This document shows, one piece after another, positions 1 through 64,000 of a stretch of 64,000 nucleotides of DNA; the first letter of the stretch is position 1, and the number at the start of each line of letters is the position of its first letter. Location: NCBI RefSeq assembly GCF_023028105.1, contig NZ_CP095491.1, positions 1,612,001-1,676,000 of the forward strand, given 5' to 3'. The notes beneath the pieces were generated by a model. That model did not search any database, was not told where the DNA came from, and was given only the letters and a program-made list of their open reading frames with translations. A program made the position numbers and the translations under genes. The DNA comes from Halosolutus gelatinilyticus. Lineage in GTDB: Archaea; Halobacteriota; Halobacteria; Halobacteriales; Natrialbaceae.

Positions 1-2
1 AC

Positions 3-293
3 TGCGAGTACTATCCGATCGAATTCGACGAGCCACTCGAGGTCGCCAGTTGCGTGGGCAACGTCTCGTGGCTGAACAGCGAGGAGCAAAGCTCCTCGAG
101 CAGTCGGACGCAGTCCGACGACGACGATCGCTTCGCGCACACGCACGCGGTCCTCTCCGACGACGCGGGCACGACATACGCGGGCCACCTGAACGAGGCG
201 ACGGTTTGGGCGGGCGAGGTGTACATGCGGGTCTTCGAGGAGGGCCTGGAACGCGAGTACGACGAGACCACCGAACTCGACCTCTGGCTCTGA
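3..293 (+). CDS. PPC (DUF296) domain protein, 3' part only
   Basis: The reading frame is open from the window edge and ends with TGA at 291-293, so the N-terminus lies upstream. The visible 96 residues contain the second half of a PPC/DUF296 fold: a SCVGNVSWLN strand, then HTHAVLSDD and a glycine-histidine turn (YAGHLNEATVW), then AGEVYMRVFEE, ending in LDLWL. The family has a bacterial/archaeal trimeric fold found alone or fused to AT-hooks; its precise role in haloarchaea is not known. An acidic, serine-rich loop (SEEQSSSSSRTQSDDDD) is inserted before the histidine motif. Stop and the next ATG are separated by one base, so it is probably co-transcribed with polC. Confidence 0.8.
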   Translation, partial: CEYYPIEFDEPLEVASCVGNVSWLNSEEQSSSSSRTQSDDDDRFAHTHAVLSDDAGTTYAGHLNEATVWAGEVYMRVFEEGLEREYDETTELDLWL

Positions 294-294
294 C

Positions 295-3200
295 ATGCGC
301 GAGGCAGACCGGCGGTACTTCGAACGCCTCGAATCCCAACTCGACGAGGCGTTCGACGTCGCCGAACGCGCGAAGGAGGGCAGCGCGGATCCGAAACCCG
401 AGGTCGAGATTCCCGTCGCCAAGGACATGGCCGATCGGGTCGAGAACATCCTCGGGATCGAGGGGGTCGCCGAGCGCGTCCGCGAATTGGAAGGAGAAAT
501 GTCCCGCGAGGAGGCCGCCCTCGAACTCGCGAAGGACTTCGCCGAGGGTCGGGTCGGCGACTACGAGACGAAAGCCGGCAAGGTCGAAGGCGCCGTTCGA
601 ACCGCGGTCGCCCTGCTGACCGAGGGCGTCGTCGCCGCGCCGATCGAGGGGATCGACAAGGTCGAGATCGTAGAAAACGACGACGGAACGGAGTTCGTCA
701 ACGTCTACTACGCCGGACCGATCCGTTCCGCGGGCGGGACCGCGCAGGCGCTGTCCGTGCTGGTCGCGGACTACACCCGCGCGCTCGTCGGCATCGAGCA
801 GTACGACGCCCGCCAGGAGGAGATCGAACGCTACGCCGAGGAGGTCGCCCTCTACGACAAGGAGACCGGCCTGCAGTACACGCCCAAGGACAAGGAGACG
901 AAGTTCATCGCCAAGCACATGCCGATCATGCTGGACGGCGAGGCGACGGGCGACGAGGAGGTCTCCGGCTTCCGCGACTTAGAACGGGTCGACACCAACA
1001 GCGCCCGCGGCGGGATGTGTCTCGTCATGGCCGAGGGGATCGCGCTCAAGGCGCCGAAGATCCAGCGCTACACTCGGAACTTAGACGAGATCGACTGGCC
1101 GTGGCTCCAGGATCTCATCGACGGCACCTACTACGACGACGCGGAAGACGACGCGGAGTCCGGCGACGACGCCGACGAGGACGAAGCGCCCGCCGAAACG
1201 GACGGGGAGGCCGAAGACGACGCGGAGTCGGCCGTCGAGTCCGAGGGGCCGCCGCGCGTCGGCGAATCGAAGAAATTCCTCCGGGACCTGATCGCCGGTC
1301 GGCCGGTCTTCTCGCATCCCTGCGCGGAGGGCGGCTTCCGTCTGCGCTACGGCCGGGCGCGCAACCACGGCTTCGCGACCGCGGGGGTCCATCCCGCCGC
1401 GATGCACCTGGTCGATGACTTCCTCGCGACGGGTACCCAGATCAAGACCGAGCGACCGGGGAAAGCGGCCGGCGTCGTCCCCGTCGACTCGATCGAGGGG
1501 CCGACCGTCAAACTCGCCAACGGCGACGTCCGGCGGATCGACGACCCCGAGAACGCCGTAGAGATCAGAAACGGCGTCGAGAAGATCTTGGACCTCGGCG
1601 AGTACCTCGTCAACTACGGCGAGTTCGTCGAGAACAACCACCCGCTCGCGCCCGCTTCCTACACCTACGAGTGGTGGGTCCAGGACCTCGACGCGGCCGG
1701 CGCGGACGTCCAGGCGCTCGAGGACGATCCGCACGTCAACCTCGAGTTTCCGCCCGCCGATCGCGCCCTCGAATGGGCCCGCGAGTACGACGCGCCCTTA
1801 CACCCCGAGTACACCTACCTCTGGCACGACATCTCCGTCGAGGCCTTCTGCGACCTCGCGGCGACCGTCGCCGACGGACGGATCGAGGACGGGGTCGACG
1901 GCGAGGGCACGACGCTCGTGCTCGACTACGCCGACGCCACCCGCGAGGCGCTCGAGGCGATCGTCATCGAACACCGCCAGCGCGAGGGCGAGGGCCGCAT
2001 CGAGATCGACGACTGGGGACCGTTCGTGCGATCGCTCGGCTGCGAGATCCGTCGGACCGCGACCGACGGCGCGCGGGCCGAGGTCGACGCCGAGGGCGAG
2101 GGCCCCGACCCGGGTGCCGGGGCGATCGAACTCGTCCGCACCTGGGCCGACGACGACCTCTCCGAGCGCGCCCGCACCTGGGGACACGAGGACGACGGTG
2201 ATAACGCAATCGAGGCGGTCAACGAGGTCGCCCCGTTTCCGGTCCGCGAGCGCGCCCCCACTCGGATCGGTAACCGGATGGGCCGGCCCGAGAAGTCCGA
2301 ACGCCGGGACCTGAGTCCGCCGGTGCACACGCTGTTCCCGATCGGCGAGGCCGGCGGCGCCCAGCGAAATGTCGCCGACGCGGCCAAACACGCCGAGACG
2401 ATGTCGGACACGCCCGGCGTCATCGAGGTGCAGATCGGCCGCCAGCGCTGTGGACGGTGCGGCACGGAGACGTTCAAGAACCGCTGTCCCGACTGCGACC
2501 AGCGGACCGCGCCCGACTACCGCTGTCCCGACTGCGACCAGCGGGTCGAACCCGACGAGGCGGGCCGCGTCGAGTGCGATCGCTGCGAGCGCGAGGCCAC
2601 CTGCGTCGAGATCCGCGAGATCGACGTCCACGAGGAGTACCGAGACGCCCTGGAGGCCGTCGGCGAGCGGGAGAACGCCTTCGAGATCCTCAAAGGCGTA
2701 AAGGGGCTGACTTCGACGACCAAGATCCCCGAACCGATCGAGAAGGGGGTCTTACGCGCGAAACACGACGTGAGCGCGTTCAAGGACGGCACCGTTCGGT
2801 ACGACATGACCGACCTTCCCGTGACGGCCGTCCGGGCGAGCGAACTGGACGTCGACGTCGGTCAATTGCAGGCGCTCGGCTACGATGAGGACGTCCACGG
2901 CGAACCGCTCGCCCACGAGGACCAGCTGGTCGAACTGAAGGTCCAGGATATCGTCCTCTCCGACGGCGCCGCCGAGCACATGATGCAGACGGCGGACTTC
3001 ATCGACGACCTCTTGGAGAGCTACTACGGCCTCGAACCGTTCTACGAGATCGACGATCGGCAGGAACTCGTCGGCGAACTGGTTTTCGGGATGGCACCCC
3101 ACACGAGCGCCGCAACTATCGGGAGAGTGATCGGATTCACGAGCGCGGCGGTCGGATACGCGCATCCGTACTTTCACGCCGCAAAACGCCGGAATTGCGA

Positions 3201-3942
3201 CGGTGACGAGGATTGCGTGATGCTCCTTCTCGACGGCCTATTGAACTTTAGCATCAAATTCTTGCCAGATAAACGAGGGGGAAAAATGGACGCGCCCTTG
3301 GTCATGTCCTCCCGGATCGACCCGTCCGAGATCGACGACGAGGCCCACAACATGGACATCGTCTCGCGGTACCCCCGCGAGTTCTACCTCGCTACTCGCG
3401 AGATGGCCGATCCCGGGGAAGTGGACGTCCGGATCGCCGAGGACACCCTCGGCACCGACGACGAATACACCGGCTTCGAGCACACCCACGACACGACGGA
3501 CATCGCGATGGGTCCCGACCTCTCGGCGTACAAGACCCTCGGCTCGATGATGGACAAGATGGACGCGCAACTCGAACTCTCGCGGAAACTCGCGGCGGTC
3601 GACGAGACCGACGTCGCCGAGCGGGTGATCGAGTACCACTTCTTGCCGGACCTGATCGGCAATCTCCGGGCGTTCTCGCGCCAGGAAACCCGGTGTCTCG
3701 ACTGCGGCGAGAAGTTCCGTCGGATGCCGCTGACCGAAACCTGCCGGGAGTGCGGCGGTCGGGTCAACCTCACCGTCCACAAGGGATCGGTGAACAAGTA
3801 CATGCAGACGGCGATCCAGGTCGCCGAGGAGTACGACTGTCGCTCCTACACGAAACAGCGGTTAGAGGTCCTGGAGCGATCGCTCGAGAGCATCTTCGAA
3901 AACGACAAAAACAAGCAATCGGGCATCGAGGACTTCATGTGA
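295..3942 (+). CDS. polC: DNA polymerase D large subunit DP2
   Basis: 1215-aa catalytic large subunit of the archaeal replicative D-family polymerase; it partners with the DP1 exonuclease subunit. The N-terminal region contains the YYAGPIRSAGGTAQALSVL segment typical of DP2. A haloarchaeal acidic insert (Asp/Glu/Ala rich) lies near residues 278-320. Zinc-binding cysteine clusters are at about residues 720-772 and near the C-terminus (CLDCGEKF, CRECGG). The catalytic motif RRNCDGDED spans about 965-973. No intein is present although N967/C968 is the position where PolII inteins sit in other archaea; the codons around this site are unusually AT-rich (3085-3300). The gene follows the PPC gene by one base. 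Confidence 0.97.
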   Translation: MREADRRYFERLESQLDEAFDVAERAKEGSADPKPEVEIPVAKDMADRVENILGIEGVAERVRELEGEMSREEAALELAKDFAEGRVGDYETKAGKVEGAVRTAVALLTEGVVAAPIEGIDKVEIVENDDGTEFVNVYYAGPIRSAGGTAQALSVLVADYTRALVGIEQYDARQEEIERYAEEVALYDKETGLQYTPKDKETKFIAKHMPIMLDGEATGDEEVSGFRDLERVDTNSARGGMCLVMAEGIALKAPKIQRYTRNLDEIDWPWLQDLIDGTYYDDAEDDAESGDDADEDEAPAETDGEAEDDAESAVESEGPPRVGESKKFLRDLIAGRPVFSHPCAEGGFRLRYGRARNHGFATAGVHPAAMHLVDDFLATGTQIKTERPGKAAGVVPVDSIEGPTVKLANGDVRRIDDPENAVEIRNGVEKILDLGEYLVNYGEFVENNHPLAPASYTYEWWVQDLDAAGADVQALEDDPHVNLEFPPADRALEWAREYDAPLHPEYTYLWHDISVEAFCDLAATVADGRIEDGVDGEGTTLVLDYADATREALEAIVIEHRQREGEGRIEIDDWGPFVRSLGCEIRRTATDGARAEVDAEGEGPDPGAGAIELVRTWADDDLSERARTWGHEDDGDNAIEAVNEVAPFPVRERAPTRIGNRMGRPEKSERRDLSPPVHTLFPIGEAGGAQRNVADAAKHAETMSDTPGVIEVQIGRQRCGRCGTETFKNRCPDCDQRTAPDYRCPDCDQRVEPDEAGRVECDRCEREATCVEIREIDVHEEYRDALEAVGERENAFEILKGVKGLTSTTKIPEPIEKGVLRAKHDVSAFKDGTVRYDMTDLPVTAVRASELDVDVGQLQALGYDEDVHGEPLAHEDQLVELKVQDIVLSDGAAEHMMQTADFIDDLLESYYGLEPFYEIDDRQELVGELVFGMAPHTSAATIGRVIGFTSAAVGYAHPYFHAAKRRNCDGDEDCVMLLLDGLLNFSIKFLPDKRGGKMDAPLVMSSRIDPSEIDDEAHNMDIVSRYPREFYLATREMADPGEVDVRIAEDTLGTDDEYTGFEHTHDTTDIAMGPDLSAYKTLGSMMDKMDAQLELSRKLAAVDETDVAERVIEYHFLPDLIGNLRAFSRQETRCLDCGEKFRRMPLTETCRECGGRVNLTVHKGSVNKYMQTAIQVAEEYDCRSYTKQRLEVLERSLESIFENDKNKQSGIEDFM

Positions 3943-4108
3943 TCGCCATCGACGAGCAATCGGCGTCGCCTTCGCGGGATCGGGGGCTGCTCGCCGCCGA
4001 CCGTATTGATCCATTACTCGGTTCGAGCGACGTCGCGATCGCTACTCTCTCGGACTGGGGGTCCTCCCTCCTGACCGCCGATTCTATTTCTCAACGACTC
4101 GGGAACCG

Positions 4109-4116
4109 TTATAATT
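4109..4116 (+). promoter_or_regulatory. box A (TATA) of the signal peptidase gene
   Basis: GTTATAAT lies 23-30 bases before the ATG at 4139 in otherwise GC-rich DNA. The spacing fits an archaeal TATA box for a leaderless or nearly leaderless transcript and supports 4139 over the alternative upstream ATG at 4121, which would fall within the promoter-to-start interval. Confidence 0.55.
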
Positions 4117-4138
4117 CGCGGTGGAGAACGATCCTACG

Positions 4139-4930
4139 ATGACGGATTCCGATTCGCCGGCGTCGAGCGACGACGATACGAGCGACGGCGTTTCTACCGG
4201 CGATGCCCCAGTAACGATCGAAGACGACGGTATCGGTCGGTGGCTGTTACGGTCCGACGACGACACCGCGGTCCTGATGCGGGACGTGGTCTCGATCGCG
4301 GCGGTCGTCGCCGTCGTCGGCCTCCTTCTGTTCGCCGTGAGCGGCGTCTGGCCGCCGTTCGTTGCCGTCGAGAGCCCGAGCATGGAACCGAATATGAACA
4401 CGGGTGACCTGGTTTTCGTCGTCGATCAGCATCGATTCGAGGGGGCCGGGACGGTCGCCGACACCGGCGTCGTGACGAAGTCCAGTGCTGCCGACAGCAG
4501 TGATGGTCGGTTCGGCGGCACCGGCGACGTGATCGTCTTTGCCCCCGGTGGCGATCGGACTGCGACGCCGATCATCCATCGGGCGCACTTCTGGGTCGAC
4601 GACGGCGAAAACTGGGTCGACACCAAGGCGAACCAGGAGTACCTCGGCGGGAACGTCGACTGCGACGACGTGACCTACTGCCCGGCGCCACACGCCGGTT
4701 TCATCACCAAGGGCGATGCGAACCTCAGGTACGATCAGGCCGGCGGCGGTGCGCGCACGACCGTCGTCGCCCCCGGGTGGATCACCGGGAAGGCGCTGTT
4801 CAGAATCCCGTGGCTCGGATACGTTCGGCTCGCGGTGGACTCGGTTCTCGTCTCCGTCCCCGTCCTTACGGGACTCACGGTCGCCGGTGCTTCGATCGGG
4901 ATCCGCTCCAGTTTCGGACGGCGGTTCTAA
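4139..4930 (+). CDS. Sec11-type signal peptidase I (S26B)
   Basis: 263 aa. After an acidic N-terminal tail there is a membrane segment at about 49-70, followed at once by the catalytic serine motif SPSMEPNM (Ser81). IIHRAHF supplies the His (H147) that replaces the bacterial Lys general base in archaeal/ER enzymes, and KGDANLRYD (D193, D199) supplies the conserved Asp region. A second hydrophobic segment lies near the C-terminus (about 230-255). It should cleave Sec signal peptides outside the membrane. The ATG at 4139 is chosen because of the box A just upstream. The gene stands alone; the 195-bp interval after polC contains no other gene. Confidence 0.9.
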   Translation: MTDSDSPASSDDDTSDGVSTGDAPVTIEDDGIGRWLLRSDDDTAVLMRDVVSIAAVVAVVGLLLFAVSGVWPPFVAVESPSMEPNMNTGDLVFVVDQHRFEGAGTVADTGVVTKSSAADSSDGRFGGTGDVIVFAPGGDRTATPIIHRAHFWVDDGENWVDTKANQEYLGGNVDCDDVTYCPAPHAGFITKGDANLRYDQAGGGARTTVVAPGWITGKALFRIPWLGYVRLAVDSVLVSVPVLTGLTVAGASIGIRSSFGRRF

Positions 4931-5151
4931 ACGCCCGAAAACGATCGTCCCGGTGCCAGCGAGCGGGAACGGAGAACGGACGACCCGCACGTCGGCTACC
5001 GCGCGATCAGCAGGCGCTCGGTCCGGTGCCGCCGCTCGCCGGTGGTTGTCTCCGTCGCCGCAAAAAACGCCTCGCGCCGGACCGATCGTCGCGCCGAACG
5101 CCGATCGCGGCGTTCGATGCCGGACGATCCGGCGAGCTTGGAGGGAGCGAG

Positions 5152-6348
5152 CTACATCCCGTCGCCCTCGTCTTCGGTTTCGTTGTCGTCAGTGGCGTTG
5201 TCGTCGGTGGTGTTATCGTCGGCGGTGAGACCGTCGTCTTCAGTGGCGTTATCGTCGGTCTCGTTATCCTCGGTTTCGTTGTCGTCGGTTGTCAGCCCGT
5301 CGTCTTCGGTCCCGTCGGTCGTTTCGACCTCTTCGAGTTCCGATGCGTCGCCGAACATCAGGGTGTCGGCGGTCGCGTTACCGATGTCGATCGACGATGC
5401 GGACACTTCCGAGACGGTTTGGCCGTCCGTCTCGTCTTCGGTGGCGTTATCCTCGGTGTCGAGGCCGTCTCCGCCCTCGGCGCCGTCGCCTTCCTCGACG
5501 GAGTCGACGGTCATCGACGCGACGGTGATCTCGTCGACGTCGAACTGCTCGACCGTGAGTTCCTCGATCTCTTCTGCGCCCGTGGCGTTGCCGGGTTCGC
5601 TGTCACCGGTTTCGTTGTCGTCGGTGGCGAGACCGTCGTCTTCGGTGGCGTTGTCGTCGGTCTCGTTATCCTCGGTGGTCAGGTTGTCGTCCTCGGTAGC
5701 GTTGTCGTCCTCGGTGTCGAGGCCGTCTCCGTCCTCGGTGTCTTCACCGACGGACAGCTCCTCGATCGTCAGCTCCTCGACGTCCATCGTCTCGATGGTG
5801 AGTTCCTGGACGGTAACCTCCGACGCGCCTTCGTCGATCAGGTTCTGCCCGCTCGCGGAGGCGTTGTCTTCGGTTTCGTTATCGTCGGTGGCGTTATCCT
5901 CGGTTGCGTTGCCGTCCATGCCGAGGCCGCCGTCGTCGGTCGCGTTGTCACCGAGATCGAGTTCCTCGACCGAGACGTCTTCGAGTTCGAGCGACTCGAT
6001 CTGAACGTCCGAGATCGTCACCTCTTCGCCGGCGGTCGCGTTGTCTTCGGTCGCCTCGCCGTCAGTGGCGTTGCCGTCTTCGGTGGCGTTGTCAGCCCCG
6101 TCGAGTTCCTGCTGGAGCTGCTCGACGTCCGCGTCGAGAGTCTGCACGTTCAGCTCCTCGATCGTCGCGTTCTCGACTGTCACGTTATCGAGTTCCAGTG
6201 TACCGACCTGTACCCCTTCGAGTGTCGCGCTCGTGTCTCCGGCGTCGTCGTTCGTCGCCGTCGCCGCTCCGGCAAGGGCGGGACCCCCTGCCAGTACGAC
6301 GAACAGCGCAACGAAGGCGACGCCAAGTTTGTGCGGTCGTGAAACCAT
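5152..6348 (-). CDS. secreted, highly acidic pentad-repeat protein rich in N-glycosylation sequons
   Basis: 398 aa, no recognised family. An N-terminal signal peptide (about residues 1-32, hydrophobic LGVAFVALFVVLAGGPALAGAA) is followed by five blocks of roughly 25 residues with a five-residue period, hydrophobic at positions 1 and 3 (for example VTISDVQIESLELED; VTVQELTIETMDVEE; LTVEQFDVDEITVAS). These alternate with linkers built from TEDNATDDNETEDD-like units. I count 24 N-X-S/T sequons. The blocks resemble pentapeptide-repeat or beta-helix coils. Unlike other surface proteins in this window there is no PGF-CTERM or other C-terminal anchor; it ends in an acidic linker. No partner gene is adjacent. 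Confidence 0.75.
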   Translation of the reverse strand: MVSRPHKLGVAFVALFVVLAGGPALAGAATATNDDAGDTSATLEGVQVGTLELDNVTVENATIEELNVQTLDADVEQLQQELDGADNATEDGNATDGEATEDNATAGEEVTISDVQIESLELEDVSVEELDLGDNATDDGGLGMDGNATEDNATDDNETEDNASASGQNLIDEGASEVTVQELTIETMDVEELTIEELSVGEDTEDGDGLDTEDDNATEDDNLTTEDNETDDNATEDDGLATDDNETGDSEPGNATGAEEIEELTVEQFDVDEITVASMTVDSVEEGDGAEGGDGLDTEDNATEDETDGQTVSEVSASSIDIGNATADTLMFGDASELEEVETTDGTEDDGLTTDDNETEDNETDDNATEDDGLTADDNTTDDNATDDNETEDEGDGM

Positions 6349-6901
6349 GCCTCCTCTGCTACACCGAAATGCGGATTAAAGCGAAGTGACTGTTACAAGA
6401 TTGTCTCAGGGAAAACCAGTGTTAGAACAGCTGAAGAGTGCGTAACATTCGGTTCACCCGCCGTCCTCGAGCCGATTCGCGTCCGGCGGTTCGAAACGAT
6501 CGCTACGGTCTTATCCGGATGATTCCGCACTGGAACAACGCTTTCGCTTGCAGTTGTCCGGTGTTCTACCGTCCGCACCGGACGAGTTGAATAATGTATG
6601 AATGGTGCCGCGACGGGCGCACCGGTGAATCTATCAATTTTCCCTTGGAGAAACTGTCACTCGTCCTTGAACGGTACCGAACGGGTGGTGTACTGACATA
6701 TAATCCTGAAATCGTCCGCTCGCTGGAGTGTCTCTCGATCCAACCGAGAACGCCCGCACGAATTCGGTACGCCTCGCGCTGGGCCGTATTCACGGGGTCG
6801 AACGGCGCGTTCCGTCGGTCGCGGCCTCCCTGCCGATCGTCGCCGAACGCAGCGCTGACGACCGTCGCTCGCGCCCGCGGCCCGATGCGTTCGCGGTCCG
6901 A
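6349..6901. other. intergenic, no gene seen
   Basis: About 550 bases between the start of the acidic secreted protein and the end of the hydrolase gene. The part next to 6348 has an AT-rich stretch (GGATTAAAGCG, about 6371-6381) that may be the box A for the leftward gene. Short open frames here are arginine/serine-rich and lack haloarchaeal protein composition, so none is called. Confidence 0.4.
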
Positions 6902-7810
6902 TCAGTCGCTCGTTTCGCCGAGACCCGGAATTTCGCCGTTCGGATAGCTGGGCGTCGAGACGCGCCGACTCTCCGGCAACCAGTCCCGGAGTCGCTCGTT
7001 GAACCGCCGCGGTCGCTCCCGCGGCGCCCAGTGTCCGCAGGCGTCGAGCAGTTCGAGTTGAGCGTCCGGAATCCGTCGCGCCGCCCGGATCGACCACTCG
7101 ACCGGAACGAGCGGATCCCGTCTGCCGTGAACGAGCGCCGTCGGCACCGCGAGGGAGTCGAGATCGTCGACGAAGTTGGTCGCGGCCCGACCGCTGAACG
7201 AGAGTTCGTTGCGCTGAAACGCCGTGAACGCCCGAAGCGAGCCCGGGGTTGCGAGCTTCTCTCTGACGTCGTCGACGAACTCGACAGAGAGGTCGGTCGC
7301 GTCGGCGACGAGGCCCTCCAGGACGAGCCGAACGGTTCGATTCGACGCGCTACACGCGATCTTCCCGTACTCGGCGGCGCCGGGCACCTGCGTGAGGTGT
7401 TTCCAGGGGAGGGCCGCCGGGAGTCGCCCGCCCAATCCGTAGCTGTTGACGAGCACGAGCCGATCGACGCGATCGGGATTGGCGAGCGCGTAGCCGAGGG
7501 CTGCGCCGCCACCCATGGAGATTCCGACGAGCGAGACGCGATCGAACGGAAGCGCGGCCAGAAACCCGTCGAGGACGTCGACGTAGGCGTCGATCGTGTG
7601 CTCGATCGGGCCGGTGCTCTCGCCGTACCCGGGCCAGTCGGGCGCGTAGACTCGGTACTCGTCCGCGAGAGCATCGACGGTGTGTCGCCACGACACCGTC
7701 GCGTCGTCGACGCCCGCGCCGTGGAGCAGGACGATCGGCGGACCGGCCGTCCCGGCCCGTCGATACGCGATCCGACAGTTTCCGACGGTGGCGACGCCGG
7801 TCCCCGTCAC
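6902..7810 (-). CDS. alpha/beta-fold hydrolase
   Basis: 302 aa from a GTG start at 7810. The frame is open to an ATG at 7990, but that extra part is Arg/Ser-rich and does not look like protein. The fold is clear: oxyanion-hole region LLHGAG (about 28-33), APDWPGYGEST strand-turn, nucleophile elbow GISMGGG with Ser98, the acid in RRDPLVP and the catalytic His in CGHWAPRERP near the C-terminus. The substrate cannot be read from the sequence; esterases, C-C hydrolases and haloperoxidase-like enzymes share this pattern. It stands alone, with about 640 bases of non-coding sequence upstream. Confidence 0.82.
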   Translation of the reverse strand: MTGTGVATVGNCRIAYRRAGTAGPPIVLLHGAGVDDATVSWRHTVDALADEYRVYAPDWPGYGESTGPIEHTIDAYVDVLDGFLAALPFDRVSLVGISMGGGAALGYALANPDRVDRLVLVNSYGLGGRLPAALPWKHLTQVPGAAEYGKIACSASNRTVRLVLEGLVADATDLSVEFVDDVREKLATPGSLRAFTAFQRNELSFSGRAATNFVDDLDSLAVPTALVHGRRDPLVPVEWSIRAARRIPDAQLELLDACGHWAPRERPRRFNERLRDWLPESRRVSTPSYPNGEIPGLGETSD

Positions 7811-8452
7811 GATCGCGCACCGCGCGTGAGAACGGATACGGCGACGGGATCGAACCCCGAAATCCCGTCGCGAGCTACCCCGGAACGCCGACGGGGAGGA
7901 CGAAGCCGGCGTCCGATCGGATCGCCGCGTTCGGATCGAGAGTCGGCGGTATCGACTGTCACGCTTCGCCTCTCGGGAGAGGTGGAGCATAGCCCTTTCG
8001 ACTAGATCTGCGACTGCGAACCGCTGTATGCGTGATCGAATCCGATCGTGCCGGCCCGCCTCGGCTGCTCTTTCCGCTTCGATCGGCCCCTCGAGACCTC
8101 ACAATCCGTCAGCGAACCGATTTCGCTGGGGTTCAGTATAGCACAAAACAGTTTATCACCCCAAACATCGCTCTCGATAGGGTACGAGGCGACGGTCTCC
8201 CGCGCCGTCGCTCCGTCGTCGGTCTCCGTTACGGGCGGCCTCGTCAATAGATCGGGAACGCGGATCTTCCAGTACGGGGCGCGAGAACCCATCGTCCGAA
8301 CGATCGGGGTGGCGATCGATCGAATACGGTCCGATCACTCGGAGGACTTCTTCGCCGTCGATCCTATCACGGCCAGCACTGATCCGCTTCGATCGGATCC
8401 GCCACTCGGTCGAACCGAGCGACTGTAGTACCGGTCGTCCGAAGAGTCGACC
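7811..8452. other. intergenic, no gene seen
   Basis: About 640 bases between divergent genes. It contains an AT-rich patch at about 8131-8165 (CAAAACAGTTTATCACC) but no ORF with acidic haloarchaeal composition, and no tRNA or clear repeat. Promoters for both flanking genes should lie here. Confidence 0.4.
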
Positions 8453-9373
8453 ATGGATATCGTCGTCTTCGGCGCCGGCAGCCTCGGCAGTCTCGTCGGC
8501 GGGCTCCTCGCGCGCGAACACGACGTCACGCTCGTCGGACGCGAGGACCACGTTCGGGCCGTTCGAGCGGATGGCCTGCGAATCGAGGGCGTCCGCGGAC
8601 GGATCGACCGAGACGGCCCCGAGCGCGTCAACCTTCGGGCGATCGGAGACGGCACGCACCTCGACACCGAGTTGGTGGTCGTGACCGTCAAGGCGTTCGA
8701 TGCTGCGGCGGCCGCCCGAACGCTCGCCACCGGGACGTTTGAGGCGGTCCTTTCCCTGCAAAATGGGATGGGAAACGAGGAAACGCTCGCATCCCGCCTC
8801 GACTGTCCGGTTCTCGCCGGGACCGCCTCGTACGGCGCGATCCTCCGCGAACCCGGCGTCGTCGAGCGGACGGGCGTCGGCGAGATTGTCCTCGGGCCGC
8901 GAGAGGGCGGCCGATCGTCGCTCGCCGATCGAGTCGGCGAGGCCTTCGCCGGCGCCGGGCTCGAGACGGTTGTCGCCGACGACATGCCGCTGCGGCTGTG
9001 GGAAAAACTCGCGGTGAACGCCGGCATCAACGCCGTGACGGCCCTGACGCGAATTCGGAACGGGGCCGTCCTCGAAGCCGACGCGAACGAACTCGCCCGA
9101 TCGGCGACCCGTGAGACGGCGCGGGTCGCCCGCGCGACCGGCGTAACGCTCTCGAACCGCCGGGCGCTCGCCGCGATGGAAGACGTGGCCGCCGCGACGG
9201 CGGCCAACGAGTCGTCGATGCTTCAGGACGTCCGCGCGGAGCGACGAACCGAGGTCGACGCGATCAACGGCTACGTCGTCGACCGCGCGTCGGCGCGCGG
9301 CCTGGCGGTGCCGACGAATCGGACGCTGTCGATGCTGCTGCGGGCCTGGGAACGGGAGCGCGGACTCCGGTAA
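8453..9373 (+). CDS. panE: 2-dehydropantoate 2-reductase (ketopantoate reductase)
   Basis: 306 aa, normal length for the family. The N-terminal Rossmann motif is GAGSLGSLVGG (about 7-17). The middle has the LSLQNGMGNEE segment, and the C-terminal helical domain has WEKLAVNAGINAVTAL with the conserved lysine and asparagine, then a VDAINGYVV segment. The enzyme would reduce ketopantoate to pantoate with NAD(P)H; archaea use this route for coenzyme A synthesis with pantoate kinase and phosphopantothenate synthetase, neither of which is in the window. Related 2-hydroxyacid dehydrogenases of the ApbA/PanE superfamily remain possible. Confidence 0.85.
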   Translation: MDIVVFGAGSLGSLVGGLLAREHDVTLVGREDHVRAVRADGLRIEGVRGRIDRDGPERVNLRAIGDGTHLDTELVVVTVKAFDAAAAARTLATGTFEAVLSLQNGMGNEETLASRLDCPVLAGTASYGAILREPGVVERTGVGEIVLGPREGGRSSLADRVGEAFAGAGLETVVADDMPLRLWEKLAVNAGINAVTALTRIRNGAVLEADANELARSATRETARVARATGVTLSNRRALAAMEDVAAATAANESSMLQDVRAERRTEVDAINGYVVDRASARGLAVPTNRTLSMLLRAWERERGLR

Positions 9374-9564
9374 TGTCCGCGTACGCGACGATCGTTTCCG
9401 CGCGTTTCGACGCACTCTCGAAGGTCGTCGACGAGCCGGTCGCCTTCGAACTGGCGATAGAAACCGGGAACACCGGTAGAATCGGTTCGTTCGCTGTCGA
9501 TCGAGGGTGCCAGTTGTGACTGGCGTCCGTGCGGCGTGCGAAAAAGCGCGACTCGGCCGTCGGC

Positions 9565-9924
9565 CTAGAACGGGGCTTCCGGACCTTCGTCGGGTTCGGC
9601 GTCGTCATCGACGGTTTCACCGGGGAAGGAGGGGCTCATCCCGCCCATGTCGCCGCCGCCGTCCATGCCGGTAGTGGCGTTGACCTTCTCGATCTCGGGA
9701 ATCTCCTTGACCATCCGACTCTTGATCGCCTGAATCGTCATCGGCGAGATCCCGCAGCCGCTGCAGGCGCCGCCGAGTGCGATCGAGACCTCGCCGGTTT
9801 CGCGGTCGAGGTCCTGGATCGCCGCGCTGCCCCCGTGCATTTGAATCTGGGGGAAGTTCCGTCGCAGAAAGTTCGCGACGCGCTCTTCGAGATCGTCCCC
9901 GTCGTTCTGGGTCTCGGTGCTCAT
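9565..9924 (-). CDS. NifU C-terminal domain protein (Fe-S carrier/scaffold)
   Basis: 119 aa. Residues about 10-85 are a NifU-C domain with HGGSAAIQD, followed by the cluster-binding CxxC in GGACSGCGISPM. The tail is acidic and glycine/methionine-rich (MDGGGDMGGM). It probably holds or delivers a [4Fe-4S] cluster. SufU (57.9 kb) and SufS (62.8 kb) are in the same window but not adjacent. The gene lies tail-to-tail with panE and is preceded by an 82-bp gap to the DUF5783 gene. Confidence 0.9.
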   Translation of the reverse strand: MSTETQNDGDDLEERVANFLRRNFPQIQMHGGSAAIQDLDRETGEVSIALGGACSGCGISPMTIQAIKSRMVKEIPEIEKVNATTGMDGGGDMGGMSPSFPGETVDDDAEPDEGPEAPF

Positions 9925-10006
9925 AGAAACCCGTTGGGTACCAGCACCCCTAAACCTTCCGTCCGCGACGTTCGCTCGCCGGGAGCCGACGCTCGGCCGA
10001 GCCCGG

Positions 10007-10324
10007 TCAGGCGAACCCGAACACCCGCCGGAGCTCCGTTTCGATCTCTTCGACGTGCCGTTCGAGAACCGTCTCGAACCGTTCCTCGTCGACGACGACG
10101 CCGGAAAGGCGCTCGTACGGCTCCGCCGGCAGTTCGACGCGAAACTCCCCGTCGCCCTCGTAGAACGGTTCGCTCTCGTTTAACACCTGCTGGTCGATCG
10201 CGTGGACGAGCTGGGAGTCGTACCGGTCGTTCATTCGGTTGAACGCGTTCTTGTACGCCTGCTGGAGTTCGGGGAAGTAGTTCGCGTACTTGTCCTCGAA
10301 CTTCTCGGGGTCGAAGTCGGCCAT
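10007..10324 (-). CDS. haloarchaeal DUF5783 family protein
   Basis: 105 aa from ATG 10324 (MADFDPEKFEDKY). The frame is open further upstream, but that part is not protein-like. The protein is small, soluble and charged, with an alpha-helical pattern (YFPELQQAYKNAFNRMNDRYDS), a middle HAIDQQVLNE segment and a C-terminal amphipathic helix ending in RRVFGFA. I recognise it as the conserved Halobacteria-specific DUF5783 family; no function is known to me. Same strand as the NifU-C gene. Confidence 0.8.
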   Translation of the reverse strand: MADFDPEKFEDKYANYFPELQQAYKNAFNRMNDRYDSQLVHAIDQQVLNESEPFYEGDGEFRVELPAEPYERLSGVVVDEERFETVLERHVEEIETELRRVFGFA

Positions 10325-10484
10325 GGTCGATACGAGCGCGAGCGGGGACAAAAGTGGGACGATCGGGGTCCGTTTCGCTGTCGCTGAACAGTCTCTTCGC
10401 GTTACCTGGTAGGGGTGTCCTACATACGGAGGATGAGCACGCAAGCCGAACCACCACCCCTCGTCACCGCCCACCTCGGATACG

Positions 10485-10868
10485 ATGAATCCCGATCAGC
10501 CCCCCATTCCACAGGAAGCGCTTCCGCCGGGGTGGGGCCCCGCCGAGCTCTGTGGCGATTGCTTCGCCTACCGTCACAGCCGGCTGGCGATCGAACTCCT
10601 CGCGGACCGCACCGCCGCGGACGGCTCTCACCCGCGACTCGGCCTGAATCGGTACTGGGAGCTTCGGTACCGCTACTCGCTCTCCGATCGATCGATCACC
10701 GAGTCGATCGGCCACGTTTCGACCCGCCACGCCGCGGTCGATGGGCTGCTCGAGTGCATGCGCCGCGTTCACGAGTTCGTCGAGGAACCGACCGACCCGG
10801 TCGAAGTCAGAAACGTACTCGAGAACGTCTCGCTCGCGGACTTCGTTCCGACCGGCCGAACGCACTAG
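10485..10868 (+). CDS. uncharacterised haloarchaeal protein
   Basis: 127 aa, no family recognised. It starts with a proline-rich segment (QPPIPQEALPPGWGPAELCG), has one CGDC pair near residues 23-26, and then two predicted alpha-helical regions separated by RLGLNRYWELRYRYSLSD. The composition (acidic, Asp/Glu/Arg/Leu balance and GC-biased third codon positions) supports real coding. Divergent from the DUF5783 gene, with about 160 bases in between. Confidence 0.6.
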   Translation: MNPDQPPIPQEALPPGWGPAELCGDCFAYRHSRLAIELLADRTAADGSHPRLGLNRYWELRYRYSLSDRSITESIGHVSTRHAAVDGLLECMRRVHEFVEEPTDPVEVRNVLENVSLADFVPTGRTH

Positions 10869-12082
10869 TTCGGCCGGGGCAGTCGACGTCGGCTGATCGA
10901 CAACTGGTGTATTTCGTATAGCAGTAACCAGTGTATGGTCCGCGGCGAGCCGGACTATCGCCGATACCGCGTTCGGATTCGTCTTCGACGTGGTTCTCCA
11001 GGCCGTGCGAACGACGTGTCGACCGCGGCGGGACGTCGTCGATCCGAGATCGTACCCGTACACCTTCGGTGCTACCACCCGTTCCGATCGACCGGATGTA
11101 GGCCGTCAACGACGTCGAAACCTCGAGCGGACCCCGCAAGCGGTGCATCTCCGTCGACCGTCGCGGACAGTATCCCCGGCACTCAGCACGTTCAACGCGC
11201 CGACCGTCACCGTCGCGACCGTCCCCGGCCGATCTCTTCGATACTGCGTCGGTTCGGCATTCGTCCCGGACCGATCGCGGGCCGGATACCTGGAGCTACC
11301 CCTGCACGGCGCGGACCGGTACTCGTCTCGACCTCGGGCCTCTGTAGCTCGCGTCGGCGGGACGTCGCGATCGTCGGTCGCGGTGGCGAAGCTGCGTGGA
11401 CGGTGAACCGTGCAGAGGGCGGTGGAGATGCCGTAGGTTCGTGACCGCCCCACTCCGTGTTTCATCGCCGTGTGGGTCGACGGGACCGGTACGCTGAATC
11501 GCGGTCATCGGACTCCGTCCGAGGAGCAGCGAACCCTCGTCGGGATTTTGTGACGGCGCCGAACGTGCTTCGCGCGGACTGGTGCGTTCGGACAGGATCA
11601 CTCCGGAGATTCGTCTGCGTCGGCTGCGGCCGGCGATCGCTCGACGGCTGGCAGTGAGGTGTGCGAAAGCGGAACGCTCCGAGAGACGGCCCAAGCTGCG
11701 GCCGCTCATCCCTCGAAAACTCGGATTACTGTTCTCTTTTCGGCGTGGCTTCGAACAGCGCGGATGGCGGCGGTCGTAAATCATATATTACGATATGAAT
11801 TTCGGCACCGTTCGCCGATCGGGTCGTGGCTCCGATAGCTCTCGCCCCGAATCGCCGTGGTCCCGATCGCGCCGCGGTCGATCCGGAACGCACCCTCGAT
11901 CGTCGCTTCTCACAGCGCCTCCCGTTTCGAATGGATCGGCGATTCGCCGTCCGTTCGGCGTCGACCGGTCGATTTCCCAGAATCGAGAGCGTCTGGAAGA
12001 TGATGCTTCCCGCGAGTAGTTCTCCATTGCGGAGGGCTTATGCCGTCATCGCAAGTATACTGGAACCAGCGCTAACGGGCCT
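10869..12082. other. 1.2-kb gene-poor interval
   Basis: The longest stretch in the window without a supportable gene. Frames on both strands are rich in Arg, Ser and Pro and none has acidic haloarchaeal composition or a recognisable domain. Next to its end is a small inverted repeat, TCGTAA and TTACGA separated by eight bases, at about 11775-11794 in an AT-rich patch. It may be decayed coding DNA or hold an unrecognised RNA; I see neither RNase P RNA nor 7S RNA signatures. Confidence 0.4.
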
Positions 12083-12835
12083 ATGACATCTCAGCTCTCC
12101 CTGGCCATCGACTTTCACGTCCACTCGGACGACTCGTACGACGGCCACGAACCGATCGAACTCATTCTCGAACACGCCGCCGACATCGGTCTCGACGGCG
12201 TCGTCATTACCGACCACGACGAGATCGACGAATCCCTCCGCGCCGCCAACCTCGCCCCCGAATACGGACTGCTCGGCATTCCGGGCGTCGAGGTCTCGAC
12301 CCGACACGGTCACCTGCTCGCGATCGGCGTCGAGGAACGCCCCGATCCCGGACAGCCGTTCATGCGGACGGTCGAGCGCGTCCGCGAACTGGGCGGGATC
12401 GCTATCGTCCCGCACCCCTTCCAGCGCAGCCGCCACGGCGTCCGCAAACGCCACATCGCGGACGCCGACGCGATCGAGACCTACAACTCGATGGTGTTCA
12501 CGGGCTATCGGAACCGCCGCGCCCGCACGTTCGCCCGCCGCCGCGGCTACCCCGAAATCGGCGCCAGCGACGCCCACTACCTGCCGAACGTCGGCCGCGC
12601 CTACACGGAAATCGTCGTGTCGCCGGACGGCCGAAGCCCGACCAAGGCGGACATCGACGGCGACGAACTCGTCGACGCCATCCTCGAAGGTCGAACGCAG
12701 ATCCGCGGGAAGCGAACGCCGATCCACAAGAGCACGGTGCAGTACGCCAAGGGCGCGGTTCGAAAGTCGACCTATCTGGTCACCTCGCGGGCGCCGCTGG
12801 TGCCGACGGTGCCCGCGTCGATGGATCGATCGTAG
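12083..12835 (+). CDS. PHP-domain metal-dependent phosphoesterase
   Basis: 250 aa. PHP motifs in order: DFHVHSDDSYDG (about 10-21), ITDHDE (about 47-52), a GVEVST strand, PHPF (about 111-114) and the late IGASDAHY (about 156-163). The metal-binding histidines and aspartates are all present. PHP enzymes hydrolyse phosphoesters using two or three metals; the substrate is not evident (histidinol-phosphatase-like, nucleotidase or DNA-repair roles occur). It is convergent with the RecJ-like gene, with 8 bases between the ends. A second PHP protein is at 34.4 kb. Confidence 0.85.
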   Translation: MTSQLSLAIDFHVHSDDSYDGHEPIELILEHAADIGLDGVVITDHDEIDESLRAANLAPEYGLLGIPGVEVSTRHGHLLAIGVEERPDPGQPFMRTVERVRELGGIAIVPHPFQRSRHGVRKRHIADADAIETYNSMVFTGYRNRRARTFARRRGYPEIGASDAHYLPNVGRAYTEIVVSPDGRSPTKADIDGDELVDAILEGRTQIRGKRTPIHKSTVQYAKGAVRKSTYLVTSRAPLVPTVPASMDRS

Positions 12836-12843
12836 CGTCGCGG

Positions 12844-14340
12844 TCAGGACAGTTGGTCGCCGACGATCGCGTCGGCGCGTTCGACGAACTCCGCTTCTCG
12901 ACCGCTCGGGACCGTCGCACCGGCGGCGACGTCGTGACCGCCGCCGTCGCCCCCGACGGCGCGGGAGGCGTCCCCCATGACCGTCGAGAGGTCGAGCCCT
13001 CGCCGGACGAGTCCGTGGGTGCCGCGAGCCGAGACCTTGACCTCGTCCTCGTTCTTGTCCGCGAAGGCGACGATCGGCTTCGACCGGCTGATGCCATCGT
13101 TGCCCATCGCCATCCCGGCGACGATGCCGACGATGGTCTCGCGGATGTGGTCGCCCGCGTGGACCCACTGGAGGTGCTCCTCGTGGGTGACGCCTTCCTG
13201 CGTGACGAAGTCGATCCCCGCGGAGAGGTTGCGCCGGTGGTTCCGCAAGAGCGTGCGCGCGCGACCGAGCGCCTCGTCGCGATCCCCGAGGCACACCCCG
13301 AGACCGACGTCGGCCCGCTCGTAGCGGGCGGTCGCGTTGAGCAGGGTCGAGAACTCGCTTGCGTCCCGGAGCTCGGTGCCGATCGGCTCCTCGCTCAGGA
13401 CGTAAGCCGTGCCGACGAGGCCGTCGATCTTGCTCGCCGGGACGCCGCTCGAGACGGCACGTTTGACGAGCGCGCTGACGACGATCCGCTTCTCCTCGTT
13501 CGTGAGGCCGGACCAGCGGCGCCACTCCCCGTCGCGTTTCAACTCGAGATCGAGGCCGTCGAGGAATCGGAGCGCGCCCTGCTGGTCGTTCGAGATGCCC
13601 GGAATGCGGACGTCCGTGGCGTACTCGAGCAGCTTGGGAAGCGGCCGGGTCTGTTTCCCGTAGAGCGCGAGGTCCCTCCCGGTCTCGAGGACGCCGGCCT
13701 CGACGCCTTCGTCGACGATCTTCGCGTTCGCACCGTGAAGCTCGCCGCCGGACGCCTGCATGTCGCCGACGGCGCCCACGACGGCGAGGGCGGCCAGATC
13801 GCGGTTGTCCGCGCGGGCGTCGGTTCCTGTTCCCGTCGCTGCCGTCGCGGCCCCGCCGTCGGCTGCGACCGTCGATCGATCGATGTCGGCGCCGTCCGTG
13901 ACCTCCGCTACTGCCCGCGCGAGGACGTAACTCGCGCCGGCGCCGGAGAGCTCGGAGGCGCCGTTGATCCCGAAGAGTAAGGGGTTGAGGTGGTACTCCG
14001 TGTCGCGGTCGGCCGGCTGGTGGTGGTCGGCGATCACGGGCGTGAACGCGCCCGCGTCCTCGCGCTCGCCGATGCTGTCGAGTTGTCCGCTCCCGAAGTC
14101 CGTAAAGAGCACCGTCTCGTAGCCGGTGTCGGCGATCGCCCCGATCGCCTCCTCGTCGAGTTGCTTCTCGAAGACCGTCTCGAAGGGGATTCCCGCGCGT
14201 TCGAGCGCCCGGGCGGCGATCGCGGCGCTCGTCAGTCCGTCGGCGTCGATGTGGGAGGCGAGCAAGACGCGCTCGGCCTCGCACAGCCGCCGTGCGCAAG
14301 CGACCGCGCGATCGGCGAGTTCGGGAACCGGGCCAGCCAT
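12844..14340 (-). CDS. DHH-family phosphoesterase, archaeal RecJ-like nuclease
   Basis: 498 aa. The DHH domain has SHIDADGLTSAA (29-40), FTDFGSGQ (79-86) and ADHHQPAD with DHH at 105-107; the DHHA1 part is at the C-terminus with GGDGGGHDVAAGATV. These are the metal-binding motifs of RecJ/GAN-type exonucleases. Haloarchaea carry several RecJ paralogues; this could act in replication or repair, or be a nanoRNase. A low-complexity Ala/Thr/Gly insert lies at about 152-168. Start ATG 14340. Convergent with the PHP gene. Confidence 0.88.
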   Translation of the reverse strand: MAGPVPELADRAVACARRLCEAERVLLASHIDADGLTSAAIAARALERAGIPFETVFEKQLDEEAIGAIADTGYETVLFTDFGSGQLDSIGEREDAGAFTPVIADHHQPADRDTEYHLNPLLFGINGASELSGAGASYVLARAVAEVTDGADIDRSTVAADGGAATAATGTGTDARADNRDLAALAVVGAVGDMQASGGELHGANAKIVDEGVEAGVLETGRDLALYGKQTRPLPKLLEYATDVRIPGISNDQQGALRFLDGLDLELKRDGEWRRWSGLTNEEKRIVVSALVKRAVSSGVPASKIDGLVGTAYVLSEEPIGTELRDASEFSTLLNATARYERADVGLGVCLGDRDEALGRARTLLRNHRRNLSAGIDFVTQEGVTHEEHLQWVHAGDHIRETIVGIVAGMAMGNDGISRSKPIVAFADKNEDEVKVSARGTHGLVRRGLDLSTVMGDASRAVGGDGGGHDVAAGATVPSGREAEFVERADAIVGDQLS

Positions 14341-14548
14341 AGGCGATCGTTGGGTCGGCTTCGGGGATAAACCTGCGGATACCGAGAACGTCGACGGAAC
14401 GCGAACGGACGGATGCGACGCGAAGACTGTCAGCGCGGGAACTCGCCGTCGTATCGGCAGGTGTCGAGCCGATCCGGTTCGAGCACGTCGCGTAAATCGC
14501 GCGCATCCCGAGATCGGTGGCGATACGCTTCGGCGTGACGCGTCCGCG

Positions 14549-14908
14549 TCACAGCCCGAAGAGCTGGGGCACCGAATTCCGGAAGAGGAGCAACAGGACG
14601 TTGTTCGTCACGAGCAGGGCATAGATGCCGATCATCGCGGCCACGAACCGAACGTCCAGCGGGTTCGAGAGGAGGTTGCCGATCGCGATCACGATTGCGG
14701 CGTAGCAGGCCGCCGCGAGCGGAACGCCGGGCAGGCCGAACGCCTGGTAGAAGAGGACGGTGACGGGGTTGAGTTCTGACGCGTACGGTACGACGAAAAA
14801 GAGGGTCGCGGCGATCGCGTCGACGAACCAGAGCGCGAGAAACGTCGCGCGCAAACTGGCGGATCCCGGCGGGTCCAGCCTGATCGGAAGATCGGATGTC
14901 GCTGACAT
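14549..14908 (-). CDS. small integral membrane protein (DUF5658-like)
   Basis: 119 aa with three predicted membrane segments at about 21-41, 60-80 and 86-108. A VDAIAATLFF segment followed by ELNPVTVLFY resembles DUF5658 proteins, which have a conserved Asp in the first helix and an N-P motif after it; this assignment is from memory and tentative. No function known. It is isolated on the minus strand between the RecJ-like gene and the hemD region. Confidence 0.65.
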   Translation of the reverse strand: MSATSDLPIRLDPPGSASLRATFLALWFVDAIAATLFFVVPYASELNPVTVLFYQAFGLPGVPLAAACYAAIVIAIGNLLSNPLDVRFVAAMIGIYALLVTNNVLLLLFRNSVPQLFGL

Positions 14909-15142
14909 CGGTCGTCTAGACGGCTCTATGTGGGAATAACGATCGCCTTGCTACCGCATGTGGCGTCCGAGGTCGGCTGGTCGCGCGTTCGCACGTCCGG
15001 CGAGCGGACCGGGTCGCCGTCTCCCGCGTCGCCGGTTTTCGAGCGGACGGTCACCCTACGCGCGGTGGAACTGACGTTCGTGTCGGTCGAAAGACGACGA
15101 GGGCGAGCCACCGGCGGACGCCGGCGCCGCGGAACTGCGGCG

Positions 15143-15904
15143 TCAGCGCCCCGATCCGTCGGCCGATCGAAGCGCGTCGATCGTTCCCCGGGCCAGCGCC
15201 TCGAACGTCGCCGCCTCGGGGACGACATCGACGCCGATTCCCTGCGACTCGGCGGTCCCTCTGGTCGGGTCGCCGATCGCGCCGACCGTGGCGTCTCGGA
15301 GGCCGGCGAGCGCATCCTGACGGACGCCGCGCGCCGCGGCGGCCTCGAGGAAGTGCTCGACGGTCAGCGACGAGGTGAAGCAGGCGGCGTCGAGCGCGCC
15401 GTCGGCGGCCAGCTCCGCGGACTCGCCGCTTCCCTCTGGCCGTACGAGTCGGTAGAGGACCGTCTCGTGGACGTACGCGCCGGCGTCCGCGAGGCCGTCG
15501 AGCAGGACGGGGCTGCCGTGATCGCTGCGGGCGACTTCCACACGCGCGCCGTCGATGCGCGCTTCGTCTCTCAGCGCCGCGACGAGGCCGCTCGACGTGA
15601 ACTCCTCGGGGACGAGGTCGACCGCGTAGCCGACGTCGCGGAGGGCGTCGGCCGTCGCCGGGCCGATCGCGCAGACGATCGCGTCGTCGGGGTCCCAGCC
15701 CGCATCGGCGACGAGCCCCGCGCCGGTCTTGCTCGTGAGGACGACGTAGTCCGCGTCGGTTCGCGGCGTCGCGTCGGTCGGTTCGACGGCCAGCATGGGA
15801 TCCGCCACGGGCTCCGCGCCGAGGGATTCGAGCAGGTCGACGGCCGCGTCGAGGCGATCGTCGTTCGGGCGGAAGACGGCGACCGTGGGTGTGTCGTCGT
15901 TCAT
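15143..15904 (-). CDS. hemD: uroporphyrinogen-III synthase
   Basis: 253 aa, usual length. The two-domain HemD pattern is visible: AVFRPNDDRLDAAVDLLESLG at the start is close to the family N-terminus, then DYVVLTSKTGAG, CAIGPATADALRD, and the second half FTSSLTVEHFLE and VGAIGDPT. The enzyme closes hydroxymethylbilane with D-ring inversion to uroporphyrinogen III. It is the last gene of hemC-cobA-hemD, six bases downstream of cobA. Sequence is poorly conserved in this family, so the operon context adds much to the call. Confidence 0.9.
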   Translation of the reverse strand: MNDDTPTVAVFRPNDDRLDAAVDLLESLGAEPVADPMLAVEPTDATPRTDADYVVLTSKTGAGLVADAGWDPDDAIVCAIGPATADALRDVGYAVDLVPEEFTSSGLVAALRDEARIDGARVEVARSDHGSPVLLDGLADAGAYVHETVLYRLVRPEGSGESAELAADGALDAACFTSSLTVEHFLEAAAARGVRQDALAGLRDATVGAIGDPTRGTAESQGIGVDVVPEAATFEALARGTIDALRSADGSGR

Positions 15905-15910
15905 CGATCG

Positions 15911-16744
15911 CTACCTCCCGCCCGCGGCGCCGTCGTCTGCAGCACCGTCGCTCGCGCCACCGTAGTCGTTTTCGAGGAACTCGACGATCGACTCGCGGGT
16001 GCCGGCGACATCGCCGATCACCGTCACGGCCGGCGGCGAGATGCCCGCCTCGTCGCGGACGTCGACGATCGTTTCCAGGGTGCCGGTGGCGACCCGCTGG
16101 TCCGGCCAGGTGCCGCGTTCGACGAGCGCGACCGGCGTTTCGGGGGACATCCCGGCCTCTCGCAGAGCCCGGGTGTAGTCCGGCAGGCGACCGACCCCCA
16201 TCAGGACGACGATCGTGCCGCCGGTCGCGGCCAGGGCCTCCCAGTCGACGGCGGACTCCGCCTTGGTGGGATCCTCGTGACCGGTGACGAACGAGACCGA
16301 GGAGGCGTGGTCGCGGTGGGTGACCGGGATGCCGGCGACGGCGGGCGCGGCGATCGCGGACGTCACTGCAGGGACGACCTCGAAGGGTACCTCGTGGGCC
16401 GCGAGGTGCTCGGCTTCTTCGCCGCCGCGGCCGAAAACGAACGAGTCGCCCCCCTTCAGCCGGACGACGTCGTTCCCGTCGCGTGCGAGTTCGACCAGTC
16501 GATCGTTGATCTCGGACTGGGGCGTGCGCTCGCCGCCGGCGCGCTTGCCCACGTCCTCGCGGCGATCCTCGGGGAGTCGATCGATAATCTCGGGGCCGGG
16601 AAGCTTGTCGTGGAGAACGACGTCAGCCGTCTCGAGCAGTCGTTTCGCTTTGACCGTCAGCAGGTCGGGATCGCCGGGGCCGCTACCGACGAGGTAGACG
16701 GTGCCCGCCCGCGGTTCCGCGGACTCCGCGTCGTCACGCTTCAT
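15911..16744 (-). CDS. cobA: uroporphyrinogen-III C-methyltransferase
   Basis: 277 aa. Diagnostic SUMT signatures: YLVGSGPGDPDLLTVKA (about 17-33), LHDKLPG, VVRLKGGDSFVFGRGGEE (about 94-111), VPAVTSAIAAPA and GIPVTHRD. It methylates uroporphyrinogen III twice using SAM to give precorrin-2, the entry to sirohaem, cobalamin and archaeal haem. Its start overlaps the end of hemC by 11 bases and its end is six bases before hemD, so translation is probably coupled. Confidence 0.96.
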   Translation of the reverse strand: MKRDDAESAEPRAGTVYLVGSGPGDPDLLTVKAKRLLETADVVLHDKLPGPEIIDRLPEDRREDVGKRAGGERTPQSEINDRLVELARDGNDVVRLKGGDSFVFGRGGEEAEHLAAHEVPFEVVPAVTSAIAAPAVAGIPVTHRDHASSVSFVTGHEDPTKAESAVDWEALAATGGTIVVLMGVGRLPDYTRALREAGMSPETPVALVERGTWPDQRVATGTLETIVDVRDEAGISPPAVTVIGDVAGTRESIVEFLENDYGGASDGAADDGAAGGR

Positions 16745-17936
16745 CGACTTCCCCTCCGACGGGGCCGCCGGGGCCGACCTCCTCGTCCTCGTCTTCGGCC
16801 TCCTCGCGGGCGCGCTCGATCAGGTCGGCGGCCCCGCGATCGGCCAGATCGGCGGCGAACTCGCGGGCGGCGTCGGCGTGGGTCTCGATCGGCAGGTCGC
16901 GACTCGCCTGGACCGATTCCTCGCCGTCGCGATCGAACGCCTGGACGGTGGCGTGGACGTACTCGCCCTGGACGACGGCGTAGATGCCGATCGGGGCGAT
17001 ACAGCCGCCGCCGAGTTCCGCGAGGAGGGTGCGCTCGACCGTCGTCTCGACGCGGCTCCGCGGGTGGTCGATTACGGACTGGATTTCGCGGGCGGTTTCG
17101 CCGTCCGTCGCGGTCACCGCGAGCGCCCCCTGTCCCGGCGCGGGGACGAACGTCTGGACGGGCAGCTCTTGAGGGTCGACGTAGTGAGCGAGGCCGCTGC
17201 GTTCGAGGCCCGCCTGCGCGAGCACGATCGCGTCGTACTCGGTCTCGACCTCGCGGCCGAGCGCCTGCTTTTCGAGCTCCGAGAGGCCGTCGAACCACTC
17301 GTCGACGGTGCGATCGTACTCGGGTTCGAAGTCCTCGTCTGCTCGCGGGCTTTGCCCGCTCGCACTATCCGAGGCGCTTTGCGCCTCGCGGCCGGCGTTC
17401 CCTTTCCGCTCTTTGTCGGCCTCGCTCCGCTCCTGGTGTTCCGCCTGCAGCGCGGGAGCGAGCAGTTTCTCCAGACGGGTATCGACGTTCCCGCGGAGCG
17501 GTTCGACCTCGAGGTCCGGGCGCTCGGAGAGCAATTGGGCGCGACGCCGCAGACTGGAGGTGCCGACGGTAGCACCCTCCGGAAGGTCTTCGAGCGTCGT
17601 CCCGTCGGGCGTGACGAGCACGTCCCCGGGCCGTCCCCGCTCCGGGACCGCGGCGGTCACGAGTTCCCGCGGCTGTTCGGTCGGCATATCTTTCATCGAG
17701 TGGATCGCTCCGTCGACGTCCCCGTCGAGGACGCGTTCGTCGAGTTCACGGACGAATGCCCCGGTCTTGCCGAGACGGTGGATCAACTCGTCTCTGATCT
17801 GGTCGCCCGTCGTCTCGACGGTCACGAGTTCGACCTCGTAGCGCCGGTCCTCCAGGGCCTCCTTCACGAGTGCGGCCTGCCGTCGGGCGAGTGCGGACCC
17901 CCGTGTCGCCAGTCGCAACGTCCCGCGCGTTCTCAT
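16734..17936 (-). CDS. hemC: hydroxymethylbilane synthase (porphobilinogen deaminase)
   Basis: 400 aa from ATG 17936. N-terminal LRLATRGSALARRQA, then IHSMKDMP, VGTSSLRRRAQL, PGQGALAV and the dipyrromethane-cofactor cysteine in ELGGGCIAPIG are all present. The enzyme polymerises four porphobilinogens. It is longer than usual because a charged, low-complexity insert (about residues 168-215) separates domain 1 and domain 2 segments; the DNA coding for part of it forms two perfect hairpins (17341-17388). First gene of the hemC-cobA-hemD operon. Confidence 0.96.
   Translation of the reverse strand: MRTRGTLRLATRGSALARRQAALVKEALEDRRYEVELVTVETTGDQIRDELIHRLGKTGAFVRELDERVLDGDVDGAIHSMKDMPTEQPRELVTAAVPERGRPGDVLVTPDGTTLEDLPEGATVGTSSLRRRAQLLSERPDLEVEPLRGNVDTRLEKLLAPALQAEHQERSEADKERKGNAGREAQSASDSASGQSPRADEDFEPEYDRTVDEWFDGLSELEKQALGREVETEYDAIVLAQAGLERSGLAHYVDPQELPVQTFVPAPGQGALAVTATDGETAREIQSVIDHPRSRVETTVERTLLAELGGGCIAPIGIYAVVQGEYVHATVQAFDRDGEESVQASRDLPIETHADAAREFAADLADRGAADLIERAREEAEDEDEEVGPGGPVGGEVDEA
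17341..17388. repeat. in-frame double hairpin inside hemC
   Basis: Two adjacent perfect inverted repeats with TTT loops on the plus strand: GCGGGC-TTT-GCCCGC (17345-17359) and an eight-base stem CGAGGCGC-TTT-GCGCCTCG (17370-17388). They encode about residues 183-199 of HemC in the middle of a family-atypical linker. The frame stays open, so the insertion is tolerated. It resembles palindromic elements inserted in coding genes of some bacteria; I cannot assign it to a named family. Confidence 0.65.
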
Positions 17937-18108
17937 AGGCGGTAGTGGTCGCCTCGGGTATGAAAAGCGCACGCTTGTCCGGCGGGCCGGGTCGGCGGGT
18001 CGATCGCCGAGTCCCGCTCGTCGTCGCGCCGTCCGATCGGCCCGTCGATCGGGCCACGTCGGCGGACCGCGCCAGCGATCGACGCCGTCGGCGAGTGCGA
18101 CCGAAGGT

Positions 18109-18130
18109 CGTGTTGATACGTATCAACACG
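18109..18130. promoter_or_regulatory. 22-bp perfect palindrome, candidate operator
   Basis: CGTGTTGATAC followed by its exact reverse complement GTATCAACACG. It ends seven bases before the AT-rich box A candidate ACTATTATC (about 18137-18145) of the rightward DMT gene starting at 18171. Position just upstream of the TATA/BRE suits either an activator or a repressor that occludes TFB. It also lies in the upstream region of the divergent hemC operon. Confidence 0.6.
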
Positions 18131-18170
18131 ATGAGAACTATTATCGGGTCCCGTCGCGTTGGCGGTGCGT

Positions 18171-19121
18171 ATGCGATACGGTACCGCGGGCCTGTTCGTC
18201 CTGCTCGCAGCCATCTGGGGGTTGTCGTTCGTCGCCGCGCGGGCCGCGTTGCCGCATATCCCGCCCGTCCCGCTTGCGGCCCTTCGGTTCGATATCGTAG
18301 CCGTCGCCACGCTCGCGTACGCGATCGCCACCACCGATCGGTGGTACCCCGAAACGATCGGCGAGTGGCGCGTCGTCGTCCTCGGGGGGACGCTGTTCGT
18401 CGCCGTCCACCACGCGCTGCTGTTCGCGGGCCAGCAGTACGTCACGAGCGCCGTCGCGAGCGTCGTCATGAGTCTCGATCCGGTGCTCGCCGCCGGGTTC
18501 GCGTGGCCGTTGCTCGCGGACGAGCGACTCGATCGGGTCGGTGCACTCGGCCTCTGTCTGGGGCTGCTCGGCGTCGTGATCGTCGCGAATCCGACGCTCG
18601 CCGGAACGGGAACGGGGACGCTGTACGGCGTCCTGCTCGTTTTCCTGTCGGCCGCCGCGTTCGCTCTCGGGGCGGTTCTGACGCGCCGCTATCGCACCGC
18701 TCTCCCCGTGCGATCGATGCAGGCGTGGATGATGCTCGTCGGGGCGCCGCTGTTGCACCTCGCGGCGATCGCGCTCCCGCTCCCCGGGTTCGCGGCGATC
18801 GAGTGGACGAGATCGGCGCTCTTCGGTCTCGCGTACCTGGCCCTCGTCGCCGGCGTCGTCGGCTACTTGCTCTACTTCGAACTTCTGGACCGGATCGGCG
18901 CGGTCGAGATCAACCTGATCGGGTACGCCGCGCCGGTCTTCGCCGCGATCGGCGGCTGGGCGGTCCTCGGCGAACCGGTCGCGGCGCGCACCGTCGCCGG
19001 CTTCGGCGTCATCGTCTGCGGGTTCGTCCTGGTCAAGCGCGACGCGATTCGTACCGAGCTCGCACGACGCGGCTCCCCCGCGACCGAAACCGGCGACTCG
19101 AACCGACGAGACGGACGATAG
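18171..19121 (+). CDS. DMT-superfamily (EamA) transporter, copy 1
   Basis: 316 aa from ATG 18171; the paralogue at 23156 starts the same way (MRY then a hydrophobic helix). About ten membrane segments in two EamA halves, beginning with LLAAIWGLSFVAARAALP and including the HHALLFAGQQYVTSAVAS helix in the first half and YLLYFELLDRIGAVEINLI in the second. EamA proteins export amino acids or other metabolites; the substrate here is unknown. A box A and a 22-bp palindrome lie upstream. It shares a 50-nt exactly identical stretch with the second copy (18408-18457 and 23390-23439). Confidence 0.9.
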   Translation: MRYGTAGLFVLLAAIWGLSFVAARAALPHIPPVPLAALRFDIVAVATLAYAIATTDRWYPETIGEWRVVVLGGTLFVAVHHALLFAGQQYVTSAVASVVMSLDPVLAAGFAWPLLADERLDRVGALGLCLGLLGVVIVANPTLAGTGTGTLYGVLLVFLSAAAFALGAVLTRRYRTALPVRSMQAWMMLVGAPLLHLAAIALPLPGFAAIEWTRSALFGLAYLALVAGVVGYLLYFELLDRIGAVEINLIGYAAPVFAAIGGWAVLGEPVAARTVAGFGVIVCGFVLVKRDAIRTELARRGSPATETGDSNRRDGR

Positions 19122-19210
19122 GATCGCTCTCTGCCGTCGAACTCCGCCGTCACCGGACCGGGCGATTCACCACCGAGAGGATCGCCCTCCCAGTTCTCGG
19201 GAATTCGCCC

Positions 19211-19220
19211 CGGTTTTTAT
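19211..19220 (+). promoter_or_regulatory. box A (TATA) of the truncated haemoglobin gene
   Basis: CGGTTTTTAT lies 27-36 bases before ATG 19247 in GC-rich DNA, fitting a leaderless archaeal promoter. It supports this start within a longer open frame. Confidence 0.55.
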
Positions 19221-19246
19221 CCACGTTACTTCTGTACACTGTCCCG

Positions 19247-19612
19247 ATGAGCGAAACGCTCTACGATCGGCTCGGCGGCGAGGACGCCATCGCCGCGGTC
19301 GTCGATCGATTCTACGGCCGGCTGCTCGAAGACGACCGGGTCGCCCACTTCTTCGAGGACCTCGACATGCAGGACCAGCGCGCCCACCAGACCCAGTTCC
19401 TCAGTTCGGTCGCGGACGGCCCGGTCGAGTACTCGGGCGCCGACATGGAGTCGGCCCACGAGCACCTCGAGATCACCCCGTCGGACTTCGACGTGATCGC
19501 GACCCACCTCGAGGAGACGCTCGTCGAGTTCGACGTCGACGAGGCCGATCGGGCGGCCGTGATGGAGGCGGTCGCCGGATACGAAGACGACATCGTCACC
19601 GCGGCCGACTGA
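19247..19612 (+). CDS. truncated haemoglobin, group I-like
   Basis: 121 aa, the size of 2-on-2 globins. It opens with LYDRLGGEDAIAAVVDRFY, the typical helix-A/B region with the Phe-Tyr pair (F22, Y23), then HFFED, and MESAHEHLEITPSDFD in which His71 aligns with the proximal haem ligand. Group I (GlbN) is favoured by the LGG start and helix-E region. These proteins bind O2/NO. It is encoded close to haem-precursor genes, which fits haem dependence, but it has its own promoter. Confidence 0.88.
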   Translation: MSETLYDRLGGEDAIAAVVDRFYGRLLEDDRVAHFFEDLDMQDQRAHQTQFLSSVADGPVEYSGADMESAHEHLEITPSDFDVIATHLEETLVEFDVDEADRAAVMEAVAGYEDDIVTAAD

Positions 19613-19660
19613 TTCCGGATTCGCGTCTGGCCGTCCGCTCTTCGGCGACCGATCGACGCC

Positions 19661-20344
19661 TCACGGCGTCCCGATCGCCTTGCGCCGCCGCAGGAGGTAG
19701 TAGCCCGCGACGATCGGCTGCAGCGGCGCCACGACGAGACTGAGGAACGCGAGTCCGAGGTACAGCCCCGGATTCGGTCGCCACCCCTGTCCCTGGATGC
19801 AGACGTACGCGGCGTCCTGGTGGATCGCGATCGGGAACGCGCCGAAGGCGATCGCGCCGGCGGTCCCGACGGCCGTCGAAAGCAGCCCCGGCAGCGCGAG
19901 GGCGTACGCGACGATCGCGATGGCGATCCCGAGCACGGTCGTCGCGAGCGAGACCGCGACGACGAGCCACCAGCCCGACCAGCCCGGTCGCGTCCCGAAG
20001 CGCTTGTGCCGTCGGTAGAGGTAGAACACCCCCGCGGCCGGCGCCCAGACGATCGCGAACGCGGCGTTGAGCCACGGGCTCGGCGTCCAGTGGCTGCTGA
20101 CGCCGCCGCGACGGCGCACGCGACTGGCGTCGAAAAAGAGCGCGATCGCGAGCGCGAGCGTCAGCGCCGTGTAGCCGAACGTCCCGACGAGGACCAATCC
20201 TCGCTCGAGGTAGGGGACGCCGGGTTCCGTCTCCCGGAGGACACCGATGAGGCCGACGCCGACCACCGGCGGAATGCCGAAGCACAGTCGCTCGATGAGA
20301 CGCGCCCAGTCGAACGTCTCGACGCTCGTCGACAGCGGGGCCAT
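19661..20344 (-). CDS. multi-pass membrane protein, haloarchaeal, unknown function
   Basis: 227 aa with about six membrane segments. Conserved-looking soluble parts are SSHWTPSPWLNAAF before helix 3, YRRHKRFGTRPGWSGWW between helices, and the C-terminal LLRRRKAIGTP. The WTPSPW and RHxxFGTP pattern recalls other haloarchaeal membrane proteins of unknown role; I cannot name a family. Convergent with the haemoglobin gene (48 bases between ends). Confidence 0.65.
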   Translation of the reverse strand: MAPLSTSVETFDWARLIERLCFGIPPVVGVGLIGVLRETEPGVPYLERGLVLVGTFGYTALTLALAIALFFDASRVRRRGGVSSHWTPSPWLNAAFAIVWAPAAGVFYLYRRHKRFGTRPGWSGWWLVVAVSLATTVLGIAIAIVAYALALPGLLSTAVGTAGAIAFGAFPIAIHQDAAYVCIQGQGWRPNPGLYLGLAFLSLVVAPLQPIVAGYYLLRRRKAIGTP

Positions 20345-20556
20345 CGATTACCGTGTCATTTCGATCGGGAACGTTTCATGTATCGCTTTTGGCGATTCCG
20401 TCTTCCGTTTGTCGCCGTTCTACGGTCGGTCGTAGATAATCGGAATACAGTGTCGGCTCTCCTAACTCTACTTAGTCGAATCGATGTTTGGTAACGTGCG
20501 TCAATTTACCTCTTATTCGGACGTTTTCCGGCGCTCTCAAGGTATCCACAGCGCGA

Positions 20557-21132
20557 TCAATTATCCGCATTTTCAACGCGGATCTCGATATCTATCTCGT
20601 CTTTGTGCTCCTCGCCGTCAGCGTAGTAGCTAATATTTTCGGTAGTTGTAAATGCGTCTCCTAGCATGGAGTGCATTATATAGAGAATATACTGTTCCGT
20701 GATCGACTCGGTAGAGTGAATCCCGGTCACACGGTCGTCGCTATTCTCGTCCCCGTCGTATTCCAGTATCGTTTCTGAACTGTCATTATCCCGCGATAGT
20801 CTGATTACATCCGGTAAAAATCCCTGGTCGTCACGTTTTATGATCGATTCGGACATATTCTCGAAGTAGAATTTCACACTACCGTGTCCACGATCGTCTA
20901 TCACTGATCGAACCGGTTTTCCAGTTACCAGTAACCCGCTCTCAGATTCATGTTTTACTGACACCTCCACCGTCATTTTGTCGGGCAGAGCGTCGGCGGT
21001 CGCCCCCTCTTGCTCACCCGTACCGCTAGTTTGATTTTCACTTCTACCGGTAGTGTCCTCGTCTCTAGTACCGGCACATCCTACCGTGAAAACGGAACAC
21101 AAACAAGCGCACAGTCCACGGCGTTTCAACAT
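20557..21132 (-). CDS. putative lipoprotein of low GC content
   Basis: 191 aa from ATG 21132. The N-terminus MLKRRGLCACLCSVFTVGCAG has a charged start, a short hydrophobic run and a lipobox-like VGC with Cys19. After a Thr/Ser/Glu-rich linker comes a mixed beta-like domain (KMTVEVSVKHESESGLLV and KFYFENMSESII). No family recognised. Codons are much more AT-rich than the neighbours, as is the 200-bp 5' side toward 20345, suggesting recent acquisition. The upstream ATG at 21159 is less likely as it would bury the signal. Confidence 0.6.
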   Translation of the reverse strand: MLKRRGLCACLCSVFTVGCAGTRDEDTTGRSENQTSGTGEQEGATADALPDKMTVEVSVKHESESGLLVTGKPVRSVIDDRGHGSVKFYFENMSESIIKRDDQGFLPDVIRLSRDNDSSETILEYDGDENSDDRVTGIHSTESITEQYILYIMHSMLGDAFTTTENISYYADGEEHKDEIDIEIRVENADN

Positions 21133-21334
21133 AGTGTAAACCTCATCACACGATTGCATATAACCACTGATCGATTGGAAGAGGGGCTGAAAGTCGATCT
21201 CCGGTTTTCACTTCCCTCGTTCCATCCGTTCGGACTCGCGGCGAGCCTCGAGTCCGCCGTCGATCGCGAGCAAGTCGGGTCAGCCCCCGTGCTCGCGTTC
21301 GGACGCGATCGCAACCGCGCGACGGAAGGACCGT

Positions 21335-22681
21335 CTATAGCGCCTCTTTGTACGCTTCGAGCGTCTGCTCGACGTCCTCCTCGGTGTGGGCGTAGCTGAC
21401 GAACTGGCACTCGAACTGGTTCTGCGAGAGGAAGATCCCCCGCTCGCGCATCTTCCCCCAGAAGACGCGGCGCCAGCGATCGGTCTCGGCGTTTTTCACG
21501 TCGGCGCCGTTCTTCGGGCAGTAGTCGTAGCGCGGACAGGTCGGGTTCTGCCGACACCCCGCTTCGCACTGTTCGTCCAGCGATCCGGGCCCCGGTCCTT
21601 CGCGGGTGAAGATCACCTTGAACATGCTCGCCGTTCCGGTGACGGTGTAACTCGGCGCCTGGTCGGCGACGATCTCGGTCAGCCCGCGCCGGAGGTCGTC
21701 GCCGAGGCCGTCGACGTGATCGTAGACGTCGTTCTCGGCGGCGAACTGCAGCGTTTCGAGGCCCGCGGCCATCGTGACGGGATGACCGGAGAAGGTGCCG
21801 GCCTGGAAGACGTCGCCCGAGGGCGCGAACTGTTCGACGATCTCGGCGCGGCCGCCGATCGCGCCGACCGGGAAGCCGCCGCCGACGATCTTGCCGAACG
21901 TCGTCAGGTCGGGCGTGACGCCGAACTCGCTCTGGGCGCAGCCCAGGCCGCCGACGCGGAAGCCCGTGATGACCTCGTCGAAGATCAGCAGCGAGCCGTG
22001 TTCCTCGGTGATCTCGCGGAGGAACTCGTGGTAGCCGTCCTCCGGGTAGACGATGCCGTAGTTCCCCAGGATGGGTTCGGTGAGGACGGCCGCGACGTCG
22101 TCCCCGTGCTCCTCGAACACCTCCCGGATCGCCGTCTCGTCGTTGAACGGCACCGGGAGGGTGTGCTCGGCGAACGACTGCGGGATGCCGGCGGACGAGG
22201 GTGTCGGGTTCTCGGCGTCGCCCTCGACCAGCGTCGACTCCTGGGCGCCGTGGTAGCCGCCCTGCATGACGACGATCTTGTTCCGACCCGTGTACCCGCG
22301 GGCGAGTCGCACGGCGGAGACGGTCGCCTCCGTCCCCGAGTTGACGAACCGGATCTTCTCGACGCTCGGCACGTGGCGGACGACGAACTCCGCGAGGTCG
22401 ACCTCGATCTCGGTCGGCGTCCCGTACATCGGCCCCTCGCTCGCCTTCCGCTGGATCGCCGCCCCGACCGGCTCCGGCAGGTCGTGGCCCAGCAGCAGCG
22501 GCCCGAGTCCCATCACCCAGTCGACGTACCGGTTCCCGTCGGCGTCGATGACGTGGCCGCCGTCGCCCTTCCGCACGAAGAAGGGATACGGTTCGATCGC
22601 CGCGCGCACCGCGGAGTTGACGCCGCCGGGGAGCACCGACAGCGCCCGATCGTAGAGGTCGCGCGAGTTCTCGTCGTTCAT
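21335..22681 (-). CDS. hemL: glutamate-1-semialdehyde 2,1-aminomutase
   Basis: 448 aa from ATG 22681 ([20 protein letters not shown]). Class-III aminotransferase fold with the HemL signatures: [48 protein letters not shown] and the PLP lysine in [15 protein letters not shown]. It makes 5-aminolevulinate from glutamate semialdehyde in the C5 pathway. A cysteine-rich stretch ([17 protein letters not shown]) near residue 380 is a haloarchaeal feature I believe, not a canonical HemL one. Upstream on the same intergenic lies the 261-bp repeat element. Confidence 0.96.
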
Positions 22682-22790
22682 ATCCGGCCCTTTGCGATCG
22701 GACGGCAAAGTAGTACCGAGGTTCGATCGCTATCAGGAAACCGAGTTATGTCCCGATTCTACCGCAGGATTGGTTTGGCTTCCACGAGCT

Positions 22791-23051
22791 CCACGAAAGC
22801 CCCTGCCGGCTCCGGTCGAGGGGCTTGCTGCGCGCGCTCCCTTCGGTCGCGTGCTAGCAGCGCCCGTCTTCCCGGAGCCGGCAGCCCCTTTCATTCCCAC
22901 CCACGGTGGCATCTCGGTCAGCCGACACGGGTGGGAATGAAAGGGGCTGGCGCTGTGGGCGAACTCGGGCGACGCAAGGACCGCAACCGAACGGAGTGAG
23001 GTGAGGACCGCAGCGAGCCCTGGGAGTCCACAGCGCCAGGGGCTTTCGTGG
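22791..23051. repeat. 261-bp cloverleaf-like inverted-repeat element
   Basis: Outer 15-bp perfect inverted repeats CCACGAAAGCCCCTG (22791-22805) and its complement (23037-23051). Inside are two arms and a centre: 11 bp 22805-22815 with 22872-22882, 20 bp 22883-22902 with 22929-22948, and 12 bp 22947-22958 with 23028-23039. The strand could fold into a four-way structure. No ORF of note, so it may be a MITE-like non-autonomous element or a structured replication/recombination site. It sits between the divergent hemL and DMT genes. Confidence 0.8.
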
Positions 23052-23155
23052 TGTTCTCGTCCATTACAGAGTTAGAAGTCCGATCGCCACGCCGTCTACC
23101 CGTCGATCACTACCGTTAAACGATCGCCTCGCCGAGTCGCTTTCGACCACTATAA

Positions 23156-24097
23156 ATGCGATATCGAACGCCGCTGTTGTTTCTGCTCGTCGCCGCGATC
23201 TGGGGCACGACGTTTCCGGCCGTCCGGGCCGCCGTCGCGGTCGTCCCGCCCGTGCTGTTCGCGGCGCTTCGATTCGACGCGACGGCGATTCTCATCCTGG
23301 GGTACGCCGCCGTTCGCGGCGATCGGGTTCGCCCGCGACGGGAGGAGTGGGCCGGCCTCGTCGCCGGCGGCGTCCTGCTGATCGCCTGTCACCACGCGCT
23401 GCTGTTCGCGGGCCAGCAGTACGTCACGAGCGCCGTCGCCGCCGTCGTCGTCGCGACGATCCCGATCCTGACGGCGGGGCTCTCGCGGCTGGTGCTCCCG
23501 ACCACCAGCCTCGGCGTCGTCGGCGCGGTCGGCCTCGGCCTGGGCTTCATCGGAACGGCGATCGTGGCCGATCCCGATCCGGGCGACCTCTACACGAGCG
23601 AGTCGCTGGGGGTGGTCATCATCTTCGCCGCCGCGCTCGCGTTCGCGCTCGGCACGGTCGCCACCCAGCGGACCCGGACCGATCTACCGGTCGCCTCCCT
23701 CCAGGGATGGCTGATGCTGCTCGGCGCGCCCGTCCTGCACGTCGCGAGTCGCGGCCTCGGCGAACCGCAGGCGATCGGGTGGACGCCGACGGTGCTCCTC
23801 GCCTTCGCCTATCTGGTCCCCGTCGCGGGTGCGCTCGGCTACCTGCTGTACTTCGACCTGCTCGATCGGCTCGGCTCCGTCGAAATCAACCTCGTCTCGT
23901 ACCTACTCCCGGTCTTCGCTGCGGTGGTCGGCTGGCTGGCGCTGGACGAGTCGCCGGCGGCGACGACGATCGTCGGCTTCGCCGTCGTCGCGGTCGGCTT
24001 CGCGCTGATCAAACGGACCGCGCTGGTGCGACTCGTCGTCGGGCGCCGGCGCGGTGCGTCGCCGTCGATCGACGAACCGGTCGGGGAGAAGGAGTGA
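23156..24097 (+). CDS. DMT-superfamily (EamA) transporter, copy 2
   Basis: 313 aa with about ten membrane helices in two EamA repeats, starting LLFLLVAAIWGTTFPAVRAA. It is clearly paralogous to the gene at 18171 (shared HHALLFAGQQYVTSAVA and YLLYFDLLDRLGSVEINLV). Substrate unknown. The ATG is placed 105 bases downstream of the repeat element, so the element may influence its promoter. Convergent with the Amt gene. Confidence 0.9.
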   Translation: MRYRTPLLFLLVAAIWGTTFPAVRAAVAVVPPVLFAALRFDATAILILGYAAVRGDRVRPRREEWAGLVAGGVLLIACHHALLFAGQQYVTSAVAAVVVATIPILTAGLSRLVLPTTSLGVVGAVGLGLGFIGTAIVADPDPGDLYTSESLGVVIIFAAALAFALGTVATQRTRTDLPVASLQGWLMLLGAPVLHVASRGLGEPQAIGWTPTVLLAFAYLVPVAGALGYLLYFDLLDRLGSVEINLVSYLLPVFAAVVGWLALDESPAATTIVGFAVVAVGFALIKRTALVRLVVGRRRGASPSIDEPVGEKE

Positions 24098-24125
24098 GAC
24101 GTTCGTCTTCGGCCGGTTCGATCGG

Positions 24126-25835
24126 TCAGACCGCGTCGGAGCCGGTTTTCCCGGTGCGGATCTGGTAGGCGTCCTCGACGGGGGTGACGAAGATCTTCCC
24201 GTCGCCGGGGTCGCCGGTGCGGGCGCCCTCGCTGATCGCGTCGACGACGTCCTCGGCGGGGATGTCCGCGACGACGCACTCGATCTTGACCTTCTGGTGG
24301 AGGTCGACCGTGTACTCCTCGCCGCGCCACTGGCCCGTCTTGGCGGGCTGGGAGCCGCGTCCGGAGACGTTCGTGACGGTCAGCGACGGGGCGCCGGCTT
24401 CCGCCAGCGCCTGCTTGACCGCCCCGAGTCGATCGGGGCGAACGATCGCGGTGACCATCTTGATCTGTCCGCCGTTCGGTTTCCCGCCGTCGGACCGGAG
24501 GCCCGACGAGGATCGCCTCGCATCGCTCGGCTCACCGCCGTCGGTGCGGATCGCGTCACCGGCACCCGTCGGGCCGCCGTCGGTCGCGACGTCGGGCTGG
24601 CCGAACTCGGGGTAGGTGTCGACGCCGTGTTCGGAGACGTCGAGGCCGTCGCGTTCGTGCTCGGGGGTGACCCGGGCCTGGCCCATCGCCTTGAACGCGT
24701 ACCAGATGGCGGCGGTCGCGCCGGCGGTCCAGGCGCCGATGACGACGACCCCGAACAACTGGGCGAGGAAGGCGTCGACGACGCTGTCGACGACGCCCGG
24801 GGCCGCCACGAACGGGAACAGGAGCGTCCCGAGGACGCCCGCGGAGCCGTGGACGGGGAAGACCGCACAGACGTCGTCGATCTTCAGGCGCTGCTCGACG
24901 AACTCGAAGACGATCGGCAGTTGCGCGCCGGCGAGGCCGCCGACGACGAACGCGCCCCACCACGCGGTGGTGTCGGGGATCGCGGTGATGCCGACGAGGC
25001 CGGCCAGCAGGCCGTTCGCGACGTAGAGGGTGTCGACCTTGCCCGTCTTGAGCCAGGCGACGAGGCCGGCGGCCATCGCGCCGCAGGCCATCGCGATCGT
25101 CGTGGTCATGGCGACGCGTCCGAGCTGGTCACCGAGGAAGGCGCCCTCGGCGAAGATGGCGGAGGTACCGACGTTGAAGCCGTACCAGCCGAACGCCAGG
25201 ATCAGCGTCCCGAGCACGGCGAAGGTCAGCGAGTGACCGGGGATGACGTTCACGGTGCCGTCGTCGTCGTTGTACCGATCCATGCGCGGGCCGAGCACCC
25301 ACGCCGCGGTGAGGCCGGCGATACCGCCCATGCCGTGGACGATCATCCCGCCCGCGAAGTCGGCGAAGGGCGTTCCGGTGATCGTCTCGATGTAGCCGCC
25401 GGCCCACGTGATGCCGGTAACGACCGGGTAGATGACCGCTGCCAGCAGGAAGGTGTAGGTCACGTACGCGCGGAGCTTCGCGCGGCCGGCGACGGCTCCC
25501 GAGACGATCGTCGCCGCGGTCATGGCGAAGACGGCACCGTAGAGCCAGTCGATCCAGCTGGTCGCGTCGCCGACGAACGCTGGTTCGAAGCCGCCGCCGG
25601 CGACGGCGGTTTCGACGCCGATCCCGATCAGGAAGAATACCGTCACGCCGACGCTCCAGGTCAGCAGGTTCTTCGTTAGCTGGTTCGCCACGTTCTTCGA
25701 GCGTACCTGCCCCGCCTCGAGCATGGCGAAGCCGGCGTGCATGAAGAAGATCAGGAACGTGACCACCAAGATCCACGTGTAGTTGATCGTCTCCATCAGC
25801 GCCCCGACGTCGCTCTGGAGGAGCGTCGGTTCCAT
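24126..25835 (-). CDS. ammonium transporter fused to a PII (GlnK) domain
   Basis: 569 aa from ATG 25835, chosen for the GGAGGTG Shine-Dalgarno eight bases upstream; an ATG at 25886 is in frame but would add an Arg-rich tail. Residues about 1-410 are an 11-helix Amt ([56 protein letters not shown] with the twin-His positions). After a Gly/Asp/Ser linker, about 455-569 is [23 protein letters not shown]-loop with Tyr in [15 protein letters not shown], and [21 protein letters not shown] normally blocks Amt as a separate GlnK; here it is tethered. Confidence 0.93.
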
Positions 25836-26447
25836 TAGCCGCACACCTCCGTCGTTCCGCCGCGATCGCTCACAGTTTGTAAACAAATGTCCATGTATGG
25901 ATCAGAACAGGCCATGGTTGTCTTCTGTATCACGCCTACTACTCATGGAATGGTCTGATATAAGGATTAGCGTTGACATTCGTCTATAAATCAGATCGTA
26001 ATAGGGGCAGCTGAACAAATCTAGAGGTGATTTAATTCGTATAAGGCGATAGAATTTTCCGATTTTCACGGCTAGCGGGCGTATTCTGTGCGTTCGTACA
26101 CCAGATTTGCGATGGGTGTCATGAATACGGGGCTAGGACGGATTGAAAATTGGCTTCGATGCTCCGCGCGCGGCAGATGTTGCCGCACGTCCGCTGGTGT
26201 CGCCCCGAACTGGACGTTCGTCCGCCGCTGGCCGCAGGCCGCGCTCGGTGCCGCGAACGCGACGATCGAGCATCTTCGATGGGTACAGCTGGCGCGAACT
26301 GGACGTCTCCGATAGCTGGACGGCACCGGTAGCGAGCCGCAGTCGCCGGTCGAACAGCGCACGGATCTGTAACGATCCTGATATTCTCCGCGAAGAGCAG
26401 ATAGAGTGATGGTAGCTCATCCCAAACGTTCACGTGGGGGCCGAATA
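25836..26447. other. intergenic, AT-rich; candidate amt regulatory region
   Basis: About 610 bases. Near the amt start are two inverted repeats: TTTGT/ACAAA with two bases between (25876-25887) and TCCAT/ATGGA with two bases between (25890-25901); the first overlaps a TATA-like stretch on the minus strand. The remainder to 26447 has mixed composition and no supportable gene. Confidence 0.45.
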
Positions 26448-26585
26448 ATGGGGGTGTTCAAAGCGTTGCGAAAATCGGATGGCACAGAGCTGTACGAATG
26501 TCGAAACTGCGGCGAAAAACTCGTACATCGAGCCGAGGAGTGTCCCAACTGTCAGTCACGGGAAATCGCTCACTACGTATTTTGA
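26448..26585 (+). CDS. small zinc-ribbon protein, 45 aa
   Basis: ATG 26448 to TGA 26583-26585. Translation: an N-terminal basic part (GVFKALRKSDGTELY), then ECRNCGEKL and ECPNCQSREIAHYVF, giving two CxxC pairs 14 residues apart, a minimal zinc ribbon. Such tiny zinc fingers are common in haloarchaea and are often missed by annotation. An AT-containing stretch (GCCGAATAATG) precedes the start. No function can be given; the upstream and downstream DNA is sparse in genes. Confidence 0.7.
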   Translation: MGVFKALRKSDGTELYECRNCGEKLVHRAEECPNCQSREIAHYVF

Positions 26586-26716
26586 GCGCTCGACCCGATT
26601 TGTGGGCCGTCGACGGTCCCGTGTCGAATCCGACGCGGCACCGATCGAGTGGTGACGCCAATCTCGGCCCCGTAGATGACTCGAAGCCGCAACTGGCCCG
26701 CGCTCGCCTGTTTCGC

Positions 26717-26890
26717 GACTCCTCGACGAAGTATCTCTGGATCGGATCGGCGCCCGCACGCTCGATCGGCAGCGGCGATCCGATCACCACCGTCTCCATG
26801 TCGAACCAGTCCCTCTCGGAAGCGTGGAGCACGGTGTAGTCGCTAGAGATGGTGTACGCCGCGACGGGGTGATCGAACTCGCGGCCGATC
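26717..26890 (-). pseudogene. decayed copy of the hemB 3' end
   Basis: The minus-strand translation reads [32 protein letters not shown] and then PLPIERAGADPIQRYFVEES, aligning residue by residue with the HemB C-terminus ([27 protein letters not shown]... [18 protein letters not shown]). The DNA match runs to 28500-28660 and includes an identical stretch around GCGACGGGGTGATCGAACTC. The remainder of hemB is missing upstream, and the original stop region is not conserved. It is a relic of a duplication or of gene replacement, 1.6 kb from the intact gene. Confidence 0.85.
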
Positions 26891-26901
26891 GCGCCCCGTC
26901 G

Positions 26902-27354
26902 TCAACCGTGGATCGTCGGAGCGCGGAGACCGCGGACGTGCGCGAGGAACCCGTCGCCGAGGACGACGAGTGCGAGCAATACGTTGCCGAGTAACATGAT
27001 GGGGTCTCCCCAAAACAGCGCCGAGCGGCCGACGGAGGGACGATAGAGCGCCCACAGCGACAGGAATAGGCAGGGAATCGCCCACGTGGCGAGAACGGCA
27101 TCCGCGGGGGCCCGGGTGGTGATCGCTCGACCGAGCACCAGGAGCGGGAATCCGACGAACAGGCCCCATTTCAGGCCGTCTCCGGGAACGGGTATCCGAA
27201 CACCGATCGGTTCCGCGAGCGGGGCTATCAGCGAAACGGGAGTGGAGACCCCGAGGCCGCGGATGATCGGAAACACGACGAGCAGTACCGCTATCACCGA
27301 CGCGAGAACATACGAACCGACTCGGGTGAGCCGAGCGATGGGGACGCGACGCAT
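26902..27354 (-). CDS. four-helix membrane protein, unknown
   Basis: 150 aa; membrane segments at about 13-33, 62-80, 84-104 and 117-135. N-terminus is basic (MRRVPIARLTR), loops contain PVPGDGLKWGLFVGFP and LYRPSVGRSALFWGDP. No family recognised, but a similar arrangement is seen in small haloarchaeal membrane proteins. It lies just upstream of the hemB relic on the same strand. Confidence 0.6.
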   Translation of the reverse strand: MRRVPIARLTRVGSYVLASVIAVLLVVFPIIRGLGVSTPVSLIAPLAEPIGVRIPVPGDGLKWGLFVGFPLLVLGRAITTRAPADAVLATWAIPCLFLSLWALYRPSVGRSALFWGDPIMLLGNVLLALVVLGDGFLAHVRGLRAPTIHG

Positions 27355-27533
27355 TCGGTACGATCGACTATCGGTCTGTGTTTATTCAATCTTCCGACAA
27401 TCCCGGTATCGTCGAGCACCGATCGGCGAACCGAGAGGATACGCGACCGCGACGCTCCCTCCTCGTCTGCTCGTGAGGGCGGCATACGCGGATAGTCGGA
27501 TCGTTGAGATCCCGGTTCGAGTCGCGCGCCAGT

Positions 27534-28244
27534 TCAGCCGTAGTAGAGCCAGTAGGTCAACAGGATAGCCGTCGCGTTGTAACAACCGTGTGCGACGATC
27601 GACGGAGTCAGGCGACCGGTGTACACGAACAGGGCTGTGTACGCGATCGTAGGGACGAGAATATCGATCCACTCCACAGTGTTCGTCGGGAGATGGCCGA
27701 GAGCGAAAAAGAGGATGGACAGGATTCCGGCCACCCACAGCCCTATACGAGGATTTTCGAAGGTATCCCTGAGGACCGAGATAAAATAGCCCCTGTTGTA
27801 GAGTTCTTCGGTGATCCCGCCGCCGATCACTCCCAGCGCGATGAAGGCCGCGAGGCCCAACACCGTCCCATCCATCATCGTCACCATTTGCGCCACGTCC
27901 GCCCGTTCGGCGCCGCCGGTACTGGGAATTATCCAGCCGAACTGTACCGCAGCCCAGCTTAACCCTACCAGCAGCCCCAGCAGGCCGTCTCGCTTCCAGT
28001 CGTTCGGGGTGAGGCCGATAGACCGGAAATCCCGTCCCAGCCGCCCGAGGGAAACGTAGAGCAGTGCGCAGACCGTGACGAACTGAAAGAGCGCGATAAC
28101 GAACAGGTTCACACCGACGAGACCGCCGTTGAGTTTGGTGATCCCGAAGAACAGGTTCGGGAGGATGAACAAGATGAATCCGACGGCGATCGTCGCGACA
28201 AAAACGAGGAGAGTTTTCGCTTTGCTGCTCGGTGATTGAGACAT
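27534..28244 (-). CDS. CPBP-family intramembrane glutamic protease
   Basis: 236 aa, about seven to eight membrane helices. The CPBP (Abi/CAAX protease-like) signature residues are visible: EE with an Arg in ITEELYNRGYF (E146, E147, R151), ALGHLP (H184) and the last VAHGCYNA (H219). The family includes prenyl-protein proteases and bacteriocin-immunity proteins; haloarchaeal functions are mostly unknown. The codon use is slightly less GC-rich than the neighbouring hem genes. Same strand as hemB, 218 bases downstream of nothing but a spacer. Confidence 0.87.
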   Translation of the reverse strand: MSQSPSSKAKTLLVFVATIAVGFILFILPNLFFGITKLNGGLVGVNLFVIALFQFVTVCALLYVSLGRLGRDFRSIGLTPNDWKRDGLLGLLVGLSWAAVQFGWIIPSTGGAERADVAQMVTMMDGTVLGLAAFIALGVIGGGITEELYNRGYFISVLRDTFENPRIGLWVAGILSILFFALGHLPTNTVEWIDILVPTIAYTALFVYTGRLTPSIVAHGCYNATAILLTYWLYYG

Positions 28245-28462
28245 TGGTTGTGGTGAGGTCGGTTAGGTCCGGCGGACGGCGGTGGAAGACGCTATCGGCG
28301 CCCGTCGAGTCGCCCCGTTGTATGCCCCGCTACAGACGGTGATATCAAAACCGTTGTGATCGAAATCGGCCCGCTCGTGCGGTCCGATCGGCGATCAACG
28401 GGCGGCGGCGCCACCTGCCGACGAACTGCCGACCGCTCGACCCGCGATCGAAGACGAGACGA

Positions 28463-29485
28463 CTACCGGTCCGCGGACAGCCGTTGGGCGACGTCCTCGG
28501 CGAAGTAGGTCAGGATCAGATCGGCGCCGGCGCGCTTGATCGACAGCAGCGACTCGATCGCCACTGCTTCCAGATCGAGCCAGCCCTTCTCGGCGGCGGC
28601 GTGGAGCATGGCGTACTCGCCGGAGACGTTGTACGCCGCGACGGGGTGATCGAACTCCCTGCGAACGGCCGAGACGATGTCGAGGTAGGGGAGCGCAGGT
28701 TTGACCATCAGCACGTCCGCGCCCTGATCGACGTCAAGGCGGACTTCGCGAAGCGCCTCGCGGGCGTTCGCGGGGTCCATCTGGTAGTGACGTCGGTTGC
28801 CGAAGGCGGGCGCACCGTCCGCCGCGTCCCGGAACGGCCCGTAGAAGGCGCTCTCGTACTTTGCCGCGTAGCTCATGATCGGGACGTGTTCGTAGCCGGC
28901 GTCGTCGAGGCCGGTTCGGATCGCGGCGACCATCCCGTCCATCATGCCGCTCGGAGCGACCATGTCGGCGCCGGCCTCGGCGTGCGAGACGGCGATCTTC
29001 TCGAGGGTCGCGAGGGTCGCGTCGTTGTCGACGGTCAGCGTCGCCTCACAGGTGGAGCCACCCTCGTCGACGTCTGGCCCTCGAAGTTCCTCCTCGAGCG
29101 GCCCGCAGTGGCCGTGATCCGTATACTCACAGAGACAGACGTCGGTGATGACGTAGGCGTCCGTCTCCGCCGTGATCCGCCGCGTCGCCTCCTGGATGAC
29201 GCCGTCCTCGGCCCAGGCGCGCGTTCCATCGGGGTCTTTCGACTCCGGGATGCCGAACAGCATCACCGCTTCGACGCCCGTTTCCAGCACTTCCTCGACC
29301 CGGGTAACGCTGTCCGCGATCGGCACCCGCTCGTGGCCCGGCATCGACTCGATCGGGACGCGCTCCTCGGTCGTCGCGTCGACGAACACCGGCGCGATGA
29401 AGTCCGACGGCGCGAGGCGGGTCTCGCTGACGAGTCCCCGGACGCGGTCGCGTCGGAGCCGCCGGGGGCGGTGAGTGAGGTCCAT
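28463..29485 (-). CDS. hemB: porphobilinogen synthase (delta-aminolevulinate dehydratase)
   Basis: 340 aa from ATG 29485 ([15 protein letters not shown]), the usual length. Zinc-site cysteines are in [14 protein letters not shown]; the two Schiff-base lysine regions are [12 protein letters not shown] and [10 protein letters not shown]; other conserved stretches are [10 protein letters not shown] and [16 protein letters not shown]. The enzyme condenses two 5-aminolevulinates. A truncated, degenerate copy of its 3' end lies at 26717-26890. The frame is open upstream of 29485, but this region is covered by the divergent lipoprotein gene. Confidence 0.97.
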
Positions 29486-29602
29486 ACCGGCACTATCCGC
29501 GGGGCGAGCAAAAACGGTGCGCTCGAGAGCGGGCGTTCCGTCGGTGAAACGACCGTTTGAGCTAGCCGGAAGCTTACGTACGACTGACGAGTCGTCCCGC
29601 GT

Positions 29603-31066
29603 ATGAATCGCCGCACCTTCCTTGCGGGGACCGCCGGCGTCGGCCTCCTCCCGGGCTGCTCGGCCGTCTCCCTCCCCGGAGGCGACGCCGATCGGTCGCC
29701 CTTCGGCGTGGACTCGCCCGACGACTCGAACGACGGAGACGAACCGGACTTCCCGGGAATCGACGACGACCCGACCGTCGTCGACTTCGAGACGGCGCCG
29801 CTCACGGCGGTCGTCGCGTCCGGTCCGTTCGTCAACCGGTTCGGGCTGTCGATCGACTTCGTCGAACCCGCGACGCCCGACTCCCCCGCCCGTCTCGCGG
29901 CCGTCCTGGAGAACGGGAGATCGTACGACCGGACGATCGAAACGCGACGGCTCCCGCTCTTCGACGACCCGCCGAGCGCCCGGAACGACGAGCGCGAGTG
30001 GATCTACCTCGCGCCGACGGCGGAGACCGACGTCGCGGAGACTCTCCCCGACTACCACCGCGACGAGGAGGGCCGGTGGCGCGTCGAGGACGTCGAGGGC
30101 GACTGGTTCCCCGAGACGATCACGCTCGGTCCCGACGAGCGGCTGACCGCCGAGTTCGTGTTGCTCGGTCACCACGACCGCGGGGAGTCGGCGATCGGTC
30201 CCGGCCGCTACCGGTTCGCCAGCGGCGACGGCGCGTTCACCATCGCCGTGTGGCCCACCGGCGAGCCAGGGCCCGACGGCGAGTCCCGGTTCGCCGAGGC
30301 GATGCCCGGACTGCCGGACGCTGAACAGACGGCCTGGTACCACGAGGCGACCCCCGAAACGGAGGTTTCGTTGCGCCCGTCGACCGAGGCCGTCGACGCC
30401 CCCGGCCGGATCGGGTTCGAACTGATCAACCACGGACGGACGACGATGGCAGGCAACCCCTACTACTGGCGGCTCTACAAACTCGTCGAGGACGAGTGGT
30501 ACCCGATCCACCCGTGGATGTGGACGTTGCCCCTATCGCACCTCCGACCGGGCGATCGGGACGAGACGACGCTCCACGTCTTCCACGGAGAGTCGGTTCC
30601 CTGCGAGGACGCTCGCGTCGTCGACCACCTCGGCGGCGGCCGGTACGCCTACGCCGTCGGCTACCGCCGGGACGGGGAGACCCACGCGGCGGCGTTCGAC
30701 TTCGAGGCGCCCGGCCTCGCGATCAGTCCCGAGGCGGATGCCGAGGTCGATGACCGGGGCGAGACGGTGGCCGTTCGTCTTCCGAACTACGACGACGCTC
30801 GTCGGCCGGCGACGATCACCGTCACGCGGTCCGACGCCGACCCCGACGCGGTCGACGATCGGTTGCTCCCCGAACAGCTCCCCCGGCAGCCGTTTCGCGG
30901 CTTCCGGAACGCGTTCCCCCTGTTCGAGGACGGCGTGACGACCGTCCGGGTGAAGACCGACCGGTGGACGGCCCTTCAGCCGTTCGACGACGAGTCCGGG
31001 AACCGGCGTACGATCCTTTACGACGGCCGGGTGTTCGATGCGACCGGCGCGATCGAAGACGAGTGA
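29603..31066 (+). CDS. Tat-exported lipoprotein, haloarchaeal, unknown
   Basis: 487 aa. Signal: [19 protein letters not shown] combines the twin arginines (RRTFL) with a lipobox ending in Cys19, so a membrane-anchored, Tat-exported lipoprotein is likely. A linker rich in Asp/Ser follows (about 20-55). The rest is a mix of beta strands with conserved [19 protein letters not shown], suggesting an Ig-like or similar binding domain; no family recognised. Divergent from hemB with 117 bases between the starts. Confidence 0.7.
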
Positions 31067-31117
31067 GCGTCATCAGTATGTCGTTCCTTCGCGGCAGCAC
31101 CGCCCGCAGGACCCGGA

Positions 31118-32140
31118 TCAGATGACGGAGTCGATCCCCTCGAACACTTTCCGAACCCGATCGACGGCGCCGCGATCGCCGTCTCCCGTCGAGAGCGCCA
31201 GGGCCGCCCTGAGGCGGGCCTTCCACGGCGGGAGATCGCCGCCGGCGATCGCACCTGCCTCGAGCAGCGTTTTCGCGCCGCCGGGGCCGCCGTACACCCC
31301 GGCCGTCGTGCCGGCGTGACAGCGCGACGTGAGCACGACGGGGACGCCGGCGTCGACGACGCTCTCGATCGCGGCACCGAGTTCGGCGGTCGCATTGCCG
31401 AGCCCCGTTCCCGCTACGATGACGCCGTCGACGCCAGCGTCGAGCGCGCGATCGACCTGTCGACCGTCGACGCCCATCGCGTTCGTGACGAGTTCCACTC
31501 GAACGCCTGGGTCGATCCGAGCACCCGGGAACCAGTCCGGGATCGGATCGGCGTCCCGGCCCGGTTCGCGGAGGAATCGAAACCCGTCGGGAGCGAGTTC
31601 CGCGACCGGTCCCCGATCGGGCGAGCGGAACGTCTCGAGCTTGCTCGTGTGCGACTTCACCACCCCGCGTGCGGCGTGGACGGCGTCGTTGAACGCGAGG
31701 TAGCTCCCCCCGGCGTCCCGGAACCGATCGTCGGCCGCGGCGCGGACCGCGGCGAGCAGGTTCGCCGGCCCGTCGGTTCCGAGCTGGTCGAACGATCGCT
31801 GCGCGCCGGTGAAGACGACCGGGAGCTCCGCCTCGAGGACGAGCGCGAGGTAGTAGGCCGACTCGGCCATCGTATCGGTCCCGTGGGTGACGACGACGCC
31901 GTCCGCACCGTCGTCCGCGGCGCGCTCGGCGGCGTCGACGATCCGAGCGGCGTTTTCGAAATCCATCTGGAAGCCCGAAACCCGGCACACCTCGTCGACC
32001 TCGATCGTCGCGTGATCGGCGAGTTCCGGCACCGCATCGACGAGATCTTCGCCCGTGACAGAGGGCGTTTTCCCCTCGCTCTCGCCGTCGGCGGTGCTCG
32101 CGATCGTTCCTCCGGTGCTAACGATTCGAACCTGTGGCAT
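31118..32140 (-). CDS. L-asparaginase (type I/II family)
   Basis: 340 aa. The two threonine active-site motifs are IVSTGGTIAST (about 6-16) and VVTHGTDTMAESAYYL (about 82-97), with AFNDAV and a C-terminal LTSRCHAGTTAG. It would hydrolyse asparagine to aspartate and ammonia; the length and the single-chain form fit the bacterial/archaeal asparaginase family, not GatD (no extra N-terminal domain). Convergent with the lipoprotein gene (51 bases). Confidence 0.92.
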   Translation of the reverse strand: MPQVRIVSTGGTIASTADGESEGKTPSVTGEDLVDAVPELADHATIEVDEVCRVSGFQMDFENAARIVDAAERAADDGADGVVVTHGTDTMAESAYYLALVLEAELPVVFTGAQRSFDQLGTDGPANLLAAVRAAADDRFRDAGGSYLAFNDAVHAARGVVKSHTSKLETFRSPDRGPVAELAPDGFRFLREPGRDADPIPDWFPGARIDPGVRVELVTNAMGVDGRQVDRALDAGVDGVIVAGTGLGNATAELGAAIESVVDAGVPVVLTSRCHAGTTAGVYGGPGGAKTLLEAGAIAGGDLPPWKARLRAALALSTGDGDRGAVDRVRKVFEGIDSVI

Positions 32141-32344
32141 ACGAATGCCCTTCGAGCCAGAGACAAAGAGTGTACGTCAGCTGCCGATCGGGATGGCCCG
32201 GACGCGGGTACCGGTCGCGTTCGAATCGTCACGATCGATATCGCGGTGCCGTCTCCCGGTTGATACCGCCGAGATCAATATCCTCTTGAAGTGCGGCCTG
32301 AGACCAACCAGTAGTCCCGCCGATCGGCGGGTGACGAATTCCAC

Positions 32345-33520
32345 ATGCGCTGGCGATACCGAGAGACCGTCCTGACGCTGTGTACGCTCGCGTTCTTCGC
32401 GACGATGGTCGCCCGCCTGGCGATCAGCCCCGTCGTGCCGCTGATCACCGAGGAGTTCGACGTCTCGAACTCGGTGATCGGCGTCGCGCTGACGGGAATG
32501 TGGATGGCCTACTTCGCCGCCCAGTTCCCGAGCGGCGTCCTCGCCGATCGGATCGGCGAGCGACCCGTGATCCTCGTCGCCGTCGGGGGAACGGCGATCG
32601 CGAGTCTCCTGCTCGCGCGAGCGCCGGCGTTCGCGCTGTTCGTCGTCGGGACGATCGCGCTCGGCGCGGTCGCCGGCCTCCACTACAGCGTCGCCACCAC
32701 GCTGCTGACCCGGACCTACGAGGACATCGGCACCGCGATCGGCATCCACAACAGCGGCGGCCCCGCGGCCGGGTTGATCGCCCCGCCGATCGCCGCCTGG
32801 ATCGGCGTCGAGTACGGCTGGCGGCCCGCGGTCGCGATCGGCACCGCGATCGCGATCCCCGTCTTCGTGCTGTTCGCCTGGCGCGTCCGCCCGACGGAAC
32901 CGCGCCAGCCCGGCCGATCGATGCGCGAGCGGCTGTTCGCGCTGGAGCCGCTGGTCGAGTTGCTCTCGCGACCGCGGATCGCCTTTCCCGTCTGCCTGGC
33001 GATCCTTGGGGCGTTCGTCTGGCAAGCGACGTCCTCGTTTCTCCCGACGTTCCTCATCGAGCACCGGGAACAGTCGACCGAACTCGCTGGGACGGTCTTC
33101 GCGAGCTACTTCGTCGTGCAGGCGATCACGCAGGTCGGCGTGGGCGCGGTCTCCGATCGGTACGGCCGCGACCTCGCGACGGCCGGCTGTATGGTCCTCG
33201 CGGCGGCCGGCTTCGTCCTCCTCGTGGCCGTTCCGGGATGGCTCGCGCTCGGCGCAGCGGTCCTCCTGATCGGGACCGGTCTCGGCTGGGGCGCGGCCCT
33301 GTTACCGCGGTTCATGGACGTTCTCTCCGAGTCCGAACGCGGCGCCGGATTCGGCCTCGTCAGGAGCGTCTACGGCTTCATCGGCGCGCTCGGCTCGGTC
33401 GTCACCGGCGTCGTCGCGGACGCCTTCGGCTGGGGGATCGCCTTCTCCCTGCTGGCGGTGCTGCTCGCGCTCGTCTTCTGCGCGCTCGTCGTCAACCGGA
33501 CGCTGTCGCTCGGCTACTGA
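32345..33520 (+). CDS. major facilitator superfamily transporter
   Basis: 391 aa, 12 predicted membrane helices. The loop 2-3 MFS motif is present as FPSGVLADRIGERP (about 60-73), with the equivalent second-half GAVSDRYGRD. Helix 4 has LHYSVATTLLTRTYED, and helices 5 and 11 are glycine-rich. Substrate unknown. Divergent from the asparaginase gene by about 200 bases. Confidence 0.9.
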   Translation: MRWRYRETVLTLCTLAFFATMVARLAISPVVPLITEEFDVSNSVIGVALTGMWMAYFAAQFPSGVLADRIGERPVILVAVGGTAIASLLLARAPAFALFVVGTIALGAVAGLHYSVATTLLTRTYEDIGTAIGIHNSGGPAAGLIAPPIAAWIGVEYGWRPAVAIGTAIAIPVFVLFAWRVRPTEPRQPGRSMRERLFALEPLVELLSRPRIAFPVCLAILGAFVWQATSSFLPTFLIEHREQSTELAGTVFASYFVVQAITQVGVGAVSDRYGRDLATAGCMVLAAAGFVLLVAVPGWLALGAAVLLIGTGLGWGAALLPRFMDVLSESERGAGFGLVRSVYGFIGALGSVVTGVVADAFGWGIAFSLLAVLLALVFCALVVNRTLSLGY

Positions 33521-33745
33521 GCGCGTTTCCGAACCGGGGCCGGTGGTCCGCGGGAGCACACCGGGTCGACCTCGTTCCCGTCCCGTGAGGCGCCGCTTCC
33601 TCTCGTCACCGTTTTGCGTAGTATATAAATTCTCGATCGTTCCAGATAGTCGATGTATTCGATCGACGCTGCTCCCCCGCTACGCCTGGTGGTTTTAGGC
33701 GCCCCTAACTCCGGAAACGGCCGTTCCGACGGAAACGAGTACATA

Positions 33746-34106
<361 letters not shown>

Positions 34107-34145
34107 TCGCCACGTGCGATCGTCGAAGTACCGATTCGGTTCCCG

Positions 34146-34310
34146 TTATTCGGCGCGATCGACGTCGACTTCCTCTTTGAGCTTCTCGAGTCCGTCAGCC
34201 TCGGCGAGCTCCTGCAACCGCTCGCGGAAGTGCTCCTCGCAGAGCCCGACTTTGAGCCCGTCGGATTCGGCCGCGAACGCGGCCTCCCGGTCGCAGTAGT
34301 GGCAGTGCAT
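34146..34310 (-). CDS. haloarchaeal DUF6757 small zinc protein
   Basis: 54 aa; ATG 34310, TAA 34146-34148. It starts MHCHYCDREAAF, continues with KVGLCEEHFRERLQELAE and ends EEVDVDRAE. The CxxC plus Cys-x2-His pattern should bind one zinc. I recognise it as the Halobacteria-specific DUF6757 family. No function known. It is convergent with the ferredoxin gene. Confidence 0.85.
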   Translation of the reverse strand: MHCHYCDREAAFAAESDGLKVGLCEEHFRERLQELAEADGLEKLKEEVDVDRAE

Positions 34311-34366
34311 GGTTCCCTGTTAGAGCCAGGATGCATTGAACCCTCCGCTCTCGGTCGATGGTACTG

Positions 34367-35149
34367 TTACCTCGCCGGAAGGCCGAGCCGTCGATACGCC
34401 GCTTCCGTCAGCCCGGCGCGACCGAGTTCGTCGTCGTGCGCGTCGCTCCCGCCGGTTGCGAGGAGGTCGTGCCGTTCGATCGTTCGTTCGACCGGCGTCA
34501 GGTCGACGTCGCGGGCGTAGGGATAGTGTAACTCGACCGCGTCGAGGTCGGCCGCGCGAGCCAGCGCCCGTTCCGGGTCGCGATACCGCAGCGGATGGGC
34601 AAGCGAAACTATCGAGCAGGCCTCGCCGAGCACGGTTCGCCCCCGTTCGAACGACGGGATCTCCCGCGGCACGAAGCAGGGGTCGCCGTCGCCGATGAGT
34701 TCGTCGAAGGCGCCCTCGTAGTCGTGTGGAATCTCGGAGTGGGCGTCGATCGCGCGGGCGACGTGGGGCCGTCCGAACCCTTCGTCGATCGTCAGCCCGA
34801 GGTCGACGCCGAGTCGATCCTCGACGCAGTCGACGATCGCTCGCCCGCGTTCCCGGCGGTTCCGCTGGATCCGCTCGACGAGTCCGTCGAGCGCGTCGGT
34901 CGGCTCGACGCCGTATCCAAGCAGATCGACGCGCCGGCCGCTTCCTTCGATTTCCACGCGAAGTTCGATCCCGTGGACGATCGCGACGCCGTCGCGCTCG
35001 ACGACGGAGTCGTCGAACGGCTGCAACCGATCGTGATCAGTGAGGGCGACGACGTCCACGCCGGCCCGGCGGGCCGCGACGGGGATTTCCGCGAGCTCCA
35101 GTTCCCCGTCCGAGCGCGTCGTGTGGACGTGCAGATCGGCGTACGGCAT
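34367..35149 (-). CDS. PHP-domain metal-dependent phosphoesterase
   Basis: 260 aa. PHP motifs: ADLHVHTTRSDGE (about 4-16), ALTDHDRLQ (about 34-42), HGIELRVE, SLAHPLRYRD (about 182-191) and the last GGSDAHDDE. These hold the usual trinuclear metal site. It is related to the 12.1-kb PHP protein but clearly distinct; this form resembles the TrpH/YciV-like group, which acts on 3',5'-nucleotides or RNA 5' ends. Probably soluble and cytoplasmic. Same strand as the DUF6757 gene. Confidence 0.88.
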   Translation of the reverse strand: MPYADLHVHTTRSDGELELAEIPVAARRAGVDVVALTDHDRLQPFDDSVVERDGVAIVHGIELRVEIEGSGRRVDLLGYGVEPTDALDGLVERIQRNRRERGRAIVDCVEDRLGVDLGLTIDEGFGRPHVARAIDAHSEIPHDYEGAFDELIGDGDPCFVPREIPSFERGRTVLGEACSIVSLAHPLRYRDPERALARAADLDAVELHYPYARDVDLTPVERTIERHDLLATGGSDAHDDELGRAGLTEAAYRRLGLPAR

Positions 35150-35270
35150 ACCGTACCCGTGTCGGGCCCGCCGTAAAGTCGTTTCTCGGCCCGCGCGGGG
35201 TTCGCCTCGATCGAAGGGTCCTCTAGCAGTATTAGGTCTGGGGTGCCACTAGAAAACATACATGGACAAT

Positions 35271-35280
35271 GTTTATAATT
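35271..35280 (+). promoter_or_regulatory. box A (TATA) of the DUF5789 gene
   Basis: GTTTATAATT lies 25-34 bases before ATG 35305, in an AT-rich stretch that stands out from its surroundings. A leaderless transcript is expected. Confidence 0.6.
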
Positions 35281-35304
35281 ATCGTTAACGCATAATCGGG
35301 CGTA

Positions 35305-35592
35305 ATGCTGCTCAACGGCACCGGCGACGTCATCGACGACTACGAGTATCCCGCGACCACCGAGGAACTGATCGAGGAACACGGCGACCGGACCCTCGAA
35401 CTCCCGAACGGCTCCGAGACGGTCGCCGAGGTACTCGCCCGACTCGAGTCCGAGACTTTCGAAAATCCGGAGGACGCTCGCTTCGCGATCTACGGTGCGG
35501 TGAGCGACAAGGCGATCGGTCGCGTCGGCTACAGCGATCGCGATCCGACGCCGGTCGGGAGTCCGTACACGCCGGACGCGGTGTCGTTCTAG
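35305..35592 (+). CDS. haloarchaeal DUF5789 family protein
   Basis: 95 aa. It opens with NGTGDVIDDYEYPATTEELI, has a central LELPNGSETVAEVLARL, a FENPEDARFAIYGAVSDKAIGR stretch, and ends with the family-typical VGYSDRDPT and SF terminus. I recognise it as DUF5789, a small conserved haloarchaeal family that is frequently multi-copy. Function unknown. A strong TATA box precedes it. Confidence 0.8.
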   Translation: MLLNGTGDVIDDYEYPATTEELIEEHGDRTLELPNGSETVAEVLARLESETFENPEDARFAIYGAVSDKAIGRVGYSDRDPTPVGSPYTPDAVSF

Positions 35593-35721
35593 CCCGGTAA
35601 TCACCGGAGGAGTACGCTCTTCCGGCTTGTCGATCGTTCTTCCGGAACCATCTCGGAATTATAAAACTCAACGCCGTTTCGAGCGGGCGGCGCTTCTCGA
35701 CGCGGCGACCGCGTGCCGCGT

Positions 35722-36759
35722 TTAGTCCAGAAACTCGATCGCGTCGCTCAGTTCGAGCGGCACGCCGCCCTTTCGGTAGCCCTCGGCGCGCCCGTTCGGT
35801 CGGACGCGGTAGACGACGGCGGGGCGGTGTCGGACGTCGGGTTGTTCGCCGCGGACGGCGTTCCAGGCGTCGTCGCGGAAACTCGAGCAGTCGACGAAGA
35901 GGACGGCGCCCCCACCGTGTTCGGCGAGTTGTCCGTTCGTCTTCGTCTCGGCCGTCTCGCGGACGGCGGCGATCGGGCCCGACGCCGAGCGGGTGTTCGG
36001 CGGCTGGGGCCGGGTGACCTCGACGAGCACGTTAGTCTCGGCGTCCGTCGCCCGGAAGTCAAGCGAGTGGCCCGTCGTCACTTCGATCTCGGGGACGACG
36101 TCGTAGCCGGCGTCGGTGAGGAGCTTCGCGGCGATGAACTCGGCCATCGCGGCGCTCATGCGCACGCGATCGACGTGGTCGCTGGTGCCGAGTTTGCCGG
36201 ACATCACGTGCCGATAGTCGTCGAGAACGCCGGTCTCGAGGAACTCCTCGAAGAAGCGCGTCGCCTCGCGGCGGCCGGCGTCGGGAAAGCCGGCGGCGTG
36301 TTGTCGGAAGAACGCGCGCGTCGACTCGCGGCCGTCCTTGGACATGAATACGGGGAGGAAAAACCACGAGAGGTGCGGGTAGTCCGCGAGCCAGGGGTCC
36401 TCCTCGTGGAGCGTCGAGAGCAGTTCCCGCTGCGTCCACCGAGCGACGTGGTAGGGGACTTCCCGCCAGCCGAACTTGTCGGTGCGCCACAGCGACGACG
36501 GCGTCTCGGTGTTGCCCATCCAGTAGGCCCCCGAATCGTCGTCGCGGGCGAACAGCGCGACGTCGCCGTTTTGCATCTCGAAGCGGTGCGTCTCCCAGTC
36601 GGCCCCGATCTCGTATCGCGGCGTGACGGCGCGAGCGCCGATATTCGACCGGAGCGGCTGGAGAAGATCGCGTCGAACTCGTTGCTCGCTCCAGGTCTGG
36701 GGCGAGTATCGAAAGCGAAGGGGCCGTGCCACGGCCCTCCCTACGCTGCCAGGGTGCAT
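35722..36759 (-). CDS. haloarchaeal DUF5784 family protein
   Basis: 345 aa from ATG 36759, or 336 from GTG 36732 (VARPLRFRYSP), which family members suggest. It has WRTDKFGWREVPYHVARWTQ and FFLPVFMSKDGRES motifs of the family. In the second half HSLDFRA, then about ten residues, then VLVEVTRPQPP recalls the D-x-ExK core of restriction-type nucleases, but the lysine is not there. No function is established. It faces the convergent DUF5789 gene and the divergent DUF5786 gene. Confidence 0.78.
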   Translation of the reverse strand: MHPGSVGRAVARPLRFRYSPQTWSEQRVRRDLLQPLRSNIGARAVTPRYEIGADWETHRFEMQNGDVALFARDDDSGAYWMGNTETPSSLWRTDKFGWREVPYHVARWTQRELLSTLHEEDPWLADYPHLSWFFLPVFMSKDGRESTRAFFRQHAAGFPDAGRREATRFFEEFLETGVLDDYRHVMSGKLGTSDHVDRVRMSAAMAEFIAAKLLTDAGYDVVPEIEVTTGHSLDFRATDAETNVLVEVTRPQPPNTRSASGPIAAVRETAETKTNGQLAEHGGGAVLFVDCSSFRDDAWNAVRGEQPDVRHRPAVVYRVRPNGRAEGYRKGGVPLELSDAIEFLD

Positions 36760-36834
36760 ACGTGTTACGTGACGTCCGAGTGTGAAGAACCGTTACATTG
36801 ATGTACGACAGCTACTAACTTGTGTGTGCTTACC

Positions 36835-37008
36835 ATGTCAATGGGTGCCTATGATGAAGATGAGCACGAGCGACGCGAACAGCAAGCCTCGAAGGTCGAC
36901 GCGGATTTCGACGACGAGCGGACGATCTATCGCGGCGAGGTCGAGTACGACTCCGGCGATTCGACGGAGGCGCTCCTGAGCCAGTTCGAGGAGATCAAAT
37001 CCAAGTAG
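36835..37008 (+). CDS. haloarchaeal DUF5786 family protein
   Basis: 57 aa from ATG 36835 (MSMGAYDEDEHERRE). Very acidic, ends in ALLSQFEEIKSK. I recognise it as DUF5786, a short conserved haloarchaeal protein with strand-turn-helix character. It is divergent from the DUF5784 gene; the 75-bp interval is AT-rich and must contain both promoters. Confidence 0.85.
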   Translation: MSMGAYDEDEHERREQQASKVDADFDDERTIYRGEVEYDSGDSTEALLSQFEEIKSK

Positions 37009-37120
37009 TGGCGGAGCCCGCGCTCGATCTCTCTTCTGGGGACTTTCGGACGGCGAGCGGCGCGACCGCGCAACGGCCGGCGCACCGCGATCCGACCCTC
37101 GTGCCGCGGATCGACTCCGT

Positions 37121-38119
37121 TCACTCGATCGCGTCCCACCCCGGCGTCTTCGGGGCGCCGCGGGCCTCCTCGACGGTCCTCGCGACGGTCGGCGACGGGA
37201 CCGTCCCGTCAGCGTTACGGCGACGGTCGACCCACTCCCGGATGGCCGGGCCGACCCAGCTCTCGTCACCATTTTCGTCCCCGTTCTCGTCGCCGTCGGG
37301 CCCGTCCTCCCCGTCGTGTACGCCGATCGTCTCGAGCGCCCGCTCGTAATGGTGGTCGGAGATCGCGACCGTACCCGGACTCGAGGCGGCCGCGACCGCG
37401 AGACACTCCGCGCGATCGGTCGCCGTCAGGCCGCCGCTCGCGGCCCGCCCGACGATCCCGTCGAGTCGGTCGGGTTCGGGGTGACAGAAGAGCTTCGCGC
37501 CGATCGCCTGCGACCCCAGCAACAGGCCCTCGGGATCGCCGTGGTCGCCGTCGAGTAACCGCTCGCCGCCGAAGGCCGACTCGACGCGCTCGCACTCGGT
37601 CTCCTGGTCGAGCGCAAGGTTGTGTTCGGGATAGGCACCGCACTCGGCGGGGAAGAGGTCGTCCTCGTGGATGCGACACTGGAGCGTCGTCGGATCGAGG
37701 AAGGTACACGTCGGGAGCCACGCCGGCTCCTCGCGCCCGAACGGGGCGACGGGTTTCGGCGGCTTCCGCAGGCCGACGAAAAAGACCGGCCGCCCCGCGA
37801 TCGCGGCCAGCGAGCGCCCGTCGATCTCGACGCTCTCGGCCTCGTCGGCGGCCGCCCAGAACCGCGGCGTCAGGGCGGCGGCCAGCCCGCGATCGAGGAA
37901 CGCCCGCACCTCGTCGCGGGTCAACGGCACGAAGTTGACGTCGTCGTCGAGGGGCTCCCGGCGGGGCGCGTCGTCGTCGGCCTCCGGAGCGCACAGTCTG
38001 CGGCGAGTGCCGTCTCCGTCGCACTCCCGATCGAAATCGGAGTCGGTCCCGTCGACCCGGTCGAGGAGCGATCGCCAGTCCAGACAACAGCCGGCACAGC
38101 CCGCACAGTTCACCTCCAT
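37121..38119 (-). CDS. YkgJ-type cysteine-cluster protein
   Basis: 332 aa from ATG 38119 (MEVNCAGCAGCC). The N-terminal CxGCxGCC and the later CTFLD, CRIHEDDLFPAECGAYP and LFCHPEP motifs are the YkgJ (Zn/Fe chelating) pattern of about eight cysteines. Two acidic loops are inserted (DSDFDRECDGDG and DENGDENGDE). The family may bind Fe-S or zinc and is often fused to other domains. An upstream in-frame ATG at 38146 gives a hydrophobic, arginine-containing extension that is less likely. Confidence 0.82.
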   Translation of the reverse strand: MEVNCAGCAGCCLDWRSLLDRVDGTDSDFDRECDGDGTRRRLCAPEADDDAPRREPLDDDVNFVPLTRDEVRAFLDRGLAAALTPRFWAAADEAESVEIDGRSLAAIAGRPVFFVGLRKPPKPVAPFGREEPAWLPTCTFLDPTTLQCRIHEDDLFPAECGAYPEHNLALDQETECERVESAFGGERLLDGDHGDPEGLLLGSQAIGAKLFCHPEPDRLDGIVGRAASGGLTATDRAECLAVAAASSPGTVAISDHHYERALETIGVHDGEDGPDGDENGDENGDESWVGPAIREWVDRRRNADGTVPSPTVARTVEEARGAPKTPGWDAIE

Positions 38120-38200
38120 GCGCGCCGGTAGGACGACGACGGGCATAACCGCTCGGCCGGCGGGGGAACGACTTTCACCGATCGGAACCGATCGTCTCGT

Positions 38201-38440
38201 ATGGGACAGAACTCCTGTGACGGCTGCGGTCGAACGGTCACGGTCGCCGGCGGGATGGCCAACTTCTGGACCTTCGGCGATCGCGACGGCAGCGACGGGA
38301 CGGCGATGACGCTGGCGTTCGAGGACGGCTCGGAACACCTGCTGTGCTATCCCTGTATCGCGGCACTGCCGGACCACGCGACGGCCGCCGACGTCGAGCA
38401 GTTGGAGCAGGTCGACGCGGAGACGTCGCGGCTAGCGTAG
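38201..38440 (+). CDS. small haloarchaeal zinc-binding protein
   Basis: 79 aa. SCDGCGR near the N-terminus and HLLCYPCIAAL in the second half give two CxxC pairs, likely a zinc ribbon. Between is GGMANFWTFGDRDGS. I recognise the layout from haloarchaeal genomes but am not sure of the family number. Function unknown. It is divergent from the YkgJ-type gene by 81 bases. Confidence 0.78.
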   Translation: MGQNSCDGCGRTVTVAGGMANFWTFGDRDGSDGTAMTLAFEDGSEHLLCYPCIAALPDHATAADVEQLEQVDAETSRLA

Positions 38441-38614
38441 GTCGAAAAAACGGAGAACCGATGGGAGTCACCGCGTGAGCACGTGAGCAGCCACTTCCGA
38501 TCGGCGACCGGCGCCGAGCGTTCCCGATCGACGATCGTCCGGGATCGTCCCGCAACCGAACCGGGACCCCGGGCCTGTACCACCGTTGCACAGCACCGCA
38601 ACCGCACCGCAAGC

Positions 38615-38700
38615 GGAAGGGGTGGGATTCGAACGCCACGGGGCGAGATGCCGCCGCGGGCCAGAGGCACCGCGGTGCTCTACCGCTGAGCGACCCTTCC
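38615..38700 (-). tRNA. tRNA-like sequence, apparently degenerate
   Basis: On the minus strand from 38700: acceptor GGAAGGG pairs with CCCTTCC (38621-38615, seven base pairs), D-arm GCTC-AGCGGTA-GAGC is intact, and GTTCGAATC marks a T-loop. The T-stem has an extra C (GTGGCG before TTCGAAT, expected GTGGG), the anticodon region is a long hairpin (CCGCGG with CCGCGG, inner GCC/GGC) without a normal seven-base loop, and the variable part has a small hairpin. An anticodon cannot be assigned. It is probably a decayed tRNA or a mobile-element attachment remnant, not a functional tRNA. Confidence 0.4.
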
Positions 38701-38867
38701 GTACCCGAGTCCGACGGCGGAGTTCGTATTTGTAATCGACCCGTTTCCCCCGGATAACGGTGGCCTACGCCGTCGCCGCCCTTCCCCATCTCGACGATGT
38801 CTCTCCGTCGTCTTCCCCGTCCCGGAGGTGCCGACGGCGCGCCACCGGTTGGCACACCTCCGGAACG

Positions 38868-38876
38868 GCTTTTTGT
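38868..38876 (+). promoter_or_regulatory. box A (TATA-like) of the GNAT gene
   Basis: GCTTTTTGT is 23-31 bases before the GTG at 38899. It supports GTG 38899 over the ATG at 38797, which would place the start far upstream of the promoter. Confidence 0.45.
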
Positions 38877-38898
38877 CGCGCGCGAGACCCGTGGATCG

Positions 38899-39354
38899 GT
38901 GACGCGCATCCGAGAGCTGAGGCCCGCCGACGCGCCGGCGCTGACGGCGCTCTACGAGGAGTACGCCTGGTGGGACGACCGCGACGTCGACGCCGTTCGC
39001 AAGGCGTTGACCGAGACCGAGGTTGCCGTCGGCGTCGAGGACGACGGCGACCTGGTCGCCGGCGCGCGGGTGCTGACCGACTACCGGTACTACGCGACGG
39101 TCTACGATGTGCTCGTCGCGGCCGATCGGCGCGGCGAGGGCTTCGGCGAGCGACTGCTGAACGCGGTCGTCTCCCGCTCCGACCTGGAGACGGTTCCGGG
39201 CTTGTCGCTGCTCTGTCACGAGGGATTGGTACTGTTCTACGAATCGATCGGCTTCGAACCGTTCGGCCCCGAGTTCGAGATTCCCGAAGGCGGCACCGCG
39301 GAACTCCTCCGGATGACCTACGAACGCGCCGACGAATCGCCCGCTTCCGAGTAG
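38899..39354 (+). CDS. GNAT-family N-acetyltransferase
   Basis: 151 aa from GTG 38899. GNAT layout: IRELRPADAPALTALYEEY, YDVLVAADRRGEGFGERLL (acetyl-CoA loop with R/Q-x-x-G-x-G/A equivalent), and the C-terminal LFYESIGFEPFGPEFE. The acetyl acceptor is unknown. Short enough to be a single-domain enzyme. The promoter lies between it and the tRNA-like sequence. Confidence 0.82.
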   Translation: MTRIRELRPADAPALTALYEEYAWWDDRDVDAVRKALTETEVAVGVEDDGDLVAGARVLTDYRYYATVYDVLVAADRRGEGFGERLLNAVVSRSDLETVPGLSLLCHEGLVLFYESIGFEPFGPEFEIPEGGTAELLRMTYERADESPASE

Positions 39355-39430
39355 CGCGGCCGCATTGCCGCGGCCGCGACGACGTTTCATCGAGCGCGAC
39401 GGTCCGTAGCCTTTAGGACGCGGCCCCGCC

Positions 39431-41260
39431 GTGAGTCGAACGGTGAACCCCGATCGGATCTTCGAGGAGTTTCCCGCGCCGAGCTTCCGCGGGGCACAGG
39501 AGCAGGCCCTCCGCGACGTCCGCGACGCCTTCGCGGCGGGCAACGACGTCGTCCTCGTCCGAGCGCCGACGGGCAGCGGCAAGTCGCTGCTCGCGCGGGC
39601 GATCGCGGGCTGCGCCCGCGAGATAGGTGAAGTCGAACCGAGCGAGGCGTCGGGAGCGTACTACACGACGCCGCAGGTCTCGCAACTCGACGACGTCGCC
39701 ACCGACGACCTGCTGTCCGACCTGAACGTCATCCGCGGCAAGTCGAACTACACCTGCATCCTCCCGAACGAGCGCGACACGCCGGTCAATCAGGCGCCGT
39801 GCGTCCGCGAGCGCGGCTACGACTGCTCGGTCCAGCACCGCTGTCCGTACTTCTCGGACCGGGCGATCGCCTCGAACCGGGAAATCGCGGCGATGACGCT
39901 CGCCTACTTCATGCAGACCGCGGGCAGCGAGGTCTTTCGCAAGCGCGACGTCGTCGTCATCGACGAGGCCCACGGCCTCGCCGAGTGGGCCGAGATGTAC
40001 GCGACCATCCAGCTGGGGCCGCGGACGGTCCCCTTCTGGGACGAACTGCGCGTTCCGACGGTCGACGGGCTGGATCGGGCCGCCCGCTACGCCGAGAACC
40101 TGGCCCAGACGTGCGAGCGCCGGAAGGACGACCTGCTCGCCCAGGACTCGCTGTCGCCCGCCGAGGTGCGCGAGCGCGACCGGCTGCAGGAACTCATCGG
40201 CGAACTCGATTGGTTCGTCTCGGACTACCGCGATCCGCAGAGCCCGACGACGTGGCTGGTCGATCAGTCCGAGCCGCGGGCGTCTCGATCCGGCGATCGC
40301 GGCGAGGACGACGCGGACGCCGACGAGGAGCCGGGCGGCCCGCTGACGATCAAGCCGATGGACCCCGAACGGTACCTCCAGCACACCGTCTGGGATCGCG
40401 GGAACACGTTCGCACTCCTCTCGGCGACGATCCTCAACAAAGACGCGTTCTGCCGCCAGGTCGGATTGAACCCCGCGACCGTCGCGCTGGTCGACGTCCC
40501 CCACACGTTCCCCGTCGAGCACCGGCCGCTGTACGACGTCACGCAGGGGAAGATGACCTACGAGCACCGCGACGAGACGGTTCCGAAGATCGCCCGGACG
40601 ATCGTTCGGATCATGCAGACCCACCCCGACGAGAAGGGGCTGGTCCACGCCCATTCATACGACATTCAGGAACGGCTCGCCGACCTCCTCGCGGATTTCG
40701 GCGTCGGCGATCGCGTTCGAACCCACACGCGGGAGGAACGAGACGCCGACCTCGAGGCGTGGAAAGCGAGCGACGACCCCGACGTCTTCCTCTCGGTGAA
40801 GATGGAGGAGGCGCTGGACCTCAAGGGCGACCTCTGTCGGTGGCAGGTCCTCTGTAAGGCCCCGTTTCTCAACACGGGCGATTCGCGCGTCGCCCACCGG
40901 CTCGAGGAGGGGCAGTGGGCGTGGTACTACCGAACCGCGCTGCGGACCGTCATTCAGGCCTGCGGTAGGGTAGTGCGGGCGCCCGACGACCACGGCGCGA
41001 CCTACCTGGCGGACTCGAGCCTGCTCGATCTGTTCGACCGCGCCGGGTCGGACGTGCCGGACTGGTTCGCCGCACAGGTCGATCGAATGGACGAGCCGGA
41101 ACTGCCGCCGTTCGAACCCCGGACTGCGCTCTCCGCGTCGAGGGAACGGACGCCGCAGAACGGTCGTCGGGACGATCGCGACGGCACCGCGAGTTCGCGG
41201 CGGTCGCGGCGGTCGTCCCGTTCGAGCCCACTGGCGGACGTGTGGGAGACCGACCAATAG
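39431..41260 (+). CDS. XPD/DinG-type DNA helicase with Fe-S cysteines
   Basis: 609 aa. Walker A APTGSGKS (45-52), four cysteines C109, C124, C132 and C138 spaced as for the XPD [4Fe-4S] domain, and DEAH in VIDEAHGL (178-181). Later motifs: GLVHAHSYDIQ, FLSVKMEEALDLKGD, and QACGRVVRAPDD. The 5'-3' polarity of this family is established knowledge; in archaea it acts in repair. A basic C-terminal tail ([11 protein letters not shown]) follows. Starts at GTG 39431, with an alternative GTG at 39443. Confidence 0.92.
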   Translation: MSRTVNPDRIFEEFPAPSFRGAQEQALRDVRDAFAAGNDVVLVRAPTGSGKSLLARAIAGCAREIGEVEPSEASGAYYTTPQVSQLDDVATDDLLSDLNVIRGKSNYTCILPNERDTPVNQAPCVRERGYDCSVQHRCPYFSDRAIASNREIAAMTLAYFMQTAGSEVFRKRDVVVIDEAHGLAEWAEMYATIQLGPRTVPFWDELRVPTVDGLDRAARYAENLAQTCERRKDDLLAQDSLSPAEVRERDRLQELIGELDWFVSDYRDPQSPTTWLVDQSEPRASRSGDRGEDDADADEEPGGPLTIKPMDPERYLQHTVWDRGNTFALLSATILNKDAFCRQVGLNPATVALVDVPHTFPVEHRPLYDVTQGKMTYEHRDETVPKIARTIVRIMQTHPDEKGLVHAHSYDIQERLADLLADFGVGDRVRTHTREERDADLEAWKASDDPDVFLSVKMEEALDLKGDLCRWQVLCKAPFLNTGDSRVAHRLEEGQWAWYYRTALRTVIQACGRVVRAPDDHGATYLADSSLLDLFDRAGSDVPDWFAAQVDRMDEPELPPFEPRTALSASRERTPQNGRRDDRDGTASSRRSRRSSRSSPLADVWETDQ

Positions 41261-41496
41261 TGCCCAGCTGCGACGGATCGGCACCGCTACCGGTGTTCGA
41301 GTGTTGGCATGACCTCGAATTCGATCCGCCGACTGGATCAGCATCCAGAGGGAGGGACCGGGAGATAAACTATCTATCTGCTGGAACGTGTTGCACGGGG
41401 TGAAACACTTCGCACCGACCGGAAACGGAATCCGTCGATCGGGGTCTCCGGCCGCGATCGGACGAGCGAGGCCGGTCGACGAGCGACGACCGGCGG

Positions 41497-42303
41497 TTAG
41501 CTCATGCTGTCGATCAGGTCGGCCGTCACGAGTCGCGCGTTCTCCCGCAACCGCCGAAACCGGCTGGCCGTCCACGTTCGAAGCCGATCGTCCGTGCTTT
41601 CGAGGACGACGACAAGTCTGCCGTTGCTGTCGTAGGCGCCGAGAAAGACCGTCTCTCCCGCGAGGCTGAGCCCCGTTGAGAGCGGCTTTTCCGTGACGTA
41701 CAGCTCGTAGTGATCGAGGGCGATCGATTCGCGAAACTGCGGGGCGTACTGCTCGGCGGCGGCCCGGCAGGTCGCCTCGTCGATCACGAGCGAGGTCTGG
41801 GTTCCGCCCTCGATGATCGGCGTGTGGATCTGGACGAGCTGTCGATTGACGACCGGCGATACGCCGCGGAACTCCGCCCCCTCCTCGGCGGCCACTGCCA
41901 CTCGATCGGCGTACCACTCGACCGGCTGATGGGGTCTGGTCTCGCTCGCCGTGACCAACTCGGCCGTCTCGAGCCAGTCGACCTCGAGTTCCGCGGCGTC
42001 CACGTCGACGTGCGCGAGAAACGGTTCGAACCGTTCGATCGTTCGGAATCGAGTTCGGGCCCGCCGATACGTCTCGAGCGCCAGTTCGCCGATCGTGGTC
42101 GCAGCGTACCCGCCGTCGACGCGGTCGATCCAGCCGCGGTCGCCCAGTTCAGTGAGCGATCGGTGGACCGTCGTTCGGGAGACGTCGGTGGCCGAGACGA
42201 GATCGGCCGGTTTGGCGGGGCCGTCCGTGAGCTCGTCGAGGATGGCGACGCGGACGGGCGACCCCGAGAGGTAGCCGATCCCGAGGTCCTGATCGTCGGA
42301 CAT
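41497..42303 (-). CDS. HTH regulator with FilR1-like C-terminal domain
   Basis: 268 aa. The N-terminal winged helix includes KPADLVSATDVSRTTVHRSL (about 31-50) and DRGWIDRVDGGY wing. The C-terminal part (from about 120) contains RGVSPVVNRQLVQIHTPIIEGG and SLAGETVFLGAYDSNGRLVVVLES, resembling the FilR1/DUF1724 ligand-binding domain common in methanogens and haloarchaea. Effector unknown. It is convergent with the helicase gene; 236 bases between them contain an imperfect inverted repeat (41388-41408). Confidence 0.85.
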   Translation of the reverse strand: MSDDQDLGIGYLSGSPVRVAILDELTDGPAKPADLVSATDVSRTTVHRSLTELGDRGWIDRVDGGYAATTIGELALETYRRARTRFRTIERFEPFLAHVDVDAAELEVDWLETAELVTASETRPHQPVEWYADRVAVAAEEGAEFRGVSPVVNRQLVQIHTPIIEGGTQTSLVIDEATCRAAAEQYAPQFRESIALDHYELYVTEKPLSTGLSLAGETVFLGAYDSNGRLVVVLESTDDRLRTWTASRFRRLRENARLVTADLIDSMS

Positions 42304-42401
42304 GTTCGTGAATTCACTTGCACCCTGGTAAATACCTTTGTTCGGTGGGTGGGGAGGCTAATCGAATACCTTCGCCGAACGGAACGACTGGCGCGGTCGC
42401 A

Positions 42402-42488
42402 TCAGAGTATCGACGTCGCACCCCACGCGATCATCGAACTCATCATGAGGAACGCGAAGAGCAACGCGATCAGCTGATTTCTGTCCAT
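42402..42488 (-). CDS. 28-aa single-helix membrane peptide
   Basis: ATG 42488 to TGA 42402-42404. Translation MDRNQLIALLFAFLMMSSMIAWG plus five residues: a short charged start then one hydrophobic helix. It is too short for statistics, but the frame is clean and hydrophobic with a Met-rich helix; similar tiny membrane peptides occur in haloarchaea. No function known. It lies between the FilR1-like regulator and the cohesin gene, on their strand. Confidence 0.5.
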   Translation of the reverse strand: MDRNQLIALLFAFLMMSSMIAWGATSIL

Positions 42489-42584
42489 GTTCGGGGGAAC
42501 AGTCCACGGAAGCAAGAATGTCACGACCGGTCCAGAATCCGGTCGATCGGGTCCGGACGGCGAGAGCGCGTCGGGCGACCGGCG

Positions 42585-43394
42585 CTACCGCCGCGTGACG
42601 CCGAGCGCGAGGAGGCCGACTACCGCGGCGACGGCTCCGCCAATCGTGAAGCCCGGGAGGCGGTCGCCGTCCGACCCGTCGGATTCGCCGTCATCCACTG
42701 TTTCGTTGCTGTCGTCGCTATCGCCGCCATCGTCGCCGCCGTCGGAGGCGTCGTCGCTATCATCGCCGTTTTCGCTTCCGTCGTCGTTTTCGCTTCCGTC
42801 GTCGCCGTTCTCGGTGTCGTCGTCGGAACCGTCGCCAGCCGCGTCGTCCTCGTCGGTCCCGTCGTCACTGCCGTCACTGCCGTCGCCGTCGGCGGCGGGC
42901 GGCGACGGGCCGCCCGGTGCGCCTCCGCCGGAGTCGCCGACGTCCGCGATGGCGTTCGCGTCGCTCTCGAAGACCATCGAATCGCTCTCGACGAATTCGA
43001 GAGCGAGGTCGCCGTCGACGGCGAACGTTATCGTCGCGAGCGTCGGTTGGTCGACGCTCTCGTCGCCGGTGGTCGACTGAGTGAGAGCCACGTGCCCGCC
43101 CTCGTCGTTCTCGACCGGCTGACCGAAATCGCCGCCGGCGATGTCCTCGACCGCAACGTTGGTCGGATCGTAACTCAGATTGGCCTGAAAGCCGGCGACG
43201 TCCGCGGCGGGGGTGGCGAGTTCGACGGTGATCGTTTCGTCGGTCTCGTCGACGACCGCGAGTTCGATCGTTCCGTCCTCGGTGGCCGACGGCAGGTCGC
43301 TGGCCGCCTGTGCGCCCGCGGCCATCGTCGCCAGCGCGAGGGCGACGACGAGGACGAGAGCGAGCAATCGGATTCGGTTCGGGTTGGTTGTCAT
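42585..43394 (-). CDS. surface-anchored cohesin-domain protein (PGF-CTERM)
   Basis: 269 aa from ATG 43394. Signal peptide about 1-31 (RIRLLALVLVVALALA). Residues about 40-150 are a cohesin-like domain (GTIELAV, AGFQANLSYDPTNVAVEDI, PTLATITFAVDGD). Then a long Asp/Gly/Ser linker (about 150-240). The C-terminus LPGFTIGGAVAAVVGLLALG with basic VTRR is the PGF-CTERM archaeosortase signal. Cohesins bind dockerins; the gene upstream (43509) encodes a dockerin-bearing protease, so this is the likely anchor. 114 bases lie between the genes. Confidence 0.85.
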   Translation of the reverse strand: MTTNPNRIRLLALVLVVALALATMAAGAQAASDLPSATEDGTIELAVVDETDETITVELATPAADVAGFQANLSYDPTNVAVEDIAGGDFGQPVENDEGGHVALTQSTTGDESVDQPTLATITFAVDGDLALEFVESDSMVFESDANAIADVGDSGGGAPGGPSPPAADGDGSDGSDDGTDEDDAAGDGSDDDTENGDDGSENDDGSENGDDSDDASDGGDDGGDSDDSNETVDDGESDGSDGDRLPGFTIGGAVAAVVGLLALGVTRR

Positions 43395-43508
43395 TGTGGT
43401 AGCGTGGAAAGCGTGGGTTCGCAGCGTCTCTGAACGGTCGGTTCGGCCACCGATCGAGCACAAAAATCGCCGCGCGGCGATTTCGGTGGCGTCTCGATTC
43501 GACTCGGG

Positions 43509-46500
43509 TTAGGCTTCGATCGCGTTCGGACCGTGGGCCTCGACGATCTCCTCGAGGATGAGGATGACGTCGCCGGCGTTGACCTCGCCGTCTCGATCCA
43601 TGTCGGCGAGTTCCGCGTTGAACGCGCCGGTCGGTTCGTCGCCGACGATGTACTGCTGGGTCAGCGTCGCGTCGAGCGTGTTGACGTCGTCGTCGCCGTT
43701 GACGTCACCGAGCCAGTTCGGCGTGACGGTCCCGTCCTCGGTCATGATCGTGAGTTCGCTTTCCGCGTCGTTGAGGAAGGTGTTCTCCTCGTCGAAGATC
43801 AGTTTGGCGGCGTCGTCGCTGTCGCCGACGACCGCGAACTCGACCTCGGCGAGCGTCGGCATGGACTCGTTGCCGGCCTGGGCGGCGGCGATCGAGAGCG
43901 TGCCGTTCTCGTTGTCGATACTGCTAACCGGGTCGTCGAAGTCGACGCCGTTGACCCCTTCGACCTGCAGGACGGCGGGGTCGAAGCGGACTTGCGTCTC
44001 GTAGCCTGCAACGGCCTCGGCGGTAGTGTTGATCTCGACGGTGACAGTTTCGTCGATGATCCCCATGTAGTCGCCGTCGCCGAACGTGAGCAGTCCGTCG
44101 GGCTCCTCGTGGACCGTCACGGTGCGGGTAACCGCGTCGTCCTCGCTCGCAACGGTCACGTTGCCGGTCCCGATGTCGCTCGTGTTGGTCTCCCAGGAGA
44201 GCGAGACGTTCGCCGCCTCGCCCTCGTCGAGCGAGAGCGCCGTGCTGTCGACGACGTCGCCGTCGAAGTCGGCGAGCGTGACGTTCTGGGTCCCGTTTTC
44301 GCTACCGACGTTTTCGACGGTGGCGCCGACGGTCAGGTTCTCGCCTTCGATGACGGGTTCGTTCGTCTCGGTCACCTCGACCTGGAAGCTGGGTCTGGGC
44401 TCGGCGAGGTATTCGACCGCGTTGGCCAGGATCGTATCGGCGTCGTCGGTGTAGTCTCCGCTCCCGACGAAGGCCGAGTAGCCCAGGCTCGAGGCGAACA
44501 CCGTCGCGCTCCCGTCGTCGACGGCGAAACCGCTTCCGACGGCGACCCCTTCGGCGCTCGTCTCCGCGAGCACGTCGAAGTCGGTTCCGTCGAACCACGT
44601 GTGGTCGCCGAAGCTTCCGGTGTGAATGTCCACCGTGTCGCCGGCCTCGCCGACGCCGGCGAAGATCTGGTGGTCCGCGGTCAGTTCGTAGCCGACCGGC
44701 GGCGAAACGAAGTCGTTTTCGTACGTCGACGCCGGCTCGCCCGTCACGTCGGAGTGAACGGGGAGCGCGTTGCTGTCGCTGCCCCACTGATCGAGGTAGA
44801 CGACGCCGGTATCGCCGCCGTCGGTCGCTTCGATGAACTCCTCGGCCCCGCCGGTCGCGAGGTTCTGGACGACGATCACGTCGTAGCCGTCTTTCGCTTC
44901 GTCGGATGTGGTCGCGACGGGGTCGTACAGCGCCGGGAGTTCGTCTTCGAGTACGGCGGCGATGTCGTCGCCGAACGAACCGGCGTCGTCGACGACGGCG
45001 ACGGGGACGTACTCTTCGAACACCATCGTCGGACCAGTTGCGATCGTGTGCTCGTCGCCCATGCCGGTGAAGGTGTGTTCGAGCGCGAGCTCACCCTCGG
45101 TGTCTTCGGTCGTTTCGACGGCGATCGTCAGATCGTCCGAGATCGGTCCGCCGAAGTCGACCGTCTCGCCGAACTCGGTTTCCTCGCCGTCCACGTAGAG
45201 GGTCGCGTTCTCGGGGTTGTAGTCGCCCCCGAGGTCGACGGTCACCGTTTCGACGTTCGCGGCGGTGACGTTCACCTCGACCGTGTCACCGCCCTCGACG
45301 CCCTCGGGCTGGTCGTTGACAAGTTCGACGTCGAGGGCGTCGGCGAGATCGAAGTTCTGGACCGTCGTCTCCTCTTCTTCGACCGTCACGGTGGCGCTTT
45401 CGGCCTCGTAGCCGAACGCGTCTGCGGTGACGGTGTACTCGCCGGCCGGTGCGACGAGGCTGTACTGTCCGTCGTCGTCGGTGACGGTGCTGCCGGCGCC
45501 GTCGACGTCGACGGTCGCGTCGTCGATCGGCGTCCCGTCGGCGGCCGTCACGGTGCCGTTGATCCCGCTGTCGAGCGCGACCATGTTGGTCGCGGCGGCG
45601 ACGTCGATGATTCCGTGTCCGTACTCGGTGTTCGGTTCCTCGCCGCCGTCCGGCTGCCAGGCGGTTTGCTCGAGCGCGTCGTACAGCAGGTCGCGATCGG
45701 CGTCACCGCCGGAGGCCGCGATCATCAGCGCGAAGGCGCCGGCCTTGTGCGGCGCGGACATCGACGTCCCCGAGTACGTGTCGTCGTAGCCGCCGCCGGG
45801 GACGGAACTCAGGACGTTGACGCCCGGTGCGGCCGCGTTCGGTACGACGAATTCGTCCGGCCAGTACTCAGGCGCGTCCGGGAACGCGCTCTCGGTGTCG
45901 ATCACTTCGCCGCTCGAGAAGCTGGCAACCTGGCCGCTCTCGTCGACGGCGCCGCTCGCGAAGTTCGGGTACACGTTCCCCGGGGAACCGCTGGTCCCCT
46001 GGCCGCTGTTTCCGGCCGAACTCACGAGCACGACGCCGGCGTCGCGCGCGTTCTCGGACGGTTCGATGAGTTCGCTGTAGTAGCCCGTGGCACCGAGGCT
46101 CATCGAGATGATGTCGGCGTCGGTGTCGTTGACGGCCCACTCCATGCCGGCGAGGATCTGGGCAAAGGAGCCACCGCCGGCGTCGCTGAGAACTTTGCCG
46201 TGGTAGAGCTCCGCCTCGGGGGCCACGCCGTAAACGGGAACGTCGCCCTCGGGGTTGTCAGATCCGGTGACGGTGCCGCTCACGTGGGTCCCGTGTCCAT
46301 TTCCATCGTTCGGCTCGGACTCGATCGGTTCGCCCGAATCGTCGAACTCCTGCCAGTTGTCGGGGTCGATCTCGAGGTCAGGGTGGTCGGCGTCGACGCC
46401 CGTATCAAGGATGGCGACGCCCGCGCCGCCGCCCTTGGTTCCGTGTTGCTCCCAGACCTCGGTGGCGTTGATCATGTCCAGTCCGTAGGTCACGTTCTCG

Positions 46501-47036
46501 GCGGTCGGCCGAACCGACTCGTCCGCGGCGGCGTCGGCCGATTCGGAATCGGCACTCGGCCCGCCGGTTATCTCGAGCTCGAAGTTCTTGTGGACGGCCT
46601 CCGCGCCCGTGTATCGGGCGACTTCCTCGGGTGATACCTTCGCGGTATCGACTTCGAGGAGGATCGCGTTCGCGATCCAGAACTCGTTCTCGACCGTCAC
46701 GCCGTCCGTCTCCTTCGCCCATCGGATCGCTTCTTTCTGCGACTCCGCGGCGTGCGTCTTGAGCGCGCCGACGGCTTCCTCTTCGCTCGCCGTCGAGACG
46801 ACCTCGGCGCGTTCGAAGCGGACGACCATCTCAGTGGTCCCGTCCGCGTCCTGCAGCGCCTCGTCGATCCGATCCATCTCGAGCGACGAGACCTCCAGGT
46901 AGTCGTCTGTCGTACCACTCGCCCGGTCACCAGCACCCGCTCCCGCTGCCATCGCCGGGAGAGAAGTGACCATCAGGAGCGCAAATACGATCGCGACGCC
47001 CCTTCCGAACGTCCATTGTAGTGTATCTCTGCTCAT
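43509..47036 (-). CDS. secreted subtilase with cohesin-like and dockerin domains
   Basis: 1175 aa. Signal about 1-31; inhibitor-like propeptide about 45-157; S8 catalytic domain about 180-470 with Asp211 (ILDTGVDADHPD), His248 (GNGHGTHVSG), Asn343 (SSAGNSG) and Ser425 (SGTSMSAPHKAG). Then a carboxypeptidase-regulatory-like repeat (GINGTVTAADGTPIDDATVD), several beta domains, a CARDB-like segment (VGATVENVGSENGTQNV), a cohesin-like module (IIDETVTVEINT, AGYETQVRFDPAVLQVEGV), and a type-I dockerin (LGDVNGDDDVNTLDAT and ADMDRDGEVNAGD). No C-terminal anchor. Followed by the anchored cohesin gene. Confidence 0.93.
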   Translation of the reverse strand: MSRDTLQWTFGRGVAIVFALLMVTSLPAMAAGAGAGDRASGTTDDYLEVSSLEMDRIDEALQDADGTTEMVVRFERAEVVSTASEEEAVGALKTHAAESQKEAIRWAKETDGVTVENEFWIANAILLEVDTAKVSPEEVARYTGAEAVHKNFELEITGGPSADSESADAAADESVRPTAENVTYGLDMINATEVWEQHGTKGGGAGVAILDTGVDADHPDLEIDPDNWQEFDDSGEPIESEPNDGNGHGTHVSGTVTGSDNPEGDVPVYGVAPEAELYHGKVLSDAGGGSFAQILAGMEWAVNDTDADIISMSLGATGYYSELIEPSENARDAGVVLVSSAGNSGQGTSGSPGNVYPNFASGAVDESGQVASFSSGEVIDTESAFPDAPEYWPDEFVVPNAAAPGVNVLSSVPGGGYDDTYSGTSMSAPHKAGAFALMIAASGGDADRDLLYDALEQTAWQPDGGEEPNTEYGHGIIDVAAATNMVALDSGINGTVTAADGTPIDDATVDVDGAGSTVTDDDGQYSLVAPAGEYTVTADAFGYEAESATVTVEEEETTVQNFDLADALDVELVNDQPEGVEGGDTVEVNVTAANVETVTVDLGGDYNPENATLYVDGEETEFGETVDFGGPISDDLTIAVETTEDTEGELALEHTFTGMGDEHTIATGPTMVFEEYVPVAVVDDAGSFGDDIAAVLEDELPALYDPVATTSDEAKDGYDVIVVQNLATGGAEEFIEATDGGDTGVVYLDQWGSDSNALPVHSDVTGEPASTYENDFVSPPVGYELTADHQIFAGVGEAGDTVDIHTGSFGDHTWFDGTDFDVLAETSAEGVAVGSGFAVDDGSATVFASSLGYSAFVGSGDYTDDADTILANAVEYLAEPRPSFQVEVTETNEPVIEGENLTVGATVENVGSENGTQNVTLADFDGDVVDSTALSLDEGEAANVSLSWETNTSDIGTGNVTVASEDDAVTRTVTVHEEPDGLLTFGDGDYMGIIDETVTVEINTTAEAVAGYETQVRFDPAVLQVEGVNGVDFDDPVSSIDNENGTLSIAAAQAGNESMPTLAEVEFAVVGDSDDAAKLIFDEENTFLNDAESELTIMTEDGTVTPNWLGDVNGDDDVNTLDATLTQQYIVGDEPTGAFNAELADMDRDGEVNAGDVILILEEIVEAHGPNAIEA

Positions 47037-47363
47037 GTCTCAATTCGCGGCGCGAGTAGTTCATCTATCCGCGCCTCGTCGTTGGTAACATATTCAATTA
47101 AATTAAAGATTGGGGAAGGGATACCTGCAAGAATAATGGGGCAGGGATAAATTTATATTATTTGTCATAGACACTAACGGGCTTTCGAGCTGCACTCTGG
47201 ATTCGGCGCACGAGATCGCTGAGGCAACTGTGCAAAATTCGCGCGCTTCCGCCCGCCTCCCGAGGTGGCGTCCGTGCCATACCGCTGTCGTCCTCGGCGC
47301 GGCCGACCGATGCCGGAGGCCACCGTTCGATCGAGGTGTCTTCGACGACGAGGCTCTCGGCGC
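47037..47363. other. intergenic, partly AT-rich
   Basis: About 330 bases. From 47090 to 47180 the sequence is AT-rich (AATTAAATTAAAG, GATAAATTTATATTATT); it should contain the protease promoter on the minus strand. No gene or RNA seen. Confidence 0.4.
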
Positions 47364-48572
47364 TCAGGTGATTCTCGCGTCGAGCACGACGTGTTCGACG
47401 CCCGCGCTGTGACTCTTCACTCGTCGACGGTCGAGGATCTCGAGCGTTCGATCGACGTCGTCGACGGCCCGTTCGAGTCGCGATTCCGGCCGCTCCCAGA
47501 GCACCGGCTCCGGCGTCGCCTCGTGATAGTGGACGACGCCGCCGGGAACGAGCGCCTCGATCGCGGCGGGGAGGAAGGTGTGCGCCTCGTTCGACCGGGT
47601 CCCGTGGTCGTTCGTCGACCGATCCCCGACCTGTCCGTCACCGTCCGTCACCTCGTCCGAATCGCTGCGCCCGTAGTAGCCCATGACGATCCGATCGGCC
47701 TCGAGGTCGCCCGCGAGGTCGCGGCAGTCGGCCATGTAGGCGTCGATCCGATCGGCGACGTCGTTCAGCATCGCGTTCTCGACGAGGTATCGAAAGGCAG
47801 TCGGGTTCAATTCGGTCGCGGTCACCCGCGCGCCGGCGCGAGCCATCGGCAGCGCGAAGTAGCCGATGCCGGCGAACATGTCGAAGACGCGTTCGTCGTC
47901 CCCGACGAGATCGCCCATTCGTGCTCGCTCGGCCTGGTTGCCCGGCGAGAACATCACCTTCGCAGGGTCGAGTCCGTAGCGGGTGCCGTGTTCGACGTGA
48001 ACCGTCTCGGTGTCCCGCTCGCCCGCGACGAGCCGCGTCCGGGGCTCCCGGTAGGTGCCCGCGGTCCCGTCGTTCGCGATCCCCTCGTCGGCCAGCACGC
48101 TGTCGGCCTCGCCGTGTAACTCGAGCAGTGCCTCGCCGAGGTCCGTCTCGTCGGGACACTCCTCGGGAATCGTCACGAGGGCGACGGAGCCGATCACAGC
48201 CCACGACCCCGGCACGCGCTCGCGGTCGGCCTCGCTCCACCCTCGCTCGGCCAGCAGATCGGCCAGATCGCGCGTTCGAGGTTCGGGATCCAGTTGCCGC
48301 ACTACCTCGAGCACCCGCGTCTCCGCCGGCGGTTCGGTCACGGGAAGGGCGACCCGATCGGGACCGTCCTCGCGCACGCGTCTGGAGTCGTCGTAGACGC
48401 CCTCGACCCGAAGCGACTCGATCGCGGTTTCGGTGCGGTGTTTCTCGACGATCGCCGCCAGCGGCGCGTCCGCGTTCGCGTCGGGGAGCGACGGCTCGAG
48501 GTCGTCGTCTGGCCTAAGATCATCTGATCGACCCCGCTCGTCGTCTCGATTTCGATCGGCGTCGTCAGGCAT
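47364..48572 (-). CDS. tRNA wyosine-pathway/Trm5-like SAM-dependent transferase (Taw2-like)
   Basis: 402 aa from ATG 48572. After an acidic N-terminus (about 1-40) comes the family N-terminal domain, then MFSPGNQAERARMGDL, the SAM-binding VFDMFAGIGYFALPMARAG and ATELNPTAFRYLVENAMLN, and DRIVMGYYG where Trm5 has NLP. GGVVHYHEATP follows. The MGYYG variant favours Taw2, which transfers the aminocarboxypropyl group of SAM during wyosine-derivative synthesis, but Trm5-type tRNA m1G37 activity cannot be excluded. Overlaps the nmd3 end by eight bases. Confidence 0.82.
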   Translation of the reverse strand: MPDDADRNRDDERGRSDDLRPDDDLEPSLPDANADAPLAAIVEKHRTETAIESLRVEGVYDDSRRVREDGPDRVALPVTEPPAETRVLEVVRQLDPEPRTRDLADLLAERGWSEADRERVPGSWAVIGSVALVTIPEECPDETDLGEALLELHGEADSVLADEGIANDGTAGTYREPRTRLVAGERDTETVHVEHGTRYGLDPAKVMFSPGNQAERARMGDLVGDDERVFDMFAGIGYFALPMARAGARVTATELNPTAFRYLVENAMLNDVADRIDAYMADCRDLAGDLEADRIVMGYYGRSDSDEVTDGDGQVGDRSTNDHGTRSNEAHTFLPAAIEALVPGGVVHYHEATPEPVLWERPESRLERAVDDVDRTLEILDRRRVKSHSAGVEHVVLDARIT

Positions 48573-49767
48573 CGCTCTCGCTGCTCGCGTACGGGTCGTA
48601 GGGGGCTGATTCGTCCGCACCGTCGCCCGCGTCCGGATCGGGGTCCGGAAGGATGTGGAGGCCGGCGCGGCTCTTCAGGACTGGCACAGTCTCGGCGTCG
48701 GGATCGAAGTAGTCCGGCCGCGCGACGGTCGTCGCCCGGTAGGTCTCGGGGTCGAGCACCTGGACGGCGTTCTCGTCCTCGACGGTGACGACCGTCGTCT
48801 CCACCGCGTCGCCGGTTTCGCCGAGCCTGCGCGCGTCGGGCGAGTTCCCCTCCTCGTAGCTCGCCTCGTACCGATCGCCGGTCGTCACGCGGACGCCCTT
48901 CAGGTTCCCGCGGGCGCTGCGGACGAGGACGGGGCCGCCGTCGTCGTCCGCGAGGTCGATCACGTCGCCGGGAACGTACGGCGGCAGGCGGACGGCGAAC
49001 GTGACGCGGTAGACCTCGTTGCCGTCCTCGTCCTCGGTGACGAGGGTCTCGGCGTCGTTGACGGTGCCGCCGAACTCCTGGATCATCTTGTTCGCGATCT
49101 TCTTGCCGATCTTGTTGGTCGAGACCTTGATGTTCAGCCCGTCGGCGACCTCGCCCATCTCGGTGACGAAGGCGTTCCGATCGCCCGTCGCTTCCATGTC
49201 GGCGACGACCGCGTTCGCGATCTCCTTGGCTCGATCCATCTCCGCCTGGGTCGGCGTCCGATCGTCGGCGCGGATCTGGACGATGCTGGCGTAGTAGTCG
49301 CCGGCGATCCGGCCACAGCGGGTGCAGGTCTGGCGGGCGATCCTGACCGGCACCGTCACCTGTTCCTCGACCGGCGTCCCGCGCGCGACGCCCGTGAAGT
49401 AACAGTGCATCCGGATCGTGTTCTGGTCGACCTGTTCCGGTTCGACCTGCCAAGCGACGTCCGTGACGTCGACGTGGACGCCCAGCGCCTCGCTCACCTC
49501 CTCGATCGCGACGTCCGTGTAGTCCTCGGCTCCGACGTCGACCCACCGGTTGCCGCGGTGGACCGCGCCGCACTGGGCGCAGACTCGGACGTTGATCCGA
49601 TCTGGCGCGTCGACGAAGTCGAAGTCCTCGAAGTAGCACTCGTCGCAGAGGTCGACCTCGGTCCCGGGTTGCAGGGGGTCGGCAGCGCGCCCGTCGTCCG
49701 CGTCGCTCTCCGACCGGTCGGGCACCGGATCGCCGCAGCGGGGACAGAAGGCTCGCGACTCGCTCAT
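48565..49767 (-). CDS. nmd3: NMD3 homologue, 60S-type ribosome biogenesis factor
   Basis: 400 aa. Four N-terminal zinc cysteine pairs: FCPRCG, LCDECYF, RVCAQCGAVH and QTCTRCGRIAGDYY. Archaeal NMD3 features are the KVSTNKIGKKIANKMIQEFGG segment and the eIF5A-like RLPPYVPGDVIDL. In eukaryotes NMD3 is the 60S export adaptor; the archaeal role is presumably in large-subunit assembly. The C-terminal tail is acidic. Eight-base overlap with the downstream transferase gene suggests an operon for RNA/ribosome functions. Confidence 0.95.
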   Translation of the reverse strand: MSESRAFCPRCGDPVPDRSESDADDGRAADPLQPGTEVDLCDECYFEDFDFVDAPDRINVRVCAQCGAVHRGNRWVDVGAEDYTDVAIEEVSEALGVHVDVTDVAWQVEPEQVDQNTIRMHCYFTGVARGTPVEEQVTVPVRIARQTCTRCGRIAGDYYASIVQIRADDRTPTQAEMDRAKEIANAVVADMEATGDRNAFVTEMGEVADGLNIKVSTNKIGKKIANKMIQEFGGTVNDAETLVTEDEDGNEVYRVTFAVRLPPYVPGDVIDLADDDGGPVLVRSARGNLKGVRVTTGDRYEASYEEGNSPDARRLGETGDAVETTVVTVEDENAVQVLDPETYRATTVARPDYFDPDAETVPVLKSRAGLHILPDPDPDAGDGADESAPYDPYASSESDA

Positions 49768-49851
49768 TATCTCCGGTTGGTGACTGACGGAGTTAAACGG
49801 CGCGCTCTCGGCGCCCCGGTCGATCGAATCGATCGAATCGGACGACGATCG

Positions 49852-51423
49852 TCACGCGTTGTCGGCTCTCGTTCGCCGAAGCCACCCGAGGGTCAGCGCG
49901 CCGCCGGCGATCCCCGCACCTGCGGTGAACCCGGGGACGGCGTCGTTTTCCTCGCCCTTGGTCTCGGTTTCGGATCGCGTCTCCGACGCTGTGATCTCGC
50001 CGTTCTCGCCCTCGGATGCGTTCGCCGTTCCATCGTCGCCGTCTGATCCCCCGTCACTCGCGTCGTCCGTCTCGTTCCCACCGGAACCGTCCGTCTCCGA
50101 GTCGTTCGTCCGTTCGCCGTCGGTACCGTCGTCGCCGCTTCCGTCGTCCGCGGTTTCGTCCGATTCGCTTCCCTCGTCTCCCTCGTCGGCTCCGTCGTCC
50201 GCGGATCGGATCGCGAGCAGAGTCGTGGCGCTGGCGTAGAGCGTCCCGTCGGCGAGCGCCAGGGTGGGTTCCTCGGTCGGATCGTCGGTTCCGATCGCCC
50301 ACTTTCGTTCCCCGGTTTCCTCGTCGATGGCGTAGACTCCGACCTCTGGCTCGGGCATGTTGTCCGGCCCGTAGGTGTCGCCGTTGATCGAGAGGCCGGC
50401 GTAGACGGTCCCATCGCCGACGATCGCCGACTCGACGTGATACGTGTTGACCGGCGTCTCCCAGTCGCGTTCTCCGGTTTCCCGATCGTACCCGTACACG
50501 TCGAACGTATCCCGGGCGTAGAAGCGCTCCTCGGCGATCGGTCCCGGCGTGAACGGCTCTCGCTCGCTGCTTGCGAGCTTCTCGCCGGTTTCCGCGTCGT
50601 ACAACGTCGTGTAACCTCTCGGATTCATCGCGTACGGGTCCGAATCGACGCTGCCGATCGCGACGACGTCGTCGGTCGCAACCGGGTAGCTGACCTGCCT
50701 GGCGTTCGGCGGCGCGAAGCGGCTGTACTCCTCGTCGCCCGCCGGCTCGTCGTCGGCCCAGCGTACCGATCCGTCGGCAATCTTGAGCGCGAACGCCGTC
50801 GACTCGCTCGCGGCGAACACCGCGCCGTTGCCGGCCGCGACCGGCTGTTCGTACAGGGCGTCGCCATCGGGATCGAACTCCCAGGCGAATTCGCGATCAG
50901 CCAGATCGACGGCGTAGAGGACGCCGTCGGCGACGGTGAACGCGTGGCCGTCCGCGACGGTCGGCGACGGAATCGCCTCGTCGTAGCCCGGATCGAGCTG
51001 GCAACAGATCTTCCCGGTGTCCGGATCGATCGCCGTCAGCCGCTCGCCGCCGACGATAACCGCCTCGGTGGTGACGGTTGGCGTCCCGCTCGCGCCGATG
51101 TTGTGTGTTGTCCACTCAACGGACCCGTCGTCGCCGTCGAGCGCGTGGACTTCGCCGCCCGTCGTGAGGTAGACGGTTCCGTCGACGGCCGCGACCGGGC
51201 CCACGTGCTCGTACTCCCAGGCGACCTCGGCCGCCGGGCCCACGTCGTCCGCCGGCGAGACGATGGGGTTGTTTCCCGGACCGCCGCCCAGAGAGGACCA
51301 GCCGTCCGCCTCGGCGGTCGATTCGTCGGCGCGATCGGCGCTCGCGGCGCCAGTCGCCAACACGCTGCCGGCCACCGCGAGTCCGGTGTACTTCAGCACG
51401 TCGCGTCTGCCGTGTTCGATCAT
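49852..51423 (-). CDS. surface PQQ-like beta-propeller protein with Tat signal and PGF-CTERM
   Basis: 523 aa. N-terminal Tat signal with GRRDVLKYTGLAVAGSV. Residues about 40-405 are PQQ/quinoprotein-like repeats (VDGTVYLTTGGEVHALDGDD, DGVLYAVDLADREFAWEFD, DETGERKWAIGTDD). A long Asp/Gly/Ser/Thr linker (about 408-490) leads to VPGFTAGAGIAGGALTLGW plus RRTR, a PGF-CTERM-type anchor. BamB/PQQ propellers mediate protein contacts or redox cofactor binding; there is no evidence for PQQ itself. A cytoplasmic relative is at 55.1 kb. Confidence 0.88.
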   Translation of the reverse strand: MIEHGRRDVLKYTGLAVAGSVLATGAASADRADESTAEADGWSSLGGGPGNNPIVSPADDVGPAAEVAWEYEHVGPVAAVDGTVYLTTGGEVHALDGDDGSVEWTTHNIGASGTPTVTTEAVIVGGERLTAIDPDTGKICCQLDPGYDEAIPSPTVADGHAFTVADGVLYAVDLADREFAWEFDPDGDALYEQPVAAGNGAVFAASESTAFALKIADGSVRWADDEPAGDEEYSRFAPPNARQVSYPVATDDVVAIGSVDSDPYAMNPRGYTTLYDAETGEKLASSEREPFTPGPIAEERFYARDTFDVYGYDRETGERDWETPVNTYHVESAIVGDGTVYAGLSINGDTYGPDNMPEPEVGVYAIDEETGERKWAIGTDDPTEEPTLALADGTLYASATTLLAIRSADDGADEGDEGSESDETADDGSGDDGTDGERTNDSETDGSGGNETDDASDGGSDGDDGTANASEGENGEITASETRSETETKGEENDAVPGFTAGAGIAGGALTLGWLRRTRADNA

Positions 51424-51828
51424 GCGACAGAACGTCGCCGTTTCCGTCAGTTAGCTATCGTGACGGTAGCACCGTTTCCGTCGTGCAACGGAAGTGTGCT
51501 GTGACTGTTCGTGTCGCCGCAACGATCCGTCGAAATCGCCGGCGGTTCCTTCGCGTCAGATCGCGTCAACGCTTCTCACGATCTGACAACTCTACACGAA
51601 ATCAAGGGGTTGGACGCCACCGTCGAACGCGTCAGCCGCCCGTCAGACGCCCGTTGACACGGCCGCGTCAGACGCGGTCGCGTCCCCCTGTCTCCAGACG
51701 AAACGAGGGGGTTCATCGAACGGACACGTTTCCGACCGGCGCGACGAGACGCTCGTTTCGACTCCGCGACGCGTTCCGGAATCGGCGCGCGTCAGGACGC
51801 TTATTTCGCTGGGGTTCATAGAACGAAT
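51424..51828. other. intergenic between divergent genes
   Basis: About 400 bases holding the promoters of the propeller gene and htpX. The stretch GCTTATTTCGC at about 51799-51809 is the likely box A for htpX, 20-30 bases before ATG 51829. Several short CGTCAGAC-like repeats occur at 51640-51680. No gene seen. Confidence 0.45.
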
Positions 51829-52704
51829 ATGAACTGGCAGCCTGACTGGGGGCTTCGTGGGCGGATGTTCCTGACGATGTTCCTGCTGTTCGCCCTGTAC
51901 ATCGTCTTCGCCGGCGTGATCACCACGTACGTCGGCGGCGGAATCTTCGTCTTCGCGCTGTTGTTCGGCGGGATGTCGCTGGTGCAGTACTACTTCAGCG
52001 ACACGCTCACCCTCAAGACGATGGGGGCGAAGACGGTCACCGCCGACGAGCACCCCCAACTGCACGCCTCGATCGAACGGCTCTCCCAGCAGGCCGACCT
52101 GCCGAAGCCGAAGGTCGCGGTCATGGACTCCTCGGTGCCGAACGCGTTCGCGACCGGCCGAAACCAGCGCAACGCCTCCGTCGCCGTCACGACGGGCCTC
52201 CTGCAGACGCTCGATCAGGACGAACTCGACGGCGTCCTCGCGCACGAACTCGCGCACGTGAAGAACCGGGACATGATGGTGATGACGATCGCCTCGTTCC
52301 TGTCGACGATCGCGTTCATGGTCGTCCGCTGGGGCGCGTTCTTCGGCGGCGGTCGGAACCGGCAGGGCGGCGGCATCGTCGTCGCGATCGTCGCCTCGCT
52401 GGTCGTCTGGATTATCAGCTACCTGCTCATCCGGGCGCTCTCCCGGTACCGCGAGTTCGCCGCCGATCGAGGCGCGGCCGTCATCACCGGCAAACCGTCG
52501 GCGCTCGCCTCGGCGCTCATGAAGATCTCCGGCGAGGTCGACAAGGTCCCGGACAAGGACTTACGCGAGGAGGCCGAGATGAACGCCTTCTTTATCATCC
52601 CACTGAAGTCCGGGATCGTCGGCAAGCTCTTCTCGACGCACCCGTCGACCGAACGCCGCGTCGAACGACTGCGTCAGCTCGAGCGCGAGATGGAAGGCTT
52701 CTAA
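51829..52704 (+). CDS. htpX: HtpX-type membrane zinc metalloprotease (M48)
   Basis: 291 aa. Two N-terminal membrane helices (about 11-30, 35-54), HELAHVKNRD zinc motif at 139-148, two more helices (about 153-170, 181-203), and the third ligand in RYREFAADRGA (E209). It degrades misfolded membrane proteins. A pspAB gene lies 1.5 kb downstream; HtpX and PspAB are neighbours in haloarchaea, consistent with a membrane-stress module. Start by the box A upstream. Confidence 0.96.
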   Translation: MNWQPDWGLRGRMFLTMFLLFALYIVFAGVITTYVGGGIFVFALLFGGMSLVQYYFSDTLTLKTMGAKTVTADEHPQLHASIERLSQQADLPKPKVAVMDSSVPNAFATGRNQRNASVAVTTGLLQTLDQDELDGVLAHELAHVKNRDMMVMTIASFLSTIAFMVVRWGAFFGGGRNRQGGGIVVAIVASLVVWIISYLLIRALSRYREFAADRGAAVITGKPSALASALMKISGEVDKVPDKDLREEAEMNAFFIIPLKSGIVGKLFSTHPSTERRVERLRQLEREMEGF

Positions 52705-52815
52705 CCGATCGGTCGTGAGCGGGATACGTCGTCGATCACACCCGTCGCTCGACTCATCGTCGCTACCTGATCTATCCGGGCGGTTACTTATCCCGAACGG
52801 CCGGGCTTATCCGGC

Positions 52816-53373
52816 ATGGTCGAACCGATCGGTCACGTCGCGGCGGCACTGCTGTTCGCGGTCCCCGCGTGGTTCCTGTGGGGGCGCCGCCCCGCGGTCA
52901 CGTTCGCCGCGCTAACGCAGATGACGGCGCTGCTCCCCGACGTCGATGTCCATCTCCAGCGGTATTTTGCGCATCCGCTGCTCCAGCACCACGGCGTGAC
53001 CCACACGGTACCGTTCGTGCTGATCGTGGGCGTCATCTTCGGCGTCGGTGCCGCGTACTGGTTGACCCCCGTGTTGAACGCCAATCGGCTGATCCACAGC
53101 GACTCGATCGCGCCCTCGACGACGTTCGTGTTCACGACGGCATCGTTCTGGGCCGGAGGTCTTAGCCACATCTTCGTCGACCTGCTCTCCGCTGCACCGG
53201 ACGCGGCGATCGCTCCCTTCTGGCCGCTGTACCGCGGTGACATCGTCCTTCAGATCGTCGCCTACGACTCGACGCCGGTGAACCTCGGACTGATCGCCGC
53301 CGCGATCGTGCTCCACGCCGGACTCTACCGGACGGAGCGGTATCCGTACGAGACGCGCTGGGGGGTCGATTGA
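52816..53373 (+). CDS. membrane-bound metal-dependent hydrolase (YdjM/DUF457-like)
   Basis: 185 aa, about four membrane segments. HHGVTHTVPF and GLSHIFVDLL provide the histidines and aspartate of the LexA-regulated YdjM/DUF457 family, and LLPDVDVH an additional DxD. The family is predicted to be an integral-membrane hydrolase; its substrate is unknown. It follows htpX by 111 bases on the same strand. Confidence 0.85.
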   Translation: MVEPIGHVAAALLFAVPAWFLWGRRPAVTFAALTQMTALLPDVDVHLQRYFAHPLLQHHGVTHTVPFVLIVGVIFGVGAAYWLTPVLNANRLIHSDSIAPSTTFVFTTASFWAGGLSHIFVDLLSAAPDAAIAPFWPLYRGDIVLQIVAYDSTPVNLGLIAAAIVLHAGLYRTERYPYETRWGVD

Positions 53374-53549
53374 CGACGCGACGTGATGAACGGTCGAAAC
53401 CTTTTTCTTCACCCGCCTCGAATTATCACATGAGTTTTTGTAGAGAAATAAAATCGCAGCGATTTTCTACGCATTCCCTGTAGCTATCTCTCCGGCGCTC
53501 GCACGATCGATTTCGGACGTTCGTGCGACGCCGACGGAGGACTCCATTC

Positions 53550-54116
53550 ATGACCGACGCCCCTTCACGAGACGCCGCCGAGACGAGTACCGATTCCCGA
53601 GCCGAGTTCGACTCGCTCGCCGACCCCGAGCACCTGCGGGGTTGCGATGGCGTTCGATACCAGGAGACGACGCGCGTTCACGGGGACGAGGACTACTGTA
53701 TGGCCGACAAGGACGGCGCGGCTGCGGTCGGCGTGATGACCGCGGACGGGCGGGTGCTGCTGGCGACCCACCGGGAGGAATCCGTCGCGCTGCTGCCGAA
53801 CGCCCACGTCGAATCCGGGGGTGACTGGGTGGCCGCTGGCTACCGCGCCGTCGAGCGGATCGTGGACGTCCCGATCGCGATCGAACGCCCGGTCCTCGTC
53901 CGATCGATCGAGCACGCCGTGCAGGGGCGCGACGAACTCCACACCACGAGTCACACGGTCGTTTTCGAAGCCTCGCCGCGATCGGCGGCCCGGGCGGCCG
54001 ACCTCCCGTCCGGCGGCACGTGCACCTGGGACGGCGGGTGGTTCGAGTCGTTCCCCGAGTCGGGGCGCGACACGCCGACGGCTCCCGCCGCGGACGTTCG
54101 ATTGTTCCTCGACTGA
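53550..54116 (+). CDS. degenerate Nudix-like protein
   Basis: 188 aa from ATG 53550. The region GVMTADGRVLLATHREESVALLPN (about 60-90) is Nudix-like, but the Nudix box is not conserved: GGDWVAAGYRAVERIVDVPI occupies the place of GX5EX7REUXEEXGU and lacks REUXEE. Hence enzymatic activity is doubtful; a haloarchaeal protein of Nudix fold, possibly binding only. It lies upstream of pspAB with 51 bases between them. Confidence 0.7.
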   Translation: MTDAPSRDAAETSTDSRAEFDSLADPEHLRGCDGVRYQETTRVHGDEDYCMADKDGAAAVGVMTADGRVLLATHREESVALLPNAHVESGGDWVAAGYRAVERIVDVPIAIERPVLVRSIEHAVQGRDELHTTSHTVVFEASPRSAARAADLPSGGTCTWDGGWFESFPESGRDTPTAPAADVRLFLD

Positions 54117-54167
54117 CTGCTGGAGCAAATGAATACCTTTCAAAGGATCGCCCTCGAAGGGAGAGGT

Positions 54168-54797
54168 ATGGGATTGCTGGACGGTCTCCGCGCCGTCCTC
54201 GGCTTACGCGCCGAGGCCGACGCCACGCGCGACGCCGACCCCGACGACCTCTTCGGAATGAGCACCGCCTACATCACGATGGAAGCCGATCTCGGCTACG
54301 AGTCGCTCGACGTCGGCGCCCTCTGTTTCTCCGGCGTGGACTCCCGAAGCTTTCGCGACACCGTCGACGAGGTCGAAGCCATCCTCGAGGCGGGCCGCGA
54401 GGAGACCGGCACCGAGTTCTCGGTCTCGGCGGACGACCACGGCTACCACTGGGTCGTCCTCGAGGACGACGATCCGGAGGACCTCATCACGAGCCTCCAC
54501 TTCGCCGCGGACACGTTCATCGAACGCGACTACGGCTCGCGGCTGCTCGCGGCCGTCTTCGCGTACGGACACGGCGATGGCGGCGGAACCGCCGATGGGG
54601 GCGGGACGGCCTACTGGATCTACTCCTTCCGTCGCGGCCGGTTCTACCCCTTCGCACCCCGGCCCGGCCGCGAGCGCGACTCCAGCGCGGAGTTTAAACT
54701 CGAAGCGGCGCTCGACGGCGAACTCGAGATCGAACGCGAGAAGGAGTACTGGTACCCGTTATGGCCGAGTCGGAGCGGCACCCACCCCTGGGAGTAA
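54168..54797 (+). CDS. pspAB: PspA-associated protein PspAB
   Basis: 209 aa from ATG 54168, after an AGGGAGAGGT Shine-Dalgarno-like stretch. It begins MGLLDGLRAVLGLRAEADA, continues with DPDDLFGMSTAYITMEADLGYES and LITSLHFAADTFIERDYGSRL, and ends with AYWIYSFRRGRFYPFAP and KEYWYPLWPS. This is the haloarchaeal PspAB family associated with PspA and HtpX. A glycine-rich repeat (HGDGGGTADGGGTAY) is a local expansion. Likely role: membrane integrity. Confidence 0.9.
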   Translation: MGLLDGLRAVLGLRAEADATRDADPDDLFGMSTAYITMEADLGYESLDVGALCFSGVDSRSFRDTVDEVEAILEAGREETGTEFSVSADDHGYHWVVLEDDDPEDLITSLHFAADTFIERDYGSRLLAAVFAYGHGDGGGTADGGGTAYWIYSFRRGRFYPFAPRPGRERDSSAEFKLEAALDGELEIEREKEYWYPLWPSRSGTHPWE

Positions 54798-55091
54798 CGG
54801 CGTTGCGGGGCACGCCAGCGGTGGCCGCGATCGTCGGCGACGGATCGAACGGCGCTCGATGCCAAACTGTGTTGGAGACACAGGTATCCCTCTTCCGCCA
54901 GTACGAAGGTGTACGGTAGGACGGTTCGACGCCACATCATCACTTCATCATCCATCCGCCGTCCTACCCGCACCCCCTACTTTCAATCGCCTCCAGCGTG
55001 CGGTTTCGACCGCGTCGATCCGTTCGACCAGTGCGATCTCGGTCCGACTGAGTCGGACCGGTTTTACCCCCGCGCTCGGTACACGTGAACG

Positions 55092-56201
55092 GTGACCGAT
55101 TGGAACCAGTTCAAGGGCGACCGCGCGAACGCGGGCGTCCGACGCGACCTCGACGGACCGCGACGCGTCGAAGAACGCTGGCGGGTCGATCTCTCCGGAC
55201 CGATCCGATCGTCACCGGCGCTCGATCGCGACACCGTCTACGTCGGGACGAGCGTCGGCAATCTCTTCGCGCTCGACCGGGAGACGGGGCACCGCCGATG
55301 GGTGTTCGAGACGTTCGCAGCGATCGACGCGGCGCCGGCGGTCACGGACGACTCGGTCTACACGGGGACGGCCGACGGCACGATCCGTGCGCTCGACCCC
55401 AGCACCGGCGAGTTGCGCTGGGAGACCGAGCTTCCGGGGGACCTCACGACCTCCCTGTCGCTGGCAGACGCAGGGCTGGACGACGAGCGGCTGTTCGTCG
55501 GCCACGCCAACGGGACGAGTGGGACGGGACTGTCGGCGATCGACGCCGACACCGGCGAGATTCTCTGGTGCCACGAAACGGACGGTGAGATCGCCGGCTG
55601 TCCGGCGATCGACGACGAGCGCGTCTACGTCGGGACGGACGCGGAGACGGTCCTCGCCGTCGCGATCGACACTGGCGACCTCGAGTGGGAGGTCCCCGCC
55701 GACGGCTCGATCACCGACGGACCGACCCTCGCCGACGGGCTGGCGTACGCCGGCGACGACGCCGGGACGCTGCTCGCGCTGGACGCCGAGACCGGCCAGA
55801 CGTGGTTCACATACGGGATCGACGACGTGTTCACGTCGTCGGCGACGGTCTTGCCCGAGGAGGAAACCACCTTCGTCGGCGCCGCGGACGGCTACCTGCA
55901 CGTGACCGACACCACGTTCGGCCGCCGCAAAGTCCGGGGCTGGCTCTTCTCGAAGAATGGGATCGCGCTCGACGGCTCGGTCCGATCGAGTCCCGTCGTC
56001 GCCGGCGATATCTGCATCGCGGGGGACGAAACCGGCTCGCTCTTCGGGATCGACGCCGCGGAATTCGACTTACTATGGCACTTCGCGGTCGAGGGCGCCG
56101 TCAGGAGCACGCCCGCGATCGCCGAGGAACGACTGTACGTCGGCAGCGACGATGAACGGCTCTACTGCCTCGAATGGGGTCCCGACGAGCCGATACCTTG
56201 A
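55092..56201 (+). CDS. cytoplasmic PQQ-like beta-propeller protein
   Basis: 369 aa from GTG 55092, no signal peptide. Seven or eight propeller blades with the YVGT/ALD pattern: TVYVGTSVGNLFALDRETG, SVYTGTADGTIRALDPSTG, RVYVGTDAETVLAVAIDTG, LAYAGDDAGTLLALDAETG and RLYVGSDDERLYCLEWG. Related by fold to the 49.9-kb surface protein but with different topology. Function unknown. Upstream CCGGTTTTACCCC is a possible box A. Confidence 0.85.
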   Translation: MTDWNQFKGDRANAGVRRDLDGPRRVEERWRVDLSGPIRSSPALDRDTVYVGTSVGNLFALDRETGHRRWVFETFAAIDAAPAVTDDSVYTGTADGTIRALDPSTGELRWETELPGDLTTSLSLADAGLDDERLFVGHANGTSGTGLSAIDADTGEILWCHETDGEIAGCPAIDDERVYVGTDAETVLAVAIDTGDLEWEVPADGSITDGPTLADGLAYAGDDAGTLLALDAETGQTWFTYGIDDVFTSSATVLPEEETTFVGAADGYLHVTDTTFGRRKVRGWLFSKNGIALDGSVRSSPVVAGDICIAGDETGSLFGIDAAEFDLLWHFAVEGAVRSTPAIAEERLYVGSDDERLYCLEWGPDEPIP

Positions 56202-56343
56202 GCCGCGATCGGGCGGCTCACCGCGGCGGATCGGACCTCGACCCCGCAACTCCCTTTTCGTCCGTTTCGTTCGTCGATCGTCGACCGTCCCCTTCTCTGG
56301 TAAACGTTCGTCCTTGCTGACCGATTACCCCGACGCCGGCGGG

Positions 56344-56361
56344 CACTTTCACTTCCACTAC
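56344..56361 (+). promoter_or_regulatory. three tandem hexamers upstream of radA
   Basis: CACTTT-CACTTC-CACTAC occupies 56344-56361, about 14 bases before the AT-rich GGGTTTATGA (56373-56382) that serves as box A for the radA ATG at 56406. Three helically phased (six-base) repeats just upstream of the TATA/BRE could bind an activator. Confidence 0.45.
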
Positions 56362-56405
56362 CCTGTTAACGAGGGTTTATGAGGGGTCCGGCATAATGAC
56401 CTGGT

Positions 56406-57437
56406 ATGCCAGACGCAGACCTCGAGACCCTCCCCGGTGTCGGCCCGGCAACGGCAGACAAACTCCACGACGCGGGCTTCGACTCGTTCCAGAGCCTCGC
56501 CGTCGCCTCGCCGTCCGAACTATCGAACACGGCGGACGTCGGCGAGTCCACGGCCGCGGACATCGTCCGCGCCGCCCGTGACGCCGCCGACATCGGCGGA
56601 TTCGAGACCGGGTCGACCGTTCTCGAACGCCGAAACGAGATCGGCAAGCTGAGTTGGCACATCGACGAGGTTGACGATCTGCTCGGCGGCGGCATCGAGA
56701 CCCAGTCGATCACCGAAGTCTACGGCGAGTTCGGCTCCGGCAAGTCGCAGATCACCCACCAGATGGCCGTCAACGTCCAGCTCCCGAAGGAGGTCGGCGG
56801 CCTCCACGGCAGCGCCATCTTCATGGACTCCGAGGACACTTTCCGCCCCGAGCGGATCGACGACATGGTCCGCGGCCTCCCGGACGCCGCTATCGAGGCC
56901 GCGCTCCAGGATCGCGAGATCGAGGGCGCGGTCGACGACGAGGATGCGCTCGAGGCGCTCGTCGAGGACGTCCTCGAGAAGATCCACGTCGCGAAGGCGT
57001 TCAACTCCAACCACCAGATGCTGCTCGCCGAGAAGGCGAAGGAACTCGCCAGCGAGCACGAGGACTCTGAGTATCCCGTTCGCCTGCTCTGCGTCGACTC
57101 GCTGACCGCTCACTTCCGCGCGGAGTACGTCGGCCGCGGTGAACTCGCCAATCGCCAGCAGAAGCTCAACAAGCACCTCCACGACCTGGACAAGGTCGGC
57201 AACCTCTACAACACCGCCGTTATCGTCACCAATCAGGTCGCCTCGAACCCCGACTCGTTCTTCGGCGACCCGACCCAGCCGATCGGCGGCAACATCCTCG
57301 GCCACAAATCGACGTTCCGGATCTACCTCCGCAAGTCGAAAGGCGACAAGCGGATCGTCCGCCTGGTCGACGCACCGAACCTCGCCGACGGCGAGGCAGT
57401 CATGCGGGTCGAAAACGGCGGTCTGAAACCGGAATAA
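56406..57437 (+). CDS. radA: RadA recombinase
   Basis: 343 aa. N-terminal helix-hairpin-helix [16 protein letters not shown] (about 5-20), Walker [10 protein letters not shown] (about 109-117), [14 protein letters not shown], Walker [13 protein letters not shown], and the C-terminal [17 protein letters not shown]. It forms ATP-dependent filaments on ssDNA for strand exchange. Length is standard and there is no intein. The promoter carries tandem hexamers. Confidence 0.98.
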
Positions 57438-57441
57438 TCCG

Positions 57442-57762
57442 CTACTCGTCGCGTTTCGCGTATCGATTTTCGTCCGCTCGATCACGATCGCTGAGCGCCT
57501 CGAGCGAGACGTTCCCGGTCGTATCGGCGTCGACCGTGACCGTGACCTCGTACCCGGCGTAGTCGAAGCGAACGCTCCCGGCTCGGTGCCGCCCGGTGCG
57601 GGTCGGCGCGAACAGTTCGTCGAGCGCTTCGGAGTCGATCACGTCCCACAGCGGCGGCAGTGAGAGCGGGTCGCAGTCCTCGGCGTCACTCACGGCGCTG
57701 ACGATCGTTCCGGTTACCGAGTCGGGTTCGCGGGCGTCTGCCGTCAGCGGGTGGACAATCAT
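57442..57762 (-). CDS. HalOD1 output-domain protein
   Basis: 106 aa. TGTIVSAVSDAEDCDPLSLPPL, LWDVIDSEALDELF and SVRFDYAGYEVTVTVDADTTG give the HalOD1 layout, an output domain common in haloarchaea, often behind sensor domains, here alone. Function unknown; possibly a signalling partner. Convergent with radA (4 bases between). Confidence 0.9.
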   Translation of the reverse strand: MIVHPLTADAREPDSVTGTIVSAVSDAEDCDPLSLPPLWDVIDSEALDELFAPTRTGRHRAGSVRFDYAGYEVTVTVDADTTGNVSLEALSDRDRADENRYAKRDE

Positions 57763-57931
57763 CGAACCCTATACGCTAGTCGACGATAAATAGCTGCCTG
57801 CAAGCTTCACGAATCGATAATTTTCCGGTCCGCGGACGATCCGAACCGATGAACGACGGATCGAACCCGTCTCGCGTACCGGGACCAGCGGTTCGGACGG
57901 CGGTCGAGTTGGGCGATCGATCGCCGAGCGA

Positions 57932-58351
57932 TCAGTCTTCGGTCGTCGTCTTCTCGACGTCGAGTTCGCCCTGGTAGATCTCGGCGCCATCCTGGGCGAC
58001 CTTCTCGGCGAGGACCGCACACTTGACGCGCATCGGCGAGATGTCGACGCCGAGCATGTCGATGACGTCGTCGCGGTCCATCTCGAGGAGTTCGTCGACC
58101 GTCTTGCCGGCCAGTTTCGTCGAGAGCATACTCGCGGACGCCTGGCTGATCGCACAGCCGTCGCCGGAGAAGGCGACCCGTTCGATCGTCTCGTCGTCCT
58201 CGTCGAGACGGACGTCCATCCGGATCTCGTCGCCGCACATCGGGTTCTCGCCGACGTGCGTAAACGTCGGATCCTCGAGTTCCCCGTAGTTCCGGGGGTT
58301 CTTGTAGTGGTCGAGGATCTGCTGTCGGTACATATCCGAGCCCAGTCCCAT
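57932..58351 (-). CDS. sufU: SufU/IscU-type Fe-S cluster scaffold
   Basis: 139 aa from ATG 58351 (MGLGSDMYRQQILDHYKNPRN), the family start. Ligands Cys39 and Asp41 (NPMCGDEI), Cys66 (GDGCAISQAS) and Cys111 (RVKCAVLAEK) are present. It is the scaffold or zinc-dependent sulfur acceptor for SufS, which is encoded at 62.8 kb on the same strand. The reading frame is open upstream into the preceding small membrane gene, apparently because of a frameshift there. Confidence 0.94.
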   Translation of the reverse strand: MGLGSDMYRQQILDHYKNPRNYGELEDPTFTHVGENPMCGDEIRMDVRLDEDDETIERVAFSGDGCAISQASASMLSTKLAGKTVDELLEMDRDDVIDMLGVDISPMRVKCAVLAEKVAQDGAEIYQGELDVEKTTTED

Positions 58352-58532
58352 CGTTGGCTTCGAGTACGGCCGGTCCACCGAAAAGGGTTCCGACCGGTTC
58401 GGCGCGGTACCGGCCCGTCCGATCGCTCCTCGTCCGGTCTCGGTAGTCGTCTGTTCGACGAGAAGCGATCGAAGACGTCGCTGCAACTCGGTCGGCTCGA
58501 GCGGTTGGTGGTCGATGCTGCTACGTCGACCC

Positions 58533-58774
58533 CTAGTCGAGATCGATCGGGGGTTCAGGTGGCAGGCGCCGACGATGACGACCACGCCGACGATCGCGAC
58601 GACGAGCATCGTCCGAGTCACCGACAGTCCCAGCACGGTCGCGGAGACCAGCGCAACCGCGAACGCGGGCGGAACGATCCCGAGCAGGAGATCGTACCGA
58701 TTCGCCGCGGCGAGAACGTCGACCAAGGCGTCGAACGAATCCCGTTCGGGACGGCCGATAGTGTTCTCGTACAT
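58533..58774 (-). CDS. small two-helix membrane protein with apparent frameshift
   Basis: Starts at ATG 58774. Residues about 25-75 form two membrane helices (LLLGIVPPAFAVALVSATVLG, TMLVVAIVGVVVIVGACHL). Reading from the start, the frame runs through HLNPRSIS into sufU. If one C were added to the five-C run near 58550, the end would read LNPPIDLD followed by TAG at 58533-58535, a clean 80-aa protein. The interval 58533-58774 is 242 bases, one short of a multiple of three. A real frameshift, polymorphism or sequencing error cannot be told apart. Family not named. Confidence 0.55.
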
Positions 58775-58902
58775 GCGTTCTCACCTCGGCGATAGCCAGT
58801 ACGAGCGCCCGACGGAAACTCATTCGCGAGTTTATCGTTGTTGTCGTCGATCGCGGTCGCGGGCCGGGGAGCGACGACGGCGGACGGACCGGTTGCCCAC
58901 CG

Positions 58903-59535
58903 TCACGTCTCCCCTGCGATCTCCGCGTCGAACTGCGCGACGTACTCGCGGACGAACGCCGCCCGATCGGCCGCGAGGTCCCGCCCGACGTCCGTGTACA
59001 TTCGCTCGGGTAACGCGAGGATCTTCTTGTGGACGTGGTTGTACTGCGTCGCGCCAGCGGTCGTCTCGTCGTCGGCGAGCGGGATCGCGGGATCGTGGAT
59101 CGGGTCGCCGAGTTCGGCACCGTAGGCGAACACCCGGGCGATTCCCACCGCGCCGAGGGCGTCGAGGTTGTCCGCGTCCGAGAGGAGCTTCGCCTCGATC
59201 GTCTCCGGTTCGACGTCGTTCGAGAACCGGTGGGCGCGGATGCAGTGTCGGACCGCGTCGATCGTCCCCTCACCGGCGCCGAGTCTCCGCAGGATCTCGC
59301 TCGCTTCCCGAGCACCCCAGACCGCGTGGTCGTCGATCTCGCCGCGATCCTCCCGCGATCGGCCCACGTCGTGCAGGAGGGCGGCCAGCGTCACGACCCG
59401 GTCGTCGACAGGTTCCGGGTGGCGATCGCACAGCATCTCGGCGATCGTTTCGACCCGCTGAACGTGGCGCCAATCGTGGGCCGGCGACGCGTCGTCGAAG
59501 TACGTTCGAGCGCGGCGGCGGACGTCCTCGAGCAT
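58903..59535 (-). CDS. HD-domain hydrolase
   Basis: 210 aa. HD signature: SPAHDWRHVQRV (about 17-28) with the first His/Asp, ALLHDVGRSRED (about 52-63), HRFSN and LLSDADNLDALG. These are the metal-binding residues of HD phosphohydrolases such as YfbR/YedJ-like proteins; the substrate may be a nucleotide. Starts at ATG 59535. Upstream DNA is AT-poor until about 59840. Confidence 0.87.
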   Translation of the reverse strand: MLEDVRRRARTYFDDASPAHDWRHVQRVETIAEMLCDRHPEPVDDRVVTLAALLHDVGRSREDRGEIDDHAVWGAREASEILRRLGAGEGTIDAVRHCIRAHRFSNDVEPETIEAKLLSDADNLDALGAVGIARVFAYGAELGDPIHDPAIPLADDETTAGATQYNHVHKKILALPERMYTDVGRDLAADRAAFVREYVAQFDAEIAGET

Positions 59536-59925
59536 GGCCGTCGTGTTTCGCCACCGGGCGAATAAACGCTCCGTTCATGTCCGATGAAGTCCGGGGAAGG
59601 ATGGGTGTATCAGCCGTTTCGCTCGGTGTTCGGACCGCCCCGTTGCGAACGCGCCCGATCGACCATCTGTGATCTCGTCGAACTCGTCGTTCGGGGCGCA
59701 GATATTCTTCGGGCAGGTACTCGTCCGCGTTGCCCTCGGTTCCGCCGCCGGGAACGCGATCGATCGCGGGTCGTGCGGAGAGAACGACGAGTGATCTTCC
59801 TGAGCGCCCGCTTCGCCGGAAATTCATTCTCCACCTCTTCTATACGCTCGGCATCAAATTCTAATTATCTGTCAACGAAGAAATTTTTAAATACCATTAC
59901 TATAATGTAGAACTTGTTGGAAAAT
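59536..59925. other. intergenic, AT-rich near its end
   Basis: About 390 bases between divergent genes; no gene. The last 80 bases are AT-rich, containing box A for the Tat-exported protein. Confidence 0.4.
59884..59892 (+). promoter_or_regulatory. box A (TATA) of the gene at 59926
   Basis: TTTTTAAAT in AT-rich DNA, 34-42 bases before ATG 59926, fitting a promoter with a short leader. Confidence 0.5.
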
Positions 59926-60870
59926 ATGAAGCTCAACACTCGACGAGGTTTCTTGAAAGCGACGTGTGCCGTCACCGGACTCGGTCTGGCGTCATCCGCG
60001 TCCGCCCGATCAGATAGCGACCAGTCGTCCGAGGGGTCGTTATCGAACTTCGAAGTAACCGGTACAAAGACGGTGAAAGTGACGTTCAACAAGAATAGAT
60101 TCGTCATCAAAAAGGCGTACGAGAGTCCGGATCTGAAGGAGAGAAAAGGCAGTACTACATTCACGAAAAAGAAGCGCATCGATCGGCCGGCACCGAAAGA
60201 GGACGACCTCCCGCTCCGCGGAAAGCGAACGACGACTGAACCGTGGCACACGTACATGGCGACGGAGAGCGAGTGGAAAACGATCTCACAACGACGACGA
60301 ATGACCATCGGTCAGGAGGACGTCTCCGCGCAACACAGCCACCCGCCCGAGGAAGACGAGCACTGCGGGATCGGCGTCTGGGATTACGAACAAGACGGCG
60401 AGGATTACTACGTGAAGTCCCCGATGAATATCGTGTGCAAGGGGTACGACGTCGAAGACGTGGAAGATATCATCGACGACGAAGGGTGGTACGACGAAGA
60501 CGACTACAGTCTCTCGTGGAAGCGATACGCGTGGGATACGGATCGAGAGCTGTTCGTCGGCCCCGACAACGAACCGCAGGGCGAGTATTCACACGCCGTT
60601 AATAAACGAGTCGGGTGGCTAGGCCGAAAGCACGCGAAGTTCTGGGAGTTGGAAGACGGAATCGTCACCATTCAGGCCCACGAAGACGGATCGTTCGACC
60701 ATAGCACCGGGCTGGAATACGACCCCGGACGGGAGGCGATCGTCGATATACTCACGAGCAACGGCGGATCGTACGACGGTACCACGTATCTAAATAATAG
60801 CAAGAAAGACCACTCGGGATACGCTACGGTTATCGAAGGTGATTTTGATTCGATTAACCGGAGTTGCTAG
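59926..60870 (+). CDS. Tat-exported haloarchaeal protein, LssY-C-like, unknown
   Basis: 314 aa from ATG 59926. Twin-arginine signal NTRRGFLKATCAVTGLGLAS. The first third is basic and beta-rich (TVKVTFNKNRFVIKKAYE). From about 150, SPMNIVCKGYDVEDVEDIID, WLGRKHAKFWELEDGIVTI and AHEDGSFDHS recall the LssY C-terminal domain (P-x-N, G-R-x-x-H, H-x-D/H); this is a weak resemblance. GC is lower than the neighbours, suggesting an acquired gene. Starts after a TATA box. Confidence 0.6.
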   Translation: MKLNTRRGFLKATCAVTGLGLASSASARSDSDQSSEGSLSNFEVTGTKTVKVTFNKNRFVIKKAYESPDLKERKGSTTFTKKKRIDRPAPKEDDLPLRGKRTTTEPWHTYMATESEWKTISQRRRMTIGQEDVSAQHSHPPEEDEHCGIGVWDYEQDGEDYYVKSPMNIVCKGYDVEDVEDIIDDEGWYDEDDYSLSWKRYAWDTDRELFVGPDNEPQGEYSHAVNKRVGWLGRKHAKFWELEDGIVTIQAHEDGSFDHSTGLEYDPGREAIVDILTSNGGSYDGTTYLNNSKKDHSGYATVIEGDFDSINRSC

Positions 60871-60939
60871 CGTACGAGTGGCCGGTTCAACGCCCGGTAG
60901 ATGATAGATAATCACCACCGGGCCATCGCTTAGAGAGGG

Positions 60940-60950
60940 TTTTTATACTA
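60940..60950 (+). promoter_or_regulatory. box A (TATA) of the gene at 60970
   Basis: TTTTTATACTA lies 20-30 bases before ATG 60970; the surrounding region is GC-poor. Confidence 0.5.
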
Positions 60951-60969
60951 TTTTCCCGTATCTGAATAT

Positions 60970-61374
60970 ATGGTTGACAAAGTACGAGAAATAGCCGCAA
61001 GCGCAGTACTGCTTTCCATCGCTGGCTACGCCGTGTGGCCGTGGGGAGGCGGCCCCTGGCGGCAGGTGATGCTACGCGTATACGAACCCCTGAACGGCGA
61101 TCTCGAGGTCGCGGTGTTGCTACTGGCGGTGAGTGCGGCTATCGGTTTCGGAATAGTGATGGGAAGTCGTATTCGACTGTCCGATCTCGCGACCGGCGGC
61201 GTCCTCGCGTACGTCTTCTGGATGGCAGTGCTGTTTCTCGCGGTATCGCTACACGAACCGCTCCTGCCGATTATCACCTACGGACTCATGCTCGTCGGCG
61301 CTCTCTTCGGCGGCGTTATTGCGACGGTCGTCGGCAACAGAACGGGCGTCGATCCCACCACGAAATCGTCCTGA
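60970..61374 (+). CDS. four-helix membrane protein, unknown
   Basis: 134 aa; membrane segments at about 8-24, 46-66, 74-94 and 98-122. Between helices 1 and 2 is PWGGGPWRQVMLRVYEPLNG. It belongs to no family I recognise. It follows the Tat-exported gene by 99 bases and has its own promoter; with it, it forms a small patch of less GC-rich accessory genes. Confidence 0.6.
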   Translation: MVDKVREIAASAVLLSIAGYAVWPWGGGPWRQVMLRVYEPLNGDLEVAVLLLAVSAAIGFGIVMGSRIRLSDLATGGVLAYVFWMAVLFLAVSLHEPLLPIITYGLMLVGALFGGVIATVVGNRTGVDPTTKSS

Positions 61375-61527
61375 CTCGCCTTTCGAATCGGGCGCAGTGC
61401 ATCTTTTCCGACCGTCACGACGAATAGCTCGATCGGTGACACGCGTCGACGGTCGATCGCCAGGGCGAAACCGACGCAGGCCTCCGGTTCTCCAATAGCT
61501 ATTGCTCTTGTCCGGAAATGCGCACGT

Positions 61528-62745
61528 ATGCGAGTCATCGACGCGGATCTGCTCGTCACCGGTCGGGACGAGCAGCCGATCGACGGCGGGCGAGTCGTGC
61601 TCGCCGACGACGGGACGATCGACGCCGTCGGGACGCAGGAGGACGTGGACGCGCCGGCGGCCGCCGACGTCGCGTCGTACCCCGCCGTCGTCCCGGGGTT
61701 CATCGACGCGCACGTGCACCTCCAGGGAATGCGCGAGATGGACCCGATGACGTGGGTCACGGAGTCGTCGGAACTGGGGGCCGCGCGAGCGACCGCGGAT
61801 CTCCGGCGACTCCTCGGGGCGGGGTTCACGACGGTCCGGGACGTCGGTTCGACGACCGGCCTGGCCCTCCGGCAAGCGGTCCGGGAGGGAACGATTCCGG
61901 GGCCGCGGATCTTCACCAGCGGCCGCACTATCAGCCAGACCGCCGGTCACGGCGACGCCCACTTCCTCCCCTACGAGTGGGTCGCCGACGGCGGCGCCGC
62001 GCTGTCGACGCTGGCGGACGGCGCCGACGAGTGCCGGAAGGAGGCCCGCAAACGCATCCGCGAGGGCGTCGACGTGCTGAAGATCATGACCACCGGCGGG
62101 GTGCTCAGCGAGAAGGACGCCCCCGATCAGAGCCAGTTCACCGACGCCGAGGTGCGAGCGTTGGTCGAGGAGGCCCACCGCGTCGGCATCCCGGTGGCCT
62201 CCCACGCGCAGGGCGCACCCGGCATCAAGACGGCGCTTCGAAACGGCGTCGACACGATCGAGCACGGCTTCTACCTCGACGAAGAGTGTCTCGAACTCTT
62301 CGACGAGACGGGCGCCACCTTCGTCCCGACGCTGTCGATCATGCACCGACTCGTCGAGCACGGCGGCGACCACGGCGTCCCCGATTACGGACTCGAAAAG
62401 GCTCGGGAGGCCCGCGAAGCGCACTTCGACGCCGTCGAACGCGCGTACGAGGCCGGCGTTCCGATCGCCACCGGAACGGACTTCCTCGGCCCCGAACTGG
62501 TCCCGCACGGCGAGAACGCCCTCGAACTGGAGCTGTTCGTCGACGGGGTTGGAATGGACGAACACGACGCGCTTCAGTCCGCGACGCGGATCGCCGCCCG
62601 AACGATCCCCGCGGACGACGTCGGGGTTCTCGAACCGGGTAACCGCGGCGACCTGCTCGGACTCGGGAGCGACCCGATCGCGGACATCGGCGCAGTCCGC
62701 GACGTCGAGGCCGTGTACGTGGACGGCGGACCCGCTCGCTGGTAA
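61528..62745 (+). CDS. amidohydrolase-family metal-dependent hydrolase
   Basis: 405 aa. DAHVHLQG (about 60-67) is the first metal-binding pair, LKIMTTGGVLS has the conserved lysine region, VASHAQGAPGIK and IEHGFYL supply further histidines, and ATGTDF the catalytic Asp. The imidazolonepropionase/prolidase-like subgroup is suggested. Substrate unknown. An AT-rich stretch (CCAATAGCTATTGC) 25-40 bases upstream may be the promoter. Convergent with sufS. Confidence 0.88.
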   Translation: MRVIDADLLVTGRDEQPIDGGRVVLADDGTIDAVGTQEDVDAPAAADVASYPAVVPGFIDAHVHLQGMREMDPMTWVTESSELGAARATADLRRLLGAGFTTVRDVGSTTGLALRQAVREGTIPGPRIFTSGRTISQTAGHGDAHFLPYEWVADGGAALSTLADGADECRKEARKRIREGVDVLKIMTTGGVLSEKDAPDQSQFTDAEVRALVEEAHRVGIPVASHAQGAPGIKTALRNGVDTIEHGFYLDEECLELFDETGATFVPTLSIMHRLVEHGGDHGVPDYGLEKAREAREAHFDAVERAYEAGVPIATGTDFLGPELVPHGENALELELFVDGVGMDEHDALQSATRIAARTIPADDVGVLEPGNRGDLLGLGSDPIADIGAVRDVEAVYVDGGPARW

Positions 62746-62800
62746 CGCAGCCGGAAGAAATCGATCGTCGGGGAGCCGCTCCTCACACTTCGTCGATAGC

Positions 62801-64000
62801 CTACGCGAACAACTGTCGGGCGTCGTCTAACGCCTCGACCAGCGTGTCGACCTCCTCGCGCGTGTTGTACACGTAGAACGAGGCGCGGGCGGAGGCCGGA
62901 ACGCCGAGTTTGTCGTGCAGCGGTTGGGTGCAATGGTCGCCGGCGCGGATCGCGATCGTGTGGTCGTTCAGGATCGAGGTCAGGTCGTGGGCGTGGACGC
63001 CGTCGAGGTTGAAGCTGACGAGGCCGCCGCGATCGGGGCCGCCCTCGGGGCCGTAGATCTCGACGTCGTCCTCCTCCTGCAGTCGATCGTAGGCGTAGGC
63101 GGCCAGCTCCTCCTCGTGGGCCCGAATCCGGTCCATACCGATGGCTTCGAGCCAGTCGATCGCCGCGTGGAGGCCGACGGCCTCCGCAATGGGGGGCGTT
63201 CCGGGTTCGAACTTCCAGGGAAGGTCGCCCCACGTCGACTCCTCGAAGGTGACCTTGCGGATCATGCCGCCGCCGTAGAGGTAGGGATCGAGATCTTCGA
63301 GCAGGTCCCGCTTGCCGTAGAGGACGCCGATGCCGGTCGGGCCGGCCATCTTGTGGCCCGAGAAGGCGTAGAAGTCGGCGCCGATCTCCTTCACGTCGAC
63401 CGGACGAGTGGGGACCGCCTGGGCGCCGTCGATGAACGAGAGCGCGCCGTGGTCGTGCGCGAGGGCCGTCAGTTCGGCGACGGGGTTGACCGTGCCGAGG
63501 GTGTTCGAGACGTGGACGGCGGAGACGATCGCGGCGTCGTCGTCGATCAACTCGCGGGCGTGATCCATGTCGAGACGACCGGTATCGTCGATCCGGATGT
63601 ACTCGACGTCGGCGCCCGTCCGGCGGGCGATCTGCTGCCACGTCACGAGGGAGGCGTGGTGTTCCATCTCCGTGAGGACGACCCGATCGCCGGGGCCGAG
63701 TTCGTTCAGCCCCCACGAGTAGGCGACCAGGTTCTCGCTTTCGGTCGTGTTCTTCGTGAAGACGACTTCCTCGCGGCCGTCGGCGCCGATGAAGTCGGCG
63801 ACCCGATCGTGGGCCTCCTCGTAGGCGGTCGACGCCTCTTGGCTGAGGTGGTGGATCCCCCGGTGGACGTTCGCGTTGGACTCGCGGTAGTAGTCGCTCA
63901 TCGCGTCGACGACCGGGTCCGGCGTCTGGGTCGTCGCCGCGTTGTCGAGGTAGACGACCCGCTGGCCGTCGAACTCCCGCTCGAGGATGGGAAACTCCTC
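62801..64000 (-). CDS. sufS: cysteine desulfurase SufS, 5' end outside the window
   Basis: The frame runs to the window edge (33 more residues before the internal Met at 63901: EEFPILEREFDGQRVVYLDN and AATTQTPDPVVDA), so the N-terminus is cut off. Motifs: VVFTKNTTESENLVAYSWG, MEHHASLVTWQQ, FIDGAQAV, the PLP lysine in FSGHKMAGPTG and the sulfur-carrying cysteine in AGDHCTQPLH, group II (SufS/CsdA) type. It delivers sulfur from cysteine to SufU (57.9 kb) or SufBCD, whose genes are not in this window. Confidence 0.96.
   Translation of the reverse strand, partial: EEFPILEREFDGQRVVYLDNAATTQTPDPVVDAMSDYYRESNANVHRGIHHLSQEASTAYEEAHDRVADFIGADGREEVVFTKNTTESENLVAYSWGLNELGPGDRVVLTEMEHHASLVTWQQIARRTGADVEYIRIDDTGRLDMDHARELIDDDAAIVSAVHVSNTLGTVNPVAELTALAHDHGALSFIDGAQAVPTRPVDVKEIGADFYAFSGHKMAGPTGIGVLYGKRDLLEDLDPYLYGGGMIRKVTFEESTWGDLPWKFEPGTPPIAEAVGLHAAIDWLEAIGMDRIRAHEEELAAYAYDRLQEEDDVEIYGPEGGPDRGGLVSFNLDGVHAHDLTSILNDHTIAIRAGDHCTQPLHDKLGVPASARASFYVYNTREEVDTLVEALDDARQLFA

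Follow-up and report, generated by a model that had tools for sequence, protein, structure and literature searches.

In Archaeoglobus, the dockerin of ORF2375 strongly binds the cohesin of ORF2376 (PMC9705933), and in ANME archaea as many as five cohesins have been reported in scaffoldin-like proteins (PMC9012536). For haloarchaea, a Halobacterium subtilisin-(Dockerin_1)2 protein, NP_280653.1, was noted in part of a 2008 survey (PMC2605481). More recent haloarchaeal papers take dockerins as substrate-binding (PMC10963439, PMC13260240), and according to a 2017 review it is not known what cohesin and dockerin proteins do outside the cellulosome (PMC5244752). In the open-access papers searched, we found no account of a haloarchaeal dockerin-cohesin gene pair or of multi-cohesin protease scaffolds.

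Here, we analysed a stretch of 64,000 nucleotides from Halosolutus gelatinilyticus (hereafter the window). As in Archaeoglobus, a dockerin gene adjoins the gene of a secreted cohesin protein; the two are on the same strand, 114 bp apart when ATG 43394 is taken as start of the second gene, and the arrangement is conserved in relatives. We consider it probable that they form a two-gene surface-docking cassette, in which the dockerin of a secreted protease binds an anchored cohesin (cohesin B) and so keeps the enzyme on the surface of the cell.

The subtilase and surface-anchor genes

Table 1 Coordinates of the gene pair, its domains and related loci. Positions without a prefix refer to the window.
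Feature	Position	Strand	Evidence or remarks
Secreted subtilase gene, 1175 aa	43509..47036	-	signal peptide - S8 - CarboxypepD_reg - CARDB - cohesin A - dockerin
Subtilase Sec signal peptide, predicted	46944..47036	-	read by eye
S8 catalytic domain	45612..46427	-	Pfam PF00082, E 6.1e-41
CarboxypepD_reg domain	45345..45563	-	Pfam PF13620, E 7.7e-15
CARDB domain	44151..44393	-	Pfam PF07705, E 1.2e-5
Cohesin A, same chain as dockerin	about 43716..44096	-	PF00963 35.4 bits, above cut-off
Type I dockerin, two Ca-loop/helix repeats (DVNGDDDVNTLD, DMDRDGEVNAGD)	43557..43712	-	PF00404, genome search E 5.7e-11
Intergenic hairpin AATCGCC-GCGC-GGCGATT, then T run	43462..43482	-	alignment of 11 intergenic regions
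Surface-anchor gene, 269 aa	42585..43394	-	signal peptide - cohesin B - acidic linker - PGF-CTERM-like tail
Anchor-protein Sec signal peptide, predicted	43302..43394	-	read by eye
Cohesin B	42948..43235	-	PF00963 E 8.6e-7
Acidic linker, D/S/G-rich	42666..42947	-	sequence
PGF-CTERM-like tripartite tail LPGF-TM-RR	42588..42659	-	TIGR04126 14 bits, curated cut-off 24.5
PhoX cassette	L009:5208-8548; G000:C1 about 2315-2318.5 kb		same layout as window pair
ORF 2089 aa, 14 Pfam cohesins, PGF-CTERM-like tail	L154:11165-17431	-	G208, genus g6
ORF 1260 aa, 8 Pfam cohesins, PGF-CTERM-like tail	L152:10560-14339	+	G043, genus g6

The D, H and S motifs of the subtilase catalytic domain were intact (ILDTGVD, GHGTHVSG, GTSMSAP). 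An earlier note on this DNA had read the end of the protein as a type I dockerin, and the Pfam search agreed, with Dockerin_1 matching aa 1109-1159 at E 1.4e-9 and 38.5 bits, against a cut-off of 22.9. D/N ligands were present in both calcium loops (alignment A1), and the domain was similar to solved cellulosomal dockerins. A chance likeness to EF-hands was ruled out by the Pfam E-value, together with the match to these solved structures. No GH or CBM domains were found in either window protein by Pfam search, the cargo being an S8 protease.

Directly N-terminal to the dockerin, at about aa 981-1107, is cohesin A, which was also matched by an HMM built in this analysis (E 3e-38). The domains described in the earlier note were correct as given, and this second cohesin inside the subtilase was missed. 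Because the protease carries cohesin A, the pair is not simply the 'minimal' docking system that the note had proposed. The Archaeoglobus ORF2375 protein likewise has a cohesin of its own.

For the anchor protein, the layout proposed earlier was largely recovered: signal peptide, cohesin (PF00963; aa 54-149, 29.7 bits, cut-off 24.1), acidic linker and the 114 bp gap to the subtilase gene. The PGF-CTERM end was recovered as a motif. The tail, LPGFTIGGAVAAVVGLLALGVTRR, has the PGF motif, a hydrophobic stretch and a basic end, yet its TIGR04126 score is below the cut-off. In line with the proposed link to an archaeosortase, archaeosortase A is encoded in the same genome (TIGR04125, E 2.4e-99).

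The hairpin between the two genes, with its T run, recurred in the majority of the 11 relatives in the alignment, and in L118 it showed a paired change (AACCGC/GCGGTT). A terminator consensus scan did not report it. Going by the aligned sequences, it looks like a terminator, which in this position would permit the protease and anchor genes to be expressed at differing levels. Both genes lie in one reading frame, interrupted by just one stop codon, in the window (TAA, 43509-43511) and at four other loci (L055, L057, L062, L091); in these five loci the shared frame is probably chance in GC-rich DNA. Outside the docking genes, the window has a long ORF at 37121-38377 (- strand) with a cysteine-rich stretch that comprises NCAGCAGCCLDW and, further along, CTFL..CRIH..CGAYP. 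We take the cysteine-rich stretch to recall YkgJ-type zinc/iron proteins.

Conservation of the layout and its occurrence with other enzymes

Searches with PF00963 and PF00404, which the earlier note had proposed as a check, gave significant matches in both window proteins and across genomes of the class. In the 391 class genomes searched, dockerins were found in 172 and cohesins in 153; many genomes had cohesins and no Pfam dockerins. A search with a single window protein gave only three related loci, from uncultured bacteria, matched via the dockerin. For the gene neighbourhoods, 80 regions around the best dockerins were analysed, using HMMs built in this analysis, and three regions from genus g6 with large clusters were set aside from the pair counts.

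The conserved gene order expected in the earlier note was found. A cohesin gene was next downstream, on the same strand, for 27 of the 30 subtilases with cohesin A and a dockerin, the remaining three having no cohesin neighbour. In contrast, this was the case for none of the 20 dockerin-bearing subtilases without cohesin A (Fisher p 4e-11, a value too small owing to relatedness, the contrast still being plain). The 27 paired loci were spread over 11 genera and four families, and a layout that recurs so widely is not due to chance. In relatives, the cohesin B proteins have an N-terminal signal peptide and, at the other end, either a PGF-CTERM-like tail or a plain membrane helix. An annotated example is found in Halomicrococcus gelatinilyticus, where WP_327053866 (S8 family serine peptidase) and WP_327053867 (cohesin domain-containing protein) are encoded 119 bp apart.

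Two further types of loci were observed. Subtilases of 1500-1790 aa with the dockerin in mid-chain (L052, L056, L065, L073, L074 and others) had no cohesin in cis or as a neighbour. A lone cohesin protein of 264 aa with a PSF-type tail is encoded in the same genome as the window (L007:8579-9373, - strand), and no dockerin gene was seen near it.

The same layout was present with other secreted proteins. The window's own genome encodes a PhoX phosphatase (L009:5208-7838) with a cohesin-like domain and an EF-hand dockerin at its end; the gene after it encodes a signal peptide, a homologous cohesin-like domain and a PGF-CTERM-like tail. This PhoX anchor protein was matched in 60 of the 194 class genomes searched, in most cases with a second homologous domain in a neighbouring PhoX ORF of about 880-950 aa; the EF-hand dockerin end was present at all 20 PhoX loci inspected. 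The profile likeness of the PhoX-type domain to cohesin B was weak (E 0.03, probability 1.6%), and its identity as a cohesin therefore rests on motif and layout. A dockerin with a downstream cohesin was also found for calcineurin-like phosphatases (L084, L112 and, by eye, Halobaculum halobium L162), a carbohydrate-binding-type protein (L054), a beta-helix protein (L049) and a DUF7382 protein (L124). As judged from sequence, the layout is not peculiar to proteases, and is shared by PhoX, calcineurin-type phosphatases and other secreted proteins. Found in 11 genera and with three or more kinds of enzymes, the pair points to a specific and easily tested function, the holding of secreted enzymes on the archaeal surface.

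Enlarged clusters were found in genus g6. The 8-cohesin ORF of G043 sits among five dockerin subtilases, the 14-cohesin ORF of G208 sits within a larger dockerin-subtilase cluster, and both clusters also contain smaller anchored cohesin proteins. The multi-cohesin proteins look like cellulosome-type scaffolds for proteases. We see about an even chance that haloarchaea build cellulosome-like surface protease machines, with the window cassette as the smallest unit, enlarged in g6 to a surface-bound multi-protease complex that would work in very high salt.

Candidate partners of the dockerin

Cohesin A and the dockerin were predicted by AlphaFold as one confident rigid unit (pLDDT 92, pTM 0.81). 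In VIA-align comparisons, the cohesin A model reached Z 17.5 among bacterial cohesins, for the ScaC cohesin (4uyq), and 15.7 for A. fulgidus 2XDH. For cohesin B, pLDDT was about 83-96 across the domain, and the top Foldseek matches were cohesins, 2XDH being second. In these models, both domains have the cohesin beta-sandwich fold. The dockerin and cohesin B were also modelled as one tethered AlphaFold chain, read through the single in-frame TAA purely as a tether. Both domains were well folded, with about 100 low-confidence residues in the chain, and the model did not show them docked (pTM 0.44; the alignment had few paired rows, and the signal peptide was inside the linker). The distance-matrix correlation with the dockerin did not discriminate between the two cohesins, partial r being 0.57 for cohesin B and 0.60 for cohesin A.

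Cohesin A may serve as a rigid spacer, comparable to the X-module in X-dockerins, or offer an additional site for docking through which proteases could chain. This second role could extend to the whole system, with the dockerin binding cohesin A of another protease, in chains or dimers, and cohesin B only capping or anchoring the chain. The cohesin fold of cohesin A is complete, its co-variation with the dockerin is as strong as that of cohesin B, and g6 genomes encode proteases with a dockerin and as many as two cohesins, all of which would suit such an assembly. However, the rigid cohesin A-dockerin unit is also compatible with the spacer role, and a cohesin B neighbour kept in 27 of 30 loci indicates that the anchor is not optional; we regard assembly through cohesin A as unlikely. 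As the gene order is conserved, the candidate anchor partner of the dockerin is the neighbour's cohesin B.

It is more doubtful still that the dockerin binds a substrate, or merely stabilises the protein through calcium. This function has been proposed for the haloarchaeal dockerins of mannanases and a glycosaminoglycan lyase (PMC10963439, PMC13260240), and it may apply to the 20 dockerin subtilases that have no cohesin gene next to them, but it leaves unexplained why a surface cohesin nearly always adjoins the cohesin A-dockerin type, across several unrelated enzymes. Other partners, with cohesin B binding a different ligand or the dockerin using the lone anchored cohesin of the same genome (G000:C1:3658812), are very improbable, since the conserved gene order points to the neighbour and the modules of Archaeoglobus ORF2375 and ORF2376 bind one another, even if such a lone cohesin exists and many genomes have cohesins without a Pfam dockerin.

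The surface-docking cassette is the explanation that we favour. It is supported by the conservation of gene order, the PhoX cassette of like layout in the same genome, the predicted folds, the presence of archaeosortase A and the Archaeoglobus precedent. Under this model, the subtilase and the anchor protein would both be exported, and archaeosortase A would attach the cohesin B protein to a membrane lipid, its acidic linker spanning the S-layer. The calcium-loaded dockerin, fixed in position beside cohesin A, would then bind cohesin B. With the protease kept at the cell, peptides would be released next to it. In this model, we infer that the dockerin binds cohesin B, that the anchor's tail is processed and that the cell benefits from retaining the protease.

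Comparison with known docking systems

The finding points to archaeal protease scaffolds with many cohesins and, for biotechnology, to docking parts that are stable in salt. Its similarity to the bacterial cellulosome lies in the placement of the modules, with the dockerin on the enzyme and the cohesin on a surface-anchored protein, to which g6 adds multi-cohesin scaffolds. In contrast to the cellulosome, the haloarchaeal cargo consists of proteases and phosphatases instead of glycoside hydrolases, no carbohydrate-binding scaffold was seen, and an archaeosortase-type tail replaces SLH or sortase anchoring. The window cassette has a single anchoring cohesin and lacks the several-cohesin feature of scaffoldins.

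The cohesin-dockerin proteins of ANME are archaeal and of surface type, as are those of haloarchaea. Their cargo includes ABC-transporter binding proteins, whereas haloarchaea have a conserved two-gene enzyme unit and, in g6, scaffolds of 8 and 14 cohesins. Halobacterium NP_280653.1 is, like the window protein, a haloarchaeal subtilase with dockerin repeats; the part of the survey that covers it annotates it under cellulose degradation/metabolism and mentions neither a cohesin partner nor a gene pair (PMC2605481).

The closest system is the Archaeoglobus fulgidus pair AfuDoc75/AfuCoh76. There too, dockerin and cohesin are on separate, consecutively numbered ORFs (O30295/O30294), the system is archaeal and non-cellulosomal, and both window cohesins resemble its 2XDH structurally. 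The window differs by its cargo, an S8 protease, and by the PGF-CTERM-like tail of the partner protein, and the haloarchaeal layout is common to many genera and to several enzymes.
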